DNA of 64,000 bases, taken from contig NZ_AP024646.1 of the NCBI RefSeq assembly GCF_019977235.1, positions 5,208,001-5,272,000 of the forward strand, in the 5' to 3' direction. Positions 1 through 64,000 of this stretch are shown piece after piece (the stretch's first letter is position 1; each line of letters begins with the position of its first letter). Below the pieces are notes generated by a model. That model was not told the DNA's origin. It saw nothing but the letters and a program-made list of their open reading frames with translations, and ran no database searches. The position numbers were made by a program, and so were the translations under genes. This stretch comes from Arthrobacter sp. StoSoilB5 (GTDB lineage: Bacteria; Actinomycetota; Actinomycetes; Actinomycetales; Micrococcaceae).

Positions 1-168
1 TTCCTGCTGCACCCTTTGACGCTGGGCTGGCCACTGGTGTTCCAAGTGCTGCTCAACATCGTCATCCTGACGCCGCTGATGACGTACATCTTCTTGCCGA
101 TCACGACTCGCCTCCTCCAGCCATGGCTGCAACGAAAACCACGTGGGATGAGTCACGGAACTTCTTAA
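1..168 (+). CDS. C-terminal end of a membrane-tailed protein, probably antibiotic biosynthesis monooxygenase (ABM) family
   Basis: The first 168 bases are an open frame without a start, ending in TAA. The 55 residues contain one hydrophobic helix with a PLMTYIFLPITTRLLQPWL stretch. Two-domain actinobacterial ABM proteins end in a very similar membrane tail (PLMTYVVMPRLTRLL-like). The catalytic part lies outside the window, so the family is inferred only from the tail. The stop is 40 nt before the DoxX start codon, so co-transcription is possible. Confidence 0.5.
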   Translation, partial: FLLHPLTLGWPLVFQVLLNIVILTPLMTYIFLPITTRLLQPWLQRKPRGMSHGTS

Positions 169-208
169 TTAGTTGACTCTTCAACTTATCTCCGGGAAGG
201 TTGAAGAC

Positions 209-643
209 ATGAACAAGTCCAGCTTGAGCACCACAGCCCTGACCGTCCTGCGCGTTATTGCAGGTTTTCTCTTCGCCGCGCACGGTTGGCAGAAGTTCAA
301 CGAATTCACCATCGCCGGCACCCAGGCGTCCTTCGCGCAGATGGGCGTGCCGGGCGCTTCCGCGGTAGCCCCGGTTGTTGCAACCCTTGAGCTTGTGGGC
401 GGCATCGCTTTGATCCTCGGGCTCCTGACCCGGGTGTTCGCAGCCCTCCTCGCCGTCGATATGCTGGGTGCACTGTTCCTGGTTCACGCTCCGGCTGGCG
501 TCTTCGTCGCCAACGGAGGATACGAGCTGGTCCTCCTCTTCGCCGGCGCCGCCTTGGCCCTCGCCCTGGCTGGAGCAGGCAAGATCTCCGCCGACAACGC
601 CCTCTCCGGCCGCTCCGGCAGCAAGCTCCGCGTCCTCGCGTAG
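209..643 (+). CDS. DoxX family membrane protein
   Basis: This 144-residue protein has four hydrophobic helices and the DoxX opening pattern (VLRVIAGFLFAAHGWQKF, with the typical HGxQK motif at the end of helix 1). DoxX proteins are small integral membrane proteins linked to redox and thiol stress; the exact reaction is unclear for most. The ATG at 209 was chosen over an upstream in-frame start at 173 because a GGGAAGG ribosome site lies at 194-200 and the protein then begins just before helix 1. It is convergent with the zinc lipoprotein gene, and the space between them carries the repeat at 661-794. Confidence 0.85.
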   Translation: MNKSSLSTTALTVLRVIAGFLFAAHGWQKFNEFTIAGTQASFAQMGVPGASAVAPVVATLELVGGIALILGLLTRVFAALLAVDMLGALFLVHAPAGVFVANGGYELVLLFAGAALALALAGAGKISADNALSGRSGSKLRVLA

Positions 644-660
644 GCACGCCCCAACCCCCG

Positions 661-794
661 ACGTTCTCTCACATCCGAGCCCGAATAGCGGATCGCTCGC
701 TCACTCTCGCGAAGAAAGTGAGCGAGCGTCGGCGTTTAAAGGTCACGATGTGAGAGAGCGTCGGCGTTTAAAGGTCACGATGTGAGCGAGCGTC
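661..794. repeat. 32-bp tandem repeat family (GCTCTCTCACATC core), locus 1
   Basis: Two contiguous 32-bp units (719-750 and 751-782) differ at one base, C/A in TGAG(C/A)GAGCGTC, and continue with GGCGTTTAAAGGTCACGATG. A partial third copy follows at 783-794 and runs into the stop codon of the aztD-like gene. Read on the minus strand the unit is CGCTCTCTCA-CATC-N4-CCTTTAAA-CGCCGA, the same layout as the repeats at 51780-51937. A diverged copy in the opposite orientation (TTCTCTCACATCC) begins at 664. There are no unique spacers, so this is not a CRISPR array. Confidence 0.85.
694..728. repeat. Hairpin within repeat locus 1
   Basis: CGCTCGCTCAC (694-704) pairs perfectly with GTGAGCGAGCG (718-728) across a 13-nt loop. 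It lies between two convergent genes, where a bidirectional terminator would be expected, but there is no clear T-tract on either side. The stem is built from two opposed copies of the repeat's conserved half. Confidence 0.55.
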
Positions 795-2104
795 TAGCCT
801 TCGACGCCGGTCAGCTCGTTCGGGACGTGCTCAAGCTGCGCGGACTTCTTCACTTTGCCGGTTTTCAAGTCCACGGCGTGAATAGTGCGCGTCGCAGGTT
901 CGGTGACGAACGCCGTCGAGCCTTGGACAAACAGCGTGGGGCGCGGGTCCTGCCAGGTGGTGGACTCTTCCCAGGCGGCGACTACCGGGATCGTCGAGGT
1001 CACTGAACCGGAAACCGGGTCGATAACACGCAAGGAACCATCGGTTCCGAGCACCAGCGCTTCGCCCTCCGGGCCGCGGCCCAGCGAGCGGAACGAGTAG
1101 CTGGTTCCAATATCCACAAGCTGAAGGGTTGCGGTCTCGGTGTTAACCAACGAGATGCGGGTTGGCCGTTCGAGTTCGACCGCCTCGTCCACCTTGTAAT
1201 CCCCCAGGATCACCGGCGACTTCTCGGAACCCGCCTGGTTGCCCATACGTCCGTAAGCATCCGGACTGGCGACCTTCGTAATCACGCCATCCTTGTAGAT
1301 CAGCATTCCGTTCTCGCATCCGACCACCACAGCTTCACCAGCAGCAACGGCCTCGCCATGGACGCCGGGGCAGTCCTCGTTGCGGAGGATTTCCTTGCGC
1401 TCCTGCCCCTTACCAGCTGAGAGCACTGCAATTCCGGAACGACTTTCCTCGTTGCCGAGGGTCACCAACAGCTTGCCGTCTTCGAGTTCGACGGCGACAC
1501 CGTGGTGCGCTTCCGGCGTCGTATAGACGTCGGTTGCGGGCAGGGCACCATCCTCGATCGAGGCGTCCAACGAGGATGACTTGAAGCTCTCAACCTTGCC
1601 CGATCCGTCAGAGAACAGGACGGTCCTGCCTGCGTGACGAACCACATGCCCAGCCTTGTCCGCTTCAAACGCCAGCTCGGTCAGCTTGGGTTCGGCGACG
1701 TAGTGATGGCTGTGGTCGCCGTGCGGCTCAGTCCAGGCACCTGCGTCGAACAGGCGGAACGAGTCTCCCGTGGACACCAGCACGAGGCGCCCGTCGCCAG
1801 CCGGATTCAGTCGATTGAACCCGGACAATTCCGCGCCGCCAACGGCCTTGAGGGTTGTTACATCCAGAACTCCAATGCCGGCGTCGTGCGTGTACACGAG
1901 CCGCGGAGTCGGCGCGCCAGCCTCCTTCGGACTGGACTTTTCGCTGCTTGAAGCGGACGGCTCGGCGGCACCGGCTGGACCACCAGGAGTTCCGCAAGCG
2001 GTCAACAGAAGGGCGGAAAGCCCGACGGCGGCAAGCGGCTTTGCGGGGAACCGACGTCTCGGGGTGGTTGGGGCGGGGGAAATATGGGTGGAATGATGAG
2101 GCAT
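794..2104 (-). CDS. aztD: Zinc metallochaperone AztD-like lipoprotein (beta-propeller)
   Basis: This 436-residue secreted lipoprotein has a lipobox LLTAC with Cys37 and a beta-propeller-like body of repeated blades. The diagnostic feature is a histidine-rich loop at about 126-135 (EPHGDHSHHY), as in AztD, which binds zinc outside the membrane and hands it to the solute-binding protein of the AztABC importer. No aztABC genes are in the window, so here it is a stand-alone gene. A Zur-like palindrome lies directly upstream (2111-2130). The ATG at 2104 is the only start giving a complete signal peptide, and the promoter geometry suggests a leaderless or nearly leaderless transcript. Confidence 0.8.
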   Translation of the reverse strand: MPHHSTHISPAPTTPRRRFPAKPLAAVGLSALLLTACGTPGGPAGAAEPSASSSEKSSPKEAGAPTPRLVYTHDAGIGVLDVTTLKAVGGAELSGFNRLNPAGDGRLVLVSTGDSFRLFDAGAWTEPHGDHSHHYVAEPKLTELAFEADKAGHVVRHAGRTVLFSDGSGKVESFKSSSLDASIEDGALPATDVYTTPEAHHGVAVELEDGKLLVTLGNEESRSGIAVLSAGKGQERKEILRNEDCPGVHGEAVAAGEAVVVGCENGMLIYKDGVITKVASPDAYGRMGNQAGSEKSPVILGDYKVDEAVELERPTRISLVNTETATLQLVDIGTSYSFRSLGRGPEGEALVLGTDGSLRVIDPVSGSVTSTIPVVAAWEESTTWQDPRPTLFVQGSTAFVTEPATRTIHAVDLKTGKVKKSAQLEHVPNELTGVEG

Positions 2105-2110
2105 GGGTTA

Positions 2111-2130
2111 AATGATATTGATTCTCATTT
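2111..2130 (-). promoter_or_regulatory. Zur/Fur-type box in the aztD promoter
   Basis: AATGATATTGATTCTCATTT is an AT-rich, imperfect palindrome (AATGA...TCATT arms) typical of Zur and Fur boxes and unlike the surrounding GC-rich DNA. On the minus strand it contains a TATCAT -10 candidate (2117-2112) whose start point would fall at or just before the ATG at 2104. Zinc-bound repressor here would block polymerase directly. Zur rather than Fur is inferred from the target gene. Confidence 0.65.
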
Positions 2131-2193
2131 ATGTATCAAGTCGATACCCGCATGCGTCGCCGCCGGTCTGTCCATTTCGGTGGTTTGCTGCGC

Positions 2194-2236
2194 ATTCGAT
2201 GGTTCGCCCGGCACTGTGCGCAGCGAACCATCGAAT
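2194..2236. repeat. Long perfect inverted repeat in divergent promoter region
   Basis: ATTCGATGGTTCGC (2194-2207) is repeated as its exact reverse complement at 2223-2236, giving 14-bp arms around a 15-nt loop. It sits between the divergent aztD and thioesterase promoters, so it is more likely a regulatory or cruciform element than a terminator. No matching copy was noticed elsewhere in the window. Confidence 0.6.
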
Positions 2237-2321
2237 CGGCGGGGCAGACGGTCCGGCCACCCGGACAGCGCTTCACTTCTTAAGACACGTAACAGAAACC
2301 CGTCGACAGTAAACTTCGAGC

Positions 2322-3296
2322 ATGAGCGAGACTGCCACCAATTCTGTGACCCTCCGCTTCCTGGCGGCCCCTACCGACGTCGGACACAGTGGTTCGGTCG
2401 ATGCCGGCACAGTCCTCGAGTGGGTGGACAAGGCTGCTTATGCGGCGGCTGTGGGCTGGGCGAAGTCGTATTGCGTCACGGCGTACGTGGGCAATATCCA
2501 CTTCACGGATCCGGTGAACAGCGGCGACATGGTGGAGGTAACGTCCACCATCGTTTACACCGGCCGCTCCTCCATGCACATCCACACGGTGGTCAGCTCC
2601 CGCGATCCCAAGGGGGGACCGGAGACGATGCACAGCCAGTGCATGGTGATTTTCGTGGCCGTCGGGCCTGACGGAAAGCCGATTCCTGTGCCACAGTTCG
2701 AGCCCTCCACTCCGGAGGAGATCGAACAACGTGATCACGCACTTGCGCGCATTGAAGTCCGTGAACAGATCGTCAATGCGATGAACGCCCAGGAATATAC
2801 CGACGCCGGTACGGCCGAGCGCGTCGTCCTGCGGTTCATGGCGTCCCCCACTGACGTGAACTGGGGCGGAAAGGTCCACGGCGGCATCGTCATGAAATGG
2901 ATCGACGAGGCGGCATACGTGTGTGCGTCGCGCTACTGCGGCAAGGACACCGTGGCAGTGTTCTCGGGCGGCGTTCGCTTCTACCGGCCACTGCTAATCG
3001 GACACGTCGTGGAAGTAGAGGCGCGCCTCGTTTACACCGGTGCAAAGGGCATGCACATTGCCGTCCACGTCCGCTCCGGTGATCCCAAAACCCGCGAGAT
3101 GAACCTGACCACGTACTGCCTCACCGTCATGGTGGCCCGGGATGAAACGGGAACGGCGGTACCCATTCCCGAGTGGGTTCCCGTGTCCGACGAGGATAAG
3201 AAGCTGCACGCTCACGCGCGCGAGCTCCTGGAAATCCGCGGCCGGGCGCCGGGAAACCGGCTGCCTGATCATCTGCTGAAGGCGGCGGGCAACTAG
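2322..3296 (+). CDS. Acyl-CoA thioesterase with two hotdog domains
   Basis: The 324-residue protein consists of two similar halves, each starting with a TLRFLA-PTDVGHSGSV or VLRFMASPTDVNWGGKVHGG segment and each containing a VYTG...MHIHTVVSSRDP or VYTGAKGMHIAVHVRSGDP segment. Tandem hotdog acyl-CoA thioesterases of this length hydrolyse acyl-CoA to free acid and CoA in the cytosol. The second half has the GGxVMKWIDEAAY motif with the acidic residue expected in the active site; the first half has VLEWVDKAAY. It is divergent from aztD and convergent with the GntR gene. The physiological acyl chain cannot be read from the sequence. Confidence 0.8.
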   Translation: MSETATNSVTLRFLAAPTDVGHSGSVDAGTVLEWVDKAAYAAAVGWAKSYCVTAYVGNIHFTDPVNSGDMVEVTSTIVYTGRSSMHIHTVVSSRDPKGGPETMHSQCMVIFVAVGPDGKPIPVPQFEPSTPEEIEQRDHALARIEVREQIVNAMNAQEYTDAGTAERVVLRFMASPTDVNWGGKVHGGIVMKWIDEAAYVCASRYCGKDTVAVFSGGVRFYRPLLIGHVVEVEARLVYTGAKGMHIAVHVRSGDPKTREMNLTTYCLTVMVARDETGTAVPIPEWVPVSDEDKKLHAHARELLEIRGRAPGNRLPDHLLKAAGN

Positions 3297-3399
3297 CTCG
3301 GTCCAAGAGCTCCGTGTAGCTGGCAGGAAGGTCCAACTCGCGTGATTCAGTCATGCCTCGCACACTAGGCGACAGCCCTGACAAGAACGGCTGGCAGTA

Positions 3400-4056
3400 C
3401 TACCCCACCAAGTTCTCCGCCGCACCATTCATGTGCGAGATGATGGTCTCGCGGGCCTTGGCGGCATTTCCGGTTTCGATCGCAGCAACAATGTCGTGAT
3501 GCCGGCCCACGCTCATGTTCCGGGTGGCGCGCTCCAGCCCGGCGAACATGATGGACATCCGGATGGAACCCTCCAGGGATTCCCACGAGTGCAGCAGCGT
3601 CTCATTCCCGGAGAGGCGGCAGAGGGTGCGGTGGAATTCGAGGTCGGATTCGATCCGTTCCTCCAAGGATGACTTCGCGGCCTTGTCCATATTGTCGACG
3701 GCGGCACGCAACTGCGCGAGCGCGGTCTCCTTATCCGGCATCTCGCTAAGGGTCCGGGCGGCCAGGGATTCAAGGACTCCACGGACAGCGAAGATGTCCC
3801 GGATCTCCTTGACGTCGAGGTGCCGCACGGAGAGCCGACCCCGGGCACCGGCGGAGACCAGGCCTTCTTGCTCCAGTTGGCGCAGGGCTTCCCGGAGTGT
3901 GCCTCGGCTGATCTGCAGCATTTCAGACAGTTCGGTTTCCACGAGGTGCCGCCCAGGCTCCAGCTCACCGCTGGTGATCGCACTACGCAGAGCGGCGAGT
4001 GCCTGTTCGCGCAGGCTCTTCTTCTCCAGTCCCAGCAGGGATGCGGTGGCGGCCAT
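3400..4056 (-). CDS. GntR-family transcriptional regulator (FadR/FCD subgroup)
   Basis: The 218-residue protein has an N-terminal winged helix (about 10-75, with ETELSEMLQISRGTLREALRQLEQEGLV) and a C-terminal FCD domain. Metal-ligand positions are visible as DLEFHRTLCR, GRHHDIVAAI and ISHMNGAA. It is the last gene of the leftward transketolase/transporter set, after a terminator-like hairpin and an operator copy at 4099-4112. The same operator type occurs three times in the divergent promoter at 7532-7622, so this is the likely local repressor of the sugar module and of itself. The effector, probably a sugar or sugar phosphate, is unknown. Confidence 0.85.
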   Translation of the reverse strand: MAATASLLGLEKKSLREQALAALRSAITSGELEPGRHLVETELSEMLQISRGTLREALRQLEQEGLVSAGARGRLSVRHLDVKEIRDIFAVRGVLESLAARTLSEMPDKETALAQLRAAVDNMDKAAKSSLEERIESDLEFHRTLCRLSGNETLLHSWESLEGSIRMSIMFAGLERATRNMSVGRHHDIVAAIETGNAAKARETIISHMNGAAENLVG

Positions 4057-4098
4057 GGTGTGTCCTCAAATTCTATGGGCGACTGCTAACAGTCTGGT

Positions 4099-4112
4099 GT
4101 TAACTGTTGATA
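4099..4112. promoter_or_regulatory. Predicted GntR operator upstream of its own gene
   Basis: GTTAACTGTTGATA reads TATCAACAGTTAAC on the other strand and matches the TGTCAACAGTCAAC sites at 7532-7622 at 11 of 14 positions. It lies 43 bp before the regulator start codon, consistent with autoregulation from a separate promoter. Confidence 0.6.
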
Positions 4113-4120
4113 CTACGGGC

Positions 4121-4161
4121 AGTGGTGCGGGACCGGCAGCAACTGCCAGTCCCGCACCACT
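4121..4161 (-). terminator. Hairpin at the end of the transketolase operon
   Basis: AGTGGTGCGGGAC (4121-4133) pairs with GTCCCGCACCACT (4149-4161) over 13 bp, with an inner GGCAG/CTGCC stem. It directly follows the stop of the transketolase C-terminal subunit. There is no strong T-tract, so attenuation or transcript protection is also possible. Confidence 0.6.
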
Positions 4162-4175
4162 GTCGGAACAATAAT

Positions 4176-5198
4176 TCAGCCCAGTTCAGCCAGCACCTTG
4201 GCTACGATCCGGTCCACTGACAGGCCGTATCGCTCGTGCAGCGTTGGCAACGCGCCGGCGTCGAGGAACTGGTCCGGAAGCGCGATGGGAACCACGCGCT
4301 TGCCCAGGCCGGCGGTTACGACGGCGGACGCTACAGTTTCGAACAGACCGCCAACAACCGTGTGGTTTTCCAGCGTGACGGCCAAGCGGTCAGTGTTGAT
4401 TTCGGCCAGCACGGTTGCGGAGTCGAACGGCTTGATGGTTGGCGTGTGCACTACGGCGACATCCACGTTGTGCTTGGCAAGTGCATCTGCAGCCTGCAAG
4501 GCACGCATGGTCATCAGACCTGAGGATACGAACACGACGTCGTTGCCGCCTCGCAGGACCTTGGCCTTGCCGAGCTCGAACTTGTAGTCGTACGCGTCCA
4601 GGACAGTGGGTACGTTGCCGCGCAGGAGTCTCAGGTACGTTGGTCCATCCGAGGCCGCGAGCTGCGGAACAGCCTGCTCGATGTCCACGGAGTCGCAGGG
4701 ATCCACGATGGTCAGGTTGGGCATGCCGCGGAAGATCGCCATGTCCTCGGTGGCCTGGTGGCTCGGTCCGTAGCCGGTGGTCAGGCCGGGAAGCCCGCCA
4801 ACAATGTTGACGTTGAGGTTCGGCTCGGCGATATCCAGGCACAGGAAGTCGTACGCACGGCGAGCGGCGAACACCGAATAGGTGGACGCGAACGGAATGA
4901 GTCCCGTCTCGGCCATGCCCGCTGCGGCTCCGAAGAGGAGCTGCTCGGCCATACCCATCTGGAAGTACCGGTCCGGGAAGGCCTTGGCGAAAATGTGCAT
5001 GTCCGTGTACTTGCCAAGGTCCGCCGTGAGTCCAACAATCCGCGAATCGGCCTCGGCAGCCTTGACCAGCGCGTGCCCAAACGGCGCCGAAGTCGTCTTT
5101 TGGCCGGGGTCCGCAAAGGACGCGATCATGGCGGAGGTTTTCAGCTTCGGCTTGGCCGCCGAACCTGCCGAACCCGCCGCCGTCGTAACTGTGCTCAT
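4176..5198 (-). CDS. Transketolase-like C-terminal subunit (pyrimidine-binding and C-terminal domains)
   Basis: The 340-residue protein corresponds to the second half of a transketolase. The conserved glutamate that activates thiamine diphosphate is in GMAEQLLFGAA (Glu85), followed by a YDFLCLDIAEPNLNVNIVG region, a GPSHQATED motif and a C-terminal domain. The ATG at 5198 overlaps the stop of the N-terminal subunit gene by 4 bp (ATGA), so the two are translationally coupled and should form one enzyme transferring a two-carbon ketol unit. Split transketolases are common in dedicated sugar pathways, including apulose-4-phosphate transketolase AptAB. The substrate here is not decided by the sequence. 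Confidence 0.85.
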   Translation of the reverse strand: MSTVTTAAGSAGSAAKPKLKTSAMIASFADPGQKTTSAPFGHALVKAAEADSRIVGLTADLGKYTDMHIFAKAFPDRYFQMGMAEQLLFGAAAGMAETGLIPFASTYSVFAARRAYDFLCLDIAEPNLNVNIVGGLPGLTTGYGPSHQATEDMAIFRGMPNLTIVDPCDSVDIEQAVPQLAASDGPTYLRLLRGNVPTVLDAYDYKFELGKAKVLRGGNDVVFVSSGLMTMRALQAADALAKHNVDVAVVHTPTIKPFDSATVLAEINTDRLAVTLENHTVVGGLFETVASAVVTAGLGKRVVPIALPDQFLDAGALPTLHERYGLSVDRIVAKVLAELG

Positions 5199-6085
5199 GC
5201 TGAAGCCGTCCCTTCGTATCCTGCGGTCAGCTGATCGCGGCAGATCTGCCATTCGTGTTCTTCGATGCGCATGAAGTGCGCCTTTTCGCGGGTTTCCAAG
5301 AGCGGCACGCCGCGTCCAACTTTGGTGTCGCAGAGGATCACGGATGGCCGCCCGGTAGCCGCTGACTGAGAACCAATGTTGTCGAACGCTGCCAGCAGCG
5401 CACCGACGTCGTTCCCGTCCACGCGCTGGGTGTACCAACCGAACGCTTCCCACTTCTCGGTGACCGGTTCGGTGCGCAGCACGGTATCCGTGGCGCCGTC
5501 GGCCTGGAGGGCGTTGATGTCCACCATTGCAGTGAGGTTCCCGAGCTGGTGGTGGTGCGCACCCATGGCGGCCTCCCACGTGGATCCCTCATCCAGCTCA
5601 CCATCGGAGAGGAAGTTAATCACGCGGGACGCGGAGCTTTGGAGACGCAGGCCCAAAGCCATTCCGACGGCGATCGTCAGGCCGTGGCCCAGCGAACCGC
5701 CGGAGATCTCCATGCCCGGGGTGTAGGTGGACATGCCGGACATCGGGAGGCGGGAATCGTCGGAGCCGTACGTTTCGAGCTCAGCTACAGGCACGATTCC
5801 GGCTTCGGCCAACGCCGCGTAATGGCCGATCGCGTAGTGGCCCGTAGAGAGAAGGAAGCGGTCGCGTCCCTCCCAGTGCGGGTCTTCGGCACGGTACGTC
5901 AGCTGGTCGGCGTAGACGGCAGCCAGCATGTCAGCGGCGCCGAGGGCTTGGCCAACGTAACCCTGGCCTTGGACCTCGCCCATGGTCAGGGCGTGGTGGC
6001 GGATGCGGTAGGCGGCGGCACTGATGCGCTCTACCCGCTCGGCCGCGGGAGCGGCCGGAGCCGTTTCAACTGATGAGAGAGTCAC
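5195..6085 (-). CDS. Transketolase-like N-terminal subunit (diphosphate-binding domain)
   Basis: The 296-residue protein carries the thiamine diphosphate and Mg site: STGHYAIGHYA (81-91), GSLGHGL (130-136) and a DGELDEGSTWEAA segment (161 onward) followed by the N of VDIN. It matches the first third of a normal transketolase. It is translated just before and coupled with the C-terminal subunit, and follows the MHS transporter by 62 nt. This is not the housekeeping tkt, which is normally a single chain. Confidence 0.85.
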   Translation of the reverse strand: MTLSSVETAPAAPAAERVERISAAAYRIRHHALTMGEVQGQGYVGQALGAADMLAAVYADQLTYRAEDPHWEGRDRFLLSTGHYAIGHYAALAEAGIVPVAELETYGSDDSRLPMSGMSTYTPGMEISGGSLGHGLTIAVGMALGLRLQSSASRVINFLSDGELDEGSTWEAAMGAHHHQLGNLTAMVDINALQADGATDTVLRTEPVTEKWEAFGWYTQRVDGNDVGALLAAFDNIGSQSAATGRPSVILCDTKVGRGVPLLETREKAHFMRIEEHEWQICRDQLTAGYEGTASA

Positions 6086-6147
6086 TGGTTTCCTTCCGGA
6101 GTCGGGCGCGTGCCGATGGGGAGTACGCGCCCGACGTCGATGGCTGC

Positions 6148-7485
6148 TTAGGCGTTTACCGTCTGGGGAGTTTTGCTGGCGGCTTCTTCGGCGAGCGTAC
6201 GCTCACGCTTGCCCCAGGTTTCCCGGGTGATCAGCGCTGCCCACAGGCCGATGGCTGCGTAGAAGCTGAACAGCAGCGCCGGTCCGATCCAGCCCATGCT
6301 GACGAACAGCAGGGTGGTGATGAAGGGGGTGAAGCCGGAGACCATGGCAGAGATCTGGTAGGACAGCGAAGCTCCGGATGAACGGGTCTTGGCTTGGAAC
6401 AACTCCGGGAACCAGGCGCCCTGGGCGCCGGCGAGGGAGTTCTGGCACACGGCATAGGCGACGACGATGGTCGCGATGATCAGCAGGAACAAGCCAGTGT
6501 TGACCAGCATGAACATCGGGATGCCGAAGACGACGGCGAAGGCGGTGGACCAGATGTAGACGGGACGGCGACCAACTTTGTCTGTGAGCTTTCCCCAGAA
6601 GTATGTGGCGAAGATACCGATGCCGGCTGCAACGCAGAGCGCCACCAGGGTTTCAGTCTTGTCCGCCAGCTTGTTGGTGTGCAGGTAGGAAATCATGTAG
6701 GTCACGGACACTGCGTAACCGGCGGTTTCAGCAATACGGAGGCCGATGCCACGGACGATGTTGCGCCAGTCGGTCTTGATGACATCCACAATGGGAGACT
6801 TCACGATGTCGCCCTTGGATTTGACGTCCTCGAAGACCGGCGACTCGGGAACCTTGGAGCGGATGATGAGGCCCACGGCAACCAGCACGATGCTCGCGAG
6901 GAACGGTACGCGCCAGGCCCATTCACTGCCGAGTCCGACGCTGCTGAGGAAGACGAGGTTTGCAAGCAACAGACCAACCGGGAAGCCGGCCTGCACGATT
7001 CCCGTGAACTGGCCCTTCTTCCGCCATGGCGCGTGCTCGTAACTCATGAGAATGGCGCCGCCCCACTCGGCACCGAAGGCCAGGCCTTGGATGACTCGTA
7101 CGATCACCAGGAGCGCGGGAGCCAGGAGGCCCACCTGCTGGTACGTGGGCAGCAGGCCGATAGCGAAGGTTGCCAGGCCCATCAGGATGAGCGAAGCCAC
7201 CAGGACCGGCTTGCGGCCGAGCTTGTCGCCGAGGTGGCCACCTATGATTCCGCCCAACGGACGGGCAGCGAAGCCGACGCCGAGGGTCGCGAAGGAGGCC
7301 AGGGTGCCAGTCACCGGGTCGGCGCCCGGGAAGAACGCTGTACCGAAGTACAGTGCAGCGGCTGTGCCGAAACCGATGAAATCGTAGGTTTCGATGACTG
7401 CGCCAACGCCCGAACCGACGGCGACGCGCTTTGCTTCCTTGGTTCCATGAACCGGACCACGCATGGTCAGAGCTTCATTGCTCAT
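6148..7485 (-). CDS. MFS transporter, metabolite:H+ symporter (MHS) type
   Basis: The 445-residue protein has twelve predicted helices and MHS features: IETYDFIGFG in helix 1, GGIIGGHLGDKLGRKPVL in the loop after helix 2, and RVIQGLAFGAEWGGAILMSYEHAP. It should import the substrate of the adjoining module by proton symport. MHS members usually carry organic acids or small polar compounds; some carry polyols. The ATG at 7485 was preferred to an upstream frame because AAAGGGAA precedes it and the extra 16 residues of the longer form overlap the operator DNA. It is the first gene of the leftward operon. Confidence 0.85.
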   Translation of the reverse strand: MSNEALTMRGPVHGTKEAKRVAVGSGVGAVIETYDFIGFGTAAALYFGTAFFPGADPVTGTLASFATLGVGFAARPLGGIIGGHLGDKLGRKPVLVASLILMGLATFAIGLLPTYQQVGLLAPALLVIVRVIQGLAFGAEWGGAILMSYEHAPWRKKGQFTGIVQAGFPVGLLLANLVFLSSVGLGSEWAWRVPFLASIVLVAVGLIIRSKVPESPVFEDVKSKGDIVKSPIVDVIKTDWRNIVRGIGLRIAETAGYAVSVTYMISYLHTNKLADKTETLVALCVAAGIGIFATYFWGKLTDKVGRRPVYIWSTAFAVVFGIPMFMLVNTGLFLLIIATIVVAYAVCQNSLAGAQGAWFPELFQAKTRSSGASLSYQISAMVSGFTPFITTLLFVSMGWIGPALLFSFYAAIGLWAALITRETWGKRERTLAEEAASKTPQTVNA

Positions 7486-7531
7486 TTGTGTATTTCCCTT
7501 TCGAAGAGTGAGGCGCTTCTTCGGCAACCCC

Positions 7532-7622
7532 ACTGTCGACAGTCAACATAATACGTCAACTGTGACCGAGGACACCAGCAATGTCAACAGTCAACTTCAA
7601 AGGTTGACTGTCAACAGTCAAC
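7532..7622. promoter_or_regulatory. Three GntR-type operators in the divergent sugar-module promoter
   Basis: Site A is the palindrome ACTGTCGACAGT (7532-7543) continued by CAAC. Site B is TGTCAACAGTCAAC (7582-7595). Site C is the 20-bp palindrome GTTGACTGTCAACAGTCAAC (7603-7622) with perfect 9-bp arms. All share a (T/C)GACAGT / ACTGTC(A/G) core also found at 4099-4112. They lie between the leftward transporter gene and the rightward isomerase gene, so one regulator can control both transcripts. Confidence 0.75.
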
Positions 7623-7689
7623 CCGGCTAACGTGGTCTCCATCACTAAGGCCTTCTCTGGCGAGGGCCCCAACTTGAGGATCAACGACG

Positions 7690-8532
7690 ATGTTCCATCA
7701 CCGACTGGGCTGTTCTTCCATCAGCTTCCGCCACCACGATTTGGAGACGGCCCTGAAAACAATGGGTGGCCTCGGCTTCGAAGAAATCGACCTTGGCGCG
7801 TTGCCCGGCGTTTGCGACCATGTGCCCTACGTACTGGACGCCGAGGCAGTGGGGGCGGTTGCCGCCGTCGTAAATTACTCGGGCCTGCGCGTCCGCTCGG
7901 TAAACGGCGATGTTGGGGACCTGAACGCAACGCTCGACGCCGGTGCGCAGGAAGCGCGCGATCGGCACCTTGAGATGCTGCTCGCCTTGGCGGCCAAGAC
8001 GGGTGCGAACGCTCTGGTCCTGCCGTGCGGCGCGATCGACCATGACCCCGTGAAGAGCTTGGAAGAGGACATCGACGCTGTGGCAGCTCAATTGATCCAG
8101 GCGTCTGCTCGCGCCAAAGAGGTCGGCGTCGAGCTGTGGACCGAATCCCTGCACTACTACCGGCTGTGCTGGAACACGGAACGCGCGCAACTGCTCGCAG
8201 ACCGCCTGGCCGGTTCGGACGTCGGAATCGTCATGGACTTCAGCCACATTGTGGCCTCTGGAGGCGACCCCGTGGACTTCGTTGATCGCTTCTCCGCCAG
8301 CATCAAACACGTCCACCTACGCGACGCCGTTTCGGCCACAGAAAACGAGCCGGGGAACATCAACCTCAGCATCGGCAATGGCAAGGCCGACTTCGCTGCC
8401 GGACTCGCAGCCCTGCGGGAAGTTGGCTACACCGGTCACTTCTCCCTGGAGCTCGAAACCCGGGACGTCACCCACGATGAACGCCCGGCAGGCGCAGCCA
8501 AGGCGGCCAGTTACATCACAGACCTCATCTGA
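7690..8532 (+). CDS. Sugar isomerase/epimerase of the xylose isomerase-like TIM-barrel family
   Basis: The 280-residue protein fits the AP-endonuclease-2-like TIM barrel. Candidate metal ligands are seen in ELWTES, VMDFSHIVAS, KHVHLRD and FSLELE. Such enzymes interconvert aldoses and ketoses or epimerise at C3; relatives include hydroxypyruvate isomerase, OtnI and D-apiose isomerase. It is the first gene of the rightward operon, 67 bp after operator C. Position and family suggest it makes the ketose that the downstream kinase phosphorylates. An epimerase role is the alternative. Confidence 0.75.
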   Translation: MFHHRLGCSSISFRHHDLETALKTMGGLGFEEIDLGALPGVCDHVPYVLDAEAVGAVAAVVNYSGLRVRSVNGDVGDLNATLDAGAQEARDRHLEMLLALAAKTGANALVLPCGAIDHDPVKSLEEDIDAVAAQLIQASARAKEVGVELWTESLHYYRLCWNTERAQLLADRLAGSDVGIVMDFSHIVASGGDPVDFVDRFSASIKHVHLRDAVSATENEPGNINLSIGNGKADFAAGLAALREVGYTGHFSLELETRDVTHDERPAGAAKAASYITDLI

Positions 8533-8564
8533 ACTTTTCCAACAACCACCATTCAAGGAGCACC

Positions 8565-9338
8565 ATGACCAACATCCAGCGCACCGCCGTCCTCACCGGA
8601 GCTACCTCCGATCGCGGCATCGGCCTGACCACCGCCCGCCGCTATGCCAACCAGGGCTGGGGCATTGCCATTCTGGACCTCGACGGCGAGAAGTCCGCCA
8701 AGGTTGCTGCCGAAATTGCCAACGAGTTCAACGTCCCTGCATTCGGCTACGAAATCGACGTTGCCAACGAAGCTTCCGTCACCGCAGCCCAGGCCGCCGT
8801 GGCCGCGGAAGTTGCCGCCGGAAACCTCCCGCCCGTCGGCGCCCTGGCCAACATCGCCGGCATTACGTCCCCCGTTCCTTTCCTGGAAACCACCCTTGAG
8901 CTGTGGCACAAGGTCATGGACGTCAACGCGACCGGCACTTACCTGGTCACCAAGGCCTTCCTTCCGGACATGATCGCCAACGGCTGGGGCCGCATCGTCA
9001 ACATGTCCTCGGTCTCCGCACAGCGCGGCGGCGGCGTGTTCGGCAAGGTCCCCTACTCCGCAGCAAAGGCCGCCATCCTCGGCTTCACCAAGGCACTCGC
9101 CCGGGAAATCGGCGATACCGGCGTGACCGTCAATGCCATCACCCCCGGCGCCGTGGACACCAACATCCGCGTCGGCAGCACCGAAGAACAGGAAGCCGCC
9201 ATCAACGCAGGCATCCCCTTGGGCCGCAACGCCACCACCGAGGAAGTTGCCGCCGTCATCACGTTCCTCTCCTCCGAGGACTCCGCATACCTGACCGGCA
9301 CCACCATCGACATCAACGGCGGCAGCCACATCCACTAA
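8565..9338 (+). CDS. Short-chain dehydrogenase/reductase (SDR)
   Basis: The 257-residue classical SDR has the TGATSDRGIG cofactor loop near the N terminus, NIAG, a serine in SSVSAQ and the catalytic YSAAK (Tyr164, Lys168). The Asp at the end of beta-2 (ILDLDGEK) indicates NAD preference. In the operon it probably oxidises a polyol to a ketose or the reverse. SDR polyol dehydrogenases serve D-threitol catabolism in mycobacteria, but substrate cannot be assigned from the motif alone. It follows the isomerase by 32 nt with an AAGGAG site just upstream. Confidence 0.8.
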   Translation: MTNIQRTAVLTGATSDRGIGLTTARRYANQGWGIAILDLDGEKSAKVAAEIANEFNVPAFGYEIDVANEASVTAAQAAVAAEVAAGNLPPVGALANIAGITSPVPFLETTLELWHKVMDVNATGTYLVTKAFLPDMIANGWGRIVNMSSVSAQRGGGVFGKVPYSAAKAAILGFTKALAREIGDTGVTVNAITPGAVDTNIRVGSTEEQEAAINAGIPLGRNATTEEVAAVITFLSSEDSAYLTGTTIDINGGSHIH

Positions 9339-9371
9339 TTCGAGCTGCTCGAAGGAAACCCAGGACCCACT

Positions 9372-11123
9372 ATGACCAGAATCTTCAACGATCCCGCCGA
9401 CTTCGCTGACGAAGCCCTCGCCGGTTTCTGTGACGCCCACTCGGACCTTGTCCGCCAGGTAGAAGGCGGCGCAGTCCGCCGCAGCCGCCCGGCAACTCCG
9501 AAGGTCGCCGTCATCACCGGCGGCGGCTCCGGACACTACCCGGCCTTCGCAGGCATCATCGGACCGGGCTTCGCTGACGGTGCCGTGGTGGGCAACATCT
9601 TCACTTCGCCCTCCACCCAGCAGGCCTACTCCGTGGCCAAGGCTGCCGACTCCGGCGCCGGCGTCGTCCTCACGTACGGCAACTACGCCGGCGACGTCAT
9701 GAACTTCGGCATGGCCACCGAACGCTTGAACGCCGAGGGTATCCCGGCAGAAAACGTGCTGGTCACGGACGACATCGCCAGCGCAGCCCCGCACGAGGCC
9801 GAGAAGCGTCGCGGGATTGCCGGGGACTTCGTGGTCTTCAAAGTCATGGGTGCAGCGGCCGAGGCCGGGCTCGACCTCGCCTCGGTGGTCCGTGTGGGAC
9901 GCAAGGCCAACAGCCTTACCAAGACCATCGGCACGGCATTCAGTGGTTGTACCTTCCCGGGGGCCGATCAGCCGTTGTTCCGTCTTCCCGAGGGGCAGAT
10001 GGGCCTGGGCCTGGGTATCCACGGCGAGCCTGGACTGTTCGATACCGAGCTGCCGTCCGCCGTCGAGCTTGGCCAGGAACTCGTCCGACGCGTGCTGGCT
10101 GAGACGCCGGAGTCCGGTTCAACGCGGCTGGCCGTGATCCTCAACGGTTTGGGTTCCACCAAGCACGAAGAACTCTTTGTCCTGTGGCGCACGGTGGCTC
10201 CCCTCCTCCGCGAGGCCGGCTACACGCTTGTCATGCCGGAGGTTGGCGAGCTGGTGACCAGCCTGGACATGGCCGGCGTTTCGCTGACGCTCACATGGCT
10301 GGATGACGAGCTTGAGCAGTACTGGACCGCTCCCGCGCTGACGCCGGCGTACCGTCGTGGGGCTGTTGGCTTCGAGGTTGCTTCGGCCAAAGACTCTGGG
10401 GTCGACGCTTCTGCCGCTGCCGCTGTTGACTACTCCGCCACAAGCGAATCGCGCGAATATGCTGCGCAATGCCTCTCCGCCCTGGACGCTACTGCCGACC
10501 TGTTGCGGGACTCCGAAGCAAAACTGGGCGACATGGACGCAATCGCCGGCGACGGCGACCACGGCCGCGGCATGGTCCGCGGATCCGCGGCAGCCCTCGC
10601 CGCGGCATCTGTTGCGTCCGAACGCGGCGCCGGAGCCGGCTCCGTGTTGATCGCCGCCGGTGACGCCTGGGCCGATAAGGCCGGCGGTACGTCGGGCGTC
10701 CTGTGGGGCGCCGGACTGCGCGCCTTTGGCGAGCGGCTGGGAGACGCAGAAACCCCGACGCCGGTGGTCCTCGCCGAGTCTATTCGCGCCTTCGCGGACC
10801 GCATCACCAGCCTTGGCAAGGCCGAGATCGGTGACAAGACAATGGTGGACGCGCTGCTGCCGTTCGCTTCCTCGCTTGAGGCCCTTATCTCTGCTGGCAC
10901 TGCGCCCGAGGATGCTTGGTCCGCTGCCGCGGCCGACGCTGCCAAGGCCGCTGCAGCCACCGCGGAACTTCGTCCCCTCAAGGGCCGAGCGAGGCCGCTG
11001 GCCGAGAAGAGCATCGGTACGCCGGATCCCGGGGCGACGTCGCTCGCCATGGTGTTTGCCGCCGTCGGGCCGCATTTCGCCGCAGTTCCTGTCACGGCAA
11101 GCAACTTCGCAACGAGCAACTAG
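9372..11123 (+). CDS. Two-domain dihydroxyacetone/erythrulose-type kinase (DhaK-DhaL fusion)
   Basis: The 583-residue ATP-dependent enzyme has a DhaK domain (about 1-330) with the GGGSGHYPAFAGIIG loop and His217 (GLGIHGEPG), the residue that binds ketose substrates covalently. A linker leads to a DhaL domain (about 365-570) with the DMDAIAGDGDHGRGM Mg-ATP motif. Single-chain kinases of this type phosphorylate dihydroxyacetone, and close relatives LerK and DerK phosphorylate L- and D-erythrulose. With an RpiB-like isomerase next in the operon, a tetrulose substrate is plausible. The gap to the SDR is 33 nt. Confidence 0.85.
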   Translation: MTRIFNDPADFADEALAGFCDAHSDLVRQVEGGAVRRSRPATPKVAVITGGGSGHYPAFAGIIGPGFADGAVVGNIFTSPSTQQAYSVAKAADSGAGVVLTYGNYAGDVMNFGMATERLNAEGIPAENVLVTDDIASAAPHEAEKRRGIAGDFVVFKVMGAAAEAGLDLASVVRVGRKANSLTKTIGTAFSGCTFPGADQPLFRLPEGQMGLGLGIHGEPGLFDTELPSAVELGQELVRRVLAETPESGSTRLAVILNGLGSTKHEELFVLWRTVAPLLREAGYTLVMPEVGELVTSLDMAGVSLTLTWLDDELEQYWTAPALTPAYRRGAVGFEVASAKDSGVDASAAAAVDYSATSESREYAAQCLSALDATADLLRDSEAKLGDMDAIAGDGDHGRGMVRGSAAALAAASVASERGAGAGSVLIAAGDAWADKAGGTSGVLWGAGLRAFGERLGDAETPTPVVLAESIRAFADRITSLGKAEIGDKTMVDALLPFASSLEALISAGTAPEDAWSAAAADAAKAAAATAELRPLKGRARPLAEKSIGTPDPGATSLAMVFAAVGPHFAAVPVTASNFATSN

Positions 11124-11132
11124 GAGGATCAC

Positions 11133-11591
11133 ATGCGTATCATTGTGGGCGCCGACGAAGCAGGCGTTGATTACAAAGACCAGATCCTGGCCGACCTCTC
11201 AGCGGACTCGCGGATCACCGAAGTGATTGACATCGGCGTGAACCGCGCGGACGAGGACTTCACCAAGCCCTACCCGTATGTGGGAATTGCAGCCGGTGAA
11301 ATGATCCGCGAGGGCAAAGCCGATCGGGCCATCCTGTTCTGCGGGACTGGGATCGGCGTGGCCATCGCGGCAAACAAGGTTCCGGGCATCCGGGCTACAG
11401 CTGCACACGATTCCTTCTCCGTGGAGCGATCCATTCTGTCCAACGACTGCCAGGTCCTCACCATGGGCCAGCGCGTTGTGGGCGTGGAGCTGGCCCGCCG
11501 GCTAGCCAAGGAATGGATCGGCTACGCGTTCGACCCCGAATCCGGCTCGGCCGCGAAGGTCAAGGTGCTCAGCGACTTCGAGGGCTGCTAG
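11133..11591 (+). CDS. RpiB/LacAB-family sugar-phosphate isomerase, possibly a tetrulose-4-phosphate isomerase
   Basis: The 152-residue protein has the RpiB fold signature FCGTGIGVAIAANK with catalytic Cys70, and the start follows a TAGGAGGATCAC ribosome site. Ordinary RpiB opens with a GADHAG or SDHAG motif; here it is GADEAG, so the usual His is Glu. Loss of that His is also seen in tetrose-phosphate isomerases of the EryI type, which have GDSAG. With the erythrulose-type kinase this suggests conversion of a ketotetrose phosphate to D-erythrose 4-phosphate. A ribose/allose phosphate role remains possible. Confidence 0.75.
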   Translation: MRIIVGADEAGVDYKDQILADLSADSRITEVIDIGVNRADEDFTKPYPYVGIAAGEMIREGKADRAILFCGTGIGVAIAANKVPGIRATAAHDSFSVERSILSNDCQVLTMGQRVVGVELARRLAKEWIGYAFDPESGSAAKVKVLSDFEGC

Positions 11592-11628
11592 GCCTTCGGG
11601 GCGCTCCTGCCTCGCGATAAACTGGACC

Positions 11629-12456
11629 ATGACCGGTGCCCGTGCCCGTCTGCTGGCTTGGTCCTTCGCCCTGGCCGTCCTCCTTTCAGGCTGTTCGTCC
11701 GCGACCGGCGTGGACGAGGCCGCCTCCAACCAGCCGCAACCAGTCGAGTCCGCGCATCCAGTGGCCGGGGAAGTCGCCCTCGCCACTCAAGCACCCCCGC
11801 AGGCTGCCCCCAGCCCAACTTCGGTGCCGGTACCAGTCCCGGCACCGGTGGGAACGCCTCAGCCGTACTCCCTTAACCTCTACCAAGAGGGCGACTTCGT
11901 ACCGCAGTACACGTTCGACTGGTGCGTCGCGGCGAGCATACAGATGACGCACAACCTCATCGATGACACGGGCGGCGGTACCTGGGCCGGCCGCGCCCAG
12001 CAGAGCGAACTGTGGGAAATGGCGCGAATGAGGTCCTCCGATTCATTCAACGGCGCCAACCCCTTCGGTTGGGCAGCGGTGCTGACCGCCGTTGGGATGG
12101 GTCCCTACGAAGTTGTCAGCATCGCCGACTACGAGGATGCCCTGCAGGCTGCGGCGCGCGCCATGGCCAGTACGGGCCGCCCCGTTGGGCTGGTCATGTG
12201 GAGTGGCCGCCACGCCTGGGTAATGAGCGGATTCGAGTCACTCGGCGATCCTGCCCAATTCCCGGAAATCCCGGTTACCGGAGTACGCGTCCTGGATCCG
12301 CTGTACCCCTATGGGAGTGGGCAATGGGGGCCATCACCTGCCCCCAACAGCCTGCTGACCCCGGATCAGCTGGCGACACAATTCGTGGTCCGGGAGCCGC
12401 GACGCTGGAGCAGCGCGCTCCCCACCGGGTACCTGATGGTGCTTCCCCGGCGCTAA
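11629..12456 (+). CDS. Secreted lipoprotein with a C39-like cysteine peptidase domain
   Basis: The 275-residue protein has a signal peptide with lipobox LLSGC (Cys22), a Pro/Ala-rich stalk (50-80) and a papain-like domain. The expected triad is visible: Cys99 in FDWCVAASIQM, His195 in SGRHAWVMSGF and Asp223 in VLDPLYP. It should sit on the outer face of the membrane. C39-like proteins cleave peptides or are inactive relatives; no substrate is evident. It starts 37 nt after rpiB in the same direction, but content suggests a separate function. Confidence 0.65.
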   Translation: MTGARARLLAWSFALAVLLSGCSSATGVDEAASNQPQPVESAHPVAGEVALATQAPPQAAPSPTSVPVPVPAPVGTPQPYSLNLYQEGDFVPQYTFDWCVAASIQMTHNLIDDTGGGTWAGRAQQSELWEMARMRSSDSFNGANPFGWAAVLTAVGMGPYEVVSIADYEDALQAAARAMASTGRPVGLVMWSGRHAWVMSGFESLGDPAQFPEIPVTGVRVLDPLYPYGSGQWGPSPAPNSLLTPDQLATQFVVREPRRWSSALPTGYLMVLPRR

Positions 12457-12500
12457 CCGGTCGCCGTGCCCTGCTCATAGCACGGCCCGGCGGGATCGGT

Positions 12501-13124
12501 TTATGAGCCGCCTGGGAGTCCGCTAGCGACCGCATGGGACAACAAGGCCCTCGCTGTCCACCGCATCGAGGCCACTGCGTCCTCACGGCTAAGGCCCCCA
12601 ACATCGGTCAGCCAGACCAGGGACTCGATGCCTATGGCACTTCGGATGGCCAGTACCAGCTGATGAAGGTCCTGATCTGTCATTGTCTTTTGCATTGGGG
12701 CAAGCGCTTCGGTGATCCAAGCTATGGCCCTGCCCTGCCGGAGCGGAAGGCTACGGCCTTCACCGATTGTCTCTTCAAGGGAAAGCCGAAGCATGGTTCG
12801 TTGCTGTGCTTCCGTCTCAATAATGATCTTGAGGAACTCGACCACTACGGCGTCCAGCCGCTCCGCCACGCCCTCTGGCGGCGATTCCGGAAGGAGGGAT
12901 GTTCGCGCGGTCTCAGGATGGGCGGCGGCCAGTAGCTCCCTCTGCCCGGAGAAATACCTGTAGGCAGTACTCCGCGGGATCCCTGCCGCTTGGGCGGCTT
13001 CATCCACTGTGGGAGAGACGCCGGACGCGATCAGGGAACGTGCTGCCCCAAGGAGGGTATCCAGCGTACGGCGCTTTTGACCGGTCCGACCAACGTCAAC
13101 GTAGGCTCTTGACATACCACTCAT
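12501..13124 (-). CDS. TetR-family transcriptional regulator
   Basis: The 207-residue protein has a TetR DNA-binding domain (about 15-65, PTVDEAAQAAGIPRSTAYRYFSGQRELL) and a divergent C-terminal ligand domain. It is divergent from the cupin gene with a 67-bp shared promoter containing a clean palindrome at 13140-13161, so the cupin gene and itself are the obvious targets. The effector is unknown. Confidence 0.85.
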   Translation of the reverse strand: MSGMSRAYVDVGRTGQKRRTLDTLLGAARSLIASGVSPTVDEAAQAAGIPRSTAYRYFSGQRELLAAAHPETARTSLLPESPPEGVAERLDAVVVEFLKIIIETEAQQRTMLRLSLEETIGEGRSLPLRQGRAIAWITEALAPMQKTMTDQDLHQLVLAIRSAIGIESLVWLTDVGGLSREDAVASMRWTARALLSHAVASGLPGGS

Positions 13125-13139
13125 GGTACATGAGTCTTG

Positions 13140-13161
13140 TTATGAGACATACGTCTCATAA
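13140..13161. promoter_or_regulatory. Predicted TetR operator between tetR and cupin genes
   Basis: TTATGAGAC (13140-13148) and GTCTCATAA (13153-13161) are perfect inverted arms separated by ATAC. A second inverted element TACCA-CTCA-TGGTA lies at about 13115-13128, overlapping the regulator start codon. Both are in the divergent intergenic region. Confidence 0.7.
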
Positions 13162-13191
13162 GTCTTCCTACCACGCATCGAGGCGAGCATC

Positions 13192-13698
13192 ATGGAGACG
13201 ACGAAAGCGGCATCAGCAATCATCCGGCAGCCAGGCGAAGGCGCGAGGCGCTGGTTCTTCGGCGGCGGGGTGCACACATGGAAGGCGACGGGAGACGAGA
13301 CGGCAGGCGCGTTCCTCCTGTTTGAAGACGAGATGTCCCTCAACAAAGTCACACCCATGCATACCCATCCCGATTCCGACGAGACCATGTACATATTGGC
13401 CGGAGAGATCCTGATGAACATGGACGGTGAGGAGCATCGCGTCGCCGCGGGCGGAGTGACCATCGCACCGCGCGGCGTCCCCCACGCCTTCAAAGTTCTT
13501 CAGGACGGAACCCGCGTTTTATGCCTCCACACGCCAGGCAGCACGCAGGCCTTTTACGACGGCGCAAGCGAACCTCTCGGCACCAACGGCGAGGCTCAGG
13601 CGGTGGATTTTGACCGCATCAGGGAATCAGGACGTGTGAATGGCGGCATCGAAATCGTGGGCCCTCCCCCATTCCCGCAGGCCGGGCCCCGCGGCTGA
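13192..13698 (+). CDS. Cupin-domain protein
   Basis: The 168-residue single-domain cupin has metal ligands His57, His59, Glu64 (MHTHPDSDETMY) and His98 (GVPHAF), the usual 3-His/1-Glu set. Single cupins include small-molecule dioxygenases, isomerases and quercetinase-like enzymes. The TetR pairing suggests a response to a small, perhaps aromatic or flavonoid, compound, which is inference. It ends 2 nt before the convergent dnaB stop. Confidence 0.8.
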   Translation: METTKAASAIIRQPGEGARRWFFGGGVHTWKATGDETAGAFLLFEDEMSLNKVTPMHTHPDSDETMYILAGEILMNMDGEEHRVAAGGVTIAPRGVPHAFKVLQDGTRVLCLHTPGSTQAFYDGASEPLGTNGEAQAVDFDRIRESGRVNGGIEIVGPPPFPQAGPRG

Positions 13699-13700
13699 AT

Positions 13701-15086
13701 CTAGAACCCGCCCCCACCGCCGGCATCGCCAGCCATGTTGGCGAAACGCGAGTAGTGGCCTTGGAACGCCACGACGATGTCTTTGGTGGGGCCGTTACGG
13801 TGCTTGGCGATGAGGATGTCGGCCTCGCCAGCACGTGGCGATTCTTTGTCGTAGACGTCTTCTCGGTGGAGCAGGATGACCATGTCGGCATCCTGCTCGA
13901 TGGAACCGGATTCACGGAGGTCGGACACCATGGGTCGTTTGTCCTGACGCTGTTCGGAACCACGGTTCAGCTGCGACAGCGCAATGACGGGAACCTGAAG
14001 TTCCTTGGCGAGCAGCTTGAGGGCACGCGAGAACTCGGAGACTTCCTGCTGGCGGGACTCCACTTTCTTGCCCGAGCTCATCAGCTGGAGGTAGTCGAGG
14101 ATCACGAGCTTGAGGTCATGCTGCTGCTTCAGTCGGCGGCACTTTGCCCTGATTTCCATGAGCGACATATTGGGGCTGTCGTCAATGAAGAGCGGGGCGT
14201 CGTTCATGCGGCCCATGGTGGTGGCGATCTTGGACCACTGCTCGTCCTTGATAGTGCCCTTGCGAAGGTCCTGCAGCCCGATGGTGGCTTCGGCTGAGAG
14301 CAGACGCATCGCGATCTCGTTCCGGCCCATTTCGAGGGAGAACATGACTGTGGCCAGGTTGTTCTTGATTGCGGCGGAGCGGGCGAAGTCCAACGCGAAC
14401 GTGGACTTACCGACCGCAGGACGGGCGGCGATAACGATCATCTGCCCCGGGTGGAGGCCGTGGGTCAGTTCGTCTAGCTCGTAGAAACCGGTGGGAACGC
14501 CAACCATGCCTTCGCCGCGATGGCCGGAAGCCTCGATCTCGTCCACAGTGGACTCCATGACGTCCTTCAACGCCACGTAGTCTTCGGCAGTGCGCTTTTC
14601 AGCAACCGCGTAGACCTCGGCCTGTGCCTGGTTGACGAGGTCTTCCACTTCGCCATCCTGGCCGTAGCCCATCTGGACAATCTTGGTGCCGGCGTTCACG
14701 AGTCGGCGCAAGACTGCGCGCTCTGCGACGATCTCGGCGTAATAGCCTGCGTTGGCGGCCGTGGGAACGGTTTGGATGAGCTCGTGCAGGTAGGCCGGTC
14801 CGCCGATCCTGTTGATCTCTCCGCGCTTGGTCAGCTCATCGGAGACCGTAACGGCGTCGGCAGGTTCGCCGCGACCGTAGAGGTCAATGATCGACTCGTA
14901 AATGGTCTCGTGGGCGGGACGGTAGAAGTCGTGGCCACGGACGATTTCGACGACGTCGGCGATTGCGTCCTTGGACAACATCATGCCGCCAAGGACTGAC
15001 TGCTCGGCGGGGATGTCCTGCGGAGGTTTCCGGCTCGAGTCCGAAGAGCGTGCGCCCTCGATTGAGTCCAAGTGCGTAACTGACAA
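13701..15086 (-). CDS. dnaB: Replicative DNA helicase DnaB
   Basis: The 461-residue protein has the N-terminal domain starting PPQDIPAEQSVLGGMMLSKDAI, then the RecA-like core with Walker A ARPAVGKST (Lys227), Walker B VILDYLQLM and the arginine-finger region. Length is normal and no intein is present. DnaB is the hexameric helicase that unwinds DNA at the replication fork. In many bacteria it directly follows rplI; here rplI is 15 kb away on the same strand. The 626 bp upstream of dnaB are rich in DnaA boxes. Confidence 0.97.
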   Translation of the reverse strand: MSVTHLDSIEGARSSDSSRKPPQDIPAEQSVLGGMMLSKDAIADVVEIVRGHDFYRPAHETIYESIIDLYGRGEPADAVTVSDELTKRGEINRIGGPAYLHELIQTVPTAANAGYYAEIVAERAVLRRLVNAGTKIVQMGYGQDGEVEDLVNQAQAEVYAVAEKRTAEDYVALKDVMESTVDEIEASGHRGEGMVGVPTGFYELDELTHGLHPGQMIVIAARPAVGKSTFALDFARSAAIKNNLATVMFSLEMGRNEIAMRLLSAEATIGLQDLRKGTIKDEQWSKIATTMGRMNDAPLFIDDSPNMSLMEIRAKCRRLKQQHDLKLVILDYLQLMSSGKKVESRQQEVSEFSRALKLLAKELQVPVIALSQLNRGSEQRQDKRPMVSDLRESGSIEQDADMVILLHREDVYDKESPRAGEADILIAKHRNGPTKDIVVAFQGHYSRFANMAGDAGGGGGF

Positions 15087-15711
15087 AGCCGTCCTCCATT
15101 TGTGTACCGCTGCAGAGAGTTAGTCCCTCAGTGGTGCGTAAAGCGCAGGTGTACCTGGGATGGATTGCCCGAGCCTCCGGACCAGCCGAGTGCTCCTGTT
15201 ATATCCATAGAGGTCCGACAATTTTCGGCTTTCCCCAATTTCCACAACTTATCCACAGAAGTCTCCCCAAGCATGTTTGCGCGCGGCTGCTTAGAGGTCA
15301 CTGAGAGGGCAATTTCCATACTGAAACAGGTACCCGAGCCACGTTAGCGGTGCGCGGTCCGGGTGCAAAGTCCACTGTCAAGCGCACATGTGGATAACCT
15401 GTGGAATACCGCCCCCACGTTGTGCACAGTCTGTGCGTTACCCTGTGGATAGAGAATTTCTTTTTGCGGCAACTAGGCTCTGACCTGCGGAAACGTTCAT
15501 CACAGCCTGTGGAGCAAAGAAAGTTTTGGGGAAAAATCATCCACAGAACCAGCTGGTCCGGATGGTCGTCCGAGCTCAAAATCCATGCTAAACATGCCGT
15601 AAATGTGATGCATCTTACAAAGAGGGCCTTAATTTGACACTGTCCTCTCAGAAGTCTATGCCGGGAATGGAATGTGCTGTGGATAACCAAGTTCTGGCAT
15701 AAGCTCTAAGC
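15087..15711. other. Gene-free 625-bp region upstream of dnaB with a DnaA-box cluster
   Basis: No convincing gene lies here. Consensus DnaA boxes (TTATCCACA) are found at 15249-15257 on the plus strand and at 15389-15397 and 15678-15686 on the minus strand. One-mismatch boxes are at 15444-15452 (TGTGGATAG) and 15537-15545 (TCATCCACA), and a weaker one at 15400-15408. The stretch is also less GC-rich than its surroundings. It must contain the dnaB promoter (reading left) and the promoter of the gene at 15712 (reading right). Confidence 0.8.
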
Positions 15712-16188
15712 ATGGGGATGAACTTTGGTGACGTGCTGATGATTGCCCTTCCGCTAATTGTCCTCCTGGGCCTGCTGTGGGCGCTTTCAGCGGCCTTCAA
15801 ACCGCGCGACACAGGCCTTTCGGATGCCGAGCGCTATCAACACGAGCTTGCGGCTCGCTCCGCAGCGCACCAAGCTTCCCAAGTCCAGGCGGCCCTTGCT
15901 GCCCGCGCCAAAATCGAGGCTTCCACCAAGCCAAGCCAGAACGAGGCCCAGCACACCCAGCAGACGGAACAAAGCCGGGCTGCTCATCAGGCTCAAGCTG
16001 CCAGGACGGCCGGCGCTCAAACCGGGCACCAGCCAGCGGTGCTTCCCAATGGCCAACTCAATCCCCAGCTCGCCTTCGACTTGCAGAACCTGGTCCGCAG
16101 CGGGCGCAAGATCGAGGCCATCAAAGTCTTCCGCCAGGCCACCCATTCAGACTTACTCACCGCTAAGAACTATGTAGATCGGCTCTGA
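15712..16188 (+). CDS. Membrane-anchored protein with a ribosomal L7/L12 C-terminal-like domain
   Basis: The 158-residue protein has one N-terminal membrane helix (about 5-27), a Gln/Ala-rich, probably helical middle (45-110), and a C-terminal segment RKIEAIKVFRQATHSDLLTAKNYVDRL. That segment closely follows the L7/L12 pattern KKIxVIKxVREATGLGLKEAKDLVD. It would face the cytosol. Function is unknown. A similar gene follows 7 nt later, so the two form an operon. An alternative ATG lies 6 nt downstream of the chosen start. Confidence 0.7.
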   Translation: MGMNFGDVLMIALPLIVLLGLLWALSAAFKPRDTGLSDAERYQHELAARSAAHQASQVQAALAARAKIEASTKPSQNEAQHTQQTEQSRAAHQAQAARTAGAQTGHQPAVLPNGQLNPQLAFDLQNLVRSGRKIEAIKVFRQATHSDLLTAKNYVDRL

Positions 16189-16195
16189 CAACGCC

Positions 16196-16771
16196 ATGGA
16201 TTCCTTGTTTATCCCGCTCGTAATTTTGATCGCGGTCATTGCGGGCGTATTGCTGCTTATGCGTTCCTTCCGCAAGCGTTCGGCGGAGACAAAGGCCGGT
16301 GTAGCAGCGGCAAGCTCCCCCAAGGATCCTGTCCAGCTGGCGAAAGAATCGGCGGCGAAGCTGAACGAGGAACAGCACAGGCGGCTCTACTCGCTTATTG
16401 CCCAGGGCCAGGGCATGGCAGCGATCAAGCTGTATCTGCAGGCCACTGGTGAGGGCCTACGGGCGTCACGTGACGCCGTCGGCGCTCTGGCCGCGCACCC
16501 CCAGCCCTTCAAGCCGGAGGCGCAGCCCAAGGATCTTTTGTCGGACGACGACGACGGGCCCGAGCGCTTCCCGTACCGGTACCGGGCGATCGTCAGCAAG
16601 GGCGATGTGACGCGCGAGGTGAGCAGCAACATGCTCAACGACGAGATCTATGGACGAATCCGGACCTTGGCAAAAAGCGGTGATGTGGAGGGCGCAGCAC
16701 TGGCACTGACACGCCACTCGGACATCACCATCAAACAGGCGCGTGAATTCATCGAACTCCTGGAAGACTAA
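16196..16771 (+). CDS. Membrane-anchored protein with two L7/L12 C-terminal-like repeats
   Basis: The 191-residue protein starts with a membrane helix (about 3-23) followed by basic residues, so the rest is cytosolic. A first repeat spans about 60-98 (EEQHRRLYSLIAQGQGMAAI then KLYLQATGEGLRASRDAV) and a second is at the C terminus (IKQAREFIELLED end). Both fit the L12 C-terminal helix pattern, less well than the upstream protein. It is a paralogue of that protein in the same operon. No function is known to me. Confidence 0.7.
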   Translation: MDSLFIPLVILIAVIAGVLLLMRSFRKRSAETKAGVAAASSPKDPVQLAKESAAKLNEEQHRRLYSLIAQGQGMAAIKLYLQATGEGLRASRDAVGALAAHPQPFKPEAQPKDLLSDDDDGPERFPYRYRAIVSKGDVTREVSSNMLNDEIYGRIRTLAKSGDVEGAALALTRHSDITIKQAREFIELLED

Positions 16772-16777
16772 CCTCGT

Positions 16778-17152
16778 TTAGAAATCGAACAGGTCCCCCA
16801 GGAAGCCTTCCTTCTTCTTGCGTTTACGGCCATACTCGTCGCGGCGGTCATAGTCACCCCTGCGCTCATAATCCCGGCGGTCATAGTCGCGGCGATCGCC
16901 GCGGTCATCGTAGCGGGGTTGTTTCGGCCGCGATTCAAAGGGGTTGTAGACGGGCGGCGGTGCGATCGGAGGCTGCGGCGGGGCGGGGGCCTGCCTCGCA
17001 GGGGCCGGCATGGTTTCGGCGGCGACGCGATCAATGATCTTGTCCAGCTCACCGCGGTCCAGCCATACACCCCGGCACTGCGGGCAGTAGTCAATCTCCA
17101 CGCCGCTTCGTTCGCTCATCACCAGGTCAATGGAATCCACAGGACACTTCAT
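16778..17152 (-). CDS. Zinc-ribbon (zf-TFIIB) protein with an Asp/Arg-rich tail
   Basis: The 124-residue protein begins MKCPVD and has CPQCRGVWLDRGELDKII, the paired cysteines and WLDRGEL motif of the TFIIB-like zinc ribbon family. The second half is low complexity: a Pro-rich linker, then repeated YDRRDY/DDRGDRR units ending KKKEGFLGDLFDF. The ATG at 17152 was chosen because it begins the domain directly; the upstream extension of the frame has no family character. Convergent with the L12-like pair. Function unknown; nucleic-acid binding is a guess. Confidence 0.75.
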   Translation of the reverse strand: MKCPVDSIDLVMSERSGVEIDYCPQCRGVWLDRGELDKIIDRVAAETMPAPARQAPAPPQPPIAPPPVYNPFESRPKQPRYDDRGDRRDYDRRDYERRGDYDRRDEYGRKRKKKEGFLGDLFDF

Positions 17153-17189
17153 GCTTGGCCCAACGACCGGACCCGATGAAAAGTTCGGA

Positions 17190-17813
17190 CTACCGGCCAG
17201 CTGAAATGCCGGCCAGCAGCTGTTCGAATGGCAGTGACTCCAGGGCTGGGGTCTTGCGCCCCGGCTGGGCGCCGCTGAGCAGTTGCACGAGTTCACCGGC
17301 CGCCCGGTCCACTCGCACCGAAAGGGGCGAGCCGCCGTCGTCGTTTCCCCAGTCCTGGGGTCCGGCGAACACGCCGGTGGCAGCCGTACGGGTCCTCAGG
17401 TAGCTGAACAGCGGCCGCATGGCGTAGTCCAGGACCATCTGGTGGCGGTCGGTGCCGCCTGTGGCGCCAAGCAGTACGGCCTTGCCATCGAGGGACTTGG
17501 GGTCCAGGACGTCGATGAAGGACTTGAAGAGGCCGCTATAGGACGCGCTGAAAACGGGGCTGACGGCGATGATTCCGTCTGAATCCTCGACGCCGGCAAT
17601 CACCTCTGCGAGGCGCGGCGCGGCATAGCCGGTCACGAAGTTATTCGCGATGTCCACTGCCAGGTCTCGCAACTCGACGACGTCGACCCTCACCTCATAG
17701 CCTGCCGCGCGCAACTGCCGCTCGGCAGAGGCGGCCAGTTGGTCGGCCAGCAGTCGGCTCGATGACGGGACGCCGAGTCCGGCGGAAAGGACGGTGATGC
17801 GGCGGGTTTCCAT
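17190..17813 (-). CDS. NADPH-dependent FMN reductase family protein
   Basis: The 207-residue flavodoxin-like protein opens ITVLSAGLGVPSSSRLLADQLA, the phosphate-binding loop of FMN reductases, and contains SPVFSASYSGLFKSFIDVL and LLGATGGTDRH. It most resembles the CE1759-type FMN reductases that supply reduced flavin or reduce quinones. The ATG at 17813 follows AGGAGAATGCC, which is better than an ATG 24 nt upstream. A 12-bp palindrome lies at 17849-17860 in its promoter. Confidence 0.8.
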   Translation of the reverse strand: METRRITVLSAGLGVPSSSRLLADQLAASAERQLRAAGYEVRVDVVELRDLAVDIANNFVTGYAAPRLAEVIAGVEDSDGIIAVSPVFSASYSGLFKSFIDVLDPKSLDGKAVLLGATGGTDRHQMVLDYAMRPLFSYLRTRTAATGVFAGPQDWGNDDGGSPLSVRVDRAAGELVQLLSGAQPGRKTPALESLPFEQLLAGISAGR

Positions 17814-17848
17814 GGCATTCTCCTGTTGCTCGTTCATTCCCAGCTTAC

Positions 17849-17860
17849 ATGCATATGCAT
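17849..17860. promoter_or_regulatory. Palindrome upstream of the FMN reductase gene
   Basis: ATGCATATGCAT is a perfect 12-bp palindrome within TTAC-ATGCATATGCAT-CTAA, an AT-rich spot 36 bp before the start codon. MarR- or redox-type repressors often use sites of this size. No regulator gene is adjacent. Confidence 0.4.
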
Positions 17861-17908
17861 CTAAATGAGTGAACGAGGGAGCATCACGAACTATTCCCGA
17901 AGGTACGG

Positions 17909-18403
17909 TCAGTGCTTCGGGCCGCCAACGCCGGGCTTTGCAGTCACTTGCTTCATCCACGCTGCGATTTGGTCTTCGTCGATGTCGGCCACGGATTCGA
18001 GCTCCACGCCCCGCGTCGATTTGCCCATGCCGACCGGTGTCACCGGTGGTACCGGCTCGAGGGTGGCGCCGTTGATGAACATGAGCTTGACGTGGCCGGC
18101 AAAGCCTCCGGAGCTGAAGCACCATCCATCGCCCACACCGTAGTAGGCCATGCCCCACTTCACGGAGCGCTGAAGTTCCGGCAGCGTCCTGGCCGCCAAG
18201 TCATCGATCGTTTCAGCGATGCCTCTCTGCGGCTGCGGAAGGCTGGCGATGTAGGCGAAGACGGGCTTGTCGCCCACCGCCGCTTTCGCGGGACTGGCCC
18301 TGCCGGTCATGGATTCGGGCAGCGGGAAGGCGGCAGCGGTGTGTTCCGCGGTGCCACTTGCTGGGTCCAAGGCTTCCCGCTTACCGCTCTCCCTGCTGGT
18401 CAT
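17909..18403 (-). CDS. DUF1801 (YdhG-like) protein
   Basis: The roughly 164-residue protein carries the DUF1801 pattern: FAYIASLPQPQRGIAETIDDLAARTLPELQRSVKWGMAYYGVGDGWCFSSGGFAGHVKLMFINGA begins around residue 50 (shown here as family features, KWGMAYY and HVKLMF being the core). Members are small cytosolic proteins related to the frataxin-like YdhG fold. The N-terminal 45 residues are low complexity. The start is uncertain: ATG 18403 or an in-frame GTG at 18421; neither has a good ribosome site. Confidence 0.6.
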   Translation of the reverse strand: MTSRESGKREALDPASGTAEHTAAAFPLPESMTGRASPAKAAVGDKPVFAYIASLPQPQRGIAETIDDLAARTLPELQRSVKWGMAYYGVGDGWCFSSGGFAGHVKLMFINGATLEPVPPVTPVGMGKSTRGVELESVADIDEDQIAAWMKQVTAKPGVGGPKH

Positions 18404-18512
18404 GGACAGTATTATTCCCACGGACCGCGACTATTCATACGCACCGCGGAAAGAGCCACGGCGCATCCGAGTGATGACCGACGAACGACGGTAAAATTAG
18501 GGCTAGAGGTGC

Positions 18513-18701
18513 ATGGCGATGTCTGTGGCTTTGGTTGTGGTCCTGGTCCTGTTGGGTGCGGCTTCCCTTGCCGCGGCGATAGGCACGGTGGCGTTGGTGA
18601 TCCGCGACGGCCGCGGGGAGATTCCACTGGAACCTCCCGTTCGGCCGTGGTCAGCCGGACACCTCCCGAGCCGCCCGTACTCCACTCTTCCCCGCATTTA
18701 G
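18513..18701 (+). CDS. Small single-helix membrane protein
   Basis: The 62-residue protein starts MAMSVALVVVLVLLGAASLAA and has one long hydrophobic helix (4-30) followed by a charged, Pro-rich tail. An AGAGGT site lies just before the ATG, and a TAAAAT -10 candidate about 20 nt upstream. The stop is 1 nt before the convergent esterase stop. Family and function not recognised. Confidence 0.5.
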   Translation: MAMSVALVVVLVLLGAASLAAAIGTVALVIRDGRGEIPLEPPVRPWSAGHLPSRPYSTLPRI

Positions 18702-18702
18702 T

Positions 18703-19818
18703 TCACTTCGCCCTGGCGGCGTGCGTGGACAGGAAGTCGAAAGTCTTGTCCCTGGCATCGCGTGCCTCCGTGTAATTCAGGTGGAACTGGTACTCGTGGG
18801 GAAGCTCGGGGTTGTGGTCCGCAGCCCAAAAGAGCTCCGTTACGGGCACGCCAGCTTCTTTCAGGCGATTGCCGTACGGAACCGACTGAAGCCACGTGAG
18901 ACCATCGCCGTTGCCGCCACTGATGAAGGTCGGCGGGAAATCCTTGGTCACAAAATCAATGGTGGACATGGTGCTGCCCGCATATGTGGAGGACCAATCC
19001 TTCGTTCCCGTGTATGCCCACAGGGAGGTTTTGAAGCCCCAGGCAACCAGGCCATTGAGGTCAGCCATGGCCCGGAGATCATATACACCGCAATGCAGGA
19101 TGGTAGCGGCAAGGTCCGATTTCTGGAGCGCGGGTTCGATCCCCATCAGGTTGGCATACTCCGGGTTAATAGTGAGAGTGGTCATTTGGCTGGCCAACTG
19201 CGCTCCTGCAGAATCACCGGCCAGGACAATCCGGGTGGTGTCCACATTCAATTCGGTGGCGTGGGCCTTGATATAGCCAAGGGCATCGTTGATGTCCCGT
19301 ACGGCCGTGGGATAGACGGCCTCCGGCGCGATCGGGTAGCTCATCCCAATGGTCGTGTATCCCTCAGCGGCAAGAATCCGAAGATAGGGTTCCACATCGC
19401 CTTGAGCCCCGGAGATCCAGGCACCGCCGTGGATCCACACGATCGTGGGGAGTGGAGCAGTCGTGCCCGCAGGGCTGAAAACGTCAAAGGCAGAGCCGGG
19501 CTTGTAAACGACACCGGCGCGCTCCTGCAATGGAGTGTCGGGGACGTATGGCTCCATCTCGTCAATGGTGGACTGCGCTCCGCGCTCAAAAACGCTACGA
19601 ATCAACATGGCGGAGGGCCAGGGAGTAGCGGAAAGGGCGAGAAGGATGATCAGAACGAGGATGATGGCCAGGTCGAGTTTCCTCAGTCGCGAAGGCCGCC
19701 TGCGCCTGGTCCGCAAAGCTGCACGGGAGCCGGGACCTATAGGGGAATCGCCTCCAGCACCCGTCCGGACTGTTGCCTTGTTAGTCACGTTGGCTTGAGA
19801 CGATTCCAATGGCCCCAT
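18703..19818 (-). CDS. Membrane-anchored alpha/beta hydrolase (carboxylesterase/lipase type)
   Basis: The 371-residue protein has a basic N terminus, a membrane helix at about 48-68, and then a hormone-sensitive-lipase-like catalytic domain. The oxyanion motif is WIHGGAWISG, the nucleophile elbow GDSAGAQLASQ, and the C-terminal His is in WAADHNPELPHEYQFH. It should face the outside as a type II membrane protein. Substrate is unknown. It is not obviously linked to its neighbours. Confidence 0.8.
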   Translation of the reverse strand: MGPLESSQANVTNKATVRTGAGGDSPIGPGSRAALRTRRRRPSRLRKLDLAIILVLIILLALSATPWPSAMLIRSVFERGAQSTIDEMEPYVPDTPLQERAGVVYKPGSAFDVFSPAGTTAPLPTIVWIHGGAWISGAQGDVEPYLRILAAEGYTTIGMSYPIAPEAVYPTAVRDINDALGYIKAHATELNVDTTRIVLAGDSAGAQLASQMTTLTINPEYANLMGIEPALQKSDLAATILHCGVYDLRAMADLNGLVAWGFKTSLWAYTGTKDWSSTYAGSTMSTIDFVTKDFPPTFISGGNGDGLTWLQSVPYGNRLKEAGVPVTELFWAADHNPELPHEYQFHLNYTEARDARDKTFDFLSTHAARAK

Positions 19819-20144
19819 TACACACTCCCCCAGTTGGTGTACCTGTGGACCATGCTAGGTCGCTGGAGCTACATAGCGAAGGGCATGCACTGAAATCGCC
19901 CGCGTCCCGGCGCCGTAGTCATGGAAGCCACCAAGACCAGCAGTCGAGCGTCGTTGATCGCGGCACGGATCGCTGATTCGAACTGCCGGTTGCACTTGGG
20001 GAAAGCCATTGGGTCAGTCCATTTTGCCGAGAAGGCTTGCATTATGAGTTCAAACTCATAATATGGGATCAGTGATGTGGCCTGTCTCACGGCGCGCATC
20101 AATTCCAAGCCTTCAGAGTGGAAGGCCCAACGATCGGATTCCCC
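19819..20144. other. 326-bp gap between esterase and GntP permease genes
   Basis: It contains the divergent promoters of both genes and the palindrome at 20041-20062. A 79-codon minus-strand frame (19869-20108) crosses the palindrome and has no recognisable family, so it was not called. Confidence 0.6.
20041..20062. promoter_or_regulatory. Perfect 22-bp palindromic operator upstream of the gntP-CoA-transferase operon
   Basis: ATTATGAGTT (20041-20050) and AACTCATAAT (20053-20062) are perfect 10-bp arms around CA. It lies 82 bp before the permease start in an AT-rich island. No regulator gene is directly adjacent; the IclR gene at 27770-28561 is the nearest same-region candidate. Confidence 0.65.
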
Positions 20145-21578
20145 ATGTCAGACATTGCTGTTCTGATCAACACAGCTGTAGCGGTCCTGGCCGCCGTCGT
20201 GCTGATCGTCCGCTTCAGAGTCAACCCCGTCATTTCCCTGGTCATCGCCTCCGTGTACCTGGGTTTGGCCGTCGGCCTCGGCGTCGAAGAGACCGTGAAG
20301 ACCATTACGTCCGGCTTCGGCGAGATCATGGTGGACGTCGGCCTACTCATCGCCTTCGGCGTCTTAATGGGCTCCATCCTCAATCAGAGCGGCGCCATCC
20401 GGCGCCTTGTGGAGCATCTGCTCAAGACCTTTGGCCCGAAACGCCTGCCTTACACGATGGGCCTGGCAATAGGCACGCTCCTTCAGTCGATCTTCCTGGA
20501 CGTCCTGCTCGTCATCTCAGCCCCGCTGGCCCGCAAACTCGCCCCGAAAATCGGAAAATTGGGCACAGCCCGCATGGCAACCGCCATGGCCATCGCCCTG
20601 GAATGCGGCATTGTCTTTACGGTTCCGGGCGTTGCGTCGCTGGCCCTGGCTGGCCTCCTCAACGTTCCACTCGGCAAGATGCTGCTCTTCGGCCTGTTGC
20701 TGGTTATTCCCACCATCATCATTTCGATTGCCATCATGACGTTCCTCTTCCGCCGCGGATTCTGGAATGAAGCCAAGGACGAGGACCACACCTTCGTGGC
20801 GGAGGAAGACAGCGAGGGCGAGGAGCCGACCAGCGGTGCCCTCCCCGCAACAAGTACCGCCAGCGAGTCCCCAGCCGGCTCCAACACGAAGCCAATCGGC
20901 GCAGCAGTGGCTGTTGCCGAACGCGAGAGCAAAGAGAAGCCGCTGATCATGCTCTTTGCACCGCTCCTGACTTCCCTGATCCTCATCGGCGCGGGAGCCA
21001 TCCTGCAGATTTTCAAGATTGATCTCCCCTGGCTACAGCTGCTTGGCGAACCTGTCATCGCCCTTCTCATCGGACTCATTGGTACGTGCCTGGTCACCCG
21101 CGCATCCATCGGGCAGAAGAAGGTTGAGGAGGCCATCACTGTCGGCTTCAAGGAAAGCGGACAGATCCTGATCCTCACCGGTGTGGGCGGATCCCTCGCG
21201 GCCACGGTAAAGGCCGCGGGCCTCGGTGACATCCTTGGTGGCTTTTTCTCGGCGAGCACCGTCGCCCCTTTGCTGGTGGTCTGGGCCATCGCCGCAGTGC
21301 TGCACATCGCCGTCGGGTCCGTCACCCTGTCCGCCATTACGGCCGCCGGGCTGTTGGCACCCATCGCACCTGCCATTGGACTTGATCCCGTGCTGCTGGC
21401 CCTCGCCGCCGGCGCTGGCTCGCTCTTCATGGTTCACGTCACCAGCAACACGTTCTGGCTCCTGCAGTCCCTTTTGGGCCAGAGTGTGAGGGGTGCATTG
21501 AAATCGGTCATGGTGGGAGTTTCAGTAGCCTCCGTGGTCGCGATCCTGCTGATCCTGCCCATGAGCCTGCTGTTCTAA
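20145..21578 (+). CDS. GntP-family permease (gluconate/organic-acid:H+ symporter)
   Basis: The 477-residue protein has about 12 hydrophobic segments, a charged cytosolic loop (about 215-265, rich in Glu and Ser), and the GntP-typical C-terminal GSLFMVHVTSNTFWLL. GntP transporters import gluconate and related hydroxy acids. The ATG at 20145 was preferred to a GTG at 20118, which would only add nine non-family residues. It starts a run of four same-strand genes for acyl-CoA and hydroxyacid metabolism, so the substrate is probably a hydroxylated carboxylic acid. Confidence 0.85.
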   Translation: MSDIAVLINTAVAVLAAVVLIVRFRVNPVISLVIASVYLGLAVGLGVEETVKTITSGFGEIMVDVGLLIAFGVLMGSILNQSGAIRRLVEHLLKTFGPKRLPYTMGLAIGTLLQSIFLDVLLVISAPLARKLAPKIGKLGTARMATAMAIALECGIVFTVPGVASLALAGLLNVPLGKMLLFGLLLVIPTIIISIAIMTFLFRRGFWNEAKDEDHTFVAEEDSEGEEPTSGALPATSTASESPAGSNTKPIGAAVAVAERESKEKPLIMLFAPLLTSLILIGAGAILQIFKIDLPWLQLLGEPVIALLIGLIGTCLVTRASIGQKKVEEAITVGFKESGQILILTGVGGSLAATVKAAGLGDILGGFFSASTVAPLLVVWAIAAVLHIAVGSVTLSAITAAGLLAPIAPAIGLDPVLLALAAGAGSLFMVHVTSNTFWLLQSLLGQSVRGALKSVMVGVSVASVVAILLILPMSLLF

Positions 21579-21624
21579 ACGCCCGCCGACCGTCCCATCA
21601 CAAAAGCACGCACGAGAGAAGACC

Positions 21625-22875
21625 ATGACACACCAAACAATCGCCCCGCTGGACGGCGTCCGAGTCCTCGAACTCGGCAATTACATCGCCGCTCCCACGG
21701 CTGGCAGGCTGCTTGCCGATTTCGGCGCCGAAGTCATCAAGGTCGAGCGTCCAGGCACCGGCGACGAGCTCCGCAACTGGCGCCTCCACAAGGGCAACAC
21801 TTCCATGCTCTACCGCACTCTGAACCGCAACAAGAAGTCCGTGGTCCTGGATCTCCGCACTGAGGCTGGCAAGCAGGCTGTCCTGGCCTTGGTTGCCAAG
21901 TCGGACATCCTGCTCGAAAACTTCCGCCCGGGCACGCTGGAGAAATGGGGTCTCGGGCCCGAAGTCCTCAACCAGGCCAACCCGGACCTCATCGTCACCC
22001 GCATCTCTGCCTTTGGACAGACAGGGCCACTGTCTGAGCGGCCCGGATTTGCCGCCGTCGCCGAGGCGTATAGCGGGTTCCGCAACCTGGTGGGCGATCC
22101 AGACCGCGCGCCGGTCCGCGTGGGCGTCTCCATCGGAGACTCGATCGCGGGCCTTTACGCCGCCTTCGGCTCCATGATGAGCCTCTACCAGCGTGAAGCA
22201 CGACGCCGGGACTCGGCTGGCGCTGTGCCGCTCACCGAGCGCATCATCGACGTCGCGCTGAATGAGGCGATGTTCTCCATGATGGAATCGCTCATTCCGG
22301 ACTACCAGGCCTATGGCGTGGACCGTCAGCGCGTTGGCGGCCGTATGGAAGGCATTGCGCCCTCGAACGCGTACGTGTGTAAGGACGGTGCCAGCATTGT
22401 GGTGGCCGGAAACGGGGACTCCATTTACCAGCGGTACATGGAGACCATCGGCCGAGCGGACCTCGCCGAGGACCCGGAGCTGCAGAGCAACGCCGGACGC
22501 TGGGCACGCCGCGAAGAACTGGACCAAGCCATCGGCGAGTGGTCCGCGCAACTGACAGCACCCGAAGCTTTGGCAGCCCTGGACGCAGCTGGGGTTCCGG
22601 CTGGTCCCATCTACACAGCCGCGGACATCAGCACGGACAGCCAGTACGCGGCCCGCAACATGATCCAAAAGTTCGACGTTTCGACGGGCGAAGAGATCCT
22701 GCCGGGAGTCGGTTTCCCGGGCATCGTTCCCGTGATCGGGGACCAGTCCCTGCCCATCCGGAACCTTGGCCCGGACCTTGGCGAAAACACTGAAGAAATC
22801 CTTGGCGGGCTCCTCCACTTGGATGCTGCGCAAATCGATGCGGCTTCCGGCCGCGAGGAGGCTGTCCGACCATGA
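21625..22875 (+). CDS. CaiB/BaiF-type (class III) CoA-transferase
   Basis: The 416-residue protein opens PLDGVRVLELGNYIAAPTAGRLLADFGAEVIKVE, the class III CoA-transferase signature, and the catalytic aspartate is Asp172 in SIGDSIAGLYAAFG. It transfers CoA between carboxylic acids, activating an acid without ATP. It overlaps the lyase gene by 4 bp, and together with the GntP importer suggests that the imported acid is activated here. Confidence 0.88.
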   Translation: MTHQTIAPLDGVRVLELGNYIAAPTAGRLLADFGAEVIKVERPGTGDELRNWRLHKGNTSMLYRTLNRNKKSVVLDLRTEAGKQAVLALVAKSDILLENFRPGTLEKWGLGPEVLNQANPDLIVTRISAFGQTGPLSERPGFAAVAEAYSGFRNLVGDPDRAPVRVGVSIGDSIAGLYAAFGSMMSLYQREARRRDSAGAVPLTERIIDVALNEAMFSMMESLIPDYQAYGVDRQRVGGRMEGIAPSNAYVCKDGASIVVAGNGDSIYQRYMETIGRADLAEDPELQSNAGRWARREELDQAIGEWSAQLTAPEALAALDAAGVPAGPIYTAADISTDSQYAARNMIQKFDVSTGEEILPGVGFPGIVPVIGDQSLPIRNLGPDLGENTEEILGGLLHLDAAQIDAASGREEAVRP

Positions 22876-23837
22876 ACCGTTTTGAAAGCACGCACGCCAC
22901 ACCCTTGGGCAGTGTCATCTTGAGGGACGTTACCTTGCGGGACGGGCTGCAGCTCACCGGAAAACTCCTGCCAACAGAGCAAAAGATCGAAACCGTCCGC
23001 GAATTACTGCGCCTGGGCGTCCCGGCGATCGAGCTCGGATCCATGGCGCGCGCGGACCTCGTCCCCACCATGGCCAACACTCTCGAAGTTGTCCAGGCCC
23101 TCACTCCCGAGGAACTCGAAAAGTGCTGGATCTGGGTAGCGACACCCGGCCATGTTGCCAAGGCAGCAGCTGCAGGCGCGCGGAATTTCCAGTACTGCCT
23201 GTCTGCGTCGGATTCACATAATAAGGCGAACATCGGCCGGACCACGGACGAGAGCCTTGCTGCTCTGCCTGAAGCCGTTGAGTATGCACGTACAGTGAAC
23301 GGCCAGATTCAGTTGTGCATTGCGACATCCTTCACTTGCCCGTTCGAGGGCTACGTTCCAGAGGAGCGGATCCTTTTGATCGCCAACGATCCCCGGGCCG
23401 AGGGCACCACGGACATCGTCATCTGCGACACCCTTGGGCAGGCCGTTCCTGCCCAGGTGTCCAGCCTGATCACGCGGGTACGGGATGAATCCCCTGCCCG
23501 GCGGATCGTTTATCACGGTCACGACACTTGGGGCCTGGGCGTGGCCAACACGCTCGCTGCAATTCAAGCAGGGGCCGCAATGGTGGACGGTGCTTTGGGC
23601 GGCCTGGGTGGTTGCCCGTTCGCGCCCGGCGCCAGCGGCAACACCTCCAGCGAGGACATCCTGTTTGCCACGCGTCCCGAATGGCTCACGCCGCACGTCT
23701 TTGGCGAACTTGTGGTCCTGTCCGAAAAGCTGCTGGCAGAGCTTGGCGAACCCAACCGTTCAAAGGCTGCTCAGGGCGCGCGCTCCAGGGCGGCAGCCTT
23801 TGACTGGGTCATCCCTTCCTCCACAGGGGGCAACTAA
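22872..23837 (+). CDS. HMG-CoA-lyase-like DRE-TIM aldolase
   Basis: The 321-residue protein has the RDVTLRDGLQ motif of DRE-TIM lyases, IELGSMARAD, HGHDTWGLGVANTLAAIQAGA and GGLGGCPFAPGASGN (with the cysteine of the HMGL signature). These enzymes split 3-hydroxyacyl-CoA into acetyl-CoA or a homologue plus a keto acid. The start overlaps the CoA-transferase stop, so the CoA ester made by that enzyme is the likely substrate. True HMG-CoA lyase of leucine catabolism would not normally sit with GntP and a hydroxyacid dehydrogenase. Confidence 0.82.
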   Translation: MNRFESTHATPLGSVILRDVTLRDGLQLTGKLLPTEQKIETVRELLRLGVPAIELGSMARADLVPTMANTLEVVQALTPEELEKCWIWVATPGHVAKAAAAGARNFQYCLSASDSHNKANIGRTTDESLAALPEAVEYARTVNGQIQLCIATSFTCPFEGYVPEERILLIANDPRAEGTTDIVICDTLGQAVPAQVSSLITRVRDESPARRIVYHGHDTWGLGVANTLAAIQAGAAMVDGALGGLGGCPFAPGASGNTSSEDILFATRPEWLTPHVFGELVVLSEKLLAELGEPNRSKAAQGARSRAAAFDWVIPSSTGGN

Positions 23838-23839
23838 CT

Positions 23840-24829
23840 GTGGGGAACCATTTCCTTGTCACTACCGCCATCCCTGACCCGGGGCTGCAATTGCTTTCCG
23901 ACGCCGGCCAGGTCACTGTCCTTCCCGAGCCGCCGGATTACGGGACGCTTTCAAGCCTGTGCGCTTCGGGAGACTACGACGTGGTTCTCACCCAGTTACG
24001 CGACGTCATCGACGAGCCACTGCTGGCCAAGGCGCGGGTAAAGGGCGTTTCCAATTTCGCGGTCGGATACAACAACATCGACATCGATGCCGCCACCCGG
24101 CACGGCATCCTCGTCGGAAATACGCCGGGCGTCCTCACGGATGCGACGGCGGACATTGCCATGCTGCTCATTCTCGGAACCGCCCGACGGGTTGTGGAGG
24201 CGGACAAGCTGGTGCGGGAGGGAAAGTTCCTCGGGTGGGAGCCGGAGTTCATGCTGGGCCGGGACGTTTCCGGCGCTGTACTTGGCCTTGCCGGATTCGG
24301 CAGGATCGCCCGCGCTGTGGCTCGGCGAGCCTTGGGCTTTGGCATGGAGGTGCTTTTCGCGCCGCGGCCACCCAGTGACCGGCCGGTCGGCGGCGAGGAG
24401 CTCGGGGAATTCGCGGGCAAGGTCCGGCAAGCGCCTTGGGACGAGCTGGTAGAGCGCAGCGACTTTCTCTCCTTACACGTACCGCTCAACGAGCAGACCA
24501 GGCATCTGGTGAGCGCCGATGTGCTGGTACGTATGAAGCCCGAAGCCATCCTCATTAACACCGCCCGCGGTCCCGTGGTGGATGAGGCTGCCCTGGTATC
24601 CGCACTGCGCAACGGCATTATCGCCGGAGCGGGCCTGGATGTGTTCGAGGACGAACCACCGCTGTCCCCCGGCCTCGCTGAACTCCCCAACACTGTTCTC
24701 CTGCCGCACGTCGGCAGCGCAACAGTGCCCGTCCGCGCCGAAATGGCCAGGCTCAGCGCCCTCAACGCGATCGCTATCGCGGAGGATCGATTACCGCCAC
24801 ATCCGGTCAGCCCGCTCGCCAGAGCATGA
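23840..24829 (+). CDS. D-isomer-specific 2-hydroxyacid dehydrogenase (glyoxylate/hydroxypyruvate reductase type)
   Basis: The 329-residue protein (GTG start two bases after the lyase stop) has the NAD-binding loop GLAGFGRIARAVARR, and the catalytic Arg in NTARGPVVDEAAL, Glu in DVFEDEPPLSP and His in PHVGSAT. It resembles GhrB-like glyoxylate/hydroxypyruvate reductases. Its stop overlaps the ATG of a glycerate kinase remnant, which supports a product such as D-glycerate: the 2-keto acid released by the lyase would be reduced here. Confidence 0.85.
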   Translation: MGNHFLVTTAIPDPGLQLLSDAGQVTVLPEPPDYGTLSSLCASGDYDVVLTQLRDVIDEPLLAKARVKGVSNFAVGYNNIDIDAATRHGILVGNTPGVLTDATADIAMLLILGTARRVVEADKLVREGKFLGWEPEFMLGRDVSGAVLGLAGFGRIARAVARRALGFGMEVLFAPRPPSDRPVGGEELGEFAGKVRQAPWDELVERSDFLSLHVPLNEQTRHLVSADVLVRMKPEAILINTARGPVVDEAALVSALRNGIIAGAGLDVFEDEPPLSPGLAELPNTVLLPHVGSATVPVRAEMARLSALNAIAIAEDRLPPHPVSPLARA

Positions 24830-24957
24830 GCATTCTGGTCGCCCCGGACAGTTTCAAGGGCACGTATACGGCAGCTGAGGTTGCGTCTGCCATCGCATTA
24901 GGAATTCACGACGGCGGCGGCTCGGCGCCCGGCTACCGCGCTCTTGCAGGGCTCTAG
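24826..24957 (+). pseudogene. Truncated glycerate kinase (first ~30 residues only)
   Basis: The frame overlaps the dehydrogenase stop (ATGA) and begins MSILVAPDSFKGTYTAAEVA, the unmistakable start of GlxK-type glycerate kinases (normally about 370 residues). Similarity ends near residue 28; the next 15 residues are unrelated and a TAG follows. The join lies next to the end of the minus-strand SRPBCC gene, which overlaps the TAG by 4 bp, so a deletion probably removed the rest of the kinase and brought in the SRPBCC gene. Confidence 0.75.
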
Positions 24958-25403
24958 CTGGGCTTCCCCGCTCCGCCAGCCGCCATTAGTTCCAGCCGCC
25001 GCAGAGTCTCGCGGTTGCGGACGGTGATCATAGGATCCCTGAGTGCCTTTGGCACCACCTTTCCGGGGCCCCGGATCGCGTCTTCGGCCATAGAGACGCG
25101 GCACTGATTGCCACCCAGGTCCTCCAAAGTGATGCGGACCTTTGCCTCACCTACGGGCCAGCCACGGGCTAAGAGCTCCAGGCTCCGGCCAGGTTCTACG
25201 GCGGTGACGCTGGTGCTGTCGTTGAGGAGAAGCGGCCAGGCTCCCACGGAGTGATGGAGTTTGGAACCGACCTGTGGCCACTGGTCATCCACCGCGCGAA
25301 TCCTTGAGGCGCCAACAACCCACCCGGAGTACAGCCAACCGTCGGCGATGACGTTCCAGACGTCCGCGGCAGACGACTTGAACAGCTGGGTAACGGTGGA
25401 CAT
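24954..25403 (-). CDS. SRPBCC-family (polyketide cyclase/START-like) protein
   Basis: The 149-residue protein starts MSTVTQLFKSSAADVWNVIADG and has the helix-grip pattern with GSKLHHSVGAWPLLLNDST and a long C-terminal helix ending RNRETLRRLELMA. Such proteins bind small hydrophobic ligands. It is convergent with the glycerate kinase remnant. Function unknown. Confidence 0.75.
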   Translation of the reverse strand: MSTVTQLFKSSAADVWNVIADGWLYSGWVVGASRIRAVDDQWPQVGSKLHHSVGAWPLLLNDSTSVTAVEPGRSLELLARGWPVGEAKVRITLEDLGGNQCRVSMAEDAIRGPGKVVPKALRDPMITVRNRETLRRLELMAAGGAGKPS

Positions 25404-25495
25404 GGAGTTCCCTTCTGTGTGCCTTCGGCATCTATGGTGAGACTAAGCTAAGCATGCTTATAAATTGTCCGCCATAGGCCGCCTACACTGTTGGC

Positions 25496-26386
25496 ATGGT
25501 CATCAGGGAGTGGCGTCATTGGGCGGCATGCGTAGCCCTGTTGTCCACCCTGCCACTGGCCTCATGTAACGGCTTCCCCCGCCAAGGACGGCCGACCACC
25601 TCTGAGGCACAGCCCATCGCCGTGGAGGTTAACCAGTCGCGCGACCAATACGGCAAGCAAGCCATCCTCATACAGCTCACCAACGACACAGACACTCCCC
25701 TTACCGTGAGTGGTGCGCGGCTGAATTCCCCGTTGTTTGAAAAGGACATCGTCTGGGAGCCAACAACCGGTGTCCTGGAACTACCGCCCCGACAGCCCAA
25801 GAGCCTTCCCGCCGACTTACCCGCTCCACGTTGCAGTCAGTCGCCCACTGAACCCCTCAAGGCCATCGTTTATTACTCGGAGCCAGCTAAGGGACCCGCA
25901 GAAACCTCGGTTGGGTCACGGGACCCGTTCAACGTCCTGCCCCGGAACGCCGACGAGCTGTGCTTGGCAGCCGATGCTGCGGCCGTAGCAGCCATCGTCC
26001 TGGATCCCGATCTTGAGGTGGCCCCAGATGGTCGAACCGCCGTCGTGCGTCTTGTCATTACCCCTGCGGGCACTCATGGTGAGTCACCGCAAAAGCTAAC
26101 GATTAACTCCATCGACGGAACCACCCTGCTGGCCGAATCGCCATCGGACCCCTGGCCGCGGGACATCGCGATATCGTCCGGCACCGCCCCGAAAGAGGTG
26201 CCCTTGACGATCCGTCCGGCGCGTTGCGACCCGCATGCGGTGGCCGAGGACAAAGTGGGAACACTGTTGCCATTAAGGATTTCGGTGGGGGCACGGGAAG
26301 GCGTACTGAAAGTTGCAGCATCGAATGAGTTGCGTGGGCGTATCTACGACTTCGTGACGGCGGCCTGTGGCGGAGCCGCTCATTAG
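25496..26386 (+). CDS. Predicted lipoprotein of unknown function
   Basis: The 296-residue protein has a signal peptide with lipobox LASC (Cys24) and a mainly beta-rich extracellular region; ILIQLTNDTDTPLTVSGARL and later segments look like Ig-like or copper-chaperone-like beta sandwiches. No enzyme motif was seen. It stands alone, divergent from the SRPBCC gene and convergent with a decayed gene. Confidence 0.65.
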   Translation: MVIREWRHWAACVALLSTLPLASCNGFPRQGRPTTSEAQPIAVEVNQSRDQYGKQAILIQLTNDTDTPLTVSGARLNSPLFEKDIVWEPTTGVLELPPRQPKSLPADLPAPRCSQSPTEPLKAIVYYSEPAKGPAETSVGSRDPFNVLPRNADELCLAADAAAVAAIVLDPDLEVAPDGRTAVVRLVITPAGTHGESPQKLTINSIDGTTLLAESPSDPWPRDIAISSGTAPKEVPLTIRPARCDPHAVAEDKVGTLLPLRISVGAREGVLKVAASNELRGRIYDFVTAACGGAAH

Positions 26387-26399
26387 GGTATTCCAATTT

Positions 26400-26811
26400 T
26401 TCAGTACTCGACGTGACGGTCCCCTCCGAGAAGACGAACTCACCTATGACGGTGACGCCGTCGAGGTCGTAAAACCGGGATACTCACCGGACCCTTGGCC
26501 CGGTTTGCCTGCCAATGCAATGCCTCTTCTGGCGACTTGAACAGCGATGGATCGCCAGTTGCTACTTTTCGTTCGTTGTTCTTGACATACCCGATTCGAT
26601 CGTTGGTTGCATACGCCCGAATCAGGTCCGGTTCAACGGAAACCCCATCGACCTCAGTTGGAAGGCCATACGTTTGGCCAGCGGAATTCTTCTCGAAGGC
26701 GGCGTCACCTAACACGACAGCGGGCGCATGCGCAGCTACTTGGGGCTTGGGCGTCGGCTGGGATGTAGCGCTGGCAACTCCGATTCCGGCACCCCCGAGA
26801 AGAACTGCTCC
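26400..26811 (-). pseudogene. Decayed secreted-protein gene downstream of the lipid kinase
   Basis: Reading left from 26811, the frame directly after the kinase TAA reads GAVLLGGAGIGVASATSQ, a signal-peptide-like segment without any start codon. It continues through AFEKNSAGQTYG, PDLIRAYATNDRIGYVK and FKSPEEALHWQANRAKGPVSIP. At about 26478-26484 the frame must shift by one base to continue as FYDLDGVTVIGEFVFSEG. Similar unfragmented proteins with an N-terminal membrane helix and an IGEFV ending occur in Arthrobacter as far as I recall. Missing start plus frameshift argue for a pseudogene; a sequencing error at the T-run could explain the shift but not the missing start. Confidence 0.5.
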
Positions 26812-27711
26812 TTAGCCGACTGTAGCCAGAGCGGCCGGAGCGCATTCCACCCTGACTTTCACATTGGCTTCCACCGTCTTCACTTCACCGTCCATCTGGT
26901 ACGGCAAGGGTTTGAGCGTAGTGAAGTCGTAGCTGCTCACGCTCGGCTGATCGCCCAGGCCCTGGGTAGTTGCGCGGAGGGCTGTCAGCAGCACGCGCCA
27001 TTTGGGCATGTGCGGAAAGACGATAACTTCGAATTTTCCGTCAGAGGGGTGATCGTCGGCCTCACTGAGTGTGGCGTATTTGGCCATTTCGGGGATGTTG
27101 GCGAAAACCAGGCTGTCGAATTTTCGGCGTTTGCCATCGGATGTGCGGATGGCGAATGGCTCGAATTTTGAGAAGGTTTTGATGACGGAGACCATTTCAG
27201 TCAGGGCTCCCTTGCTCCCTTTTTCTAGCTCGGTGGCCACAACAGGTGTGAGGCCGAATCCGATATAGGAATGCGCGTACTCCAACGGCTGGCCTTCCTT
27301 TTGACCTGTGTGAATGCTCAGGAGGTCAATCTTCCGGACGTGGCCCTCAACAATAGCCTCTTCCAGTGGCTTGGTTCCCGTGATCCGTCGGTGGTCATTG
27401 GCGTTGCCCGCAGCCATGACTGCACATACCGCCTGCGGGTTTCCCGCCTGCATAACGCCGTTGACAACCTCGTTGTAGCCGCCGTCACCGCTCACAGAGA
27501 CAACCAGAACGTCACCTCCCCTTGCCGCAGCCTTCCGGGCCAACTCCACGGCATGTCCAGCATGTTCAGTGGGCTGGAGCGTAATCTCAGGTGCGTAAGT
27601 GAGGGTGTCCTTCAGCTTTACCTGCAATTTCTCAGCAAGCTCGGGCGCATTTCCCGTGCTGTTGGGATTGAAAATAATGGTGATCGCTTCAAAAGTCCGT
27701 GCAGAATCCAT
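26812..27711 (-). CDS. Diacylglycerol/lipid kinase family protein
   Basis: The 299-residue protein has the NAD/DAG-kinase fold: FNPNSTGNAPELA, the nucleotide loop VSVSGDGGYNEVVNGVMQ (a variant of GGDGTxNEV) and AAGNANDHRR. It should phosphorylate a membrane lipid such as diacylglycerol. The ATG at 27711 follows GAGGAGCACATT; the longer frame to 27753 has no support. The last residues (ALATVG) run in frame into the signal-like segment of the decayed gene downstream, separated only by the stop codon. Confidence 0.8.
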   Translation of the reverse strand: MDSARTFEAITIIFNPNSTGNAPELAEKLQVKLKDTLTYAPEITLQPTEHAGHAVELARKAAARGGDVLVVSVSGDGGYNEVVNGVMQAGNPQAVCAVMAAGNANDHRRITGTKPLEEAIVEGHVRKIDLLSIHTGQKEGQPLEYAHSYIGFGLTPVVATELEKGSKGALTEMVSVIKTFSKFEPFAIRTSDGKRRKFDSLVFANIPEMAKYATLSEADDHPSDGKFEVIVFPHMPKWRVLLTALRATTQGLGDQPSVSSYDFTTLKPLPYQMDGEVKTVEANVKVRVECAPAALATVG

Positions 27712-27769
27712 AATGTGCTCCTCGTGTGTACACCCGTTTTGGTTACTGCCCATTCACCGTTGCCAGCCC

Positions 27770-28561
27770 CTACGACTCCCCCGGGAACCGCCCGCCAATG
27801 AGTCTGGTCATATGTTCCGCTGTCGCGAGCAAAGGTTCCACCCACGCCTGGCACGTCTCCAGTGGCATCCGCAGCGTAGGGCCACTGATGGTGACTGCGC
27901 CCACCAGGGCAGCAGCTGAATCGAACACCGGCGCCGAGAGCCCGGAGGCTCCGTCTTCCCGCTCCCCCACGGTGATAGCAAAGCCATCAGCCCGCGTCTT
28001 CTTGACTGCGATCTCCAAGTCCTCCGAACTGGTAATCGTGTAGTCGGTAATGGGCTCCAACGGGTCGCGGAGGACGGCCTCCATCAATTCAGGAGACCAC
28101 GCGAGCAGGACCCTGCCCGCCGAACCTGCGTGGAGCGGGATGATCTTGCCAAGGTGCATCTCACGACGGAGCGCGTGACGTGTGTCGGCCATGGCAACAC
28201 AGACCCGGTAGTGCTGTTCTGCCTTGAAGAAGCACGCCGTTTCCCCGGTGTTGTCCCGCAACGTCTTGAGTAGCGGGCTCAGGATGTCCACCACTTCCAT
28301 GCCACGCGTGGCAGGAGCGGCCCAATAGGCCATCCGCATACCGATGCGGTAAGCATCGCCCTCCCGGTCCAGGAATCCTTGCGACGTCAGGTTGGTGACC
28401 AGACGTTGCACGGTGGATGTGGGCATACCCGTGTATTCGCGAATGTCGCTCAGCTGCAGCACCGGTTTCGATAGGGAAAAAGCATCCAGGATGGACGTGA
28501 TCTTGCCAAGGACAAGCAGAGGGTTGCCGTTGGCCTTCGCGGAAGCATCGGATGCTGACAT
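27770..28561 (-). CDS. IclR-family transcriptional regulator
   Basis: The 263-residue protein has an N-terminal winged helix (about 15-75, VLQLSDIREYTGMPTSTVQRLVTNLTSQGFL) and an IclR effector domain with RHALRREMHLGKIIPLHAGSAGRVLLAW. It is 58 nt upstream of the lipid kinase on the same strand. Targets are not obvious; the GntP operon operator at 20041 is a distant candidate. ATG 28561 was preferred over a GTG at 28570. Confidence 0.85.
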   Translation of the reverse strand: MSASDASAKANGNPLLVLGKITSILDAFSLSKPVLQLSDIREYTGMPTSTVQRLVTNLTSQGFLDREGDAYRIGMRMAYWAAPATRGMEVVDILSPLLKTLRDNTGETACFFKAEQHYRVCVAMADTRHALRREMHLGKIIPLHAGSAGRVLLAWSPELMEAVLRDPLEPITDYTITSSEDLEIAVKKTRADGFAITVGEREDGASGLSAPVFDSAAALVGAVTISGPTLRMPLETCQAWVEPLLATAEHMTRLIGGRFPGES

Positions 28562-28616
28562 AAGTCTCACGCTAAACGCTCGCCGGAGGTGACGCCAATC
28601 CCCGGGCCGTTTAGAG

Positions 28617-29468
28617 CTACAGCAGCACGGTGCCCTGGATGCAAGTAGCCGATGCCCCGCCGATCCAGATGTCCCCGTCCTCAGCCTTCACATGGATCCG
28701 ACCCGCCCTGCCCAGGGCCGTGCCCTGCGCCGCCATATATTGTTCAGGCGCCCGGCCGCTGCCGATCAGCCACTGCGCTGCACCGGCGTTGAAACTGCCA
28801 GTCACGGGATCTTCCACCATGGCGTCGCCGGGAATGAAGGTCCGCACCTCAAAGTCGACGTCGGAACCTGGCTCGTGTGGGCCGATCACCCCGACCTTGA
28901 GGTCACCCATCGCCACCAGATCCGGTTCAATCGCCAGGACCTGTTCTGCAGACTCGAGTAGGACACCAACCCACTCCGGGCCATTTACCAGCCATGATGC
29001 GTCCAGCAAGGAGTCCTCCGGAAGCCTAAGACCGGCTGCCAGCTGGGAACGAACGGCAGCGTCCACGGCCTCGAAGCGGGTCAGTGGTGGTGCAGCAAAA
29101 GCCAGCCTGCCGGCGTCGTTCTTCACCCGGACCAAACCTGCGCCGCATTCCTGCACCAGCACGCCGTCCGTCTTTGGTTCTCCCCCGGCCTGCAGCCAGG
29201 TGTGAGCGGAACCAAGGGTTGGGTGCCCAGCGAACGGGAACTCCTCGCTGCCCGTGAAGATACGCACGCGGTAATCGGCACGCGGATCCGTGGGAGGAAG
29301 AAGGAAAGTGGTCTCGGAGAGGTTGGTCCAGTTGGCGAAGTGCTGCATCGCCTCGCTGCTTAGGCCCTCTGCGTCAACCACAACTGCGAGGGGATTACCG
29401 CCATACGGCTGGGCAGAGAAGACGTCAACCTGGTGGAACGGTCGGATACGCAAGGATTCTGAAGTCAC
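28617..29468 (-). CDS. PhzF-family isomerase-like protein
   Basis: The 283-residue protein shows the PhzF pattern: FHQVDVFSAQPYGGNPLAVVVDAEGL with the family Asn-Pro loop, then NLSETTFLLPP (containing the catalytic Glu) and EEFPFAGHPTLGSAHTW. PhzF proteins have a diaminopimelate-epimerase fold; outside phenazine clusters their substrates are mostly unknown. No phenazine genes are present here. Confidence 0.85.
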   Translation of the reverse strand: MTSESLRIRPFHQVDVFSAQPYGGNPLAVVVDAEGLSSEAMQHFANWTNLSETTFLLPPTDPRADYRVRIFTGSEEFPFAGHPTLGSAHTWLQAGGEPKTDGVLVQECGAGLVRVKNDAGRLAFAAPPLTRFEAVDAAVRSQLAAGLRLPEDSLLDASWLVNGPEWVGVLLESAEQVLAIEPDLVAMGDLKVGVIGPHEPGSDVDFEVRTFIPGDAMVEDPVTGSFNAGAAQWLIGSGRAPEQYMAAQGTALGRAGRIHVKAEDGDIWIGGASATCIQGTVLL

Positions 29469-29523
29469 CGCTGCAGGCTATCACTGGGTGGTCGGCCAAC
29501 CGCGTGTCTGCGAAACTACGAGC

Positions 29524-29952
29524 ATGGCAGAGAACAAGACCCAGCCCACGGGCATGTCCGTGGATGAATTCCTGTCCGCTGTGGAGCCCCCTGGCCGGCG
29601 CGCCGATGGGTTGGAGCTGCGGAGGATGATGCAGGAGATCACTGGTAAGGAAGGGGTCATGTGGGGGCCGACGATCGTGGGTTTCGGCAGCTACCACTAC
29701 AAATACGAGAGTGGACGCGAAGGTGACTCCGCCGCCGTCGGTTTCTCACCGCGCAAGGCTAACCTGGCACTTTATGGCCTCACCTACGGCCCCGATGCCG
29801 ATCGGCTGCTTCCCGAGTTGGGCAAGCACAAGACCGGAGCCGCATGTTTGTACATCAACCGGCTGGACGACGTGGACCGTGAGGTTCTCGCAGAGATGAT
29901 CCGGGCGGGCTACCAACACGTCATGTCGGAGCTCCACACACCGTCCCCCTAA
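29524..29952 (+). CDS. DUF1801 protein
   Basis: The 142-residue protein has the DUF1801 core (MQEITGKEGVMWGPTIVGFGSYHYKYESGREGDSAAVGFSPRKANLALY spans about 39-87; key pieces are MWGPTIVGFGSYHY and GFSPRKANLALY). It belongs to a different subgroup from the protein at 17909-18403. The ATG at 29524 was chosen because the upstream frame has no family character. A strong terminator follows. Confidence 0.75.
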   Translation: MAENKTQPTGMSVDEFLSAVEPPGRRADGLELRRMMQEITGKEGVMWGPTIVGFGSYHYKYESGREGDSAAVGFSPRKANLALYGLTYGPDADRLLPELGKHKTGAACLYINRLDDVDREVLAEMIRAGYQHVMSELHTPSP

Positions 29953-29955
29953 GCA

Positions 29956-29994
29956 AAGGACCCCCACCACCGGAAACCGGTGACGGGGGTCCTT
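29956..29994. terminator. Bidirectional terminator between DUF1801 gene and rplI
   Basis: AAGGACCCCC and GGGGGTCCTT form a perfect 10-bp outer stem with an inner ACCGG/CCGGT stem, flanked by A-rich and T-rich ends. It can serve both the DUF1801 transcript (plus) and the rpsF-ssb-rpsR-rplI transcript (minus). Confidence 0.85.
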
Positions 29995-30009
29995 CTAAGC
30001 AGTCAGAGA

Positions 30010-30462
30010 CTACTTCCCTGCAACGACCTCGAGGTCGATAACAGCGGAAACATCCTCGTGCAGGCGAACGTTGGCCTGGTACGAACCGACAGACTTGATG
30101 TGGTTCGGCAGTTCAACGTTGCGCTTGTCGATGGCACCGAGGCCAGCGGCCTCAACGGCAGCAGCGACATCAGCAGGCTTGACGGTGCCGAAGAGACGAC
30201 CAGACTCGCCGGCCTTCACCTCGAGCTTGACCTTCTTGGAGGACAGAGCCTGAGCCTGTGCCTGTGCAGCTTCAACAGAAGCGTGGGCACGAGCAGCGCG
30301 GGCAGCCTTGATGGACTCAACCTGCTTCTCGCCACCCTTGGTCCAGGTCAGAGCGAAGCCGCGGGGCAGCAGGAAGTTACGTGCGTAACCGTCCTTGACC
30401 TCGACAACGTCGCCAGCAGCACCGAGACCGGTTACTTCGTGGGTCAGAATGAGCTTTGCCAT
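30010..30462 (-). CDS. rplI: 50S ribosomal protein L9
   Basis: The 150-residue protein begins [37 protein letters not shown] and has the long central helix and C-terminal domain of L9, which stabilises the L1 stalk region of the ribosome. It is the last gene of rpsF-ssb-rpsR-rplI on the minus strand, 18 nt after rpsR, and is followed by a terminator. The usual downstream neighbour dnaB is about 15 kb further on. Confidence 0.97.
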
Positions 30463-30480
30463 GTTAGTTAATCCCTTCCC

Positions 30481-30720
30481 TTAGCCGCGGCCAGCGCCGG
30501 AGTAAGGCAGCAGAGCAACTTCGCGGGCGTTCTTGATTGCCTGGGCGATCTTGCGCTGTTCCTGAACGGTAACGCCAGTAACGCGACGAGCGCGGATCTT
30601 TCCGCGGTCGGAGATGAACTTGCGCAGCAGTGCTACGTCCTTGTAGTCGATGACAGTGATGTCAGCGGCCTTCAAGGGGTTGGACTTTGGTTTGGGCTTA
30701 CGGAGTTCAGCCTTAGCCAT
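30481..30720 (-). CDS. rpsR: 30S ribosomal protein S18
   Basis: The 79-residue protein contains [18 protein letters not shown] and [28 protein letters not shown], the S18 core that pairs with S6. It has no cysteine, so it is the zinc-independent form. A GGAGCTCC site precedes the ATG. Confidence 0.97.
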
Positions 30721-30743
30721 CGTGGAGCTCCTTTTCTATGGAG

Positions 30744-30765
30744 CCCGTGGATATTGATCCACGGG
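30744..30765. promoter_or_regulatory. Hairpin in the rpsR leader
   Basis: CCCGTGGAT and ATCCACGGG form a perfect 9-bp stem with a 4-nt loop in the 127-nt spacer between ssb and rpsR, ending about 20 nt before the rpsR start. It may affect translation or mRNA processing. It is not followed by a T-tract on the minus strand. Confidence 0.45.
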
Positions 30766-30847
30766 ATGGTGGTGTTCGACGGCGGTAGTCGCCCGGGTGC
30801 CTCGCGGCAGTCCCGGCGGGTTCCGGCGTCGGACTTTTTCTTTGTGT

Positions 30848-31438
30848 TTAGAAGGGAGGTTCGGAATCCGGGCCGTTGCCCCAGCCGCCTGCATTACTGA
30901 CACCGGGCGTAGCCCAAGGGTCATCCTGCTGTGCGGGCTGGTTGCCGCCCCAGTTTCCACCGGAGTTGCCGCCCTGGCTTGCACCAGCTGCAGCGCCTCC
31001 TCCAAAGCCACCGGCGTTACCGCCACCGAAGCCACCCTGGCCACCGTTTCCGGCGCCGAACTGGCCACCGGAGCGCTGGGTACGGTTGACTTTGGCGTTC
31101 GCGTAACGCAGGCTCGGACCGATTTCATCGACCTCGAGCTCGATAACGGTGCGCTTCTCGCCTTCCTTGGTTTCGTAGGAACGGCTCTTCAAACGGCCGG
31201 AAACAATGACGCGCATGCCCTTTGTGAGGGACTCGGCCACGTTCTCGGCAGCTTCGCGCCAGACGGAAGCGCGGAGGAACAGGGTTTCCCCGTCCTTCCA
31301 CTCATTCGACTGACGGTCAAAGGTCCGGGGAGTAGAAGCGATGGTGAAGTTCGCTACTGCTGAGCCAGACGGGGTGAACCGCAGCTCCGGGTCATTGGTG
31401 AGATTACCGATGACCGTAATAGTGGTTTCGCCTGCCAT
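30848..31438 (-). CDS. ssb: Single-stranded DNA-binding protein
   Basis: The 196-residue protein has the OB fold (1-110, starting [25 protein letters not shown]), a long Gly/Gln/Asn-rich linker, and the acidic tip SEPPF used to dock replication and repair proteins. Position between rpsF and rpsR is conserved in bacteria. It coats single-stranded DNA at forks. Confidence 0.97.
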
Positions 31439-31488
31439 CTACTGCCTCCTTGTTCGTTCCTGCGGTGTAAAGATCTGGAAGGGGCTGA

Positions 31489-31794
31489 TTACTCAGCAAC
31501 GACCTTCTGGTCTTCGGGGCGGATGATCTTGGTGCGCATGATCGTCTCGTTAAGAGACAGCTGGCGGTCAAGTTCCTTGGCGGTAGCCGGCTCAGCGGTG
31601 AAGTTCACCACTGCGTAGATACCTTCGGACTTCTTCTTGATGTCGTATGCCAGACGGCGACGGCCCCAGATGTCAACCTTTTCGATGGTTCCACCATCGG
31701 TGGTGATGACATTGAGGAACTTCTGAAGCGACGGCTCTACGGTACGCTCTTCGACCTCGGGGTCGATGATTACCATCAATTCGTAAGGACGCAT
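31489..31794 (-). CDS. rpsF: 30S ribosomal protein S6
   Basis: The 101-residue protein starts [19 protein letters not shown] and has [17 protein letters not shown], both diagnostic for S6. The ATG at 31794 follows a strong AAAGGAGGTGGG site, which decides against the upstream in-frame start. First gene of the rpsF operon. Its leader can fold over the ribosome site (31806-31848). Confidence 0.97.
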
Positions 31795-31805
31795 ATGTGA
31801 ACCCA

Positions 31806-31848
31806 CCTCCTTTGGGCTAAGCGGTTACGGTATTTCCGTAACAGGAGG
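31806..31848 (-). promoter_or_regulatory. rpsF leader structure that can hide the ribosome site; possible S6:S18 binding element
   Basis: On the minus strand CCTCC (31848-31844) can pair with GGAGG of the ribosome site (31810-31806), enclosing a 7-bp GTTACGG/CCGTAAC hairpin (31824-31842). The S6:S18 complex is known to bind an element in the rpsF leader of many bacteria and repress its own operon. The location fits; whether the detailed motif matches I could not verify. Confidence 0.5.
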
Positions 31849-32045
31849 TTCATTTGCGATGCTGTGGCTCACTCCCCCGCCGAAGACTCGGAAGGAGGGC
31901 GCAACACAGACTTCAATATCTTAGTGCATCTCCTGCACTCAAAGCTATTCGGTGGTGTGTTGGACCGAAACCTGCCAGTCGCCGTATGTGGATAACTGAG
32001 CCGGGGAGCGAACGTGCCTGCTCCCACCGAGAGCCGCAAACGACA
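31849..32045. other. rpsF upstream region
   Basis: This is the rest of the gap before the tRNA terminator. It must hold the rpsF operon promoter on the minus strand. Small frames on both strands look random and none was called. A TTATCCACA DnaA box (minus-strand orientation TGTGGATAA) occurs at 31987-31995, isolated from the cluster near dnaB. Confidence 0.5.
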
Positions 32046-32080
32046 AAACCCCTGGAAGATCATTGACCTTCCAGGGGTTT
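32046..32080 (-). terminator. Terminator of the tRNA-Leu gene, now separated from it by the IS
   Basis: AAACCCCTGGAAG and CTTCCAGGGGTTT form a perfect 13-bp stem; on the minus strand it ends in TTTTGTCG. Before the insertion it would have started only a few bases after the tRNA 3' end. The IS481-type element now lies between them. Confidence 0.75.
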
Positions 32081-32096
32081 CCTGTGCGCGGAGGGG
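32081..32096. repeat. Left 16-bp direct repeat flanking the IS (target-site duplication)
   Basis: CCTGTGCGCGGAGGGG is identical to 33450-33465. The flanking bases differ on both sides (T/A before, T/G after), so the repeat is exactly 16 bp. It copies the last 13 bases of the tRNA-Leu gene plus 3 bases beyond. Confidence 0.85.
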
Positions 32097-33449
32097 TGTG
32101 TGATTTCAGGACATCGTTTACACATGTGGCGGGACATCCTTGACAGTGCCTGTGGCGGGACATCGTCGACACTGCCGGCATGTCGCGGGACATAGACGAC
32201 ACATGCCCTGATGGGCTGGGCCATGTCGAAGAACAAGGTCATCGTCCTGGCCGTCCTTGAGGGCGGAATGTCCAAAACCGAAACCGCCCGCCGCTACGGC
32301 GTCAGCCGGCAATGGGTGCACGAACTCCTTCGCCGCCACGCCGAGGCCGGCGAAGCGGGCCTCTCGCCCCGGTCCAGGCGCCCCCGCCGCAGCCCACAGG
32401 CGACCAGCCCTGCCATCCGGGACCGCGTACTTGCCCTGCGGCAGCGCCTCGCCGCCGAGGGCCTTGACGCAGGCGCGGAAACCATCGCCAGCCATCTTGA
32501 ACTGGAAGGGTGCAGGCCGCCGGCCTCGAGCACCATTCATAGAATCCTGCGCCAGGCCGGAACCGTCACCCCGGAACCCCACAAGCGCCCCCGCTCCTCG
32601 CTGCGGCGCTTCGAAGCGCACCAGCCCAACGAGACCTGGCAATCCGACTTCACCCACTGGGCCCTGGCCGACGGAACCGACACCGAGATCCTGAACTTCC
32701 TCGATGACCACTCCCGCTACCTGCTGCACTGCACCGCCCACCGCCGGGTTACCGGCCCCATCGTGGTCAACGCGTTCCTCGACGCAGGCAGCGAACACGG
32801 GCTCCCGGCCTCAACCCTGACCGATAACGGCATGGTCTACACCACCCGCCTGGCTGGCGGGAAGGGCGGCCGGAACGCCTTCGAAACCCTCATAGCTTCG
32901 CTCGGCATCACGCAGAAGAACGGCCACCCAGGCCATCCCCAAACCCAAGGCAAAATCGAGCGATTCCACCAGACCCTGAAAAAATGGCTTGCCGGGCAGC
33001 CTCGCGCCCACACCCTCGACGGCCTGAACGACCAGCTCGCGAAGTTCAGGCAGATCTACAACCACGAACGCCCGCACCGTGCCCTGAACCGGCGCACACC
33101 GGCCACCGCCTACAACGCCGCCCCCAAAGCCGCCCCGAAGCTCGCCATCCAAGGCGACCACTGGCGGACCCGCACCGACCGAGTCGATGCCGATGGGAAA
33201 GTCTCACTCCGCTACGCCGGACGCCTCCGCCACCTGGGCATCGGTCGACTCCACAAGCACAAACGAGTGATCCTGCTCGGCCACGAAGAACACGTCCTGA
33301 CCATCGAACACGGAACCGGTGAAGTCCTCGCGGAGTTCACAATCAACCCAGACCGCGGCTACCAGAAAAAACAAAACACCCCCGGTCCGAAGACCGGGGG
33401 TGTCAATGATGTCCCGACACATCCGTAAAGGATGTCCCGCTACATCACA
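32097..33449 (+). mobile_element. IS481-family insertion sequence, complete (1353 bp)
   Basis: The element runs from TGTGTGATTTC to TACATCACA with imperfect terminal inverted repeats: 38 of the outer 50 bases match between 32097-32146 and the reverse complement of 33400-33449. GCGGGACATC-type blocks recur inside the left end at about 32109, 32129, 32155 and 32185, probably transposase-binding repeats. One intact transposase fills the element, and flanking 16-bp direct repeats show a clean insertion. It sits at the 3' end of a tRNA-Leu gene. Confidence 0.9.
32223..33428 (+). CDS. IS481-family transposase
   Basis: The 401-residue protein has an N-terminal helix-turn-helix (MSKTETARRYGVSRQWVHELL), a second HTH, and an rve integrase core. 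Catalytic residues are Asp142 (WQSDFT), Asp201 (LTDNG) and Glu246 (GKIERFHQT). The frame is intact, so the element may still be active. The start could also be the ATG at 32211; MSKNK at 32223 begins closer to the family pattern. The C-terminal codons run through a 12-bp hairpin (33376-33403) that could stop transcripts leaving the element. Confidence 0.9.
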   Translation: MSKNKVIVLAVLEGGMSKTETARRYGVSRQWVHELLRRHAEAGEAGLSPRSRRPRRSPQATSPAIRDRVLALRQRLAAEGLDAGAETIASHLELEGCRPPASSTIHRILRQAGTVTPEPHKRPRSSLRRFEAHQPNETWQSDFTHWALADGTDTEILNFLDDHSRYLLHCTAHRRVTGPIVVNAFLDAGSEHGLPASTLTDNGMVYTTRLAGGKGGRNAFETLIASLGITQKNGHPGHPQTQGKIERFHQTLKKWLAGQPRAHTLDGLNDQLAKFRQIYNHERPHRALNRRTPATAYNAAPKAAPKLAIQGDHWRTRTDRVDADGKVSLRYAGRLRHLGIGRLHKHKRVILLGHEEHVLTIEHGTGEVLAEFTINPDRGYQKKQNTPGPKTGGVNDVPTHP

Positions 33450-33465
33450 CCTGTGCGCGGAGGGG
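33450..33465. repeat. Right 16-bp direct repeat flanking the IS
   Basis: Identical to 32081-32096. It overlaps the last 12 bases of the tRNA-Leu gene, so the tRNA kept an intact 3' end after insertion. Confidence 0.85.
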
Positions 33466-33536
33466 GACTTGAACCCCCACCCCCTTTCGAGGACTAGCAC
33501 CTCAAGCTAGCGCGTCTGCCATTCCGCCACCCGCGC
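33454..33536 (-). tRNA. tRNA-Leu (anticodon GAG)
   Basis: The minus strand gives an 83-nt class II tRNA: acceptor GCGCGGG/TCCGCGC with a G-T last pair, discriminator A, D-arm with TGGCGGAATGGCAGACGC, anticodon stem TAGC/GCTA around TTGAGGT (anticodon GAG, read from loop positions 3-5), a long variable arm, and GGGGGTTCAAGTCCCCC as T-arm. CCA is not encoded. It reads CTC/CTT codons. Confidence 0.93.
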
Positions 33537-33670
33537 AGGGTGATCGGAGAAAGAGTGTTTCGTTTTTCTCCGTAACAGCGACAAAGACACTAACACGAGG
33601 ATGCCCATTCCGTGGATTCCTGCGTCCCAATCCCCCGGATCAAAGGAGAAACTCGGGCTAGGGTGGGGCC

Positions 33671-34330
33671 ATGAACAACGTCAGAGTCAGACGCAGCCGT
33701 TTGCGTTTCGTTGTCATGGTGGCAGCCGGCGCCGCAGCCTTCGTGGCCACGGGCATCGCAGGCAGCTGGGTCGATGCAACGGCCGTCGGCTGGGCCACGG
33801 CCGCACTGATCTATGTTGGATGGGTGTGGCTGGTGATAGCGCGGATGGATCCAGCCGAGACCCAGCAACACGCGACGTCCGAGGACCCGTCCCGTGGGGT
33901 CACTGACGTGCTGATCCTCGTCGCAAACCTGGCCAGCATCGCCGCCGCTGCCGCGGTGATCGTCAACTCGCACACTGAAGGAGCGGACACGCGCTTCTAC
34001 TCGGCCGCGCTCTCCCTGGCGTGCGTAGCCCTGTCCTGGATGCTGGTCCAAACGCTCTTCACCCTGCGCTATGCCGAGCTCTACTACAGCCCTGAAGCCG
34101 ATGCCGGTGGTGAAGTGGGCGGCATCAGTTTTAACCAGGATCGCCCACCGCAGTACACGGACTTCGCCTACCTCGCCACCAGCCTGGGCATGACGTACCA
34201 GGTCTCAGACACCAATCTGGGCAACCACAAGATCCGGCTTGAGGCCCTAAAGCACAGCCTTCTTTCGTACCTGTTCGGCACAGTCATCCTGGCCGTCACC
34301 ATCAACCTCGTTATTGGCTTGGCCCAGTAG
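33671..34330 (+). CDS. DUF1345 family integral membrane protein
   Basis: The 219-residue protein has five to six hydrophobic helices and the DUF1345 ending: LFTLRYAELYY, then QDRPPQYTDFAYLATSLGMTYQVSDT and a final helix. The motif YTDFAYLATSLGMTYQVSD is diagnostic. Function is unknown. It starts 134 bp after the tRNA, reading away from it. Confidence 0.85.
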   Translation: MNNVRVRRSRLRFVVMVAAGAAAFVATGIAGSWVDATAVGWATAALIYVGWVWLVIARMDPAETQQHATSEDPSRGVTDVLILVANLASIAAAAAVIVNSHTEGADTRFYSAALSLACVALSWMLVQTLFTLRYAELYYSPEADAGGEVGGISFNQDRPPQYTDFAYLATSLGMTYQVSDTNLGNHKIRLEALKHSLLSYLFGTVILAVTINLVIGLAQ

Positions 34331-34390
34331 CCCACACCGCCGCCCAAGAAGCCCAGTTCCCGGTGGCGTGCCAGGCGTAGGCTACTTGCC

Positions 34391-34813
34391 ATGAAGCCCC
34401 GGCTGATTTGGGTTGCCGCGATCATTCTGGTGGCCGCGATCGGCGGCGTGGTGTGGTTCGCAGTGGACAAGTCGCGCGTGTGCCCTGCCATTGGGAGCGC
34501 CACACCGATCGAGCTGAAGATAGTCTCCGCGCCAAGCCGCGTCCAGGCGTGTTTCGGAGAAAACTGCACGCCCCGGCCCCTCCAGCAGCAGACGGATGGC
34601 CGCTGGCTCGTTCCTCAGGAGCCTCCATACCTCGCTGCCGAGCAGACAACCTCCCCGCCCAGCGTGCTGGCCAAGGTTCGCGTTGTGGTCAAGGAGTCAG
34701 GCAAACGCCAGCGGGACGCCGTCTTCGACATCCCTGCGATTCCGGGTGTTCCGAACACTACTGGCGCAGAATGCCCCGGACCCATCCAGTACCTCCCCGT
34801 TGAGGTGCCTTAA
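34391..34813 (+). CDS. Membrane-anchored hypothetical protein
   Basis: The 140-residue protein has an N-terminal helix (5-24) followed by a probable extracellular domain with three cysteines in a CPAIGS / VQACFGENC region. No family recognised. It is 60 nt after the DUF1345 gene and may be co-transcribed; a strong terminator follows. Confidence 0.6.
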   Translation: MKPRLIWVAAIILVAAIGGVVWFAVDKSRVCPAIGSATPIELKIVSAPSRVQACFGENCTPRPLQQQTDGRWLVPQEPPYLAAEQTTSPPSVLAKVRVVVKESGKRQRDAVFDIPAIPGVPNTTGAECPGPIQYLPVEVP

Positions 34814-34822
34814 TCACGAAAA

Positions 34823-34859
34823 GGGGCAGCCGCCGTCGAACGCTGACGGCGGCTGCCCC
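34823..34859. terminator. Strong terminator between convergent genes
   Basis: GGGGCAGCCGCCGTC and GACGGCGGCTGCCCC form a perfect 15-bp stem with a 7-nt loop, flanked by AAAA on the left (T-tract for the minus strand). It serves the hypothetical gene and the amino-acid permease. Confidence 0.85.
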
Positions 34860-34874
34860 GAACGAAAAGGACGC

Positions 34875-36290
34875 TTACGACGCCGGACCGGAACCCAACG
34901 TCACAGGCTCGGCATCCGTGTCACCCACCGGAGCGGACGGGGTGCCGCGCTTGCGATACCGGAACACACCGATGGCGACGACAACCGCAGCCAGGGCCAG
35001 CGAGAGGAAAAGCGATTCGCGCGTGGATTCAAGTATCACCATGCCGATGATGAGCGCGACGATGCTTCCAATCGCGATCCACGTGAGGTACGGGAAGAAC
35101 CACATCTTGAGGTCGAGGTCCTTGGCGGCGGTGCCCATTCGGCGGCGGAGGATGAGCTGTGAGCTGGCGATGACCAGCCACACGAACAAAGCGATGGCGC
35201 CAGAGGTGTTGACGAGGAACAGGAACACGGTGTCCGGTGCCACGTAGTTCAGGCCAACGGTGATGAACCCGACCACGGTGGAAGCAAGAACCGCTGCGGC
35301 GGGAACGCCACGCTTGGAGATCTTGGTCCAGGATTTGGGGGCGTCGCCGCGCTGCGAGAGCGAGAACAACATGCGGCTGGCGGTGTAAAGACCGGAGTTC
35401 AGGCATGACAGCACCGAGGTGAGGACCACGATGTCCATGATGGTGCCGGCGCCCGGGATTCCGTAGAGCTCGATCACGGCGACGTACGGGCTCTTGGCAA
35501 CTGAAGCGCTGTTCCACGGCAGGAGCGTGACCACAATGGCAATGGAGCCGATGTAGAAGATCAAGATGCGCCAAACAGTGGACTTCACGGCCTTCTTGAC
35601 GGCGTCCACGGGGTTTTCGGACTCGCCCGCGGCGATGGTGGCAATCTCTGCCCCAAAGAACGAGAAGACCACCACGAGGATGCCAGCCAGGACCGCGCCC
35701 GGACCGTTGGGCATGAAGCCACCCTGATCCAGGAGGTTGGCGACGCCAGGCGCGGAAACGCCTGGGATCAAGCCAAGGATCGCGGCAATGCCGGCGAGCA
35801 GGAAGATGACGATCGCAGCGACCTTAATGGACGCGAACCAGAATTCGAACTCACCGTAGGACTTCACAGAGCCTAGGTTCGTCAATGTCAGGAGCACCAT
35901 GAGCACCAGCGCCCAAACCCACTGATCGACGCCCGGAACCCAGCGGTGCATGATGGCAGCGCCTGCTGTGGCTTCGATGCCGAGGACGATGATCCAGAAC
36001 CAGGCATACAGCCAGCCGATGCTGAAGCCTGCCCACCGGCCAAGGGCCTTGTCTGCATACGTGGAGAAGGAGCCCGTCTCCGGGTTGGCCGCAGCCATCT
36101 CGCCAAGCATCCTCATGACGAGGATAACCACCAGTCCAGCGGCCAAGTAGGCGACGAGGATGCCCGGGCCAGCCTGTTGGATAGCGGCGCCGGAGCCCAC
36201 AAACAGCCCAGCACCAATCACGCCGGCGATAGCGATCATGGAGAGGTGTCGTGGCTTCAGGGACTTTGAAAGTTGTTGGTCAGCGTGCAT
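34875..36290 (-). CDS. Amino-acid permease (APC superfamily, AAT type)
   Basis: The 471-residue protein has twelve helices and the AAT start LKPRHLSMIAIAGVIGAGLFVGSGAAIQQAGPG, with the unwound helix-1 GVIGAGLF motif, and GEMAAANPETGSFSTYA. This subfamily includes GABA, aromatic amino acid and proline/serine symporters. It is probably controlled through the palindrome at 36456-36481. A dedicated substrate cannot be assigned. Confidence 0.87.
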   Translation of the reverse strand: MHADQQLSKSLKPRHLSMIAIAGVIGAGLFVGSGAAIQQAGPGILVAYLAAGLVVILVMRMLGEMAAANPETGSFSTYADKALGRWAGFSIGWLYAWFWIIVLGIEATAGAAIMHRWVPGVDQWVWALVLMVLLTLTNLGSVKSYGEFEFWFASIKVAAIVIFLLAGIAAILGLIPGVSAPGVANLLDQGGFMPNGPGAVLAGILVVVFSFFGAEIATIAAGESENPVDAVKKAVKSTVWRILIFYIGSIAIVVTLLPWNSASVAKSPYVAVIELYGIPGAGTIMDIVVLTSVLSCLNSGLYTASRMLFSLSQRGDAPKSWTKISKRGVPAAAVLASTVVGFITVGLNYVAPDTVFLFLVNTSGAIALFVWLVIASSQLILRRRMGTAAKDLDLKMWFFPYLTWIAIGSIVALIIGMVILESTRESLFLSLALAAVVVAIGVFRYRKRGTPSAPVGDTDAEPVTLGSGPAS

Positions 36291-36455
36291 GGGTCGGCGC
36301 CGTCCTTAGTGTCTTTGGAGAGGGCCCGGGTTGATGTGCAGCGGGCCACATGGCTTTCCCACACTAGCCATCCGCGCAGGGCAAAATCTTGTGCGGAAGT
36401 ACATTTTGCCGTGCTCAAAAAAGGAAGCATGCACAAAAAGTATGATTATAAGCAT

Positions 36456-36481
36456 CCAAAGTTTCCTATAGAAAACTTTGG
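36456..36481. promoter_or_regulatory. 26-bp palindrome in the permease promoter
   Basis: CCAAAGTTT-C-CTATAG-A-AAACTTTGG is symmetrical except for one base pair. On the minus strand it lies directly upstream of a TATAAT -10 (36450-36445), so it overlaps the -35 region of the amino-acid permease promoter. The surrounding 100 bp are unusually AT-rich. No regulator gene is adjacent. Confidence 0.65.
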
Positions 36482-36531
36482 AAACGCCCCTGAAATGACT
36501 CTTTGAGGCCTTGTCGGCGTGCCTCGGAAAA

Positions 36532-37839
36532 TCAGGCGTCGGTTCGGTAGAACAGCTCCGCCACAGAAGCCAAACGGAGCGGGTCCTCGACACCACACAA
36601 CTCCCGTGCCGAATGCATGGACAGCAGGGGGATGCCGACATCGACTGTCCTTATCCCCAGCCGCGTCGCGGTCAGTGGACCGATGGTGGAACCGCACGGA
36701 AGGTCATTGTTGGAGACATATTCCTGGTACGGCACATTTACTTCCCCGCACAGCCGCGCCCACAGCGCAGCTCCCGTCGCGTCGGTGGCGTAGCGCTGGT
36801 TGGCGTTGATCTTCAATAGCGGCCCACCGTTGAGTACGGGACGATTTACGGGATCATGCCTCTCGGCGTAGTTCGGGTGGACGGCGTGGCCGGCATCCGC
36901 AGAAACACAGAACGACGCCGCCAGGGACTGCCGCCGTTGGCTCACCGAGGCGCCAAGACCATCGGAGATACGAGTCAGAACGTCCTCAAGGATGGGCCCG
37001 CAAGCACCGGAGCGCGAGTTGGAACCGATCTCTTCATGGTCGAAGGCGGCGAGGACAGCGATGGGGCCATCTTTCGGCCCTGCTTTCGCATGCTCGATCA
37101 ACGCCATCAGGCCAGCGTGCGTGGAGGAAAGGTTGTCCAAGCGGCCGGAGGCGAAGAACTCACCCTTGGCGCCGAAAACCGCAGGTGCCTGCGTGTCCGC
37201 CACCACGACGTCGTAACCCCCGATGTCTGCAGGATCAACGGTGATGCCCTCGAGTCGCTCGGCAAGCAGGCCCAAAAGGTCGTCGTTGGCGGGATCACCG
37301 AGCCCGAAAACAGGATTCATGTGCTGCTGCTTGGACAGGAGGAGGCCGTTGTCATTGACCCCGCGATCCAAGTGGATGGCCAATTGCGGGAAGCGCAGGA
37401 GCGGGCCTGTGGCTGTCAGGTGCTGGGTTCCGTCGCGTAACACCAAGCGCCCCGCCAGTTGCAGCTCGCGGTCCAACCAGGAGTTGAGGAGCGGCCCGCC
37501 GTACACCTCGACGCCGGCCTGCAGCCACCCGAACCTGCCTGTGGTGGGCTTTGGCTTCAGTTTGAAAGAAGGGGAGTCCGTGTGGGCACCCAGGATGTTG
37601 AAGCCCGTGGTTGGTCCGGCACTTTCGGGAATGACCCACGCGATCAGGGCGCCATCGCGGATGACATAGAACTTACCCGCGCCACCTTCCCACGGCTGCA
37701 GTTCATCCAGTGCGGTGAAGCCGGCGCCATCAAGCCGCCTGCCAGCCTCGTGCACTGCATGGAAGCTGGACGGCGAAGCCGAAACGTACGCGCCGAGGTC
37801 CTGGATGTGGTCAACTGCTGCGGGGGCATTCGAAGGCAT
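36532..37839 (-). CDS. apeB: M18-family aminopeptidase
   Basis: The 435-residue protein has zinc ligands of M18 peptidases in LGAHTDSPSF, DHEEIGSNSRSGA and near the C-terminal SMHSARELCG, plus GRLDNLSS. It starts HIQDLGAYVSASPSSFHAV, the standard M18 opening. It is a large cytosolic dodecameric enzyme removing N-terminal residues, often acidic ones. Located upstream of the permease on the same strand, but 241 bp apart. Confidence 0.9.
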   Translation of the reverse strand: MPSNAPAAVDHIQDLGAYVSASPSSFHAVHEAGRRLDGAGFTALDELQPWEGGAGKFYVIRDGALIAWVIPESAGPTTGFNILGAHTDSPSFKLKPKPTTGRFGWLQAGVEVYGGPLLNSWLDRELQLAGRLVLRDGTQHLTATGPLLRFPQLAIHLDRGVNDNGLLLSKQQHMNPVFGLGDPANDDLLGLLAERLEGITVDPADIGGYDVVVADTQAPAVFGAKGEFFASGRLDNLSSTHAGLMALIEHAKAGPKDGPIAVLAAFDHEEIGSNSRSGACGPILEDVLTRISDGLGASVSQRRQSLAASFCVSADAGHAVHPNYAERHDPVNRPVLNGGPLLKINANQRYATDATGAALWARLCGEVNVPYQEYVSNNDLPCGSTIGPLTATRLGIRTVDVGIPLLSMHSARELCGVEDPLRLASVAELFYRTDA

Positions 37840-37876
37840 GCCCCCGAGTCTAGCTGCGCTCTTCGATCGCTTTGTG

Positions 37877-38797
37877 TCAGACGGTGACGTTCAGCGCGGC
37901 TGTGTAGCCTCCCTGGACCGAGCCAGACATCGTGGCCAGCTGATATATGCCTCCATCGTCACCAAAGACGTTGTCCCCTGCCAGGGTGCTTTTCGCGAAG
38001 TTGCGGGCACTCGACTCATATCCCGACGAGCCGTAGACGTCCTTGCACGCGGCCTCAGCCAGGGCGATCTGGGAAACTGCCAACACCTGGCCAGCGGCAG
38101 AAGTGTTGCTCATGGATTCAAATACCTCAAAGTGAATATGAGGCCATCGACCGCTGTAAGCACCGGGGTAAATGGTGCTGAACGAGACTTGGCCGTTGCT
38201 GTCGGCCTCCTGGACGCCGCGCAAATAGTTCTCGTTCTTCAGCCCCGAGTCGTATAGGGAATACTTTCCGTTCTGATCGCAGTGCCAGGCATAGACCGCC
38301 GCGCCTGCCAGCGGCGAGCAACCGTTGGCGTTGTCCAGGAGAGTGAGGGTGAAAGTCAGCGGGACGCCTGTCGCCTTTGTTGTGGAGCTTCCGAAACTGG
38401 ACGTGATGTCCTTTCGAACCACTCCTGATGCCTCGAGCACATTCGGTCCATTGGAACCGTCGCCGGGATAGGGGCCTAGCGTTTCCTCCGGGATCTCGAC
38501 TCCGCATTCGGCGAGTGCGCGCGTCACGGTACTTGTGGGGGAAGGCGCTCCGGCCGCCGTCGTACTTTCCGTTGCGGTGGCCGTGGCACTGGAAGACGAC
38601 GACGCCGGGGCAGGGCCGCCTCCCGCACCCGGCATACAGGCAGCCAGTGCTGCTGCCGTCCCGGCACCGAACAGGACGCCCAACGTGCGTCGGCGGTTCA
38701 GGAGCGTGGAGAGGTCGAATTCGAGGCCGCGATCGTGGTTTGGGTGCGGCTGTTCTGAACCAACAGGTGTCGGCCGGTGCTGTTGAGGGGAAGTCAT
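37877..38797 (-). CDS. Exported intradiol ring-cleavage dioxygenase-like lipoprotein
   Basis: The 306-residue protein has a Tat-like signal (RRRTLGVLFGAGTAAALAAC, twin arginine followed by lipobox Cys), a Ser/Thr/Ala-rich stalk, and an intradiol dioxygenase beta-sandwich. Fe(III) ligands are candidates in AVYAWHCD (Tyr), NYLRGV (Tyr) and RWPHIHFEV (two His). Tat export agrees with a folded iron enzyme. Intradiol enzymes cleave catechols; extracellular forms with unknown substrates are common in actinobacteria. Confidence 0.78.
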   Translation of the reverse strand: MTSPQQHRPTPVGSEQPHPNHDRGLEFDLSTLLNRRRTLGVLFGAGTAAALAACMPGAGGGPAPASSSSSATATATESTTAAGAPSPTSTVTRALAECGVEIPEETLGPYPGDGSNGPNVLEASGVVRKDITSSFGSSTTKATGVPLTFTLTLLDNANGCSPLAGAAVYAWHCDQNGKYSLYDSGLKNENYLRGVQEADSNGQVSFSTIYPGAYSGRWPHIHFEVFESMSNTSAAGQVLAVSQIALAEAACKDVYGSSGYESSARNFAKSTLAGDNVFGDDGGIYQLATMSGSVQGGYTAALNVTV

Positions 38798-38889
38798 GCA
38801 TCCATCAAACGCGCGCCCACTGTGCCTTGTACATGCTGAATCTGTGGCGCGCCTATGAAAGTGTGGCTCCTCGGTCCATAGCCTCAAGT

Positions 38890-38913
38890 GTGCAATATAA
38901 ACATTTTCATATG
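38890..38913 (+). promoter_or_regulatory. Shared 24-bp motif, copy 1 (before the 38981 gene)
   Basis: The sequence fits GTGCAA-Y-ATA-N2-CATT-N2-CA-N-ATG and matches the minus-strand sequence at 43515-43492 at 19 of 24 bases. It ends 67 bp before the unknown gene, in an AT-rich spot between it and the divergent dioxygenase gene. Confidence 0.6.
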
Positions 38914-38980
38914 CTTGTAATGCTCGTCACGTTGTGCCACCATTGCTCCCAGTAAGCACACCCCAGGAAGGCATTGCCCC

Positions 38981-39427
38981 ATGAACATTGAACTGAAAGC
39001 CGTCCGAAAGCTGCGCATCCACTGGCCCATCCCGCTTGAGACCATGACCCAGCTGGCCAGCGGCGACCTGGACGCCTTGGAGTCCGACGCAGGCATCGCA
39101 TCGCTACTCCAAGCACTTACCGCAACCCCGGAACTGGGCGGCTTCGGAAACTACCACCACGTCTTCGAGTCCTCAGCAGGGTTCGAGGGCTTCACCGTCG
39201 CCGAAGGCGCCAACCCGACACTAGGCAGCGTGGGGCAGAGAACCATCTCGCCAACATTCGTCTTCACCACATACTTCGATGATTCGCTCTCCGACCAGGC
39301 GGTTCACCAGCTGGTCCAGCAGATCGTGGATATCCACCCGTGGGAAGTGCCCGTCATTGAAGTCTCCGGACCACTGAGTGTCTCCAGCAGCGCCCACGCT
39401 CCTGCAGTGGAAAGCCGGGTTGCTTGA
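38981..39427 (+). CDS. Uncharacterised protein with a NIF3/CutA-like C-terminal segment
   Basis: The 148-residue protein has no signal peptide. A late segment IVDIHPWEVPVIEVSGPLSV resembles the HPYEEP-type ends of NIF3 and CutA-like ferredoxin-fold proteins, but the similarity is short. Its stop overlaps the cyclase start by one base (TGATG), so the two are translated together. Context suggests a role in the same catabolic path as the cyclase and permease. Confidence 0.6.
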   Translation: MNIELKAVRKLRIHWPIPLETMTQLASGDLDALESDAGIASLLQALTATPELGGFGNYHHVFESSAGFEGFTVAEGANPTLGSVGQRTISPTFVFTTYFDDSLSDQAVHQLVQQIVDIHPWEVPVIEVSGPLSVSSSAHAPAVESRVA

Positions 39428-40165
39428 TGAATTCGCAGTTATGGCAACAGCTCGCGCCCCTGCTCAAAGGCAGGACGTACACCGATCTCACGCATGCGTT
39501 CCACCCGGGTCAACCGCGCTTCGCGGCCTTTCCGGATGAGTCCCGTGAAGCCCTCTTCGACATGGAAAAGGGGGACGGCTTTACTGCCCACAGGTACTCG
39601 ATAGTCGGGCAATGGGGGACCCATGTGGATCCGCCGTCGCATTTTGTCCGGGGTGGCCGAACGCTCGACCAGATACCCGTGGAAGAAATGCTCTTGCCCT
39701 TGGTTGTTCTGAATATCAGTGACCGTGTACGCCTCGATGAAGACGCCACCCCCACTCGCCGACATTCTCGCGTGGGAGGAGCGGAACGGCTTCATCCCGG
39801 AAGGTTCATTCGTGGCGCTCCGCACTGGCTGGAGCCACCGTTGGCCCGATGCCCAAGCAATGGCAAACAGGGACAAAGCCGGCGTCAGCCACACCCCCGG
39901 CTGGTCGCAGGAAGTTCTGGAGTATCTGATCGAGAACCGAGCCGTGGCTGCCGTGGGCCACGAACAAACGGACACTGATCCCGGCGTCGCCACTTCCCAA
40001 CAGGACTTCAGCCTGGAAACTTATGTCCTGGCCCACGACAAATGGCAGATTGAACTTCTTGCCAACCTGGACAACGTGCCCGAGGCAGGCGGCGTCCTGG
40101 TGGCTACATGGGCCAAGCCCTTGGAAGGCAGCGGTTTTCCGGCCAGGGTTTTCGCCATCCACTAG
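39427..40165 (+). pseudogene. Cyclase-family (kynurenine formamidase/isatin hydrolase-like) gene with a +1 frameshift
   Basis: The first frame (39427 to about 39753) encodes the family's metal site QWGTHVDPPSHFVRGG and PLVVLNISDRV. Homology continues in the next frame (ADILAWEERNGFIPEGSFVALRTGWS, then GHEQTDTDPG) to 40165. Removing one C from the CCCCC run at 39749-39753 restores a continuous ~246-residue protein (DEDATP-LADILAWEE). So it is disrupted by one base, either by a real mutation, a slippage-prone site or a sequencing error. The family hydrolyses cyclic amides or formamides using two metal ions. Confidence 0.75.
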
Positions 40166-40232
40166 GACCCCCCATCCGGGCCCGCCGTCAGGGCGGGTCC
40201 CGGGGCCTTCGGCCAATAGCTAGAATCAATCC

Positions 40233-40997
40233 ATGTCAAAGACCTCAAGCATGGGCCGCGGCATGATGGCCATCCTTGCGGTCGGGGCCCGTCACGCGCA
40301 AGGATACGACGGCGGGACGGTCGCCGACGTCGCGGCCGACATGGACAAGGACCGCAGCCAAGTCTCGCGAAGCCTCAAGGGCGCCTTGCAGGAGGGTTTC
40401 CTGGCCCGCAGGGATCACAGGAAATACAGCCTGGGTTGGACCATCCTGACGGACGCGCAGCTGGTCACTGAACAACGGCTGAAGACTGACGGTCTAACCG
40501 CCCTGGAGGGCCTTGCATCCGAAACCAATGAAGCATGCTTTCTTGGCGTGCTCAGCGGAAACAGTACTGTCACCATTGGCGAACAAGTGCCTGCCAGTGC
40601 CAACCTTGTTGGATCGTGGCTCGGACGTCCTTATCCCGCATATTGCAGCGACGCCGGCCAAGCACTTCTGTGGGATGCCCCGGACGGAGAAATCCGCAGG
40701 ATCTTCGAGTCTGTTGAGTTCGTGAAACACGGACCCAATACGCCATCCTCCGTGGAGGATTTCCTGGCGCGGCTCAATGATGCCCGCGCACGGGGATACT
40801 CGATCGTGGATGAAGAAGCCGAGCCGGGACTTTACTCACTGGCCGCCCCCATACGCGACTTCAAGGGGGAGGTTGCCGCAGCCCTTCAGGTTGTTGGACC
40901 CAAATCACGGATCGAGCCCCACCGCGAAACATACGCAACTGCGCTCCACTCCTGGCAGGCATGGCTTGAGTCCATGGTGGGTGGACGGCTTTCATAA
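40233..40997 (+). CDS. IclR-family-type regulator of the cyclase cluster
   Basis: The 254-residue protein has an N-terminal winged helix (GGTVADVAADMDKDRSQVSRSLKGALQEGFLAR) and an IclR-like effector domain (RPYPAYCSDAGQALLWDAP). It lies 67 nt downstream of the cyclase on the same strand and is convergent with a second IclR-type gene 20 nt away. The 24-bp motif upstream of the cyclase operon and of the permease is the candidate operator. Confidence 0.8.
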   Translation: MSKTSSMGRGMMAILAVGARHAQGYDGGTVADVAADMDKDRSQVSRSLKGALQEGFLARRDHRKYSLGWTILTDAQLVTEQRLKTDGLTALEGLASETNEACFLGVLSGNSTVTIGEQVPASANLVGSWLGRPYPAYCSDAGQALLWDAPDGEIRRIFESVEFVKHGPNTPSSVEDFLARLNDARARGYSIVDEEAEPGLYSLAAPIRDFKGEVAAALQVVGPKSRIEPHRETYATALHSWQAWLESMVGGRLS

Positions 40998-41017
40998 CCC
41001 CTGAATAGGCCCTGAAC

Positions 41018-41803
41018 CTAAGTACCGGATGCGGAACCGAGCCGGTGCGCTGCCGAATGGAGAACTGGGGCCAGCTGGGGCGCCGCCTTCTCAAGATCGG
41101 AGCGGGTGCCCAAAACACTGAGCGCCGCAAGGATGCCGCCCGCGGGATCCCGAACAGGTACGGCCAGTTCCCACACACCGTGCTCGAACTCCTCGGCCGC
41201 TAATACAAAACCCTGGGGCCTGTCGCGCTCCATGAGGGCGGCGACTTCCGCTTCGGAATGGGCTGCAGCGGGCCCGCCAACACCAATGAAGTTGACATCC
41301 CTGAGCAGGGCTTCCAGTTCACGCTGGGAATGGTCCCACAGCAGCGCCCTCCCGGAGCCCGTACACCAAACCGGTGTGACCATTCCGGGCTTCGCGAACC
41401 CGCCCAGGACCGAGTTGTTAGTGGACGAGCGCAATAACAGAACCCGGACGCCGTCGCGCACTGACAGCCGGGACCTTAGCCCCAAAGATGAGACCAGCTC
41501 TTCCAGTTCTGCCCGCGAATCATGGACCCAGCCAACATTGAGGGAGGCAGCCAGGCTGAAGAACCGCGGTCCCGCACGGAATGGTCCACGCTCCAGCCGC
41601 TCAAGGAGCCCCAAATCGCACAATTCCTGGGCCAATCGGGAAACCCGGCTCTGCTCCATGTCCAACTCAGCCGCGAGCTGGGATACGCCAAGTAGCTGAC
41701 GGCCTTGTTTTTCGCGGTCAGTAACCAACCGAACGAGACGAAGCCCCTGCGCCAAAGACGACGCCTCCGGTGACAATTCCACGAAACCCGCTCCTTCCAC
41801 CAA
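41018..41803 (-). CDS. IclR-family-type regulator, second of a convergent pair
   Basis: The 261-residue protein has the winged helix (LLGVSQLAAELDMEQSRVSRLAQELCDLGLLERL) and effector domain (VWCTGSGRALLWDHSQRELEALL). Architecture and length match the neighbouring regulator, and both share DSQ/EQSRVSR-type recognition helices. Together they look like a duplicated pair recognising related operators. It is directly downstream of the permease on the same strand. Confidence 0.8.
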   Translation of the reverse strand: MVEGAGFVELSPEASSLAQGLRLVRLVTDREKQGRQLLGVSQLAAELDMEQSRVSRLAQELCDLGLLERLERGPFRAGPRFFSLAASLNVGWVHDSRAELEELVSSLGLRSRLSVRDGVRVLLLRSSTNNSVLGGFAKPGMVTPVWCTGSGRALLWDHSQRELEALLRDVNFIGVGGPAAAHSEAEVAALMERDRPQGFVLAAEEFEHGVWELAVPVRDPAGGILAALSVLGTRSDLEKAAPQLAPVLHSAAHRLGSASGT

Positions 41804-41871
41804 GCGCTCACGCCATTCTCACACGCCCATGTCAGCGGTAAGAATCAGGTCCCTTGGTCGAGACCCTGAAG

Positions 41872-41911
41872 GCTTCACGGGCTGGACTCTCTGAAAGTCC
41901 GGCCCGTGAAG
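41872..41911. terminator. Hairpin after the permease gene
   Basis: GCTTCACGGGCTGGACT and AGTCCGGCCCGTGAAGC form a 17-bp stem with one mismatch and a 6-nt loop, between the permease stop and the IclR start. It lacks a T-tract on the minus strand, so termination strength is uncertain. Confidence 0.6.
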
Positions 41912-41927
41912 CCCTTTGCCTGATTAA

Positions 41928-43367
41928 TCAGGGGAGTTGCCTAACCGCCGGGCGTCCGTGCCTGAAGTGGAAGTAGATGTAGCAGGCGGCCACGAACGGA
42001 ATACCGAAGTAGAGAGCAGCAACCTGATTTGGATCGAACGCGATTCCAACCAGTGAGATCAGGCAAAGAGTGAATGCCAGGATGGGAACCAGCGGGAAGA
42101 ACGGGGCCTTGTAAGCAAGGTCGGCCACCTGCCCGCCATTTCGGACGAAGGCCCGGCGGTGGAAGAAGTGTGATGCCGTGATTGACATCCATACACCTAC
42201 CACCGCGAATCCGGCCACGGAAACGAGGGCCAGGTACACCGTTTCCGGGGCAACCACGCTGCTGACCAGCGAGGCCAGCCCGCCAATCATGCTGACGGAA
42301 AGAGCAACAAGGGGAATCCCGCGCCGCGTCAATCGCTTGAGGGCTTTTGGCGCGTGTCCCTCATCGGACAGCGAGTAAAGCATGCGTGCACAGGAGAAAA
42401 GCCCGCTGTTTCCGGCGGACAACAGTGCCGTGATGATGACGAAGTTCATGATGTCAGCCGCATAGGGGATGCCCACTGAGGAGAACACCGTGACGAACGG
42501 ACTCTCATCCAGTCCCACCTGATCGTAGGGAACAGTCGCTGCGATGACGGCAATGGCACCGACGAAGAAGATCAGGAGGCGGACGACGGTGCTACGCATG
42601 GCCTTGGGGATGTTCCGCGCAGGATCGGTGGTTTCACCGGCAGCAACGCCGATGAGTTCGGATCCGGAGAAGGCATAGAAGACTGCCAGGGCTGTAACCA
42701 GGACTCCGGAGAAGCCGTTGGGAAAGAGCCCGCCTGAGGTGTTGAAGTTCTCAAAGAGGAACGGATGGTTACCGGATTCCGCGAGCGGCTGGAATCCAAA
42801 GAGTGCAGCGCCGCCAAGGACGATCAGCGCAATGATCGCCCCCACCTTAACGATGGAGAACCAGAATTCAGATTCTCCGAAGAACCGGGAGGATATGGCA
42901 TTGAATCCGAAAAGGACTGCTGCGAATACGACGCACCACACCCAAACTTCGACATCAGGGAACCATCGCTGCATGAGCAGGCCTGACGCTGTGAACTCAG
43001 AGCCGATCGCGACGGCCCAGCAAAGCCAATAGAGCCAAGCCGTGGTGAACCCCGTGGCCGGACCGATGGATCGTGCGGCATAAATGTGGAATGCGCCTGA
43101 CACCGGGTAGGCGATCGCGAGTTCTCCAAGGCAGGCCATCACCAGATAGACCACGAATGCGCCCACCAGGTAGGCAATGACGGCGCCGAGAGGGCCTGCC
43201 TGGGAAATCGTGTAGCCCGAACTTAGGAATAAGCCCGATCCGATAACACCTCCCATCGCGATCATGATGAGGTGCCGCGGACCCATCGTACGGCGCAGCC
43301 CGGTTTCGGCAGGAGAGGTGGGGGCGTCAGGTAGATGGTCCAGTTGCAGAGGTGCTGAGGGTTCCAT
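41928..43367 (-). CDS. Amino-acid permease (APC superfamily)
   Basis: The 479-residue protein has twelve helices, the helix-1 motif GGVIGSGLFLSSG and GELAIAYPVSGAFHIYAARSIGP. Same AAT subfamily as the permease at 34875. The ATG at 43367 follows CCGGAGACACCAC; the longer frame to 43493 overlaps the promoter and was rejected. The 24-bp motif lies 125 bp upstream, linking it to the cyclase operon; it may import the compound degraded there. Confidence 0.87.
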   Translation of the reverse strand: MEPSAPLQLDHLPDAPTSPAETGLRRTMGPRHLIMIAMGGVIGSGLFLSSGYTISQAGPLGAVIAYLVGAFVVYLVMACLGELAIAYPVSGAFHIYAARSIGPATGFTTAWLYWLCWAVAIGSEFTASGLLMQRWFPDVEVWVWCVVFAAVLFGFNAISSRFFGESEFWFSIVKVGAIIALIVLGGAALFGFQPLAESGNHPFLFENFNTSGGLFPNGFSGVLVTALAVFYAFSGSELIGVAAGETTDPARNIPKAMRSTVVRLLIFFVGAIAVIAATVPYDQVGLDESPFVTVFSSVGIPYAADIMNFVIITALLSAGNSGLFSCARMLYSLSDEGHAPKALKRLTRRGIPLVALSVSMIGGLASLVSSVVAPETVYLALVSVAGFAVVGVWMSITASHFFHRRAFVRNGGQVADLAYKAPFFPLVPILAFTLCLISLVGIAFDPNQVAALYFGIPFVAACYIYFHFRHGRPAVRQLP

Positions 43368-43491
43368 GTGGTGTCTCCGGTTAATGACAGATGCGAACGG
43401 TACGCCTGAGGACATCCGAGCTGAGGGTGCCAAGGAGGGCGTCTGTAGTGACGAAGGTAACACAGAATCACCGCGCATGGTCATTAAAAAC

Positions 43492-43515
43492 ATTTGTTAA
43501 TGCATATGTTGCACG
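43492..43515 (-). promoter_or_regulatory. Shared 24-bp motif, copy 2 (before the permease)
   Basis: On the minus strand it reads GTGCAA-C-ATA-TG-CATT-AA-CAAATG, matching copy 1 at 38890-38913 at 19 of 24 bases. Both copies point toward the gene they precede. The spot is AT-rich in GC-rich surroundings. Confidence 0.6.
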
Positions 43516-43564
43516 TTATGTATTCGCCGGAACCAATGGCGACCCGATGGAAGAAACAGGTCCC

Positions 43565-44260
43565 TCAGTAATCTGGGTTGCTCGGCACAACAAGTCCGGT
43601 CTCGTACGCGTACACCACAACCTGCACACGATCCCTCAGTTGCAGCTTGCTGAGGATCCGGCGGACATGGGTCTTCACAGTGGCCTCGGAAAGGAAGAAC
43701 TTGTGGGCTATCTCCGCGTTGGAGAGCCCTTCGGCGATGGTGGTGAGGATCTCGGTCTCGCGTGGAGTGAGATCGTCCAACAACGGATCGCGGTGTGGGC
43801 CGGGAGACTGGCCAGGTACGGCGGTGCCGCGCACATACGTCTCCAACAGCCTCTGCGTCACCCGGGGAGCCACAACGGCATCCCCGCTGGCCACGAGCCG
43901 AACAGCGTGCACCAGTTCCACCGGGGCAACATCCTTGAGCAGGAAAGCGGAAGCGCCCGCTTGCAGCCCCGAGAAGGCGTATTCGTCCAGGTCAAACGTG
44001 GTGAGGATGATGACCCGCGTTTCGGAGCCGGAGTCCGAAATGCGGCGCGTGGCTTCAATACCATCCATGGTGGGCATACGGACGTCCATAAGCACCACAT
44101 CCGGCTGCAGCTCCTGAACCTGCCGGACGGCTTCGTTCCCGTCCGATGCCTCGCCCACCACACGGAAGTTCTCTTCACCTTCAAGGATCAGCCGAAAGCC
44201 CATCCTCAGCAGTGGCTGGTCATCCACCAGCAGAATCTTGATGACGCCGTTCTCTACCAC
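43565..44260 (-). CDS. NarL/LuxR-family response regulator
   Basis: The 231-residue protein has a receiver domain with phospho-acceptor Asp in VVLMDVRMPTMDG and a C-terminal LuxR HTH (LTPRETEILTTIAEGLSNAEIAHKFFLSEATVKTHVRRIL). The GTG start overlaps the kinase stop by one base, so kinase and regulator are coupled. Last gene of a four-gene operon with an ABC exporter. Confidence 0.92.
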   Translation of the reverse strand: MVENGVIKILLVDDQPLLRMGFRLILEGEENFRVVGEASDGNEAVRQVQELQPDVVLMDVRMPTMDGIEATRRISDSGSETRVIILTTFDLDEYAFSGLQAGASAFLLKDVAPVELVHAVRLVASGDAVVAPRVTQRLLETYVRGTAVPGQSPGPHRDPLLDDLTPRETEILTTIAEGLSNAEIAHKFFLSEATVKTHVRRILSKLQLRDRVQVVVYAYETGLVVPSNPDY

Positions 44261-45543
44261 TATTCCCCCTTTTCGCCGTTCCAGTGCAGCTCGGCGTGGA
44301 CCGCCCAGCCTCCCCTTTTGCTTGGACCGGCACTAACGATTCCAGCATAGATTCCTGCCCGTTCACGCATTCCGGCTATGCCCTGCCGCGTGCCCAGGCT
44401 GTCCACTGACTCGCCACCCTCCCGGGTTCCCCGGCCGTCGTCGAGCACGTCAATGGTGACGAAATCACCCTCGCGGGCCACCTGCACATCCACTCGGCTG
44501 AGGGAGCGGCCATAACGGAGTACATTGGTGAGCGATTCCTGCACGATCCTGTAAACGGTGAGCTCGAATGCCGGGTCTGCCGGGAGCGCGGGCCCCGTGT
44601 GCGCGTAGTGCAGCGGCAGGCCGGCCGTGCGGAATCCGTCCAGGAGCTTGGCCAGATTAAGCCCGGACTCAAGCGGCGTCAGGGGCGCCGGTCGGCCGGA
44701 ATCGTCGCGGAGGACTCCAAGGACCCGGCGCATGTCCGCAAGCGCAGCCCTGCCCGTTCGGGAAAGCTCACCCAGTACGTCGCCGGCGCGGTCGGGATCC
44801 TTCTTGACCACCACTGCCGCACCGTCCGACAAACTGATCATCACCGTCAACGAGTGAGCCACGACGTCGTGCATTTCGCGTGCAATCCTGTTGCGCTCGG
44901 TGACTTTGCCCAATTGCGTTGTCCGGGCAGCCCATGCCGCGATCTCGGCCTCATGCTCACGCCGTTGCCTGACCGAGATACCTATGCCCGTGGCCAGCAG
45001 GTTGGACAACATGATGGTCACCGCTGTGGCGATGTTGTTGATGAGGTGGAAGTTCTCCGGGACGTCCTGCAGAGTGTTCATCGTGCTGGGACTTGTCCAC
45101 ATGAAGAGGTACAACAGGCTCAGCGGCAGGCTCGCAGCGCCAAACACCACCAGCGAAATTGGCCGCTTCCGGGTTGTCGCGACCGCGTAAAGAGCAAACC
45201 ACAAGCCCGCGGAAACGTTCGAGCCCCACGGATTCAGGACGGTGGCCAGGACTTCCAGAATCGCGACGGCGGCAACAACCTGAAGCGGATAGCGACGGCG
45301 GAATATCAGCACAGTCGCAATCAGAAGCAGGAGCCCGACAACGAGCCACTTGCCCTCGATGATCGAGGCAATGATGGTGGGCAACGCCAACAACACGTAG
45401 CAGAGGACCACCACAGCATCCATCGCACGCGGACGCTCAAAAAAGTACCGCCGGATACGGCCCCGGCGGCGCTGGGCAATTTCAGCGAAGGACGCGTCCG
45501 CTGTGGCAGCCGGCGCGTCCTTCACTTGTGGAACTTCACTCAT
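44260..45543 (-). CDS. Sensor histidine kinase (HisKA_3 type)
   Basis: The 427-residue protein has four or five N-terminal helices with short loops, then the dimerisation helix with His in NRIAREMHDVVAHSLTVMI, and an ATPase domain ending VLDDGRGTREGGES. Lack of a large extracellular domain suggests it senses membrane signals or the transporter itself, as in LiaS-like or BceS-like systems. It is 18 nt downstream of the ABC permease gene. Confidence 0.92.
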   Translation of the reverse strand: MSEVPQVKDAPAATADASFAEIAQRRRGRIRRYFFERPRAMDAVVVLCYVLLALPTIIASIIEGKWLVVGLLLLIATVLIFRRRYPLQVVAAVAILEVLATVLNPWGSNVSAGLWFALYAVATTRKRPISLVVFGAASLPLSLLYLFMWTSPSTMNTLQDVPENFHLINNIATAVTIMLSNLLATGIGISVRQRREHEAEIAAWAARTTQLGKVTERNRIAREMHDVVAHSLTVMISLSDGAAVVVKKDPDRAGDVLGELSRTGRAALADMRRVLGVLRDDSGRPAPLTPLESGLNLAKLLDGFRTAGLPLHYAHTGPALPADPAFELTVYRIVQESLTNVLRYGRSLSRVDVQVAREGDFVTIDVLDDGRGTREGGESVDSLGTRQGIAGMRERAGIYAGIVSAGPSKRGGWAVHAELHWNGEKGE

Positions 45544-45561
45544 GGATTGAGCCTAGACGGC

Positions 45562-46413
45562 TCACACATCCCGCTTGTTCAAAAGGACCATCGCCAAGGC
45601 CACGGGCACTACCACCCATGCGCCGAGAACCAGGGCCGCCTGCCAGACTTCCAGCGTGTCCGGAACATGCTCGACGGCGGTCATCGGGTTGATGGTGTTA
45701 CCCGGAAGGTACTTACGCGCCTCCACGAAGAAGTCGCCAGGAATGAGCTGGAAGGCAATCGGTGCCACAAAGAACAGGCCCACCAGGCTCATGATGCCTC
45801 CGGCCGAGTTGCGGACAATGGTTCCGAGCGCCATACCAATTGCGGCCACGGCTGCCACGTAGATGCTGTTGACCAGCAAAAGCTTGATGGACTGCGAGCT
45901 ACCCAGATCCAGCTTGAGATCGTAGTTGTCCACGATCGGGAGTGACACGAGGCCCGCAATGAAGGTGGATACCGCAGTCAAAAGGAAGGCGCTGACCATC
46001 ACCACAATCAACTTGGCCAGGAACGGCGAGAGTCGCTTCGGGACGGCAGCGAAGGTGGAGCGCGCCATTCCAGTGGTGAATTCGGAACTCATCAGCAGGA
46101 CGCCCAATGAACCGAGGATGAGCTGGGCGAATGCGATGCCGGAGGTGGGAATAGTAACTGCGATGTCTCCGCCCTGGGCAGCAATGGCTGCGGCCGCTTC
46201 AGGATCCCGCGCTGCCTGTTCGGCGAACTGTCCCGTTCCCCAGGCCGAAAGTGCTGCGAAGCCAACCATGACCAGCCCGGTGGAAGCCAGGAGAATCAGC
46301 GTGGACAACAGCGTGCGGAACTTGATGAACTCGGAGTTCAGTACGCGGTGGAACGCCGGTCCCGGACCGACGGAGTTACGCATGGACCTGCGGTCCAAAG
46401 TGGTGGTGCTCAT
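45562..46413 (-). CDS. ABC-2 type transporter permease
   Basis: The 283-residue protein has six hydrophobic segments and the ABC-2 layout, including SSEFTTGMARSTFAAVPKR after helix 2. It starts 2 nt after the ATPase gene stop. With the ATPase it forms an exporter, probably for peptides, antibiotics or lipids. Confidence 0.88.
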   Translation of the reverse strand: MSTTTLDRRSMRNSVGPGPAFHRVLNSEFIKFRTLLSTLILLASTGLVMVGFAALSAWGTGQFAEQAARDPEAAAAIAAQGGDIAVTIPTSGIAFAQLILGSLGVLLMSSEFTTGMARSTFAAVPKRLSPFLAKLIVVMVSAFLLTAVSTFIAGLVSLPIVDNYDLKLDLGSSQSIKLLLVNSIYVAAVAAIGMALGTIVRNSAGGIMSLVGLFFVAPIAFQLIPGDFFVEARKYLPGNTINPMTAVEHVPDTLEVWQAALVLGAWVVVPVALAMVLLNKRDV

Positions 46414-46415
46414 GT

Positions 46416-47360
46416 CTACTTCCCTCCGGCCTGAACGGGAACCGAGGCCCCGGCGGTGATATGCGAGTGGTATTCGACCTCATCCTTGGTCAACTCCATG
46501 TATGCCTCTTCGAGGCTTGCCTGGAGCGGGGTCAACTCGTAGACCATGATCTGGTTGTCCAGGGCCGTTCGGGCGATGCCGCGCGGATCCAAACCCGAAA
46601 CTTCCAGCAACTCCCGCTCGTGGACTTCCACGGAGACGCCCGTTCCGGCGAGCAGTTGCATGAGGCGCTCCGGCTGGTCCGTTCGGACCCGGGTGCGGGC
46701 CTGGCCTTTGCCGGTGATGATCTCTGCGATGGGTGCATCCGCGATAATCTTGCCGCGTCCGATCACGATCAAATGATCAGCCGTCAACGCCATCTCACTC
46801 ATGAGGTGGCTGGACAGGAACACAGTGCGGCCCTCGGAAGCAAGGTACTTGACCAGGTTGCGAACCCAGACCACGCCTTCCGGATCCAGTCCGTTGACGG
46901 GTTCGTCCAGGATGATGGTCTGCGGATCGCCCAGCAGCGCTGCGGCAATGCCGAGGCGCTGACCCATTCCGAGCGAGAAACCCTTGACCTTCTTCTTGGC
47001 GACCTCGCCCAGCCCGGTCATCTCAATGACCTCCCGCACCCGGCTCTTGGGGATGCTGTGCGTCGCGGCCATCGCCAGCAGGTGGTTGTACGCCGTTCGA
47101 CTCGTATGGACGGCCTTGGCGTCCAACAGGGCACCGATTTCACGCAATGGCGCAACGTGCTTGGCGAACGGCTCTCCGTTCACGGTCACGGACCCCGCAG
47201 TGGGAGTATCGAGCCCCATGATCATGCGCATCGTGGTGGACTTGCCGGCTCCGTTCGGGCCCAGGAAGCCCGTCACCCGTCCGGCTTGGACAGTGAAACT
47301 GACACCGCCCACGGCGGTCTTCTCGCCGTAGACCTTCGTCAGGCCTTTTGCTTCGATCAT
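46416..47360 (-). CDS. ABC transporter ATP-binding protein (ABC-2/drug exporter type)
   Basis: The 314-residue protein has Walker A GPNGAGKST, signature FSLGMGQRLGIA, Walker B TIILDEP and the drug-exporter C-terminal extension. The ATG at 47360 begins MIEAKGLTKVYG after a GGAGGG site; the longer frame was rejected. First gene of the exporter/two-component operon; CcmA-like ATPases of this type often confer antimicrobial resistance. Confidence 0.92.
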   Translation of the reverse strand: MIEAKGLTKVYGEKTAVGGVSFTVQAGRVTGFLGPNGAGKSTTMRMIMGLDTPTAGSVTVNGEPFAKHVAPLREIGALLDAKAVHTSRTAYNHLLAMAATHSIPKSRVREVIEMTGLGEVAKKKVKGFSLGMGQRLGIAAALLGDPQTIILDEPVNGLDPEGVVWVRNLVKYLASEGRTVFLSSHLMSEMALTADHLIVIGRGKIIADAPIAEIITGKGQARTRVRTDQPERLMQLLAGTGVSVEVHERELLEVSGLDPRGIARTALDNQIMVYELTPLQASLEEAYMELTKDEVEYHSHITAGASVPVQAGGK

Positions 47361-47516
47361 GGAAGCGTTCCCTCCTCGGAGCACATGTGAGTGCAGATGA
47401 GTTTTTGACTGTACTGACAACGCTAGTCAGGGAGGGAGCGGAAATCGCCTGTCTCAGGGATGATTCAGGGTTCAGTCAGGGTAGTCCTCGCGGATGACGC
47501 CGTGAACCTGGCGTCC

Positions 47517-49019
47517 CTAGTCCGCGGGCAGTGGCGAGTACACGCGGAGCTCACGCCTCTTGACAGTGAACACGGCGCTCCGGACGCCCGGCTTCGGTTC
47601 ACCGTCCACGGCGAGGACCAAAGGTTGGCCAATCGCCTCAACGGTGACGGTGGTTGCCTCGGTCAAATGAGTGACTTTTGAAGCAGCAACTGTGCCTGTG
47701 ACCACCGCCCAGAGCAGGCGGGCGCGGGCAAACGGTTCGTCCGCCGTGATCATGCGGAGATCGAAGAGGCCATCGTCCAACACAGGGCGTCGAAGCGGAG
47801 CGTGGTCGCTTGGGTAGTACCTTCCGCGCCCCAAATACAGGATCCATAGCTTATGTTTCACGCCGTTCACCAAGAGCGTGGTGGGTGAGTTCACGCCGAA
47901 CGTTCGTAGCGATGCCACCACGCTGGCCAACGGTTTACCCATGGCGGGCTGCAGGCGCTCACGGCGGCGCACAAGGTTCGGATACACTCCAACGCTGGCC
48001 GTATTCAGCATGGCAATCTCGCTGGTCTCGGGGTTGTCAGGCAGGCCGCGCTGGACGGCAACATGCCCGAAATCCACAAAGGCGGCCTGTCCTTGGGTGA
48101 CAGCCTCGATTGCGTCGTCAATCGAACCCGTTCCGAGGTCACGGGCAAAGTGGTTGAGGGTGCCGCCGGGCAAAACCAGCAAAGGCAGGGAATGCTCGAC
48201 GGCGGTTGCCGCCGCTGAGCCAACCGTCCCGTCACCACCCCACACGCCAAGCGCAACGGTGCCCGGCCGGGTAGCTGCTGCTTCAAGTTCAGCGGCTACC
48301 TCCTCTCCCTCAGCAATTTCATGAATATGCGCCTTAGGGAATACAGCTTTCAGAAGCTCGCTGGTTTCGGGGGAGTAGGAACCGCCCAAGACGTTGACCG
48401 CAATACTCAGCCCCTCGCCGTCGGAAATCGCTGGAGCTTCCGCCGGCGTTCGTCGGGGCTTGGGCTCTTCAGGCTTGGCCGGCCACCACTTGCGCGTCAG
48501 CAGGGCAGCACCCGCGCCAAGGGCAGAACCAAACACAACGTCCGATGGCCAGTGGGCCCCTGTGTGCACACGCGAGTAGGCAACGCCCGCTGCGATGGGC
48601 GCGAGGACGGCGCCCAAGGCGGGCGAAACCATCCCTGCTCCCACCGCAAAAGCCACGGCCGAAGCTGAGTGTCCGGACGGCATGGAGGAACTGACCGGCT
48701 GTGGGTGTACGAACCTGAAAATGGGCAGGTGTTCCGGCAAAGGCCGCCTCCGCGGGAGCGCCGTTTTGAAAATGAGGTTAGTAACCCCGGAAGCCACGCC
48801 CAACGCAAGCAGTCCATGCAGGGCTGCTCTCCTCGGTTTTCCTGGAACCGTGGCCATGAATCCCGCGATGCCGAACCACAGCTTTCCCTTGGTGGCCGCT
48901 GCTGAGAGCCGTCGGAAGAAATCATCATGTTCGCCTTGCGGCTGGCGCGAAACCGCCCTGAGCAGGAACTGATCGAATCTTGCCACGTGTTTGGGGCCCT
49001 TGCCCAGGAAACCTCGCAT
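47517..49019 (-). CDS. PAP2 phosphatase fused to a diacylglycerol kinase domain
   Basis: The 500-residue protein has an N-terminal PAP2 phosphatase domain (KTALPRRRPLPEH, PSGHS and SRVHTGAHWPSDV motifs, about 80-190) followed by a lipid kinase domain (WGGDGTVGSAAA, then LPGGTLNHFARDLG). Such fusions occur in actinobacteria and join dephosphorylation and phosphorylation of lipids in one chain. Divergent from another PAP2 gene 94 bp away. Confidence 0.88.
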   Translation of the reverse strand: MRGFLGKGPKHVARFDQFLLRAVSRQPQGEHDDFFRRLSAAATKGKLWFGIAGFMATVPGKPRRAALHGLLALGVASGVTNLIFKTALPRRRPLPEHLPIFRFVHPQPVSSSMPSGHSASAVAFAVGAGMVSPALGAVLAPIAAGVAYSRVHTGAHWPSDVVFGSALGAGAALLTRKWWPAKPEEPKPRRTPAEAPAISDGEGLSIAVNVLGGSYSPETSELLKAVFPKAHIHEIAEGEEVAAELEAAATRPGTVALGVWGGDGTVGSAAATAVEHSLPLLVLPGGTLNHFARDLGTGSIDDAIEAVTQGQAAFVDFGHVAVQRGLPDNPETSEIAMLNTASVGVYPNLVRRRERLQPAMGKPLASVVASLRTFGVNSPTTLLVNGVKHKLWILYLGRGRYYPSDHAPLRRPVLDDGLFDLRMITADEPFARARLLWAVVTGTVAASKVTHLTEATTVTVEAIGQPLVLAVDGEPKPGVRSAVFTVKRRELRVYSPLPAD

Positions 49020-49113
49020 TCCACCACAGTAGCGCGCGCCCATCGGCAGGACCCGGGCGGCGTACCGAGACGTACAAACACCCCATGCGACCGCCCATGG
49101 CTACGATGAGTGC

Positions 49114-49818
49114 ATGATCCGCGTCCTGCGCCCGCGCCAACGGCCAAGTTGGCAGATCATCACGCCTGCCTTGCTTTTGCTATGCGGGTTCGCAGTTCCG
49201 GGCGCCTTCCTCGTGGCCGGTCAAGGGGAACCCGCCTTCGACAGAATTGATACAACGTGGCAGGCCTATTCATTCACACTGCACGCCCCTTTCTGGGATG
49301 CAGTAAACGTGGTGCTCAACTGGGCTGGCTATGTGGGCATGCTGGTGTTTCACGTAGTTCTGGCGGTCACGCTACTTATCTGGCGACGCCCCAGGGCTGC
49401 CGCCTTCTCCGCACTTGCCGGTCTTTCTGCCCTTGCACTCACGCAACTGGCTAAGGCCGTTGTTGGGCGGAATCGGCCCCAAGGCGCCAAGGTGCTCACA
49501 GATACCGGTTCATATCCGTCGGGGCATGTTTCTGCGACCACTGCCTTCCTCGTTGTCATGGCTTTGCTGATCGGCCGGCACTGGGCGAAAGTGCTGGCTG
49601 TTCTTGGGATACTCGCCATGATGGTCAGCAGGACATACTTGTCTGCCCACTGGTTAAGCGATGTCCTGGGCGGTGCTTGCCTTGCCGCCGGCGTGGTTCT
49701 CCTCTTGTGGTGGCCTATGCGCAATATATGTATCCAAGAGAATGAAACCGCTGGCGGGGAGACTATTTGGCGCGCAAGGGTTTTGCGACGCCAGCAAGCA
49801 GCAAGGCAACCAAAATAG
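49114..49818 (+). CDS. PAP2-family membrane phosphatase
   Basis: The 234-residue protein has six helices and the PAP2 signature KAVVGRNRPQ, YPSGHVSATTAF and SRTYLSAHWLSDVLGG. It removes phosphate from lipid phosphates such as phosphatidic acid or undecaprenyl diphosphate. Its 3' end overlaps the convergent MFS gene by 56 bp, as the C-terminal tail is unusually long and basic. Confidence 0.88.
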   Translation: MIRVLRPRQRPSWQIITPALLLLCGFAVPGAFLVAGQGEPAFDRIDTTWQAYSFTLHAPFWDAVNVVLNWAGYVGMLVFHVVLAVTLLIWRRPRAAAFSALAGLSALALTQLAKAVVGRNRPQGAKVLTDTGSYPSGHVSATTAFLVVMALLIGRHWAKVLAVLGILAMMVSRTYLSAHWLSDVLGGACLAAGVVLLLWWPMRNICIQENETAGGETIWRARVLRRQQAARQPK

Positions 49819-50956
49819 GCGCAATGATGGCCAGCAGCGCCATGTGGATCCCGGTGAGGTCGCCAAGGTAACCCAGAAGCGGCGGGCCGGCCAAGAACGC
49901 GACGTAGCCAATGGTGGAGACCACGGAAACCCGGGCGGCCGCGTGCTTCGGATCATCGGCTGCAGCGGACATGCCCATGGGGAACGCAAGCGCGGCACCA
50001 ACGCCCCAGAGTGCAGCACCAACGCCGGCCAGCACCACGTTTCCGGCAAAGACGAACAACCCCAGGCCCAGCGCTGCGGCGGCCATGCTGGCACGTAGTA
50101 CTGCCACTCGGCCGAACCTGTCAATGACTTTGCCGCCGAGGAACCGCATCCCGGTCATAGCCGCAACGAAGAGCGCAAAGAGCAGTGCACCGGTCGCTTC
50201 GGAGGCACCCAGGCCGTCAACGGCGGCCTTTGCAATCCAGTCGTTTCCGGCCCCTTCCGTGAGCGTCGCACCCAAAACCACCACACCGATGAGTATGGTC
50301 CGGCCGTCCCGCCAAGCGGTGGGTCCCTTGGGAGCCGGCGCACCGTCGTCGAGCGTTTCAACCACTGCAGCCTCGTGCGGCAGGAAGTACCGCGGTACGG
50401 TCAGCACGAGGACAACAGCAAGGGCGGCGATCACGAGCAAATGCTCCGGCAGGCCGACACCAAGTTGCGAGAGTCCTGCGCCAATCAAGGCGCCCACAAA
50501 CGCACCGCCGCTGAACGCAGCATGGAACTGCGGCATGATGGTGCGCTGGAGCCGGTGTTCGACGTCGGCCCCTTCGATGTTCTGGGCCACGTCCCACAGG
50601 CCGATGCCGATGCCAAAGAGGAAGAGCGCCATGGCCGTAGCTGGAACGGACGCGGCCATCAGGGAGAACGCGATGGCCGCACCGGCAGCGCCCGCCACAA
50701 TACCGGCCACACGGACCGTATTCGCGGTGCCGATCCTGCCCACCACCCAGCCAGCGGACGGCAAAGCCACCAATGAACCGACGGCGGTGCAAAGCAAAAG
50801 CGTGCCCATTTGACCGGAGGTCAGGCTGAGGGCCTCCGTAACGGCTGGAATGCGTGCCGCCCAGCTGGCAAATACCAAACCGTTCATGGCGAAGATCAAG
50901 AACGTCGCCATGGCCGCTGCGTTGACGTTGGTGGTGCTTCTGGTGCTGGTGGTCAT
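49763..50956 (-). CDS. MFS transporter
   Basis: The 397-residue protein has twelve hydrophobic segments and MFS loops (GWVVGRIGTANTV, KVIDRFGRVAVLRASM). It overlaps the DeoR stop by 4 bp and so is translated after the regulator. Sugar-type efflux or uptake is suggested by the DeoR partner, but the substrate is unknown. Confidence 0.85.
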   Translation of the reverse strand: MTTSTRSTTNVNAAAMATFLIFAMNGLVFASWAARIPAVTEALSLTSGQMGTLLLCTAVGSLVALPSAGWVVGRIGTANTVRVAGIVAGAAGAAIAFSLMAASVPATAMALFLFGIGIGLWDVAQNIEGADVEHRLQRTIMPQFHAAFSGGAFVGALIGAGLSQLGVGLPEHLLVIAALAVVLVLTVPRYFLPHEAAVVETLDDGAPAPKGPTAWRDGRTILIGVVVLGATLTEGAGNDWIAKAAVDGLGASEATGALLFALFVAAMTGMRFLGGKVIDRFGRVAVLRASMAAAALGLGLFVFAGNVVLAGVGAALWGVGAALAFPMGMSAAADDPKHAAARVSVVSTIGYVAFLAGPPLLGYLGDLTGIHMALLAIIAPILVALLLAGVAKPLRAK

Positions 50957-51720
50957 GCAATCACAACTTCCACGGAGAGTTTGTCGAGCCGGACAAGATC
51001 TTCAACGGATGGCTTCAGGTCTGTCACGATGACGTCCACAGCCTCCATGTCGGCAACCAAGGCCACCGCGCTGGCATTCCACTTGCTGCCGGAGCAGGCC
51101 ACTATCACCCGCGACGCCGATTCCAGGCCGGCGCGCTTCACCGCGGCGTCGTCCAGGTCGTGGGCCAGCAGTCCGTCCTTAAGATTCAGCGCGCATGGCG
51201 TGACGACGGCGGTGTCGAACCGCAGCGAGCGGATGTTCGCTTCGGTCATGGGTCCGCGGAAGGACCTCTCGCCGGGAATGAGGCTGCCTCCGGGGAGAAT
51301 GAGCTCCGGCCTGCGGCCTTCCTTGGTGTGCATTAGCGCCTCAACGCCGTGCAATGACATCGGCATCACTGTAAGTTCCCGCTGGCCCAGCCGACGCGCG
51401 ATCTCGGTGGCGGTGGATCCGCTGTCCAGCCACACATGCTCGCGGTCCTTCAGCAGCGCATCAACAGCCGCTGCTATTTTGAGCTTCGCATCGTGTTCTT
51501 CCAGTTCGCGCTGCCCATAGCCGGGGTTGTCGCCGCGCGCTACCAGGCTGCGGGCGCCGCCGTGCACCCGCTTCAGCACTCCATTGGCAGCGAGGATCTC
51601 AAGGTCTCGACGGATCGTGGCGCCCGATGCTCCCGTTGCGGCGACCAGCTCGTCCACCGATGCTTCTTCGCGTTTACGCAGCAGCTCGCCAATGAGCCGG
51701 TGGCGGTCAGCAGTTCCCAT
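50953..51720 (-). CDS. DeoR-family transcriptional regulator
   Basis: The 255-residue protein has the DeoR HTH (RHRLIGELLRKREEASVDELVAATGASGATIRRDLEIL) and a DeoR sensor domain (HVWLDSGSTATEIARRL). DeoR proteins usually bind sugar phosphates. It precedes and overlaps the MFS gene. Three TGATCA half-sites lie just upstream (51750-51776). Confidence 0.9.
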   Translation of the reverse strand: MGTADRHRLIGELLRKREEASVDELVAATGASGATIRRDLEILAANGVLKRVHGGARSLVARGDNPGYGQRELEEHDAKLKIAAAVDALLKDREHVWLDSGSTATEIARRLGQRELTVMPMSLHGVEALMHTKEGRRPELILPGGSLIPGERSFRGPMTEANIRSLRFDTAVVTPCALNLKDGLLAHDLDDAAVKRAGLESASRVIVACSGSKWNASAVALVADMEAVDVIVTDLKPSVEDLVRLDKLSVEVVIA

Positions 51721-51749
51721 GCTTCAAAGGTATCAACCGTATGCCCAGA

Positions 51750-51776
51750 TGATCATTCAATCTGATCATTTGATCA
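51750..51776. promoter_or_regulatory. TGATCA repeats in the deoR promoter
   Basis: TGATCA occurs at 51750-51755, 51763-51768 and 51771-51776, spaced by 7 and 2 bases. Palindromic hexamers repeated in this way are typical of DeoR operators, so autoregulation is likely. Confidence 0.6.
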
Positions 51777-51779
51777 CAG

Positions 51780-51937
51780 ATGCTCTCTCACATCCCAACC
51801 CTTAAACCCGAATGCTCTCTCACATCCCAACCCTTAAACCCGAATGCTCTCTCACATCCCAACCCTTAAACCCGAATGCTCTCTCATCAACTGAGAGAGC
51901 ATCGGGCGTAAAGGGCCATGATGTGAGAGAGCGTGCG
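51780..51937. repeat. 32-bp tandem repeat family (GCTCTCTCACATC core), locus 2
   Basis: Three identical contiguous 32-bp units (51780-51811, 51812-51843, 51844-51875) read ATGCTCTCTCACATCCCAAC followed by CCTTAAACCCGA. They end in a perfect hairpin ATGCTCTCTCA-TCAAC-TGAGAGAGCAT (51876-51902), after which one unit follows in opposite orientation (to about 51937). The block lies between the deoR promoter and the ABC-F stop codon. Confidence 0.9.
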
Positions 51938-51939
51938 GA

Positions 51940-53622
51940 TTAGCGGGCGCGCTCCACTCGTTTCTCATCCCATACGGGTTCCTCGGACTCGTAGACCTTG
52001 CCGTCGGAGCCGAAGATCAGGAAGCGGTCAAAGGACTTGGCGAACCAACGGTCGTGGGTGACAGCCAGGACGGTTCCCTCAAAAGCATCGATTGCCCGCT
52101 CCAAAGCCTCGCCGGAGTGCAGATCCAGGTTGTCGGTTGGCTCGTCAAGGAGCAACAACGTGGCTCCGGAAAGCTGCAGCAGCAGGATCTGAAAACGCGC
52201 CTGCTGGCCACCGGACAATGACTCGTACTTCTGTTCCGACTGCCCAGCCAATCCGTACGAGTCCAAGGCGCCAGCGGCGGCTTCGCGCGGCAGGCCCGAT
52301 CGGTGTTCGTCTCCCCGGTGCAGGATCTCCAACAAGGTCCGGCCCAGCAAATCAGGGCGAACGTGTGTCTGCGCGAAGAAGCCGGGCCGGATACGGGCAC
52401 CCAATTTCACAGTTCCTTCATGCGGAACTTCAGCTATGACAACGTCCGATACCGGCAAGTGCTCCCGCTCGGGATCGGTGCCACCCGTAGCGAGCAAGCG
52501 AAGGAAATGGCTCTTGCCGGAACCGTTGGAGCCCAACACGCCTACACGATCACCGAACCAGATCTCCGTGGAGAACGGCTTCATGAGGCCTGTCAGTTCA
52601 AGCTTCTCCGCCACGACTGCGCGCTTGGCGGTTCGCCCACCTTTGAGGCGCATTTTCACATTCTGCTCAATGGGCAGGGCCTCGGGTGGTCCGGCCTCCA
52701 GGAACTTTGCAAGACGGGTTTGCGCTGCCTGGTACCTGTTGGCCATGTCAGACCGGAACGCGGCCTTGTTCTTGTACATGTTGACGAGTTCTTTGAGCTT
52801 CACATGCTCCTCGTCCCAGCGCTTGCGGAGTTCCTCGAACCGGGCGTTCCTGTCGGCGCGCGCCTCTACATACGAGCCGAAACCGCCACCGTGGATCCAC
52901 GCACCGGCACCATTGATGCCGGGTTCAAGCGTCACGATTCGTCCGGCGGCGTTGTTGAGCAGCTCGCGGTCGTGGCTGATGAACAGCACGGTCTTCTTGG
53001 ATTCGTTGAGCTTGGATTCGAGCCAGCGCTTACCGGGGACGTCAAGGTAGTTGTCTGGTTCGTCCAGAAGCAGCAGTTCATCCGGACCCGCAAACAGGGC
53101 TTCCAACACGAGGCGTTTCTGCTCGCCACCGGACAGCGTCGAGGCGCGGCGGAACTGTGCTTTGTCGAAGGATATTCCCAAAGCCGCCATGCAGACTTCG
53201 TCCCAAACGGTCTCGACGTCGTAACCGCCGGCGTCTCCCCAGTCCACGATCGCCTGGGCGTACTTCATTTGGGTGGGTTCGTCGTCGTGCTCCATCATGG
53301 CGAGTTCCGCCTCTTCAACCGCCTTGGCAGCTGCCGCGAGGCCGGCTTGGGCCGTGGAAACCAGCAGATCCCGGACGGTTGATTCGTCCCGGACCTGGCC
53401 CACGAACTGCCGCATGATGCCCATGTTCCCGGATCGGCCAACAACGCCCTCGTCCGGTGTGAGATCGCCGGAAATGATCTTGAACAGCGTCGTTTTGCCG
53501 GTTCCGTTGGGTCCAATCAGCGCAGTCTTGGTGCCGTCAGGCACCTTGAAGGTCACGCCGTTGAGCAGCTGGGTGCCGTCGGAGAGGAAGTAGTCGATGC
53601 CGGAAACGTCAATATGGGCCAC
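51940..53622 (-). CDS. ABC-F family ATPase
   Basis: The 560-residue protein has two ATPase domains (Walker A GPNGTGKTT and GSNGSGKSH; signatures LSGGEQKR and LSGGQQAR; Walker B LLLDEPDNYLD and LLLDEPTDNLD) and a coiled linker with many charged residues, without membrane segments. ABC-F proteins act on ribosomes, either for translation factors like EttA or for antibiotic resistance. The GTG at 53622 begins VAHIDVSGIDYF after a GGGAAG site. Confidence 0.9.
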   Translation of the reverse strand: MAHIDVSGIDYFLSDGTQLLNGVTFKVPDGTKTALIGPNGTGKTTLFKIISGDLTPDEGVVGRSGNMGIMRQFVGQVRDESTVRDLLVSTAQAGLAAAAKAVEEAELAMMEHDDEPTQMKYAQAIVDWGDAGGYDVETVWDEVCMAALGISFDKAQFRRASTLSGGEQKRLVLEALFAGPDELLLLDEPDNYLDVPGKRWLESKLNESKKTVLFISHDRELLNNAAGRIVTLEPGINGAGAWIHGGGFGSYVEARADRNARFEELRKRWDEEHVKLKELVNMYKNKAAFRSDMANRYQAAQTRLAKFLEAGPPEALPIEQNVKMRLKGGRTAKRAVVAEKLELTGLMKPFSTEIWFGDRVGVLGSNGSGKSHFLRLLATGGTDPEREHLPVSDVVIAEVPHEGTVKLGARIRPGFFAQTHVRPDLLGRTLLEILHRGDEHRSGLPREAAAGALDSYGLAGQSEQKYESLSGGQQARFQILLLQLSGATLLLLDEPTDNLDLHSGEALERAIDAFEGTVLAVTHDRWFAKSFDRFLIFGSDGKVYESEEPVWDEKRVERAR

Positions 53623-53689
53623 CGCCCAATCTTCCCACGGCCAGGTATTAAGGCTCGACGGCGGAACGTGGCGCGGGTGCCTAAGCGGG

Positions 53690-54952
53690 CTAAGCGTCCG
53701 GCTTTCGCCGGGCAAACTGCGGGGCGTGCTCGGGGCGTGGGCCGAAGGCAATCATCCGCGCAGGCAACTTCCGGAAAGCTGGGAATTTACGGACTACAAA
53801 GAGCAGTAGCTTCGGCGGCTTGGGCTCCTTACCCGCCATGACCTGTGCGAAGACAACGCGATGCAGCACCCGTTGAAATGTCTGCACGATCAGGGTTGGC
53901 GGCCACCGCCGCTTCTGGACGGCGGCGAGGTGATGGTCGTCGAGTGTTTTGCTCAGCAGCGGTGACGCAATGATCCGGGCCGCTGCGACGGCATCCTGCA
54001 CCGCCAGGTTGATCCCCACACCACCGGCGGGTGACATCGCATGGGCCGCATCCCCAATCAGTAGGAGTCCCGGCTTATGCCATCGGGGTAAACGGTTGAG
54101 TTTCACGTCCAGCAGGTGGAGATCATCCATGGATCGGATGTTGTCCACGCGGTCGGCAAGATCTGGCCGCAACCTGGCAACGCGTGTGCGGAACGCCTCA
54201 ACGCCTTCCGCCCGCAGCTTGGGGTCGAGGCCCTTCGCCGCAAGGTAGGCGATCTGATGGAAATCCTTCCGCGTCAAACTCAACAGAACGTCCGAAGTCC
54301 CGAAACTGGGCGAAATCGACGCCACGGGTTCCCTCTCATCGGCGTTCCTCGGAAGCCGGAACCACCACGTATCGAACGGCACCGGAAACTCGCGCGGGAC
54401 CAGACCGGCCCGCGCACGAAGCACGGAACCACGGCCGTCACATCCCACCGTCAAGGCAGCCTTCAGTTCGCCCGTCCCCACAATCTCGCCAGTCAAAGGA
54501 TCCCGGGTTCTGTACGCCACGCCCGAAACAACCCCGGACTCCTCACGCAGAAGCTCTGTGGCCTCGGTGTTCATCCGGAGCGTGAAGGTGGGTTCCTGCC
54601 TGGCTGCTTCCACAAGGAAGTTCAGCAAGTCCCACTGGGGAACCATGGCCACGTAGTTGTAGGGCGCCCTGAGTAGCCCGAAATCGGCAAGGACCACAGA
54701 GTCCCCGGTCCGTGCGGGCAGCCGGAAATTTCCGAGCTTGCTCTGGGGGAGCTGGCGGAACCCTTCACCCAACCCCAGTTCGTCGAGGAGGCGAATGGTG
54801 GAGGCGTGCACAGTGTCGCCGCGGAAATCCCGCAGGAAGTCGGCGTGTTTCTCCAGCACTGTGACTTCGACGCCGGCACGGGCCAGCAGCAAGCCAAGCA
54901 CAATCCCGGCCGGCCCTCCGCCAACCACAACGCACTGCTTGCTGCTGTCCAT
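53690..54952 (-). CDS. FAD-dependent monooxygenase
   Basis: The 420-residue protein has the FAD-binding GGGPAGIVLGLLLARAGVEVTVLEK, the DG-type motif TVGCDGRGS and GDAAHAMSPAGGVGINLAVQDA of PHBH-type monooxygenases. These hydroxylate aromatic or polyketide compounds. Substrate and partner are not evident; it starts 13 nt after the penicillin-binding protein stop. Confidence 0.88.
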   Translation of the reverse strand: MDSSKQCVVVGGGPAGIVLGLLLARAGVEVTVLEKHADFLRDFRGDTVHASTIRLLDELGLGEGFRQLPQSKLGNFRLPARTGDSVVLADFGLLRAPYNYVAMVPQWDLLNFLVEAARQEPTFTLRMNTEATELLREESGVVSGVAYRTRDPLTGEIVGTGELKAALTVGCDGRGSVLRARAGLVPREFPVPFDTWWFRLPRNADEREPVASISPSFGTSDVLLSLTRKDFHQIAYLAAKGLDPKLRAEGVEAFRTRVARLRPDLADRVDNIRSMDDLHLLDVKLNRLPRWHKPGLLLIGDAAHAMSPAGGVGINLAVQDAVAAARIIASPLLSKTLDDHHLAAVQKRRWPPTLIVQTFQRVLHRVVFAQVMAGKEPKPPKLLLFVVRKFPAFRKLPARMIAFGPRPEHAPQFARRKPDA

Positions 54953-54965
54953 AGCTTCTCCCGAG

Positions 54966-56951
54966 TTAGCCGGCGGCGGTGAGGAACGACTTCAACAACG
55001 GCCCGCTGGTGGTCGCACCCAGGCCGCCGTCTTCCACGAACACCGCAACCGCCAGGTCTCCGTGGACCGCAACGATCCATGCGTGCGTCTTGGGCGGATC
55101 GTCATTGCCGAACTCTGCGGTTCCCGTTTTTGCCCCGACCGGTGCACCGGGTACCTGGGCGAGGAATCCTGCGTGTCCGGAGGTCACCACTGCCCGCATC
55201 ATGTCGGAGAGCGCGGCGGCCTCCTCCTTGGTAATTGGCTTGGTAGACGCCGGCGAGGCTGGCGCGGTGCTGGCGGAAGCTGACGACGGCGGTGCGCTGC
55301 CACTTTCCGTAGGCATCGCTCCAGCACTGGAGTTCTGCGCATCAGCGTTCAAAACCAGTTGAGGCGAGACCGGAGCGCCGTTGGCGACGGAGGCCGCCAT
55401 GATGGCCGCAGATAATGGCGAGAAGAGCACCTTCCCTTGGCCGATCATCGATGCTGCATGTTCGGTGCCTTCGGCTGCACCGGGGACGGAACCGAGGAAG
55501 GCGTCGGCCCCGAGTTTGGGCGCTTCCACGGCAATGCCCAGTGCCATGGCCGCGGATTCAAGCTGGTCCTGGCTAACAGTGTCACGGGCATTGATGAACG
55601 CGGTGTTGCAGGAGTGTGCAAAAGCATCCCGCAGGGCCACCGAGCCCAAGGAGCTCTCCGGGTAGCCTTCGGCGTTCTTGAAGGTCCTGCCATCAACAGT
55701 CAGGGTCGGGGTGCATTCGACCTTGGAATCAGGCGTGGCGCCGTTGCGGAACAGCGCCAGGGAATCGACGATCTTGAACGTCGAGCCCGGAGCGTATTGC
55801 CCCAGCATCGCCGTGTTGTAACCGTTGCTGCCAGGGCCGGATGCGGCCGCGAGGACAGCTCCAGTGGAGGGCTTGAGAGCAACAATGGCTGACGCCGGCT
55901 CTACCCCGGCAAGCGTTTCTTCGGCCAGTTGCTGCAGCTTCAGGTCAAGGGTGGTCTTGAGCGTTGTTCCGGGCGCGGGGAGCGACGAGAAGAATACTTT
56001 GGTAGCAGGGGTCTCGCCTTGGGACTTCGCCTCCTGCTTAGCGACTATCTCCACACCATCCTTGCCACGCAACAGCGAATCGTATTTCTGCTGAAGGCCA
56101 CCGGTTCCCGTGGTGTCACCGGCCCGCAAGGCGCCATTGGACTTTTCGATCTGCTCGGCACTTGCCTGACCCACACTTCCCAACAGGGCCCGGGCGAACG
56201 TGCGTGTCGGCGCCAAAGCCATGGAGTCCAGGATGCTCACCCCACCCGGAATGGCATTAATCTTTGCTTCGGTAATTTCAGGGGTATATGCGCGGAGGAC
56301 GATGCCTTCAACAAAAGCCTGCGGGCCCGAGGCTGCCACCTGCTTGGCGTACTCTTCAGGATCAAGGCCGAGCAAAGCAGCCATTGCCCGTGCGGAGGTA
56401 TCCGCCTGATCGGCGGGAAGCTTGGTCTTGTCGATTCCAACGCGGAATACAGGGCGGTCTTCCACAATCGGAGCATCCCCGGCGCCGAGGATCTGTCCGC
56501 GCTGGGCAGGGACCGTCTTAACGGAGAGGGTCTCGCCATCCGAGAGCTCCGGCGCGAGGAGCTGGGGATTCCATCGAACGGCCCACTTGTCACCGGACTT
56601 TTTCAACGTGGCCTGGGAGCTGTACTCCCATTTGGCCGAGCCGATGTTCCAGCTGTAGTTCAACGGGAAGGTCGCTGTCCCGCCGTCGAGCTTCACCTCA
56701 CCCGACTGGACCGAGGGCTTCGCGTTGAGTCCCTCAAACACCGCTTTGAGTTCATCGTTGGCCGCAGCGGCATCCTTGCCCTCGACGGTGAGTGAACCGA
56801 CGTCGAGCGCGCCCAGGGAGGAGGCGAGCTGCTTCGCTGCAGTTTCCGCACCGGCGCGGCCGTCATCGCAAGCCGTCAGCGAACCAGTCATCACCAGCGC
56901 TACCAAGCCAAGGACAAGATTCCGTGTTCTCATTTTCCCCATTTGCGACAT
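54966..56951 (-). CDS. Penicillin-binding protein (transpeptidase) with an NTF2-like domain, lipoprotein
   Basis: The 661-residue protein has a signal peptide with lipobox TGSLTAC, an NTF2-like MecA_N domain, a PBP dimerisation domain, and a transpeptidase domain with Ser390 in APGSTFKI (SxxK), SCN (HSCNTAF) and KTG (VGAKTGTAEFG). It crosslinks peptidoglycan outside the membrane. The start is uncertain among three near Met codons (56951, 56942, 56933). Confidence 0.9.
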   Translation of the reverse strand: MSQMGKMRTRNLVLGLVALVMTGSLTACDDGRAGAETAAKQLASSLGALDVGSLTVEGKDAAAANDELKAVFEGLNAKPSVQSGEVKLDGGTATFPLNYSWNIGSAKWEYSSQATLKKSGDKWAVRWNPQLLAPELSDGETLSVKTVPAQRGQILGAGDAPIVEDRPVFRVGIDKTKLPADQADTSARAMAALLGLDPEEYAKQVAASGPQAFVEGIVLRAYTPEITEAKINAIPGGVSILDSMALAPTRTFARALLGSVGQASAEQIEKSNGALRAGDTTGTGGLQQKYDSLLRGKDGVEIVAKQEAKSQGETPATKVFFSSLPAPGTTLKTTLDLKLQQLAEETLAGVEPASAIVALKPSTGAVLAAASGPGSNGYNTAMLGQYAPGSTFKIVDSLALFRNGATPDSKVECTPTLTVDGRTFKNAEGYPESSLGSVALRDAFAHSCNTAFINARDTVSQDQLESAAMALGIAVEAPKLGADAFLGSVPGAAEGTEHAASMIGQGKVLFSPLSAAIMAASVANGAPVSPQLVLNADAQNSSAGAMPTESGSAPPSSASASTAPASPASTKPITKEEAAALSDMMRAVVTSGHAGFLAQVPGAPVGAKTGTAEFGNDDPPKTHAWIVAVHGDLAVAVFVEDGGLGATTSGPLLKSFLTAAG

Positions 56952-56997
56952 TATGCCCCGTTCCCCCGACAGTTTCTCGTCGCGACCACAACCCGGA

Positions 56998-57030
56998 CCC
57001 GCCCCGCCCAATGGAGCGGGGCGGGGCGGG
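56998..57030. terminator. GC-rich hairpin after the glycosidase gene
   Basis: CCCGCCCCGC pairs with GCGGGGCGGG with a loop of about 8 bases, between the GH31 stop and the PBP start on the minus strand. It lacks a T-tract but is very stable. Confidence 0.6.
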
Positions 57031-57045
57031 CTCTGGAGAGTCCGA

Positions 57046-60000
57046 TTACGGGGCACAGGTGAACTTGGCATCACCCCAGACGCCATGCGCGCCGTTGATG
57101 GAACCGGACGGATCCACAACGAGCTCCACATATGCCGCACCAGTCAGATCCACGGACACCGACTCCGGAGCGAACCCCGGAGTGTACGTGCGCGACTGGT
57201 ACTTGTTCACTCCATCGGCATTGACCTTGAAGATGATGTTGCCGCCAAAGCCGCTCTCAAGACCGACCTGCGAGGTGAACGCCGTGCATTTGCCGCCCAG
57301 GTAGTACGTGATCCTGGATGCGGCATGAACACCCAGGCCCTTGGCGAAGACCGGCTGTTTGCCTGTGGCAGGGTCGGTGTAGTTGATGGCCAAAGGCTTG
57401 TCAGGCGACGACGCCGAGTCCTTGTTAGCCACATTCTTACCTATCACGCCGTAGCCATTGAGGGCCTGGACCCACGGGGTTTCGGAGGCGTACACCGTGC
57501 CGTGCGGCACGTCAGGCAGCGGCTGCGATGTCACCTTCCAGTCGAAGAACTTCACCCGAGTGTCCGTGGGCAGCGTGACGGACGCCAGTTCCTTGGTGGG
57601 GTTGAGCCGGACCGTGTTGGAGAACGCCTGGTACTTGTACTGCGTATATTCCGGGGACGGACCGTTCGCGTTGTTGCGGCCTAGTTCGGACACCGCCACC
57701 ACGGCCCCGTTGAGCACCGATGGCTGCAACCAGTTGGGGAAGAAGATGGACTGCTTTTCCATGCTTCCATCGGTATATGTCAGCGTCAGGGTCGGGCTGG
57801 TCCCGTTGCCCACAGCGGCCGATCCGAGGACGGCCAAGTGCGTTCCCTTGCCCTTGACGGCGATCGTCTGTGCGGAGAGCGCTACAGAGTTGGGGACATC
57901 CGGGCCCACCGCTGGCCAGGTGTACTCCACCTGCTTGGGCGTGCCCGCTTCCACCGTCACAGTACTGCCAGGCCGTACGCCGCCTGCGGGAATGGGAGCG
58001 GCAGCCAGCTGCTCGGCAGCGAAGGTGGCCCCTCCGCCGTCGAAGTTTCCGAGCGCCTTACCGGCCAAAGTAGTGACGGAAACGGTGTTGTATGCCGCCG
58101 CCAGCGAGCCGTATGCGACGTAGATCTGGTTAGCGCCCGTCACCGACTGCTCGCTTGAGTCAGAGGCAGCGTACGACGCCGAGACCCGCACGGTCTGTTG
58201 TCCCGCCTTAGCGCTGGAGCCGGGTGAGATGACGAACGTGGCGGTGGCTGACGCACCTGCTTCGACCTTGGCTGCAGTGGTTCCGGAGGAAGAAACGACG
58301 GTCCAGCCCTCCGGCAGCACCGTTGACATCACGACATTGGTCTTGGCCTTGCTACCGGTGTTGACGAACGCCGCCGTAACAGTGGTTTCCTGGTCCTGGA
58401 ATACCTGCTGTCCCGTTGTGACGCGAACTTCAGCAGCGGTGTCTTCCTGGCTCTTGCCACCGAGCGCGCCGGCCTGCTGAAGCTGGATCGTGGCAGACGC
58501 GTTGGAGGCGATGGAGCCGGTCTTCACGAAGACGGTGCCGTTGTTGGCCTCGTCGAAGTACCAGCCGGTTGATGCTGCATCATAGGCATCCTTGTTGCTG
58601 TGCTGAGCGAGCTTGGTGCCGCCGATCATGACATCCTTGGGCGCTGCCCCGGCGTGGACCTTGAGCTGGTAGGGGCGAGCTGTGGCCTTGCCGTTGTAGT
58701 CGCCCTTCCGCTCATTGATGGTCACCTTGACGCTGCTGTCACCCTTGCCCGGAGCATTCACTTCGAACAGCTGGCTGGAGGCCTTGCCGTCCTTGTACTC
58801 GCGGGTTACTTTGTCGTCCTCGTAGAGCGTGAAGGCGCTCTTGCCCTGTGCGAAGACGTCCAAGGTGATCATGGAGTCTTCCGGGACCAAAGAGGCGTTG
58901 CGTGCCACGATGCCCTGCGGCACCACTGCTCCGGCACGGACGAAGACCGGCAGCTTGTCCAGTGGCGCGTTGTAGCCGTTGAGGATCTGGCCGCCCTGGT
59001 AGAGCTTGCCGGTCCAGTAATCCACCCATTGCTCGCCAGCGGGGAGGAAGATCCCGTTGCGGACGTCCGTCTGGGTGAAAACCGGAGCCACAAGGAAATC
59101 GGAGCCCAACATGAACTGGTTGTTCGCCTCGGCACCGTAGGACCATTGCTGGTCGGGGAACTCCAGAGCCATGGAGCGCATCATAGAGACGCCTGTGTCA
59201 GAGGCGTTGTGGGCGAGTGTGTAGATGAACGGCATAAGCTGCTGACGGAGTTGCAGGTACTGGCGGTTGATAGCCGTGGCCTGGTCGCCGTAGAGCCACG
59301 GACGCTTGTCCGTGGCCGCCCAGCCGGACATTGAGTAGAGCGCCGGAGCGAAGGCCTTCCACTGAAGGTCGCGGACGTAGGACTCGGGCGAGCCGCCGAA
59401 GATGCCGTCCACATCGCCGGTGGTGAATGCCAATCCCGAGTTTCCAGCACCGGTGAGGGCCGAGACCTGCCAGCGAACGGCGTCGAGGTTTCCTGAATGG
59501 TCGCCCGTCCACTGCATGCCGCAACGCTGGGAGCCGGCCCAGCCTTCAACCATGAGTGAAGTGCCGCGGGCGTTCGAATACTGTTCGATGCCACCGTGCG
59601 CGGCCTCGCAACCGGTAAGCGCCTGGCGGTAACCCTGGCCCACCCAAGCGACGTCAAGCTTGCGCAGCCGTACTCCGGCCTCGCCAACTTCGTACTCCTG
59701 GTTGGTGAGGGAACGCTGTGTCCAGAGGCCAACTTTGAGGTCAGTTTCTTCCTCGATGTTGTTCACTGTTTCCGGGAGTTGCTGGTATTCGCAGCCGTAG
59801 CCGTCATTGACCAACATCCAGCCGGCAGGCATATCGTTCTCAACGAACTTCCGTGCCGTCTTGATGGCGTCGGGCGTACGCTGCTTGGCGCCGTCGGGAT
59901 CGCCAAAGCCGGACGACGAATAGCCGGGGTTGGAGCGGTTGTAGCAATCGGCGTCGCCGTATTCCAAGGCATAGACCGGCGGCATTATCGGCTTGCCGGT

Positions 60001-60897
60001 CAGCGTGGTGTAAGCGTTCAGGGACTGTTTGTAGTCGCCCACGAAGTAGTAGGCGTCGAACCGCTTCTCCTCATGCGTGGTGGTCGGCTGGCCGCCGAAG
60101 TTGTAGGAGCCGCGGGCGAAAGTGTCCCGAAGGACGCCGTACCCCTTGGAGGACATGTAGTACGGAACGGCGTTGGGATAGCCATCGTCATCCCAGTCAA
60201 AGTTCCGGGCGATGTTGATCAGGGCGCCGGTGTGGACGGACCGGCCATTCTGCATGCCGCCGCCGATGAACTGCTCGCCGTCCTGCTGGGCAAGGTGCTG
60301 CGTGGCGGAATTCGACCCGAAAGTGATGGGGGCAGACTCCTCCAGGACCAGGGAACCGTCTGCCCTCAGCACGCGAAGTTGGGTGGTGGCCTTGTTGATC
60401 TCGACTGTGATCCTGGCGGTCTTCAGGACCAGCCAGTCACCGTCGGTGATGTTCGGGGTGGAGCCGGCGAACTTGTCCTTGCCCACCACGATGTTGGCGG
60501 TTCTTGCCGGGTCTCCTTGGTCGGTGTTGGCGGGGTCCGCGAACTTGCCGCTGGGGTCGGCTTCGAGCCGGAAGTTGCCGTCGTCCAGGAACGTGACGCG
60601 GATGGCGCCCTGCTCGGTGGAGAGGTCGACGACGTTTCCGGACTGGGTGAATCCGGTCACCGCTCCGAGGGGTACTCCGGCTGCGTCGACAGGCACTTCC
60701 GGGGTGACTGTCTTGATGGTGGCGGGATCTCCGGGAGCGGCATTTGCTGCCGTTGCGAAGGTCAGGGCGGGGATGCCGCCTGCGAGAAGCAGCGAGGCGA
60801 GGCCGAGGGACGCGGCTTTCCTGGCTAGCGAGCCTTTTCTGGTGCGTCCGGAGCTGTTCAGGGCAGCGCCGGATAGACCCATGGAGGGTGAGGACAT
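57046..60897 (-). CDS. Secreted multidomain glycoside hydrolase family 31 enzyme
   Basis: The 1283-residue protein has a signal peptide (ASLLLAGGIPALTFATAANA), an N-terminal galactose-mutarotase-like domain, a GH31 barrel with predicted nucleophile Asp415 (RKLDVAWVG) and acid/base Asp466 (WTGDHSGNLD), a C-terminal barrel-associated beta domain, an alpha-galactosidase NEW3-like Ig domain (about 850-960), and a C-terminal NPCBM-like carbohydrate-binding domain (about 1150-1283). GH31 members cleave alpha-glucosides, xylosides or galactosides; the NPCBM and NEW3 domains favour an alpha-galactoside or similar polysaccharide. No transporter genes are adjacent. Confidence 0.85.
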   Translation of the reverse strand: MSSPSMGLSGAALNSSGRTRKGSLARKAASLGLASLLLAGGIPALTFATAANAAPGDPATIKTVTPEVPVDAAGVPLGAVTGFTQSGNVVDLSTEQGAIRVTFLDDGNFRLEADPSGKFADPANTDQGDPARTANIVVGKDKFAGSTPNITDGDWLVLKTARITVEINKATTQLRVLRADGSLVLEESAPITFGSNSATQHLAQQDGEQFIGGGMQNGRSVHTGALINIARNFDWDDDGYPNAVPYYMSSKGYGVLRDTFARGSYNFGGQPTTTHEEKRFDAYYFVGDYKQSLNAYTTLTGKPIMPPVYALEYGDADCYNRSNPGYSSSGFGDPDGAKQRTPDAIKTARKFVENDMPAGWMLVNDGYGCEYQQLPETVNNIEEETDLKVGLWTQRSLTNQEYEVGEAGVRLRKLDVAWVGQGYRQALTGCEAAHGGIEQYSNARGTSLMVEGWAGSQRCGMQWTGDHSGNLDAVRWQVSALTGAGNSGLAFTTGDVDGIFGGSPESYVRDLQWKAFAPALYSMSGWAATDKRPWLYGDQATAINRQYLQLRQQLMPFIYTLAHNASDTGVSMMRSMALEFPDQQWSYGAEANNQFMLGSDFLVAPVFTQTDVRNGIFLPAGEQWVDYWTGKLYQGGQILNGYNAPLDKLPVFVRAGAVVPQGIVARNASLVPEDSMITLDVFAQGKSAFTLYEDDKVTREYKDGKASSQLFEVNAPGKGDSSVKVTINERKGDYNGKATARPYQLKVHAGAAPKDVMIGGTKLAQHSNKDAYDAASTGWYFDEANNGTVFVKTGSIASNASATIQLQQAGALGGKSQEDTAAEVRVTTGQQVFQDQETTVTAAFVNTGSKAKTNVVMSTVLPEGWTVVSSSGTTAAKVEAGASATATFVISPGSSAKAGQQTVRVSASYAASDSSEQSVTGANQIYVAYGSLAAAYNTVSVTTLAGKALGNFDGGGATFAAEQLAAAPIPAGGVRPGSTVTVEAGTPKQVEYTWPAVGPDVPNSVALSAQTIAVKGKGTHLAVLGSAAVGNGTSPTLTLTYTDGSMEKQSIFFPNWLQPSVLNGAVVAVSELGRNNANGPSPEYTQYKYQAFSNTVRLNPTKELASVTLPTDTRVKFFDWKVTSQPLPDVPHGTVYASETPWVQALNGYGVIGKNVANKDSASSPDKPLAINYTDPATGKQPVFAKGLGVHAASRITYYLGGKCTAFTSQVGLESGFGGNIIFKVNADGVNKYQSRTYTPGFAPESVSVDLTGAAYVELVVDPSGSINGAHGVWGDAKFTCAP

Positions 60898-61011
60898 GTG
60901 GGGCCAACTTTCGACGAGTGACAGTTTGTGATCTAACTCATAACGAAACGTGCACCAATCGTCACTGCTCGCGGGCGAAAGGTCAACCGTTTCACCAAAA
61001 TTGGCACCCAA

Positions 61012-61668
61012 CTACTGCCCGCGGATGATCCTTCGCTGCGTCGCGACGGCGATGGCTGCCGTGCGGTTATCCACGCCAAGCTTCGAGTAAATGTGGACCA
61101 AGTGCGTCTTCACCGTGGCCTCTGAGATGAAGAGTTGCCGTGCAATGGCCCGGTTACCGAGTCCGGTCGCCAGGAGTTCCAGCAGCTCAATCTCCCGCGG
61201 GCTCAAAGCCGGCGAGGGGTTCCGGATCCGGCCCATAAGACGCGCCGCGACCTCCGGCGCCAACGCGGTTTGGCCCGCAGCAGCGGAGACCACCGCCTGC
61301 CGAATCTGCTCCGGTGGAGCGTCCTTCAGCATGTAGCCACTCGCGCCGGCTTCAACGGCGGCGAGAATATCGGCGTCGGTGTCGTAGGTGGTGAGGATGA
61401 GCACAGGCGGCGGGGGAGTTCCGGCCTCGCCGGCCTTGATCTTTTCCGTGGCCGTGACGCCGTCCATGCCGCTGCCCATTTGCAGGTCCATGAGCACCAA
61501 GTCCACGGGTTCACCCAGTGCGTGCAATTTTCGCAGTTCGGACAGCGCGGCATCGCCGTCCGCGGCTTCGGCTACGACGCTGATACCTGGGAAGTCGGCG
61601 AGCATGGCGCGAAGCCCCGCCCTAACCACAGGATGGTCGTCCACCAGTAGGACGCGGATGTCGCTCAC
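61012..61668 (-). CDS. NarL/LuxR-family response regulator, possibly ChrA-like
   Basis: The 218-residue protein has the receiver Asp in LVLMDLQMGSGMDGV and a LuxR HTH (LSPREIELLELLATGLGNRAIARQLFISEATVKTHLVHI). It overlaps the kinase gene by 4 bp. Together with the kinase and the divergent permease it resembles the heme-responsive ChrSA-HrtBA arrangement of corynebacteria, which is inference. Confidence 0.9.
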   Translation of the reverse strand: MSDIRVLLVDDHPVVRAGLRAMLADFPGISVVAEAADGDAALSELRKLHALGEPVDLVLMDLQMGSGMDGVTATEKIKAGEAGTPPPPVLILTTYDTDADILAAVEAGASGYMLKDAPPEQIRQAVVSAAAGQTALAPEVAARLMGRIRNPSPALSPREIELLELLATGLGNRAIARQLFISEATVKTHLVHIYSKLGVDNRTAAIAVATQRRIIRGQ

Positions 61669-62939
61669 TCCGACCCACCCGGCAGGGGCACCCGAATGGC
61701 CACCACAGTTCCTTCGCCAGGCGCTGACTCAACGTCCAGGCTGCCGTCCAGCGCGGCCAACCTTTCACGGAGGCTCTGAAGTCCGACGCCGGTGCCGTCG
61801 CCGCGCGCTGCATCGGCCGCCGTCGACGGCTCAAAACCGATGCCGTCGTCGAAAACGTCCAACGTCACCTCCGAGCCGAGGAAGGACAAGGTCACGACGG
61901 CGGACCGCCCGTGGGCGTGCGCCCATACGTTCGCAAGGGAAGCCTGGGCGGCCCGGAGCAGGGTGGTCTGGTACGTGTTGGGTAGCTCCACAGGCGTGCC
62001 CACCAGCTCGAAGCGGCAACGCAAGGCCGTACCCCGGGCAGCGGCCTCGGTCTCGGTCTTTTCGCAGAGCCGCCGCAGAGTGTCCACCAGTCCAGACTGC
62101 TCAAGATCCGGTGAACGCAGTCCCCGTACAAAACTCCGGGCCTCCGCCAGGTTGGCCGATGCCGTGTCCTGGACAATCCTCAGCCGCTCCTTAACGGCCG
62201 CCACGTCGCCGCCCTCCAGCGCTTTCTCCGCCGACCTGCCCATGAGGACAATGCTGGAGAACCCCTGTGCCAAGGTGTCGTGTATTTCCCGGGCCAACCG
62301 TTCGCGCTCAGCCAGGACCCCGGCATCGTGCTGGGTTTGCGCGAGCTCGGCGCGGGTTCGGCGCAGGTCATCAGCCACGAGTCGCTGGTTCTCCGCCTCG
62401 ACGAACAAAGCCCGGTACGCCAGCCCCGTCACCACGGCGAAACCGGCCCCGAACACCGGTCCCAGCACCATGGCGAGCTGCAGGCCGCCGTCGGATAGTC
62501 CCCTGCCGTGGAACCACAAGGCGCCCACCAGCAGGGCAGTGCTCGCTGCGATCGCGGGCAATGCCAGCCGCCGGGGGAGCAGGTGCAATTGCAGAAAGAA
62601 CAGCGGGAAGGCCACCCATGCAAAGTCACCGCTGACCAGCAGGAGCAGCAGCCACAGCAGCATCACTGTCCCGAGCCACCAGCCTGAGTACGGTGTGGGA
62701 TCGAAGCTGGAGGCATTACCGGCGTGGCGTTTCTCCAGGATGGTTCCGGAGAGATAGATGAGGGCCAACAGAGCGGACAATCCCAGTCCAGCCACCACAG
62801 CCACGGGAGAGGGCGTCCCGGCGGATCCAACACCGGTCAGCAAACGCACGATCGCCACCAACAGCAACACCGCGAAGCCCACGTGCAGGCAGACGCGCAG
62901 CACGCGAAGGATTGTGGCGGCGCCGGTGGGGGACTGCAT
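61665..62939 (-). CDS. Sensor histidine kinase (HisKA_3 type), possibly ChrS-like
   Basis: The 424-residue protein has five or six N-terminal helices with short loops, then the phospho-acceptor His in REIHDTLAQGFSSIV and an HATPase domain. The ATG at 62939 follows TGGAAGGC; the longer frame was rejected. Divergent from an HrtB-like permease gene by 195 bp. Confidence 0.9.
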   Translation of the reverse strand: MQSPTGAATILRVLRVCLHVGFAVLLLVAIVRLLTGVGSAGTPSPVAVVAGLGLSALLALIYLSGTILEKRHAGNASSFDPTPYSGWWLGTVMLLWLLLLLVSGDFAWVAFPLFFLQLHLLPRRLALPAIAASTALLVGALWFHGRGLSDGGLQLAMVLGPVFGAGFAVVTGLAYRALFVEAENQRLVADDLRRTRAELAQTQHDAGVLAERERLAREIHDTLAQGFSSIVLMGRSAEKALEGGDVAAVKERLRIVQDTASANLAEARSFVRGLRSPDLEQSGLVDTLRRLCEKTETEAAARGTALRCRFELVGTPVELPNTYQTTLLRAAQASLANVWAHAHGRSAVVTLSFLGSEVTLDVFDDGIGFEPSTAADAARGDGTGVGLQSLRERLAALDGSLDVESAPGEGTVVAIRVPLPGGSE

Positions 62940-63134
62940 GCCTTCCAGCGTAGCCGCGACAATCTCCCGAACCGCCCGGAATCGGCGTACTGAGGCCTGA
63001 ATCAACCATTCGGATGATCGCTCGATCAACCGCACGGCGCCTGCCAATCCATCCGGCTCCTGATGTCCCGCCGGGCCATCGCCGGAAGAGTTGATGGGAC
63101 CGGGACCAAGCCCGCCTACAAACAAAGGATTGTG

Positions 63135-64000
63135 ATGTTTCTTGCCATCCGCGACATCCGTTTCGCCAAGGGACGCTTTGCGCTCATGGGCAGCGTCGTC
63201 GCCCTGATCACGCTGCTGCTGGTCATGCTGTCCGGGCTAACAGCGGGACTGGGCAACCAGTCGACGTCGGCCATCGCAGCCCTGCCCGCCCAGCAGATTG
63301 TCTTCGGCGCACCTGCCGGCGGTGAGCCCAAGGCGTCGTACACGGAGTCAGAGGTGTCCACAACCCAGGTTGAGTCGTGGCGGGAACAGCCGGGCGTCAC
63401 CTCCGCCCAGGCGCTCGGAATCAGCCAAACCCGTTTCCAGTCCTTGGGTGACGGTGGCACTCCGAGCGGCACGGCGAATGTCGCAGTCTTTGGCGGCAAG
63501 CTAGCTCCGTCCGCTGTGGATGGGGGGACCGTGGTCGTAGGGCAATCCCTGGCAAAGGAACTGGCGTTGGAGGCTGGCAGCAGCGTCCGTGTGGGCGGGA
63601 CAGATCTGACTGTCTCGGCCATCGTGGAGGACCAGTGGTACTCACACACCGGCGTGGTCTGGACAACCCTGGATACCTGGCGATCCATCGCCCACGCCTC
63701 GCCCGGCACCGCCACCGTCATCGCTTTAACGCACGACGCCGGAACTTCCGTGGATCTCGACGTCGCCAACGCCGCGGCTGGCACGGTCAGCACGGATCCC
63801 GTGGGTTCATTCCAAGCATTGGGCTCTTACAAGAGCGAGAACGGTTCGCTCATGCTCATGCAGGCATTTCTTTACGGCATCTCGGCGTTGGTCATCGTGG
63901 CCTTCCTGACCGTGTGGACCGTGCAGCGCACCCGCGACATCGCCGTGCTCAAAGCGCTGGGTGCCTCCTCGGGCTACGTCCTGCGGGATGCATTGGCCCA
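63135..64000 (+). CDS. ABC transporter permease (FtsX/HrtB-like), cut by the window edge
   Basis: The frame stays open to the last base (288+ codons). It starts MFLAIRDIRFAKGRFALMGSVV, a helix, then a long extracellular MacB-like domain and a second helix region ending in the ALGASSGYVLRDALA motif of FtsX-type permeases. HrtB heme exporters have the same architecture and start. Divergent from the histidine kinase gene, as hrtBA is from chrSA. Confidence 0.75.
   Translation, partial: MFLAIRDIRFAKGRFALMGSVVALITLLLVMLSGLTAGLGNQSTSAIAALPAQQIVFGAPAGGEPKASYTESEVSTTQVESWREQPGVTSAQALGISQTRFQSLGDGGTPSGTANVAVFGGKLAPSAVDGGTVVVGQSLAKELALEAGSSVRVGGTDLTVSAIVEDQWYSHTGVVWTTLDTWRSIAHASPGTATVIALTHDAGTSVDLDVANAAAGTVSTDPVGSFQALGSYKSENGSLMLMQAFLYGISALVIVAFLTVWTVQRTRDIAVLKALGASSGYVLRDALA

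Follow-up and report, generated by a model that had tools for sequence, protein, structure and literature searches.

A recurrent, probably catabolic actinobacterial module with a private split transketolase and a predicted erythrulose kinase–isomerase pair

The window analysed here, a 64,000-nucleotide stretch of the Arthrobacter sp. StoSoilB5 contig NZ_AP024646.1 (positions 5,208,001 to 5,272,000), carries eight intact genes as open frames between positions 3400 and 11591, where they had first been placed (Table 1). Pfam and NCBIfam profile searches assign their products to the families FCD+GntR, Transket_pyr+Transketolase_C, Transketolase_N, MFS, AP_endonuc_2, SDR, Dak1+Dak2 and LacAB_rpiB. 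An earlier note on this DNA had proposed a self-contained, co-regulated module of the sugar or polyol type, and the open frames, the confirmed families and a shared operator region bear this out. The module is best explained as an inducible catabolic set that serves a single small substrate: a sugar, a polyol or a sugar acid.

Table 1. Features of the module, with positions in the window
Feature	Position	Strand	Basis or remark
GntR/FCD (FadR-type) predicted repressor, 218 aa	3400..4056	-	Pfam FCD 2.2e-25, GntR 1.2e-13
Weak operator-like half-site (TTAACTGTTGATA) upstream of regulator gene	4100..4112	.	Read by eye
Terminator-like 20-bp inverted repeat, no T run, downstream of transketolase C-subunit gene	4120..4162	-	
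Transketolase C subunit (pyrimidine and C-terminal domains), 340 aa	4176..5198	-	Pfam; ATGA overlap with N-subunit gene
Transketolase N subunit (ThDP-binding domain), 296 aa	5195..6085	-	Pfam
MHS-family MFS predicted importer, 445 aa from inner ATG	6148..7485	-	TIGR00883 metabolite/H+ symporter, 4.4e-104
Operator region in divergent promoter	7529..7621	.	7529-7546 (3 mismatches), 7577-7594 (4), 7604-7621 (perfect TTGACTGTYRACAGTCAA)
TIM-barrel metallo-isomerase/epimerase-like protein (AP_endonuc_2), 280 aa	7690..8532	+	
Short-chain dehydrogenase/reductase (SDR), 257 aa	8565..9338	+	Pfam
Fused DAK1-DAK2 kinase, 583 aa, predicted erythrulose kinase	9372..11123	+	Pfam/NCBIfam, names of relatives, tree
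RpiB-family isomerase, 152 aa, predicted D-erythrulose 4-phosphate isomerase	11133..11591	+	NCBIfam, PDB match

The divergent promoter holds three copies of a ACTGTCGACAGTCAAC-like sequence, at 7532, 7580 and 7607. Within the window, two sites match the 18-bp palindrome TTGACTGTYRACAGTCAA at three mismatches or fewer, where 0.03 would be expected, and the site at 7604 is the sole match with zero to two mismatches across the 5.3-Mb genome, as expected from the earlier proposal of a single set of operators. When up to three mismatches are allowed, the whole genome offers four places, two here and two elsewhere; a control, the same pattern read backwards, finds three such places, so single three-mismatch sites lie at chance level genome-wide. 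Homologs of the regulator are present in 35 of 39 related loci, and in 31 of the 39 a site with at most two mismatches stands directly ahead of the TIM-barrel gene. The GntR/FCD protein would repress both divergent operons through these operators, and perhaps itself too: autoregulation is possible through the half-site upstream of its gene, which has more than four mismatches to the palindrome, and a regulator-side site with three to four mismatches is found in 9 of the 39 loci. Because a longer frame would enter the first operator, the importer probably starts at 7485 and not at 7533.

The 39 related loci are spread across Actinomycetota, so the module is no one-off. Not one of the 39 genomes lacks the private transketolase, which lies within the locus in 33 and elsewhere in six, two of the latter looking like contig breaks, while a homolog above 300 bits occurs in only 3 of 396 sampled genomes of the phylum, the next best match scoring 220 bits. 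Near the unlinked transketolase genes of two genomes (G018 and G013) lie genes for a 3-hydroxyisobutyrate-dehydrogenase-like protein, an SBD_N/NBD_C kinase, PdxA and TctA.

The ThDP-binding, pyrimidine and C-terminal domains of transketolase are all present across the two subunits (Pfam). The stop of the N-subunit gene and the start of the C-subunit gene overlap by 4 bp as ATGA, and related loci, too, have the N and C parts as separate genes, observations that together rule out a frameshift as the origin of the split. For both subunits the best-scoring solved relative is the split transketolase of Carboxydothermus hydrogenoformans (6yaj, 6yak), which has His at positions 26 and 100 (E. coli numbering throughout) and Arg, Ser and His at phosphate-site positions that are replaced in the module. 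The N subunit instead has Tyr and Ser at 26 and 100, as do all 33 family rows, none of which keeps the ordinary H26 and H100, and all six unlinked copies; the housekeeping transketolase of the same genome has His at both. In the C subunit, S37, Y64, L136 and Y143 stand for R358, S385, H461 and D469, and R193 corresponds to R520. Of the phosphate-binding set of ordinary transketolase (R358, S385, H461, R520), only R520 is kept across the 34 rows: Y64 and L136 are found in all 34, and the R358 position is Ser, Pro or Ala in 32 and Arg in two. Among 26 control relatives, Ser is found at 385 in 21 and His at 461 in 22; D469 is not conserved, and position 100 is other than His in three by pairwise alignment. 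Judged from the alignments, the invariant changes H26Y, H100S, S385Y and H461L replace donor and phosphate contacts.

Some of these changes are familiar from enzyme engineering. H26Y reverses stereoselectivity: with propionaldehyde, E. coli transketolase gives 88% (R) as H26Y and 68% (R) as D469Y, as compared with 58% (S) for the wild type (PMC3657141), and engineered variants with changed donor or acceptor include H100L and S385Y among their substitutions (PMC10787763). With its rebuilt active site, the private transketolase points to a sugar-cutting step that has not yet been described.

The importer scores 349 bits against TIGR00883, below the cut-off of 443, and MHS carriers transport mostly acids. 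The presumed metal ligands of the TIM barrel (E152, D183, H209 and E254) are invariant in 35 aligned sequences. A second DAK cluster in the same genome (GntR-TIM-DAK-RpiB-3HCDH-SDR-MFS) has no transketolase; its SDR is 45% identical to that of the module, and BLAST finds no similarity between the two TIM barrels.

As a Dak1+Dak2 fusion, the kinase belongs to the DAK family of the mycobacterial tetritol route, a likeness of family membership only. Depositors have named its close relatives mostly dihydroxyacetone kinase and, for some, D-erythrulose kinase. The kinase tree covers 35 of 41 extracted sequences, L054, L063, L064 and L073 having been left out as duplicates and L069 and L079 as short; kinases missed by the motif filter (L028, L038, L052, L053, L070, L071, L078, L080 and L081, with L052 and L053 copies of L013 and L017) and seven kinase-bearing module loci (L002, L004, L006-L010) stand outside it. 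The RpiB-like protein keeps the catalytic Cys70 and has Ser103 in place of the ring-opening His, as does its best PDB match, the Coccidioides immitis RpiB, whose authors suspect a substrate of shorter chain (PMC3212906); erythritol catabolism in Yarrowia likewise uses an RpiB-type gene (PMC5992420). It meets the cut-offs of two generic models, TIGR00689 and, for ribose-5-phosphate isomerase, TIGR02133, and reaches 143 bits against the D-erythrulose-4-phosphate isomerase model NF051858 (cut-off 240).

Kinase and RpiB genes both lie beside the module in 25 of the 39 loci and are both missing from 12, with an RpiB remnant alone in two (L016 and L025). Among the 14 genomes that have no kinase in the locus, 12 encode a fused DAK at another locus (E<=1e-120), compared with 30 of 296 genomes of the class, although these counts are not independent, many genomes with kinases in trans being related mycobacteria. 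Transketolase, TIM barrel and SDR are all present in L016, but its genome holds no fused kinase and only the RpiB remnant of this type; either the core runs there without kinase and RpiB, or the locus is decaying. Given that the RpiB-like protein lacks the ring-opening His and that kinase and RpiB go together, the best lower half of the pathway would lead from erythrulose to erythrose 4-phosphate, and the likeness to an erythrulose-type pair that the earlier note saw is supported.

Our best reading, to which we would give an even chance, is a tetrulose-centred catabolic pathway with the private transketolase upstream, on an unphosphorylated ketose. The MHS-type symporter would import the substrate, which the SDR and the metal-dependent TIM barrel may convert to an unphosphorylated ketose, or a tetrose to a tetrulose, and the split transketolase would shift a two-carbon unit from or to the unphosphorylated ketose. 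Because of its rebuilt pocket, and because no genome with the module was found to be without it, the transketolase would act before phosphorylation and would not serve as a second pentose-phosphate enzyme. The loss of several phosphate-site residues is no proof of unphosphorylated substrates, since AptB has lost several as well and yet acts on phosphorylated sugars. Also counting against this reading are the retained R520, the variability of D469 among controls, the three controls without His at position 100, the missing kinase in L016, the generic RpiB matches and the mostly acid-type substrates of MHS carriers. More tentatively, a natural transketolase subfamily with Tyr at position 26 might make or cleave (3R) unphosphorylated ketoses such as D-erythrulose and supply a D-erythrulose kinase and a tetrose-phosphate isomerase dedicated to the pathway, giving a transketolase-first route that carries rare-sugar carbon to erythrose 4-phosphate without early phosphorylation.

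A simpler account, which we regard as unlikely, is tetritol catabolism of the Mycobacterium smegmatis type: the SDR would oxidize erythritol or threitol to erythrulose and the DAK kinase phosphorylate it, with the TIM barrel as LerI, RpiB as DerI and the transketolase merely passing erythrose 4-phosphate on. All four enzyme classes of the published route are present (dehydrogenase EltD, erythrulose kinase LerK, LerI and DerI; PMC10733421), and genes for a sugar-type ABC importer adjoin the kinase–RpiB pair in two mycobacterial trans loci scanned (L085 and L089). Yet the loss of most phosphate-binding residues, with Y26 and S100 in every row, would be odd in an enzyme that needs erythrose 4-phosphate and xylulose 5-phosphate, the genome already has its housekeeping transketolase, and the second cluster does without one and has an unlike TIM barrel. 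Less probable still is a sugar-acid route, in which the symporter would take up a C4-C6 acid, and SDR oxidation followed by a TIM-barrel decarboxylase or isomerase would yield erythrulose for DAK and RpiB. Such a route to erythrulose has been proposed for D-apionate in other bacteria, the importer family is mostly acid-carrying, and the G018 and G013 neighbours recall four-carbon acid use; however, only two genomes show these neighbours, at distances of up to 9 kb, none of the module genes was recognized as coding for an acid-specific enzyme, and the transketolase is left without a clear role.

The earlier note had also linked the module to D-apiose, and on the two features compared, the kinase and the transketolase subunits, this link fails. 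An apiose-like route without early phosphorylation, the TIM barrel turning D-apiose into apulose and the transketolase cleaving apulose to dihydroxyacetone for conversion by DAK to DHAP, is improbable. The apiose route and the module have the themes of a split transketolase, SDRs and a sugar isomerase in common, and H461 is lost in AptB as in the module C subunit, but AptA and AptB are only 34% and 29% identical to the module subunits (BLAST, 162 and 126 bits), which argues against orthology, AptA keeps H26 and H100, and the RpiB-like enzyme would go unexplained. E. coli SE15 aplK is ECSF_RS02700 (PMC13001218), annotated as an FGGY kinase, whereas the module kinase is of the DAK family (Pfam). 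That kinase and RpiB are bystanders serving glycerol or dihydroxyacetone and ribose 5-phosphate is most improbable: generic NCBIfam names and the dihydroxyacetone-kinase labels of relatives would suit it, but the pairing of the two, the remnants and the missing ring-opening His do not, and dihydroxyacetone could be handled by a split DhaK/DhaL that the genome encodes at another locus.

Should the transketolase indeed use a ketose that is unphosphorylated and possibly (3R), nature would have its own counterpart of the engineered E. coli variants. As the module recurs in several Actinomycetota families, the compound it serves may be natural and widespread, and having its own repressor–operator system makes the module directly testable.

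Among known systems, the Brucella erythritol pathway (EryA, B, C, H, I) shares an RpiB-family enzyme, EryI, that makes erythrose 4-phosphate; there erythritol is phosphorylated first (PMC5992420), and the scheme has neither the DAK kinase nor the private transketolase of the module. The non-oxidative D-apiose pathway (AptAB, AplK, ApsI) likewise includes a transketolase made of two subunits and dedicated to its sugar cluster, with SDRs in the E. coli version; that cluster has no RpiB, unlike the module, and the E. coli apiose clusters are without ApsI (PMC13001218). The M. smegmatis route for D-threitol, L-threitol and erythritol (EltD/DthD, LerK/DerK, LerI, DerI) matches the module in dehydrogenase, kinase, isomerase, RpiB-family isomerase and the predicted end product erythrose 4-phosphate, the TIM barrel being set beside LerI by enzyme class and description only. 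The module differs in its MHS-type importer, and the passages describing the M. smegmatis route name no dedicated transketolase (PMC10733421). The claim that the combination is unlike either described pathway was therefore overstated as to these four enzymes and stands for the transketolase, the clearly new element. The sulfo-TK pathway (SqwGH, SqwI) has a sulfonated substrate and, unlike the module, no DAK kinase in its description; the Pfam scan found no PF00465 reductase (SqwF-type alcohol dehydrogenase) among the eight module proteins, and some sulfo-TK clusters replace SqwF (PMC9594981). By description, both combine a split transketolase with a PF02502 protein: in sulfo-TK a two-subunit transketolase works on an unphosphorylated ketose, and the PF02502 isomerase is proposed for the released C4 unit (PMC9594981). 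If our reading is right, the module would be a second example, beside sulfo-TK, of transketolase cutting a sugar before phosphorylation.

The eight genes that the earlier note listed hold at their coordinates in a 5.3-Mb single-contig genome, and the nearest relatives of their products are Paenarthrobacter/Arthrobacter proteins. The module, which that note likened to mycobacterial erythrulose/threitol catabolism plus the D-apiose route, is real, conserved and coherent, with a likely tetrulose end, but the link to apiose is not supported. A predicted 275-aa lipoprotein directly downstream (11629-12456), C39-peptidase-like by eye only, has no Pfam match at E ≤ 0.001.

Coordinates of the module genes (window positions) and of the second cluster (positions in locus L134)
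Feature	Position	Strand
GntR/FCD regulator	3400-4056	minus
Transketolase C subunit	4176-5198	minus
Transketolase N subunit	5195-6085	minus
MHS-type MFS importer	6148-7485	minus
TIM-barrel enzyme	7690-8532	plus
SDR	8565-9338	plus
Fused DAK1-DAK2 kinase	9372-11123	plus
RpiB-like enzyme	11133-11591	plus
Second cluster, L134 (G000:C1:1140000-1159500)	7246-14668	

Scanning GTDB genomes with the TIM-barrel protein recovered 39 related loci from Arthrobacter-type, mycobacterial, Nocardiaceae, Pseudonocardiaceae and other Actinomycetota. With losses at contig ends scored as misses, the TIM barrel and SDR occur in 39/39, the MFS importer in 37 (both misses are contig-end cuts), the regulator in 35, each transketolase subunit in 33 (one N subunit, in L015, is partial), the kinase in 25 and RpiB in 25 plus two remnants. 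Arthrobacter-type loci retain the order regulator-C-N-importer / isomerase-SDR-kinase-RpiB; it is rearranged in Pseudonocardiaceae, Agrococcus (L037) and Microbacterium (L038).

Within the 204-base gap between the divergent operons, a 16-base sequence occurs in three related versions, the best of which is a perfect 18-bp palindrome, TTGACTGTCAACAGTCAA, at 7604. Allowing ≤3 mismatches, the window holds 2 sites against 0.03 expected and the whole genome 4 (2 in the window); since the reversed pattern gives 3 genome-wide, we rely on the perfect match and the sites clustered with it. At ≤2 mismatches, the genome has no site besides 7604. Upstream of the TIM-barrel gene, a site recurs with ≤1 mismatch in 27/39 loci and ≤2 in 31/39, and nine of the 39 carry a regulator-side site with 3-4 mismatches. 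Five Pseudonocardiaceae loci (L032, L033, L035, L036, L039) have none within 4 mismatches upstream of the TIM-barrel gene; their regulator, 50-54% identical, is located elsewhere. The perfect, clustered site and its conservation thus make a locally encoded repressor with dedicated operators a well-supported prediction, and we infer that the GntR/FCD regulator itself represses. A 20-bp hairpin without a T run (4120-4162) separates the transketolase and regulator genes.

The module part most deserving of specialist attention is the transketolase. All six genomes whose loci lack it encode a same-subfamily copy elsewhere (58-85% identical, with Tyr26/Ser100; for the copy in the L030 genome the search reported one TGA), against a phylum background of 3/396 genomes with a homolog above 300 bits (next best 220), so it belongs to the module. 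Those three include the genome studied here, and the other two also encode the TIM-barrel protein. For L012 and L018 the absence probably reflects contig breaks, while four genomes (L030, L032, L033, L036) have it unlinked. An MFS gene adjoins the unlinked transketolase in G018, G013 and G675, joined by an SDR in G675; in G012 a regulator gene does. Near unlinked transketolase loci (L145, 6186-7091 and 18046-18999; L146, 762-6778) lie genes that bring four-carbon-acid use to mind: 3-hydroxyisobutyrate-dehydrogenase-like, SBD_N/NBD_C kinase, PdxA and TctA genes and one for a TIM barrel that shares 59% identity with the second cluster's.

In E. coli numbering, the N subunit has Tyr for H26 and Ser for H100 in 33/33 rows; the genome's housekeeping transketolase and AptA have His at both. 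Among 27 further relatives drawn from the phylum sample (L105-L131), 26 have His26, and Tyr occurs only in L105, which also has Ser100; His100 is found in 23 of the other 26. The C subunit has Tyr for S385 and Leu for H461 in 34/34 rows and Ser/Pro/Ala for R358 in 32 (Arg in 2), and retains R520 in all 34; the same 26, taken as controls without L105, have Ser385 in 21, His461 in 22, Arg358 in 21 and Arg520 in 23. D469 is also replaced, yet controls do not conserve it. Such invariance argues for a pocket rebuilt by specialisation rather than decay, with the caution that AptB, reported to act on phosphates, also lacks several of the residues replaced in the C subunit. With propionaldehyde, the E. 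coli transketolase product was 88% (R) for H26Y, 68% (R) for D469Y and 58% (S) for wild type (PMC3657141); S385Y and H100L are components of variants with altered acceptor or donor (PMC10787763). In locus L132 (6506-19404), a distant Tyr26/Ser100 transketolase is a single ORF with the C part ahead of the N part; its neighbours encode two SDRs, a DUF4432 protein, a Gfo/Idh protein and the ATPase of an ABC importer, which has two ABC domains.

The kinase and RpiB are both module-linked in 25 of the 39 loci and both absent in 12. In L016 (10628-10822) and L025 (10619-10896), a truncated RpiB lies behind the SDR and the kinase gene is missing, suggesting that genes of an ancestral four-gene operon are being or have been lost. 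Where the local kinase is absent (14 genomes), a fused DAK is encoded elsewhere in 12 (E ≤ 1e-120), against 30/296 class genomes; the exceptions are G002, a MAG holding no more than a short stretch of kinase sequence close to an RpiB, and G003, the L016 genome. In both mycobacterial loci scanned (n = 2), the distant pair adjoins ABC importer genes. Local kinases form two groups in the tree, one of Micrococcaceae and Pseudonocardiaceae that also includes a second G020 copy, the other of Nocardiaceae/Mycobacteriaceae joined by distant mycobacterial copies, so the pair was probably exchanged. All 40 fused kinases listed share GSGHYPAF; the single split DhaK row reads GSGHEPLH instead. In the RpiB-like protein Cys70 is retained and Ser103 occupies the position of the Clostridium thermocellum ring-opening His; because the usual ring cannot form in erythrose 4-phosphate, this loss fits a tetrose phosphate substrate. 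Coccidioides RpiB, with the same His change, is suspected by its authors to accept shorter substrates (PMC3212906).

The SDR is FabG-like, below the cut-off of each of the 25 NCBIfam models listed of 225 matched. All 35 TIM-barrel sequences aligned share the four presumed metal ligands, and its confident structure model matches epimerases, isomerases and dehydratases alike. A second cluster of this genome (~1.147-1.155 Mb; GntR-TIM-DAK-RpiB-3HCDH-SDR-MFS) shares 54% (DAK kinase), 56% (RpiB) and 45% (SDR) identity with the module. It also encodes a 336-aa TIM barrel, a 3HCDH-type dehydrogenase and an MFS protein whose closest family, below cut-off, is the galactonate transporters; it is perhaps the ordinary tetritol or tetronate module.

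The gene content, operators, linkage and co-occurrence, residue changes and remnants seen directly fit a route in which the SDR, TIM barrel and private transketolase would act on unphosphorylated sugars, and the kinase and RpiB-like enzyme would receive a tetrulose from these steps; from the observations we infer every reaction, the step order and the substrate class. The nearest precedent is the sulfo-TK pathway, which combines a transketolase that acts on an unphosphorylated ketose with a proposed PF02502 isomerase (PMC9594981).
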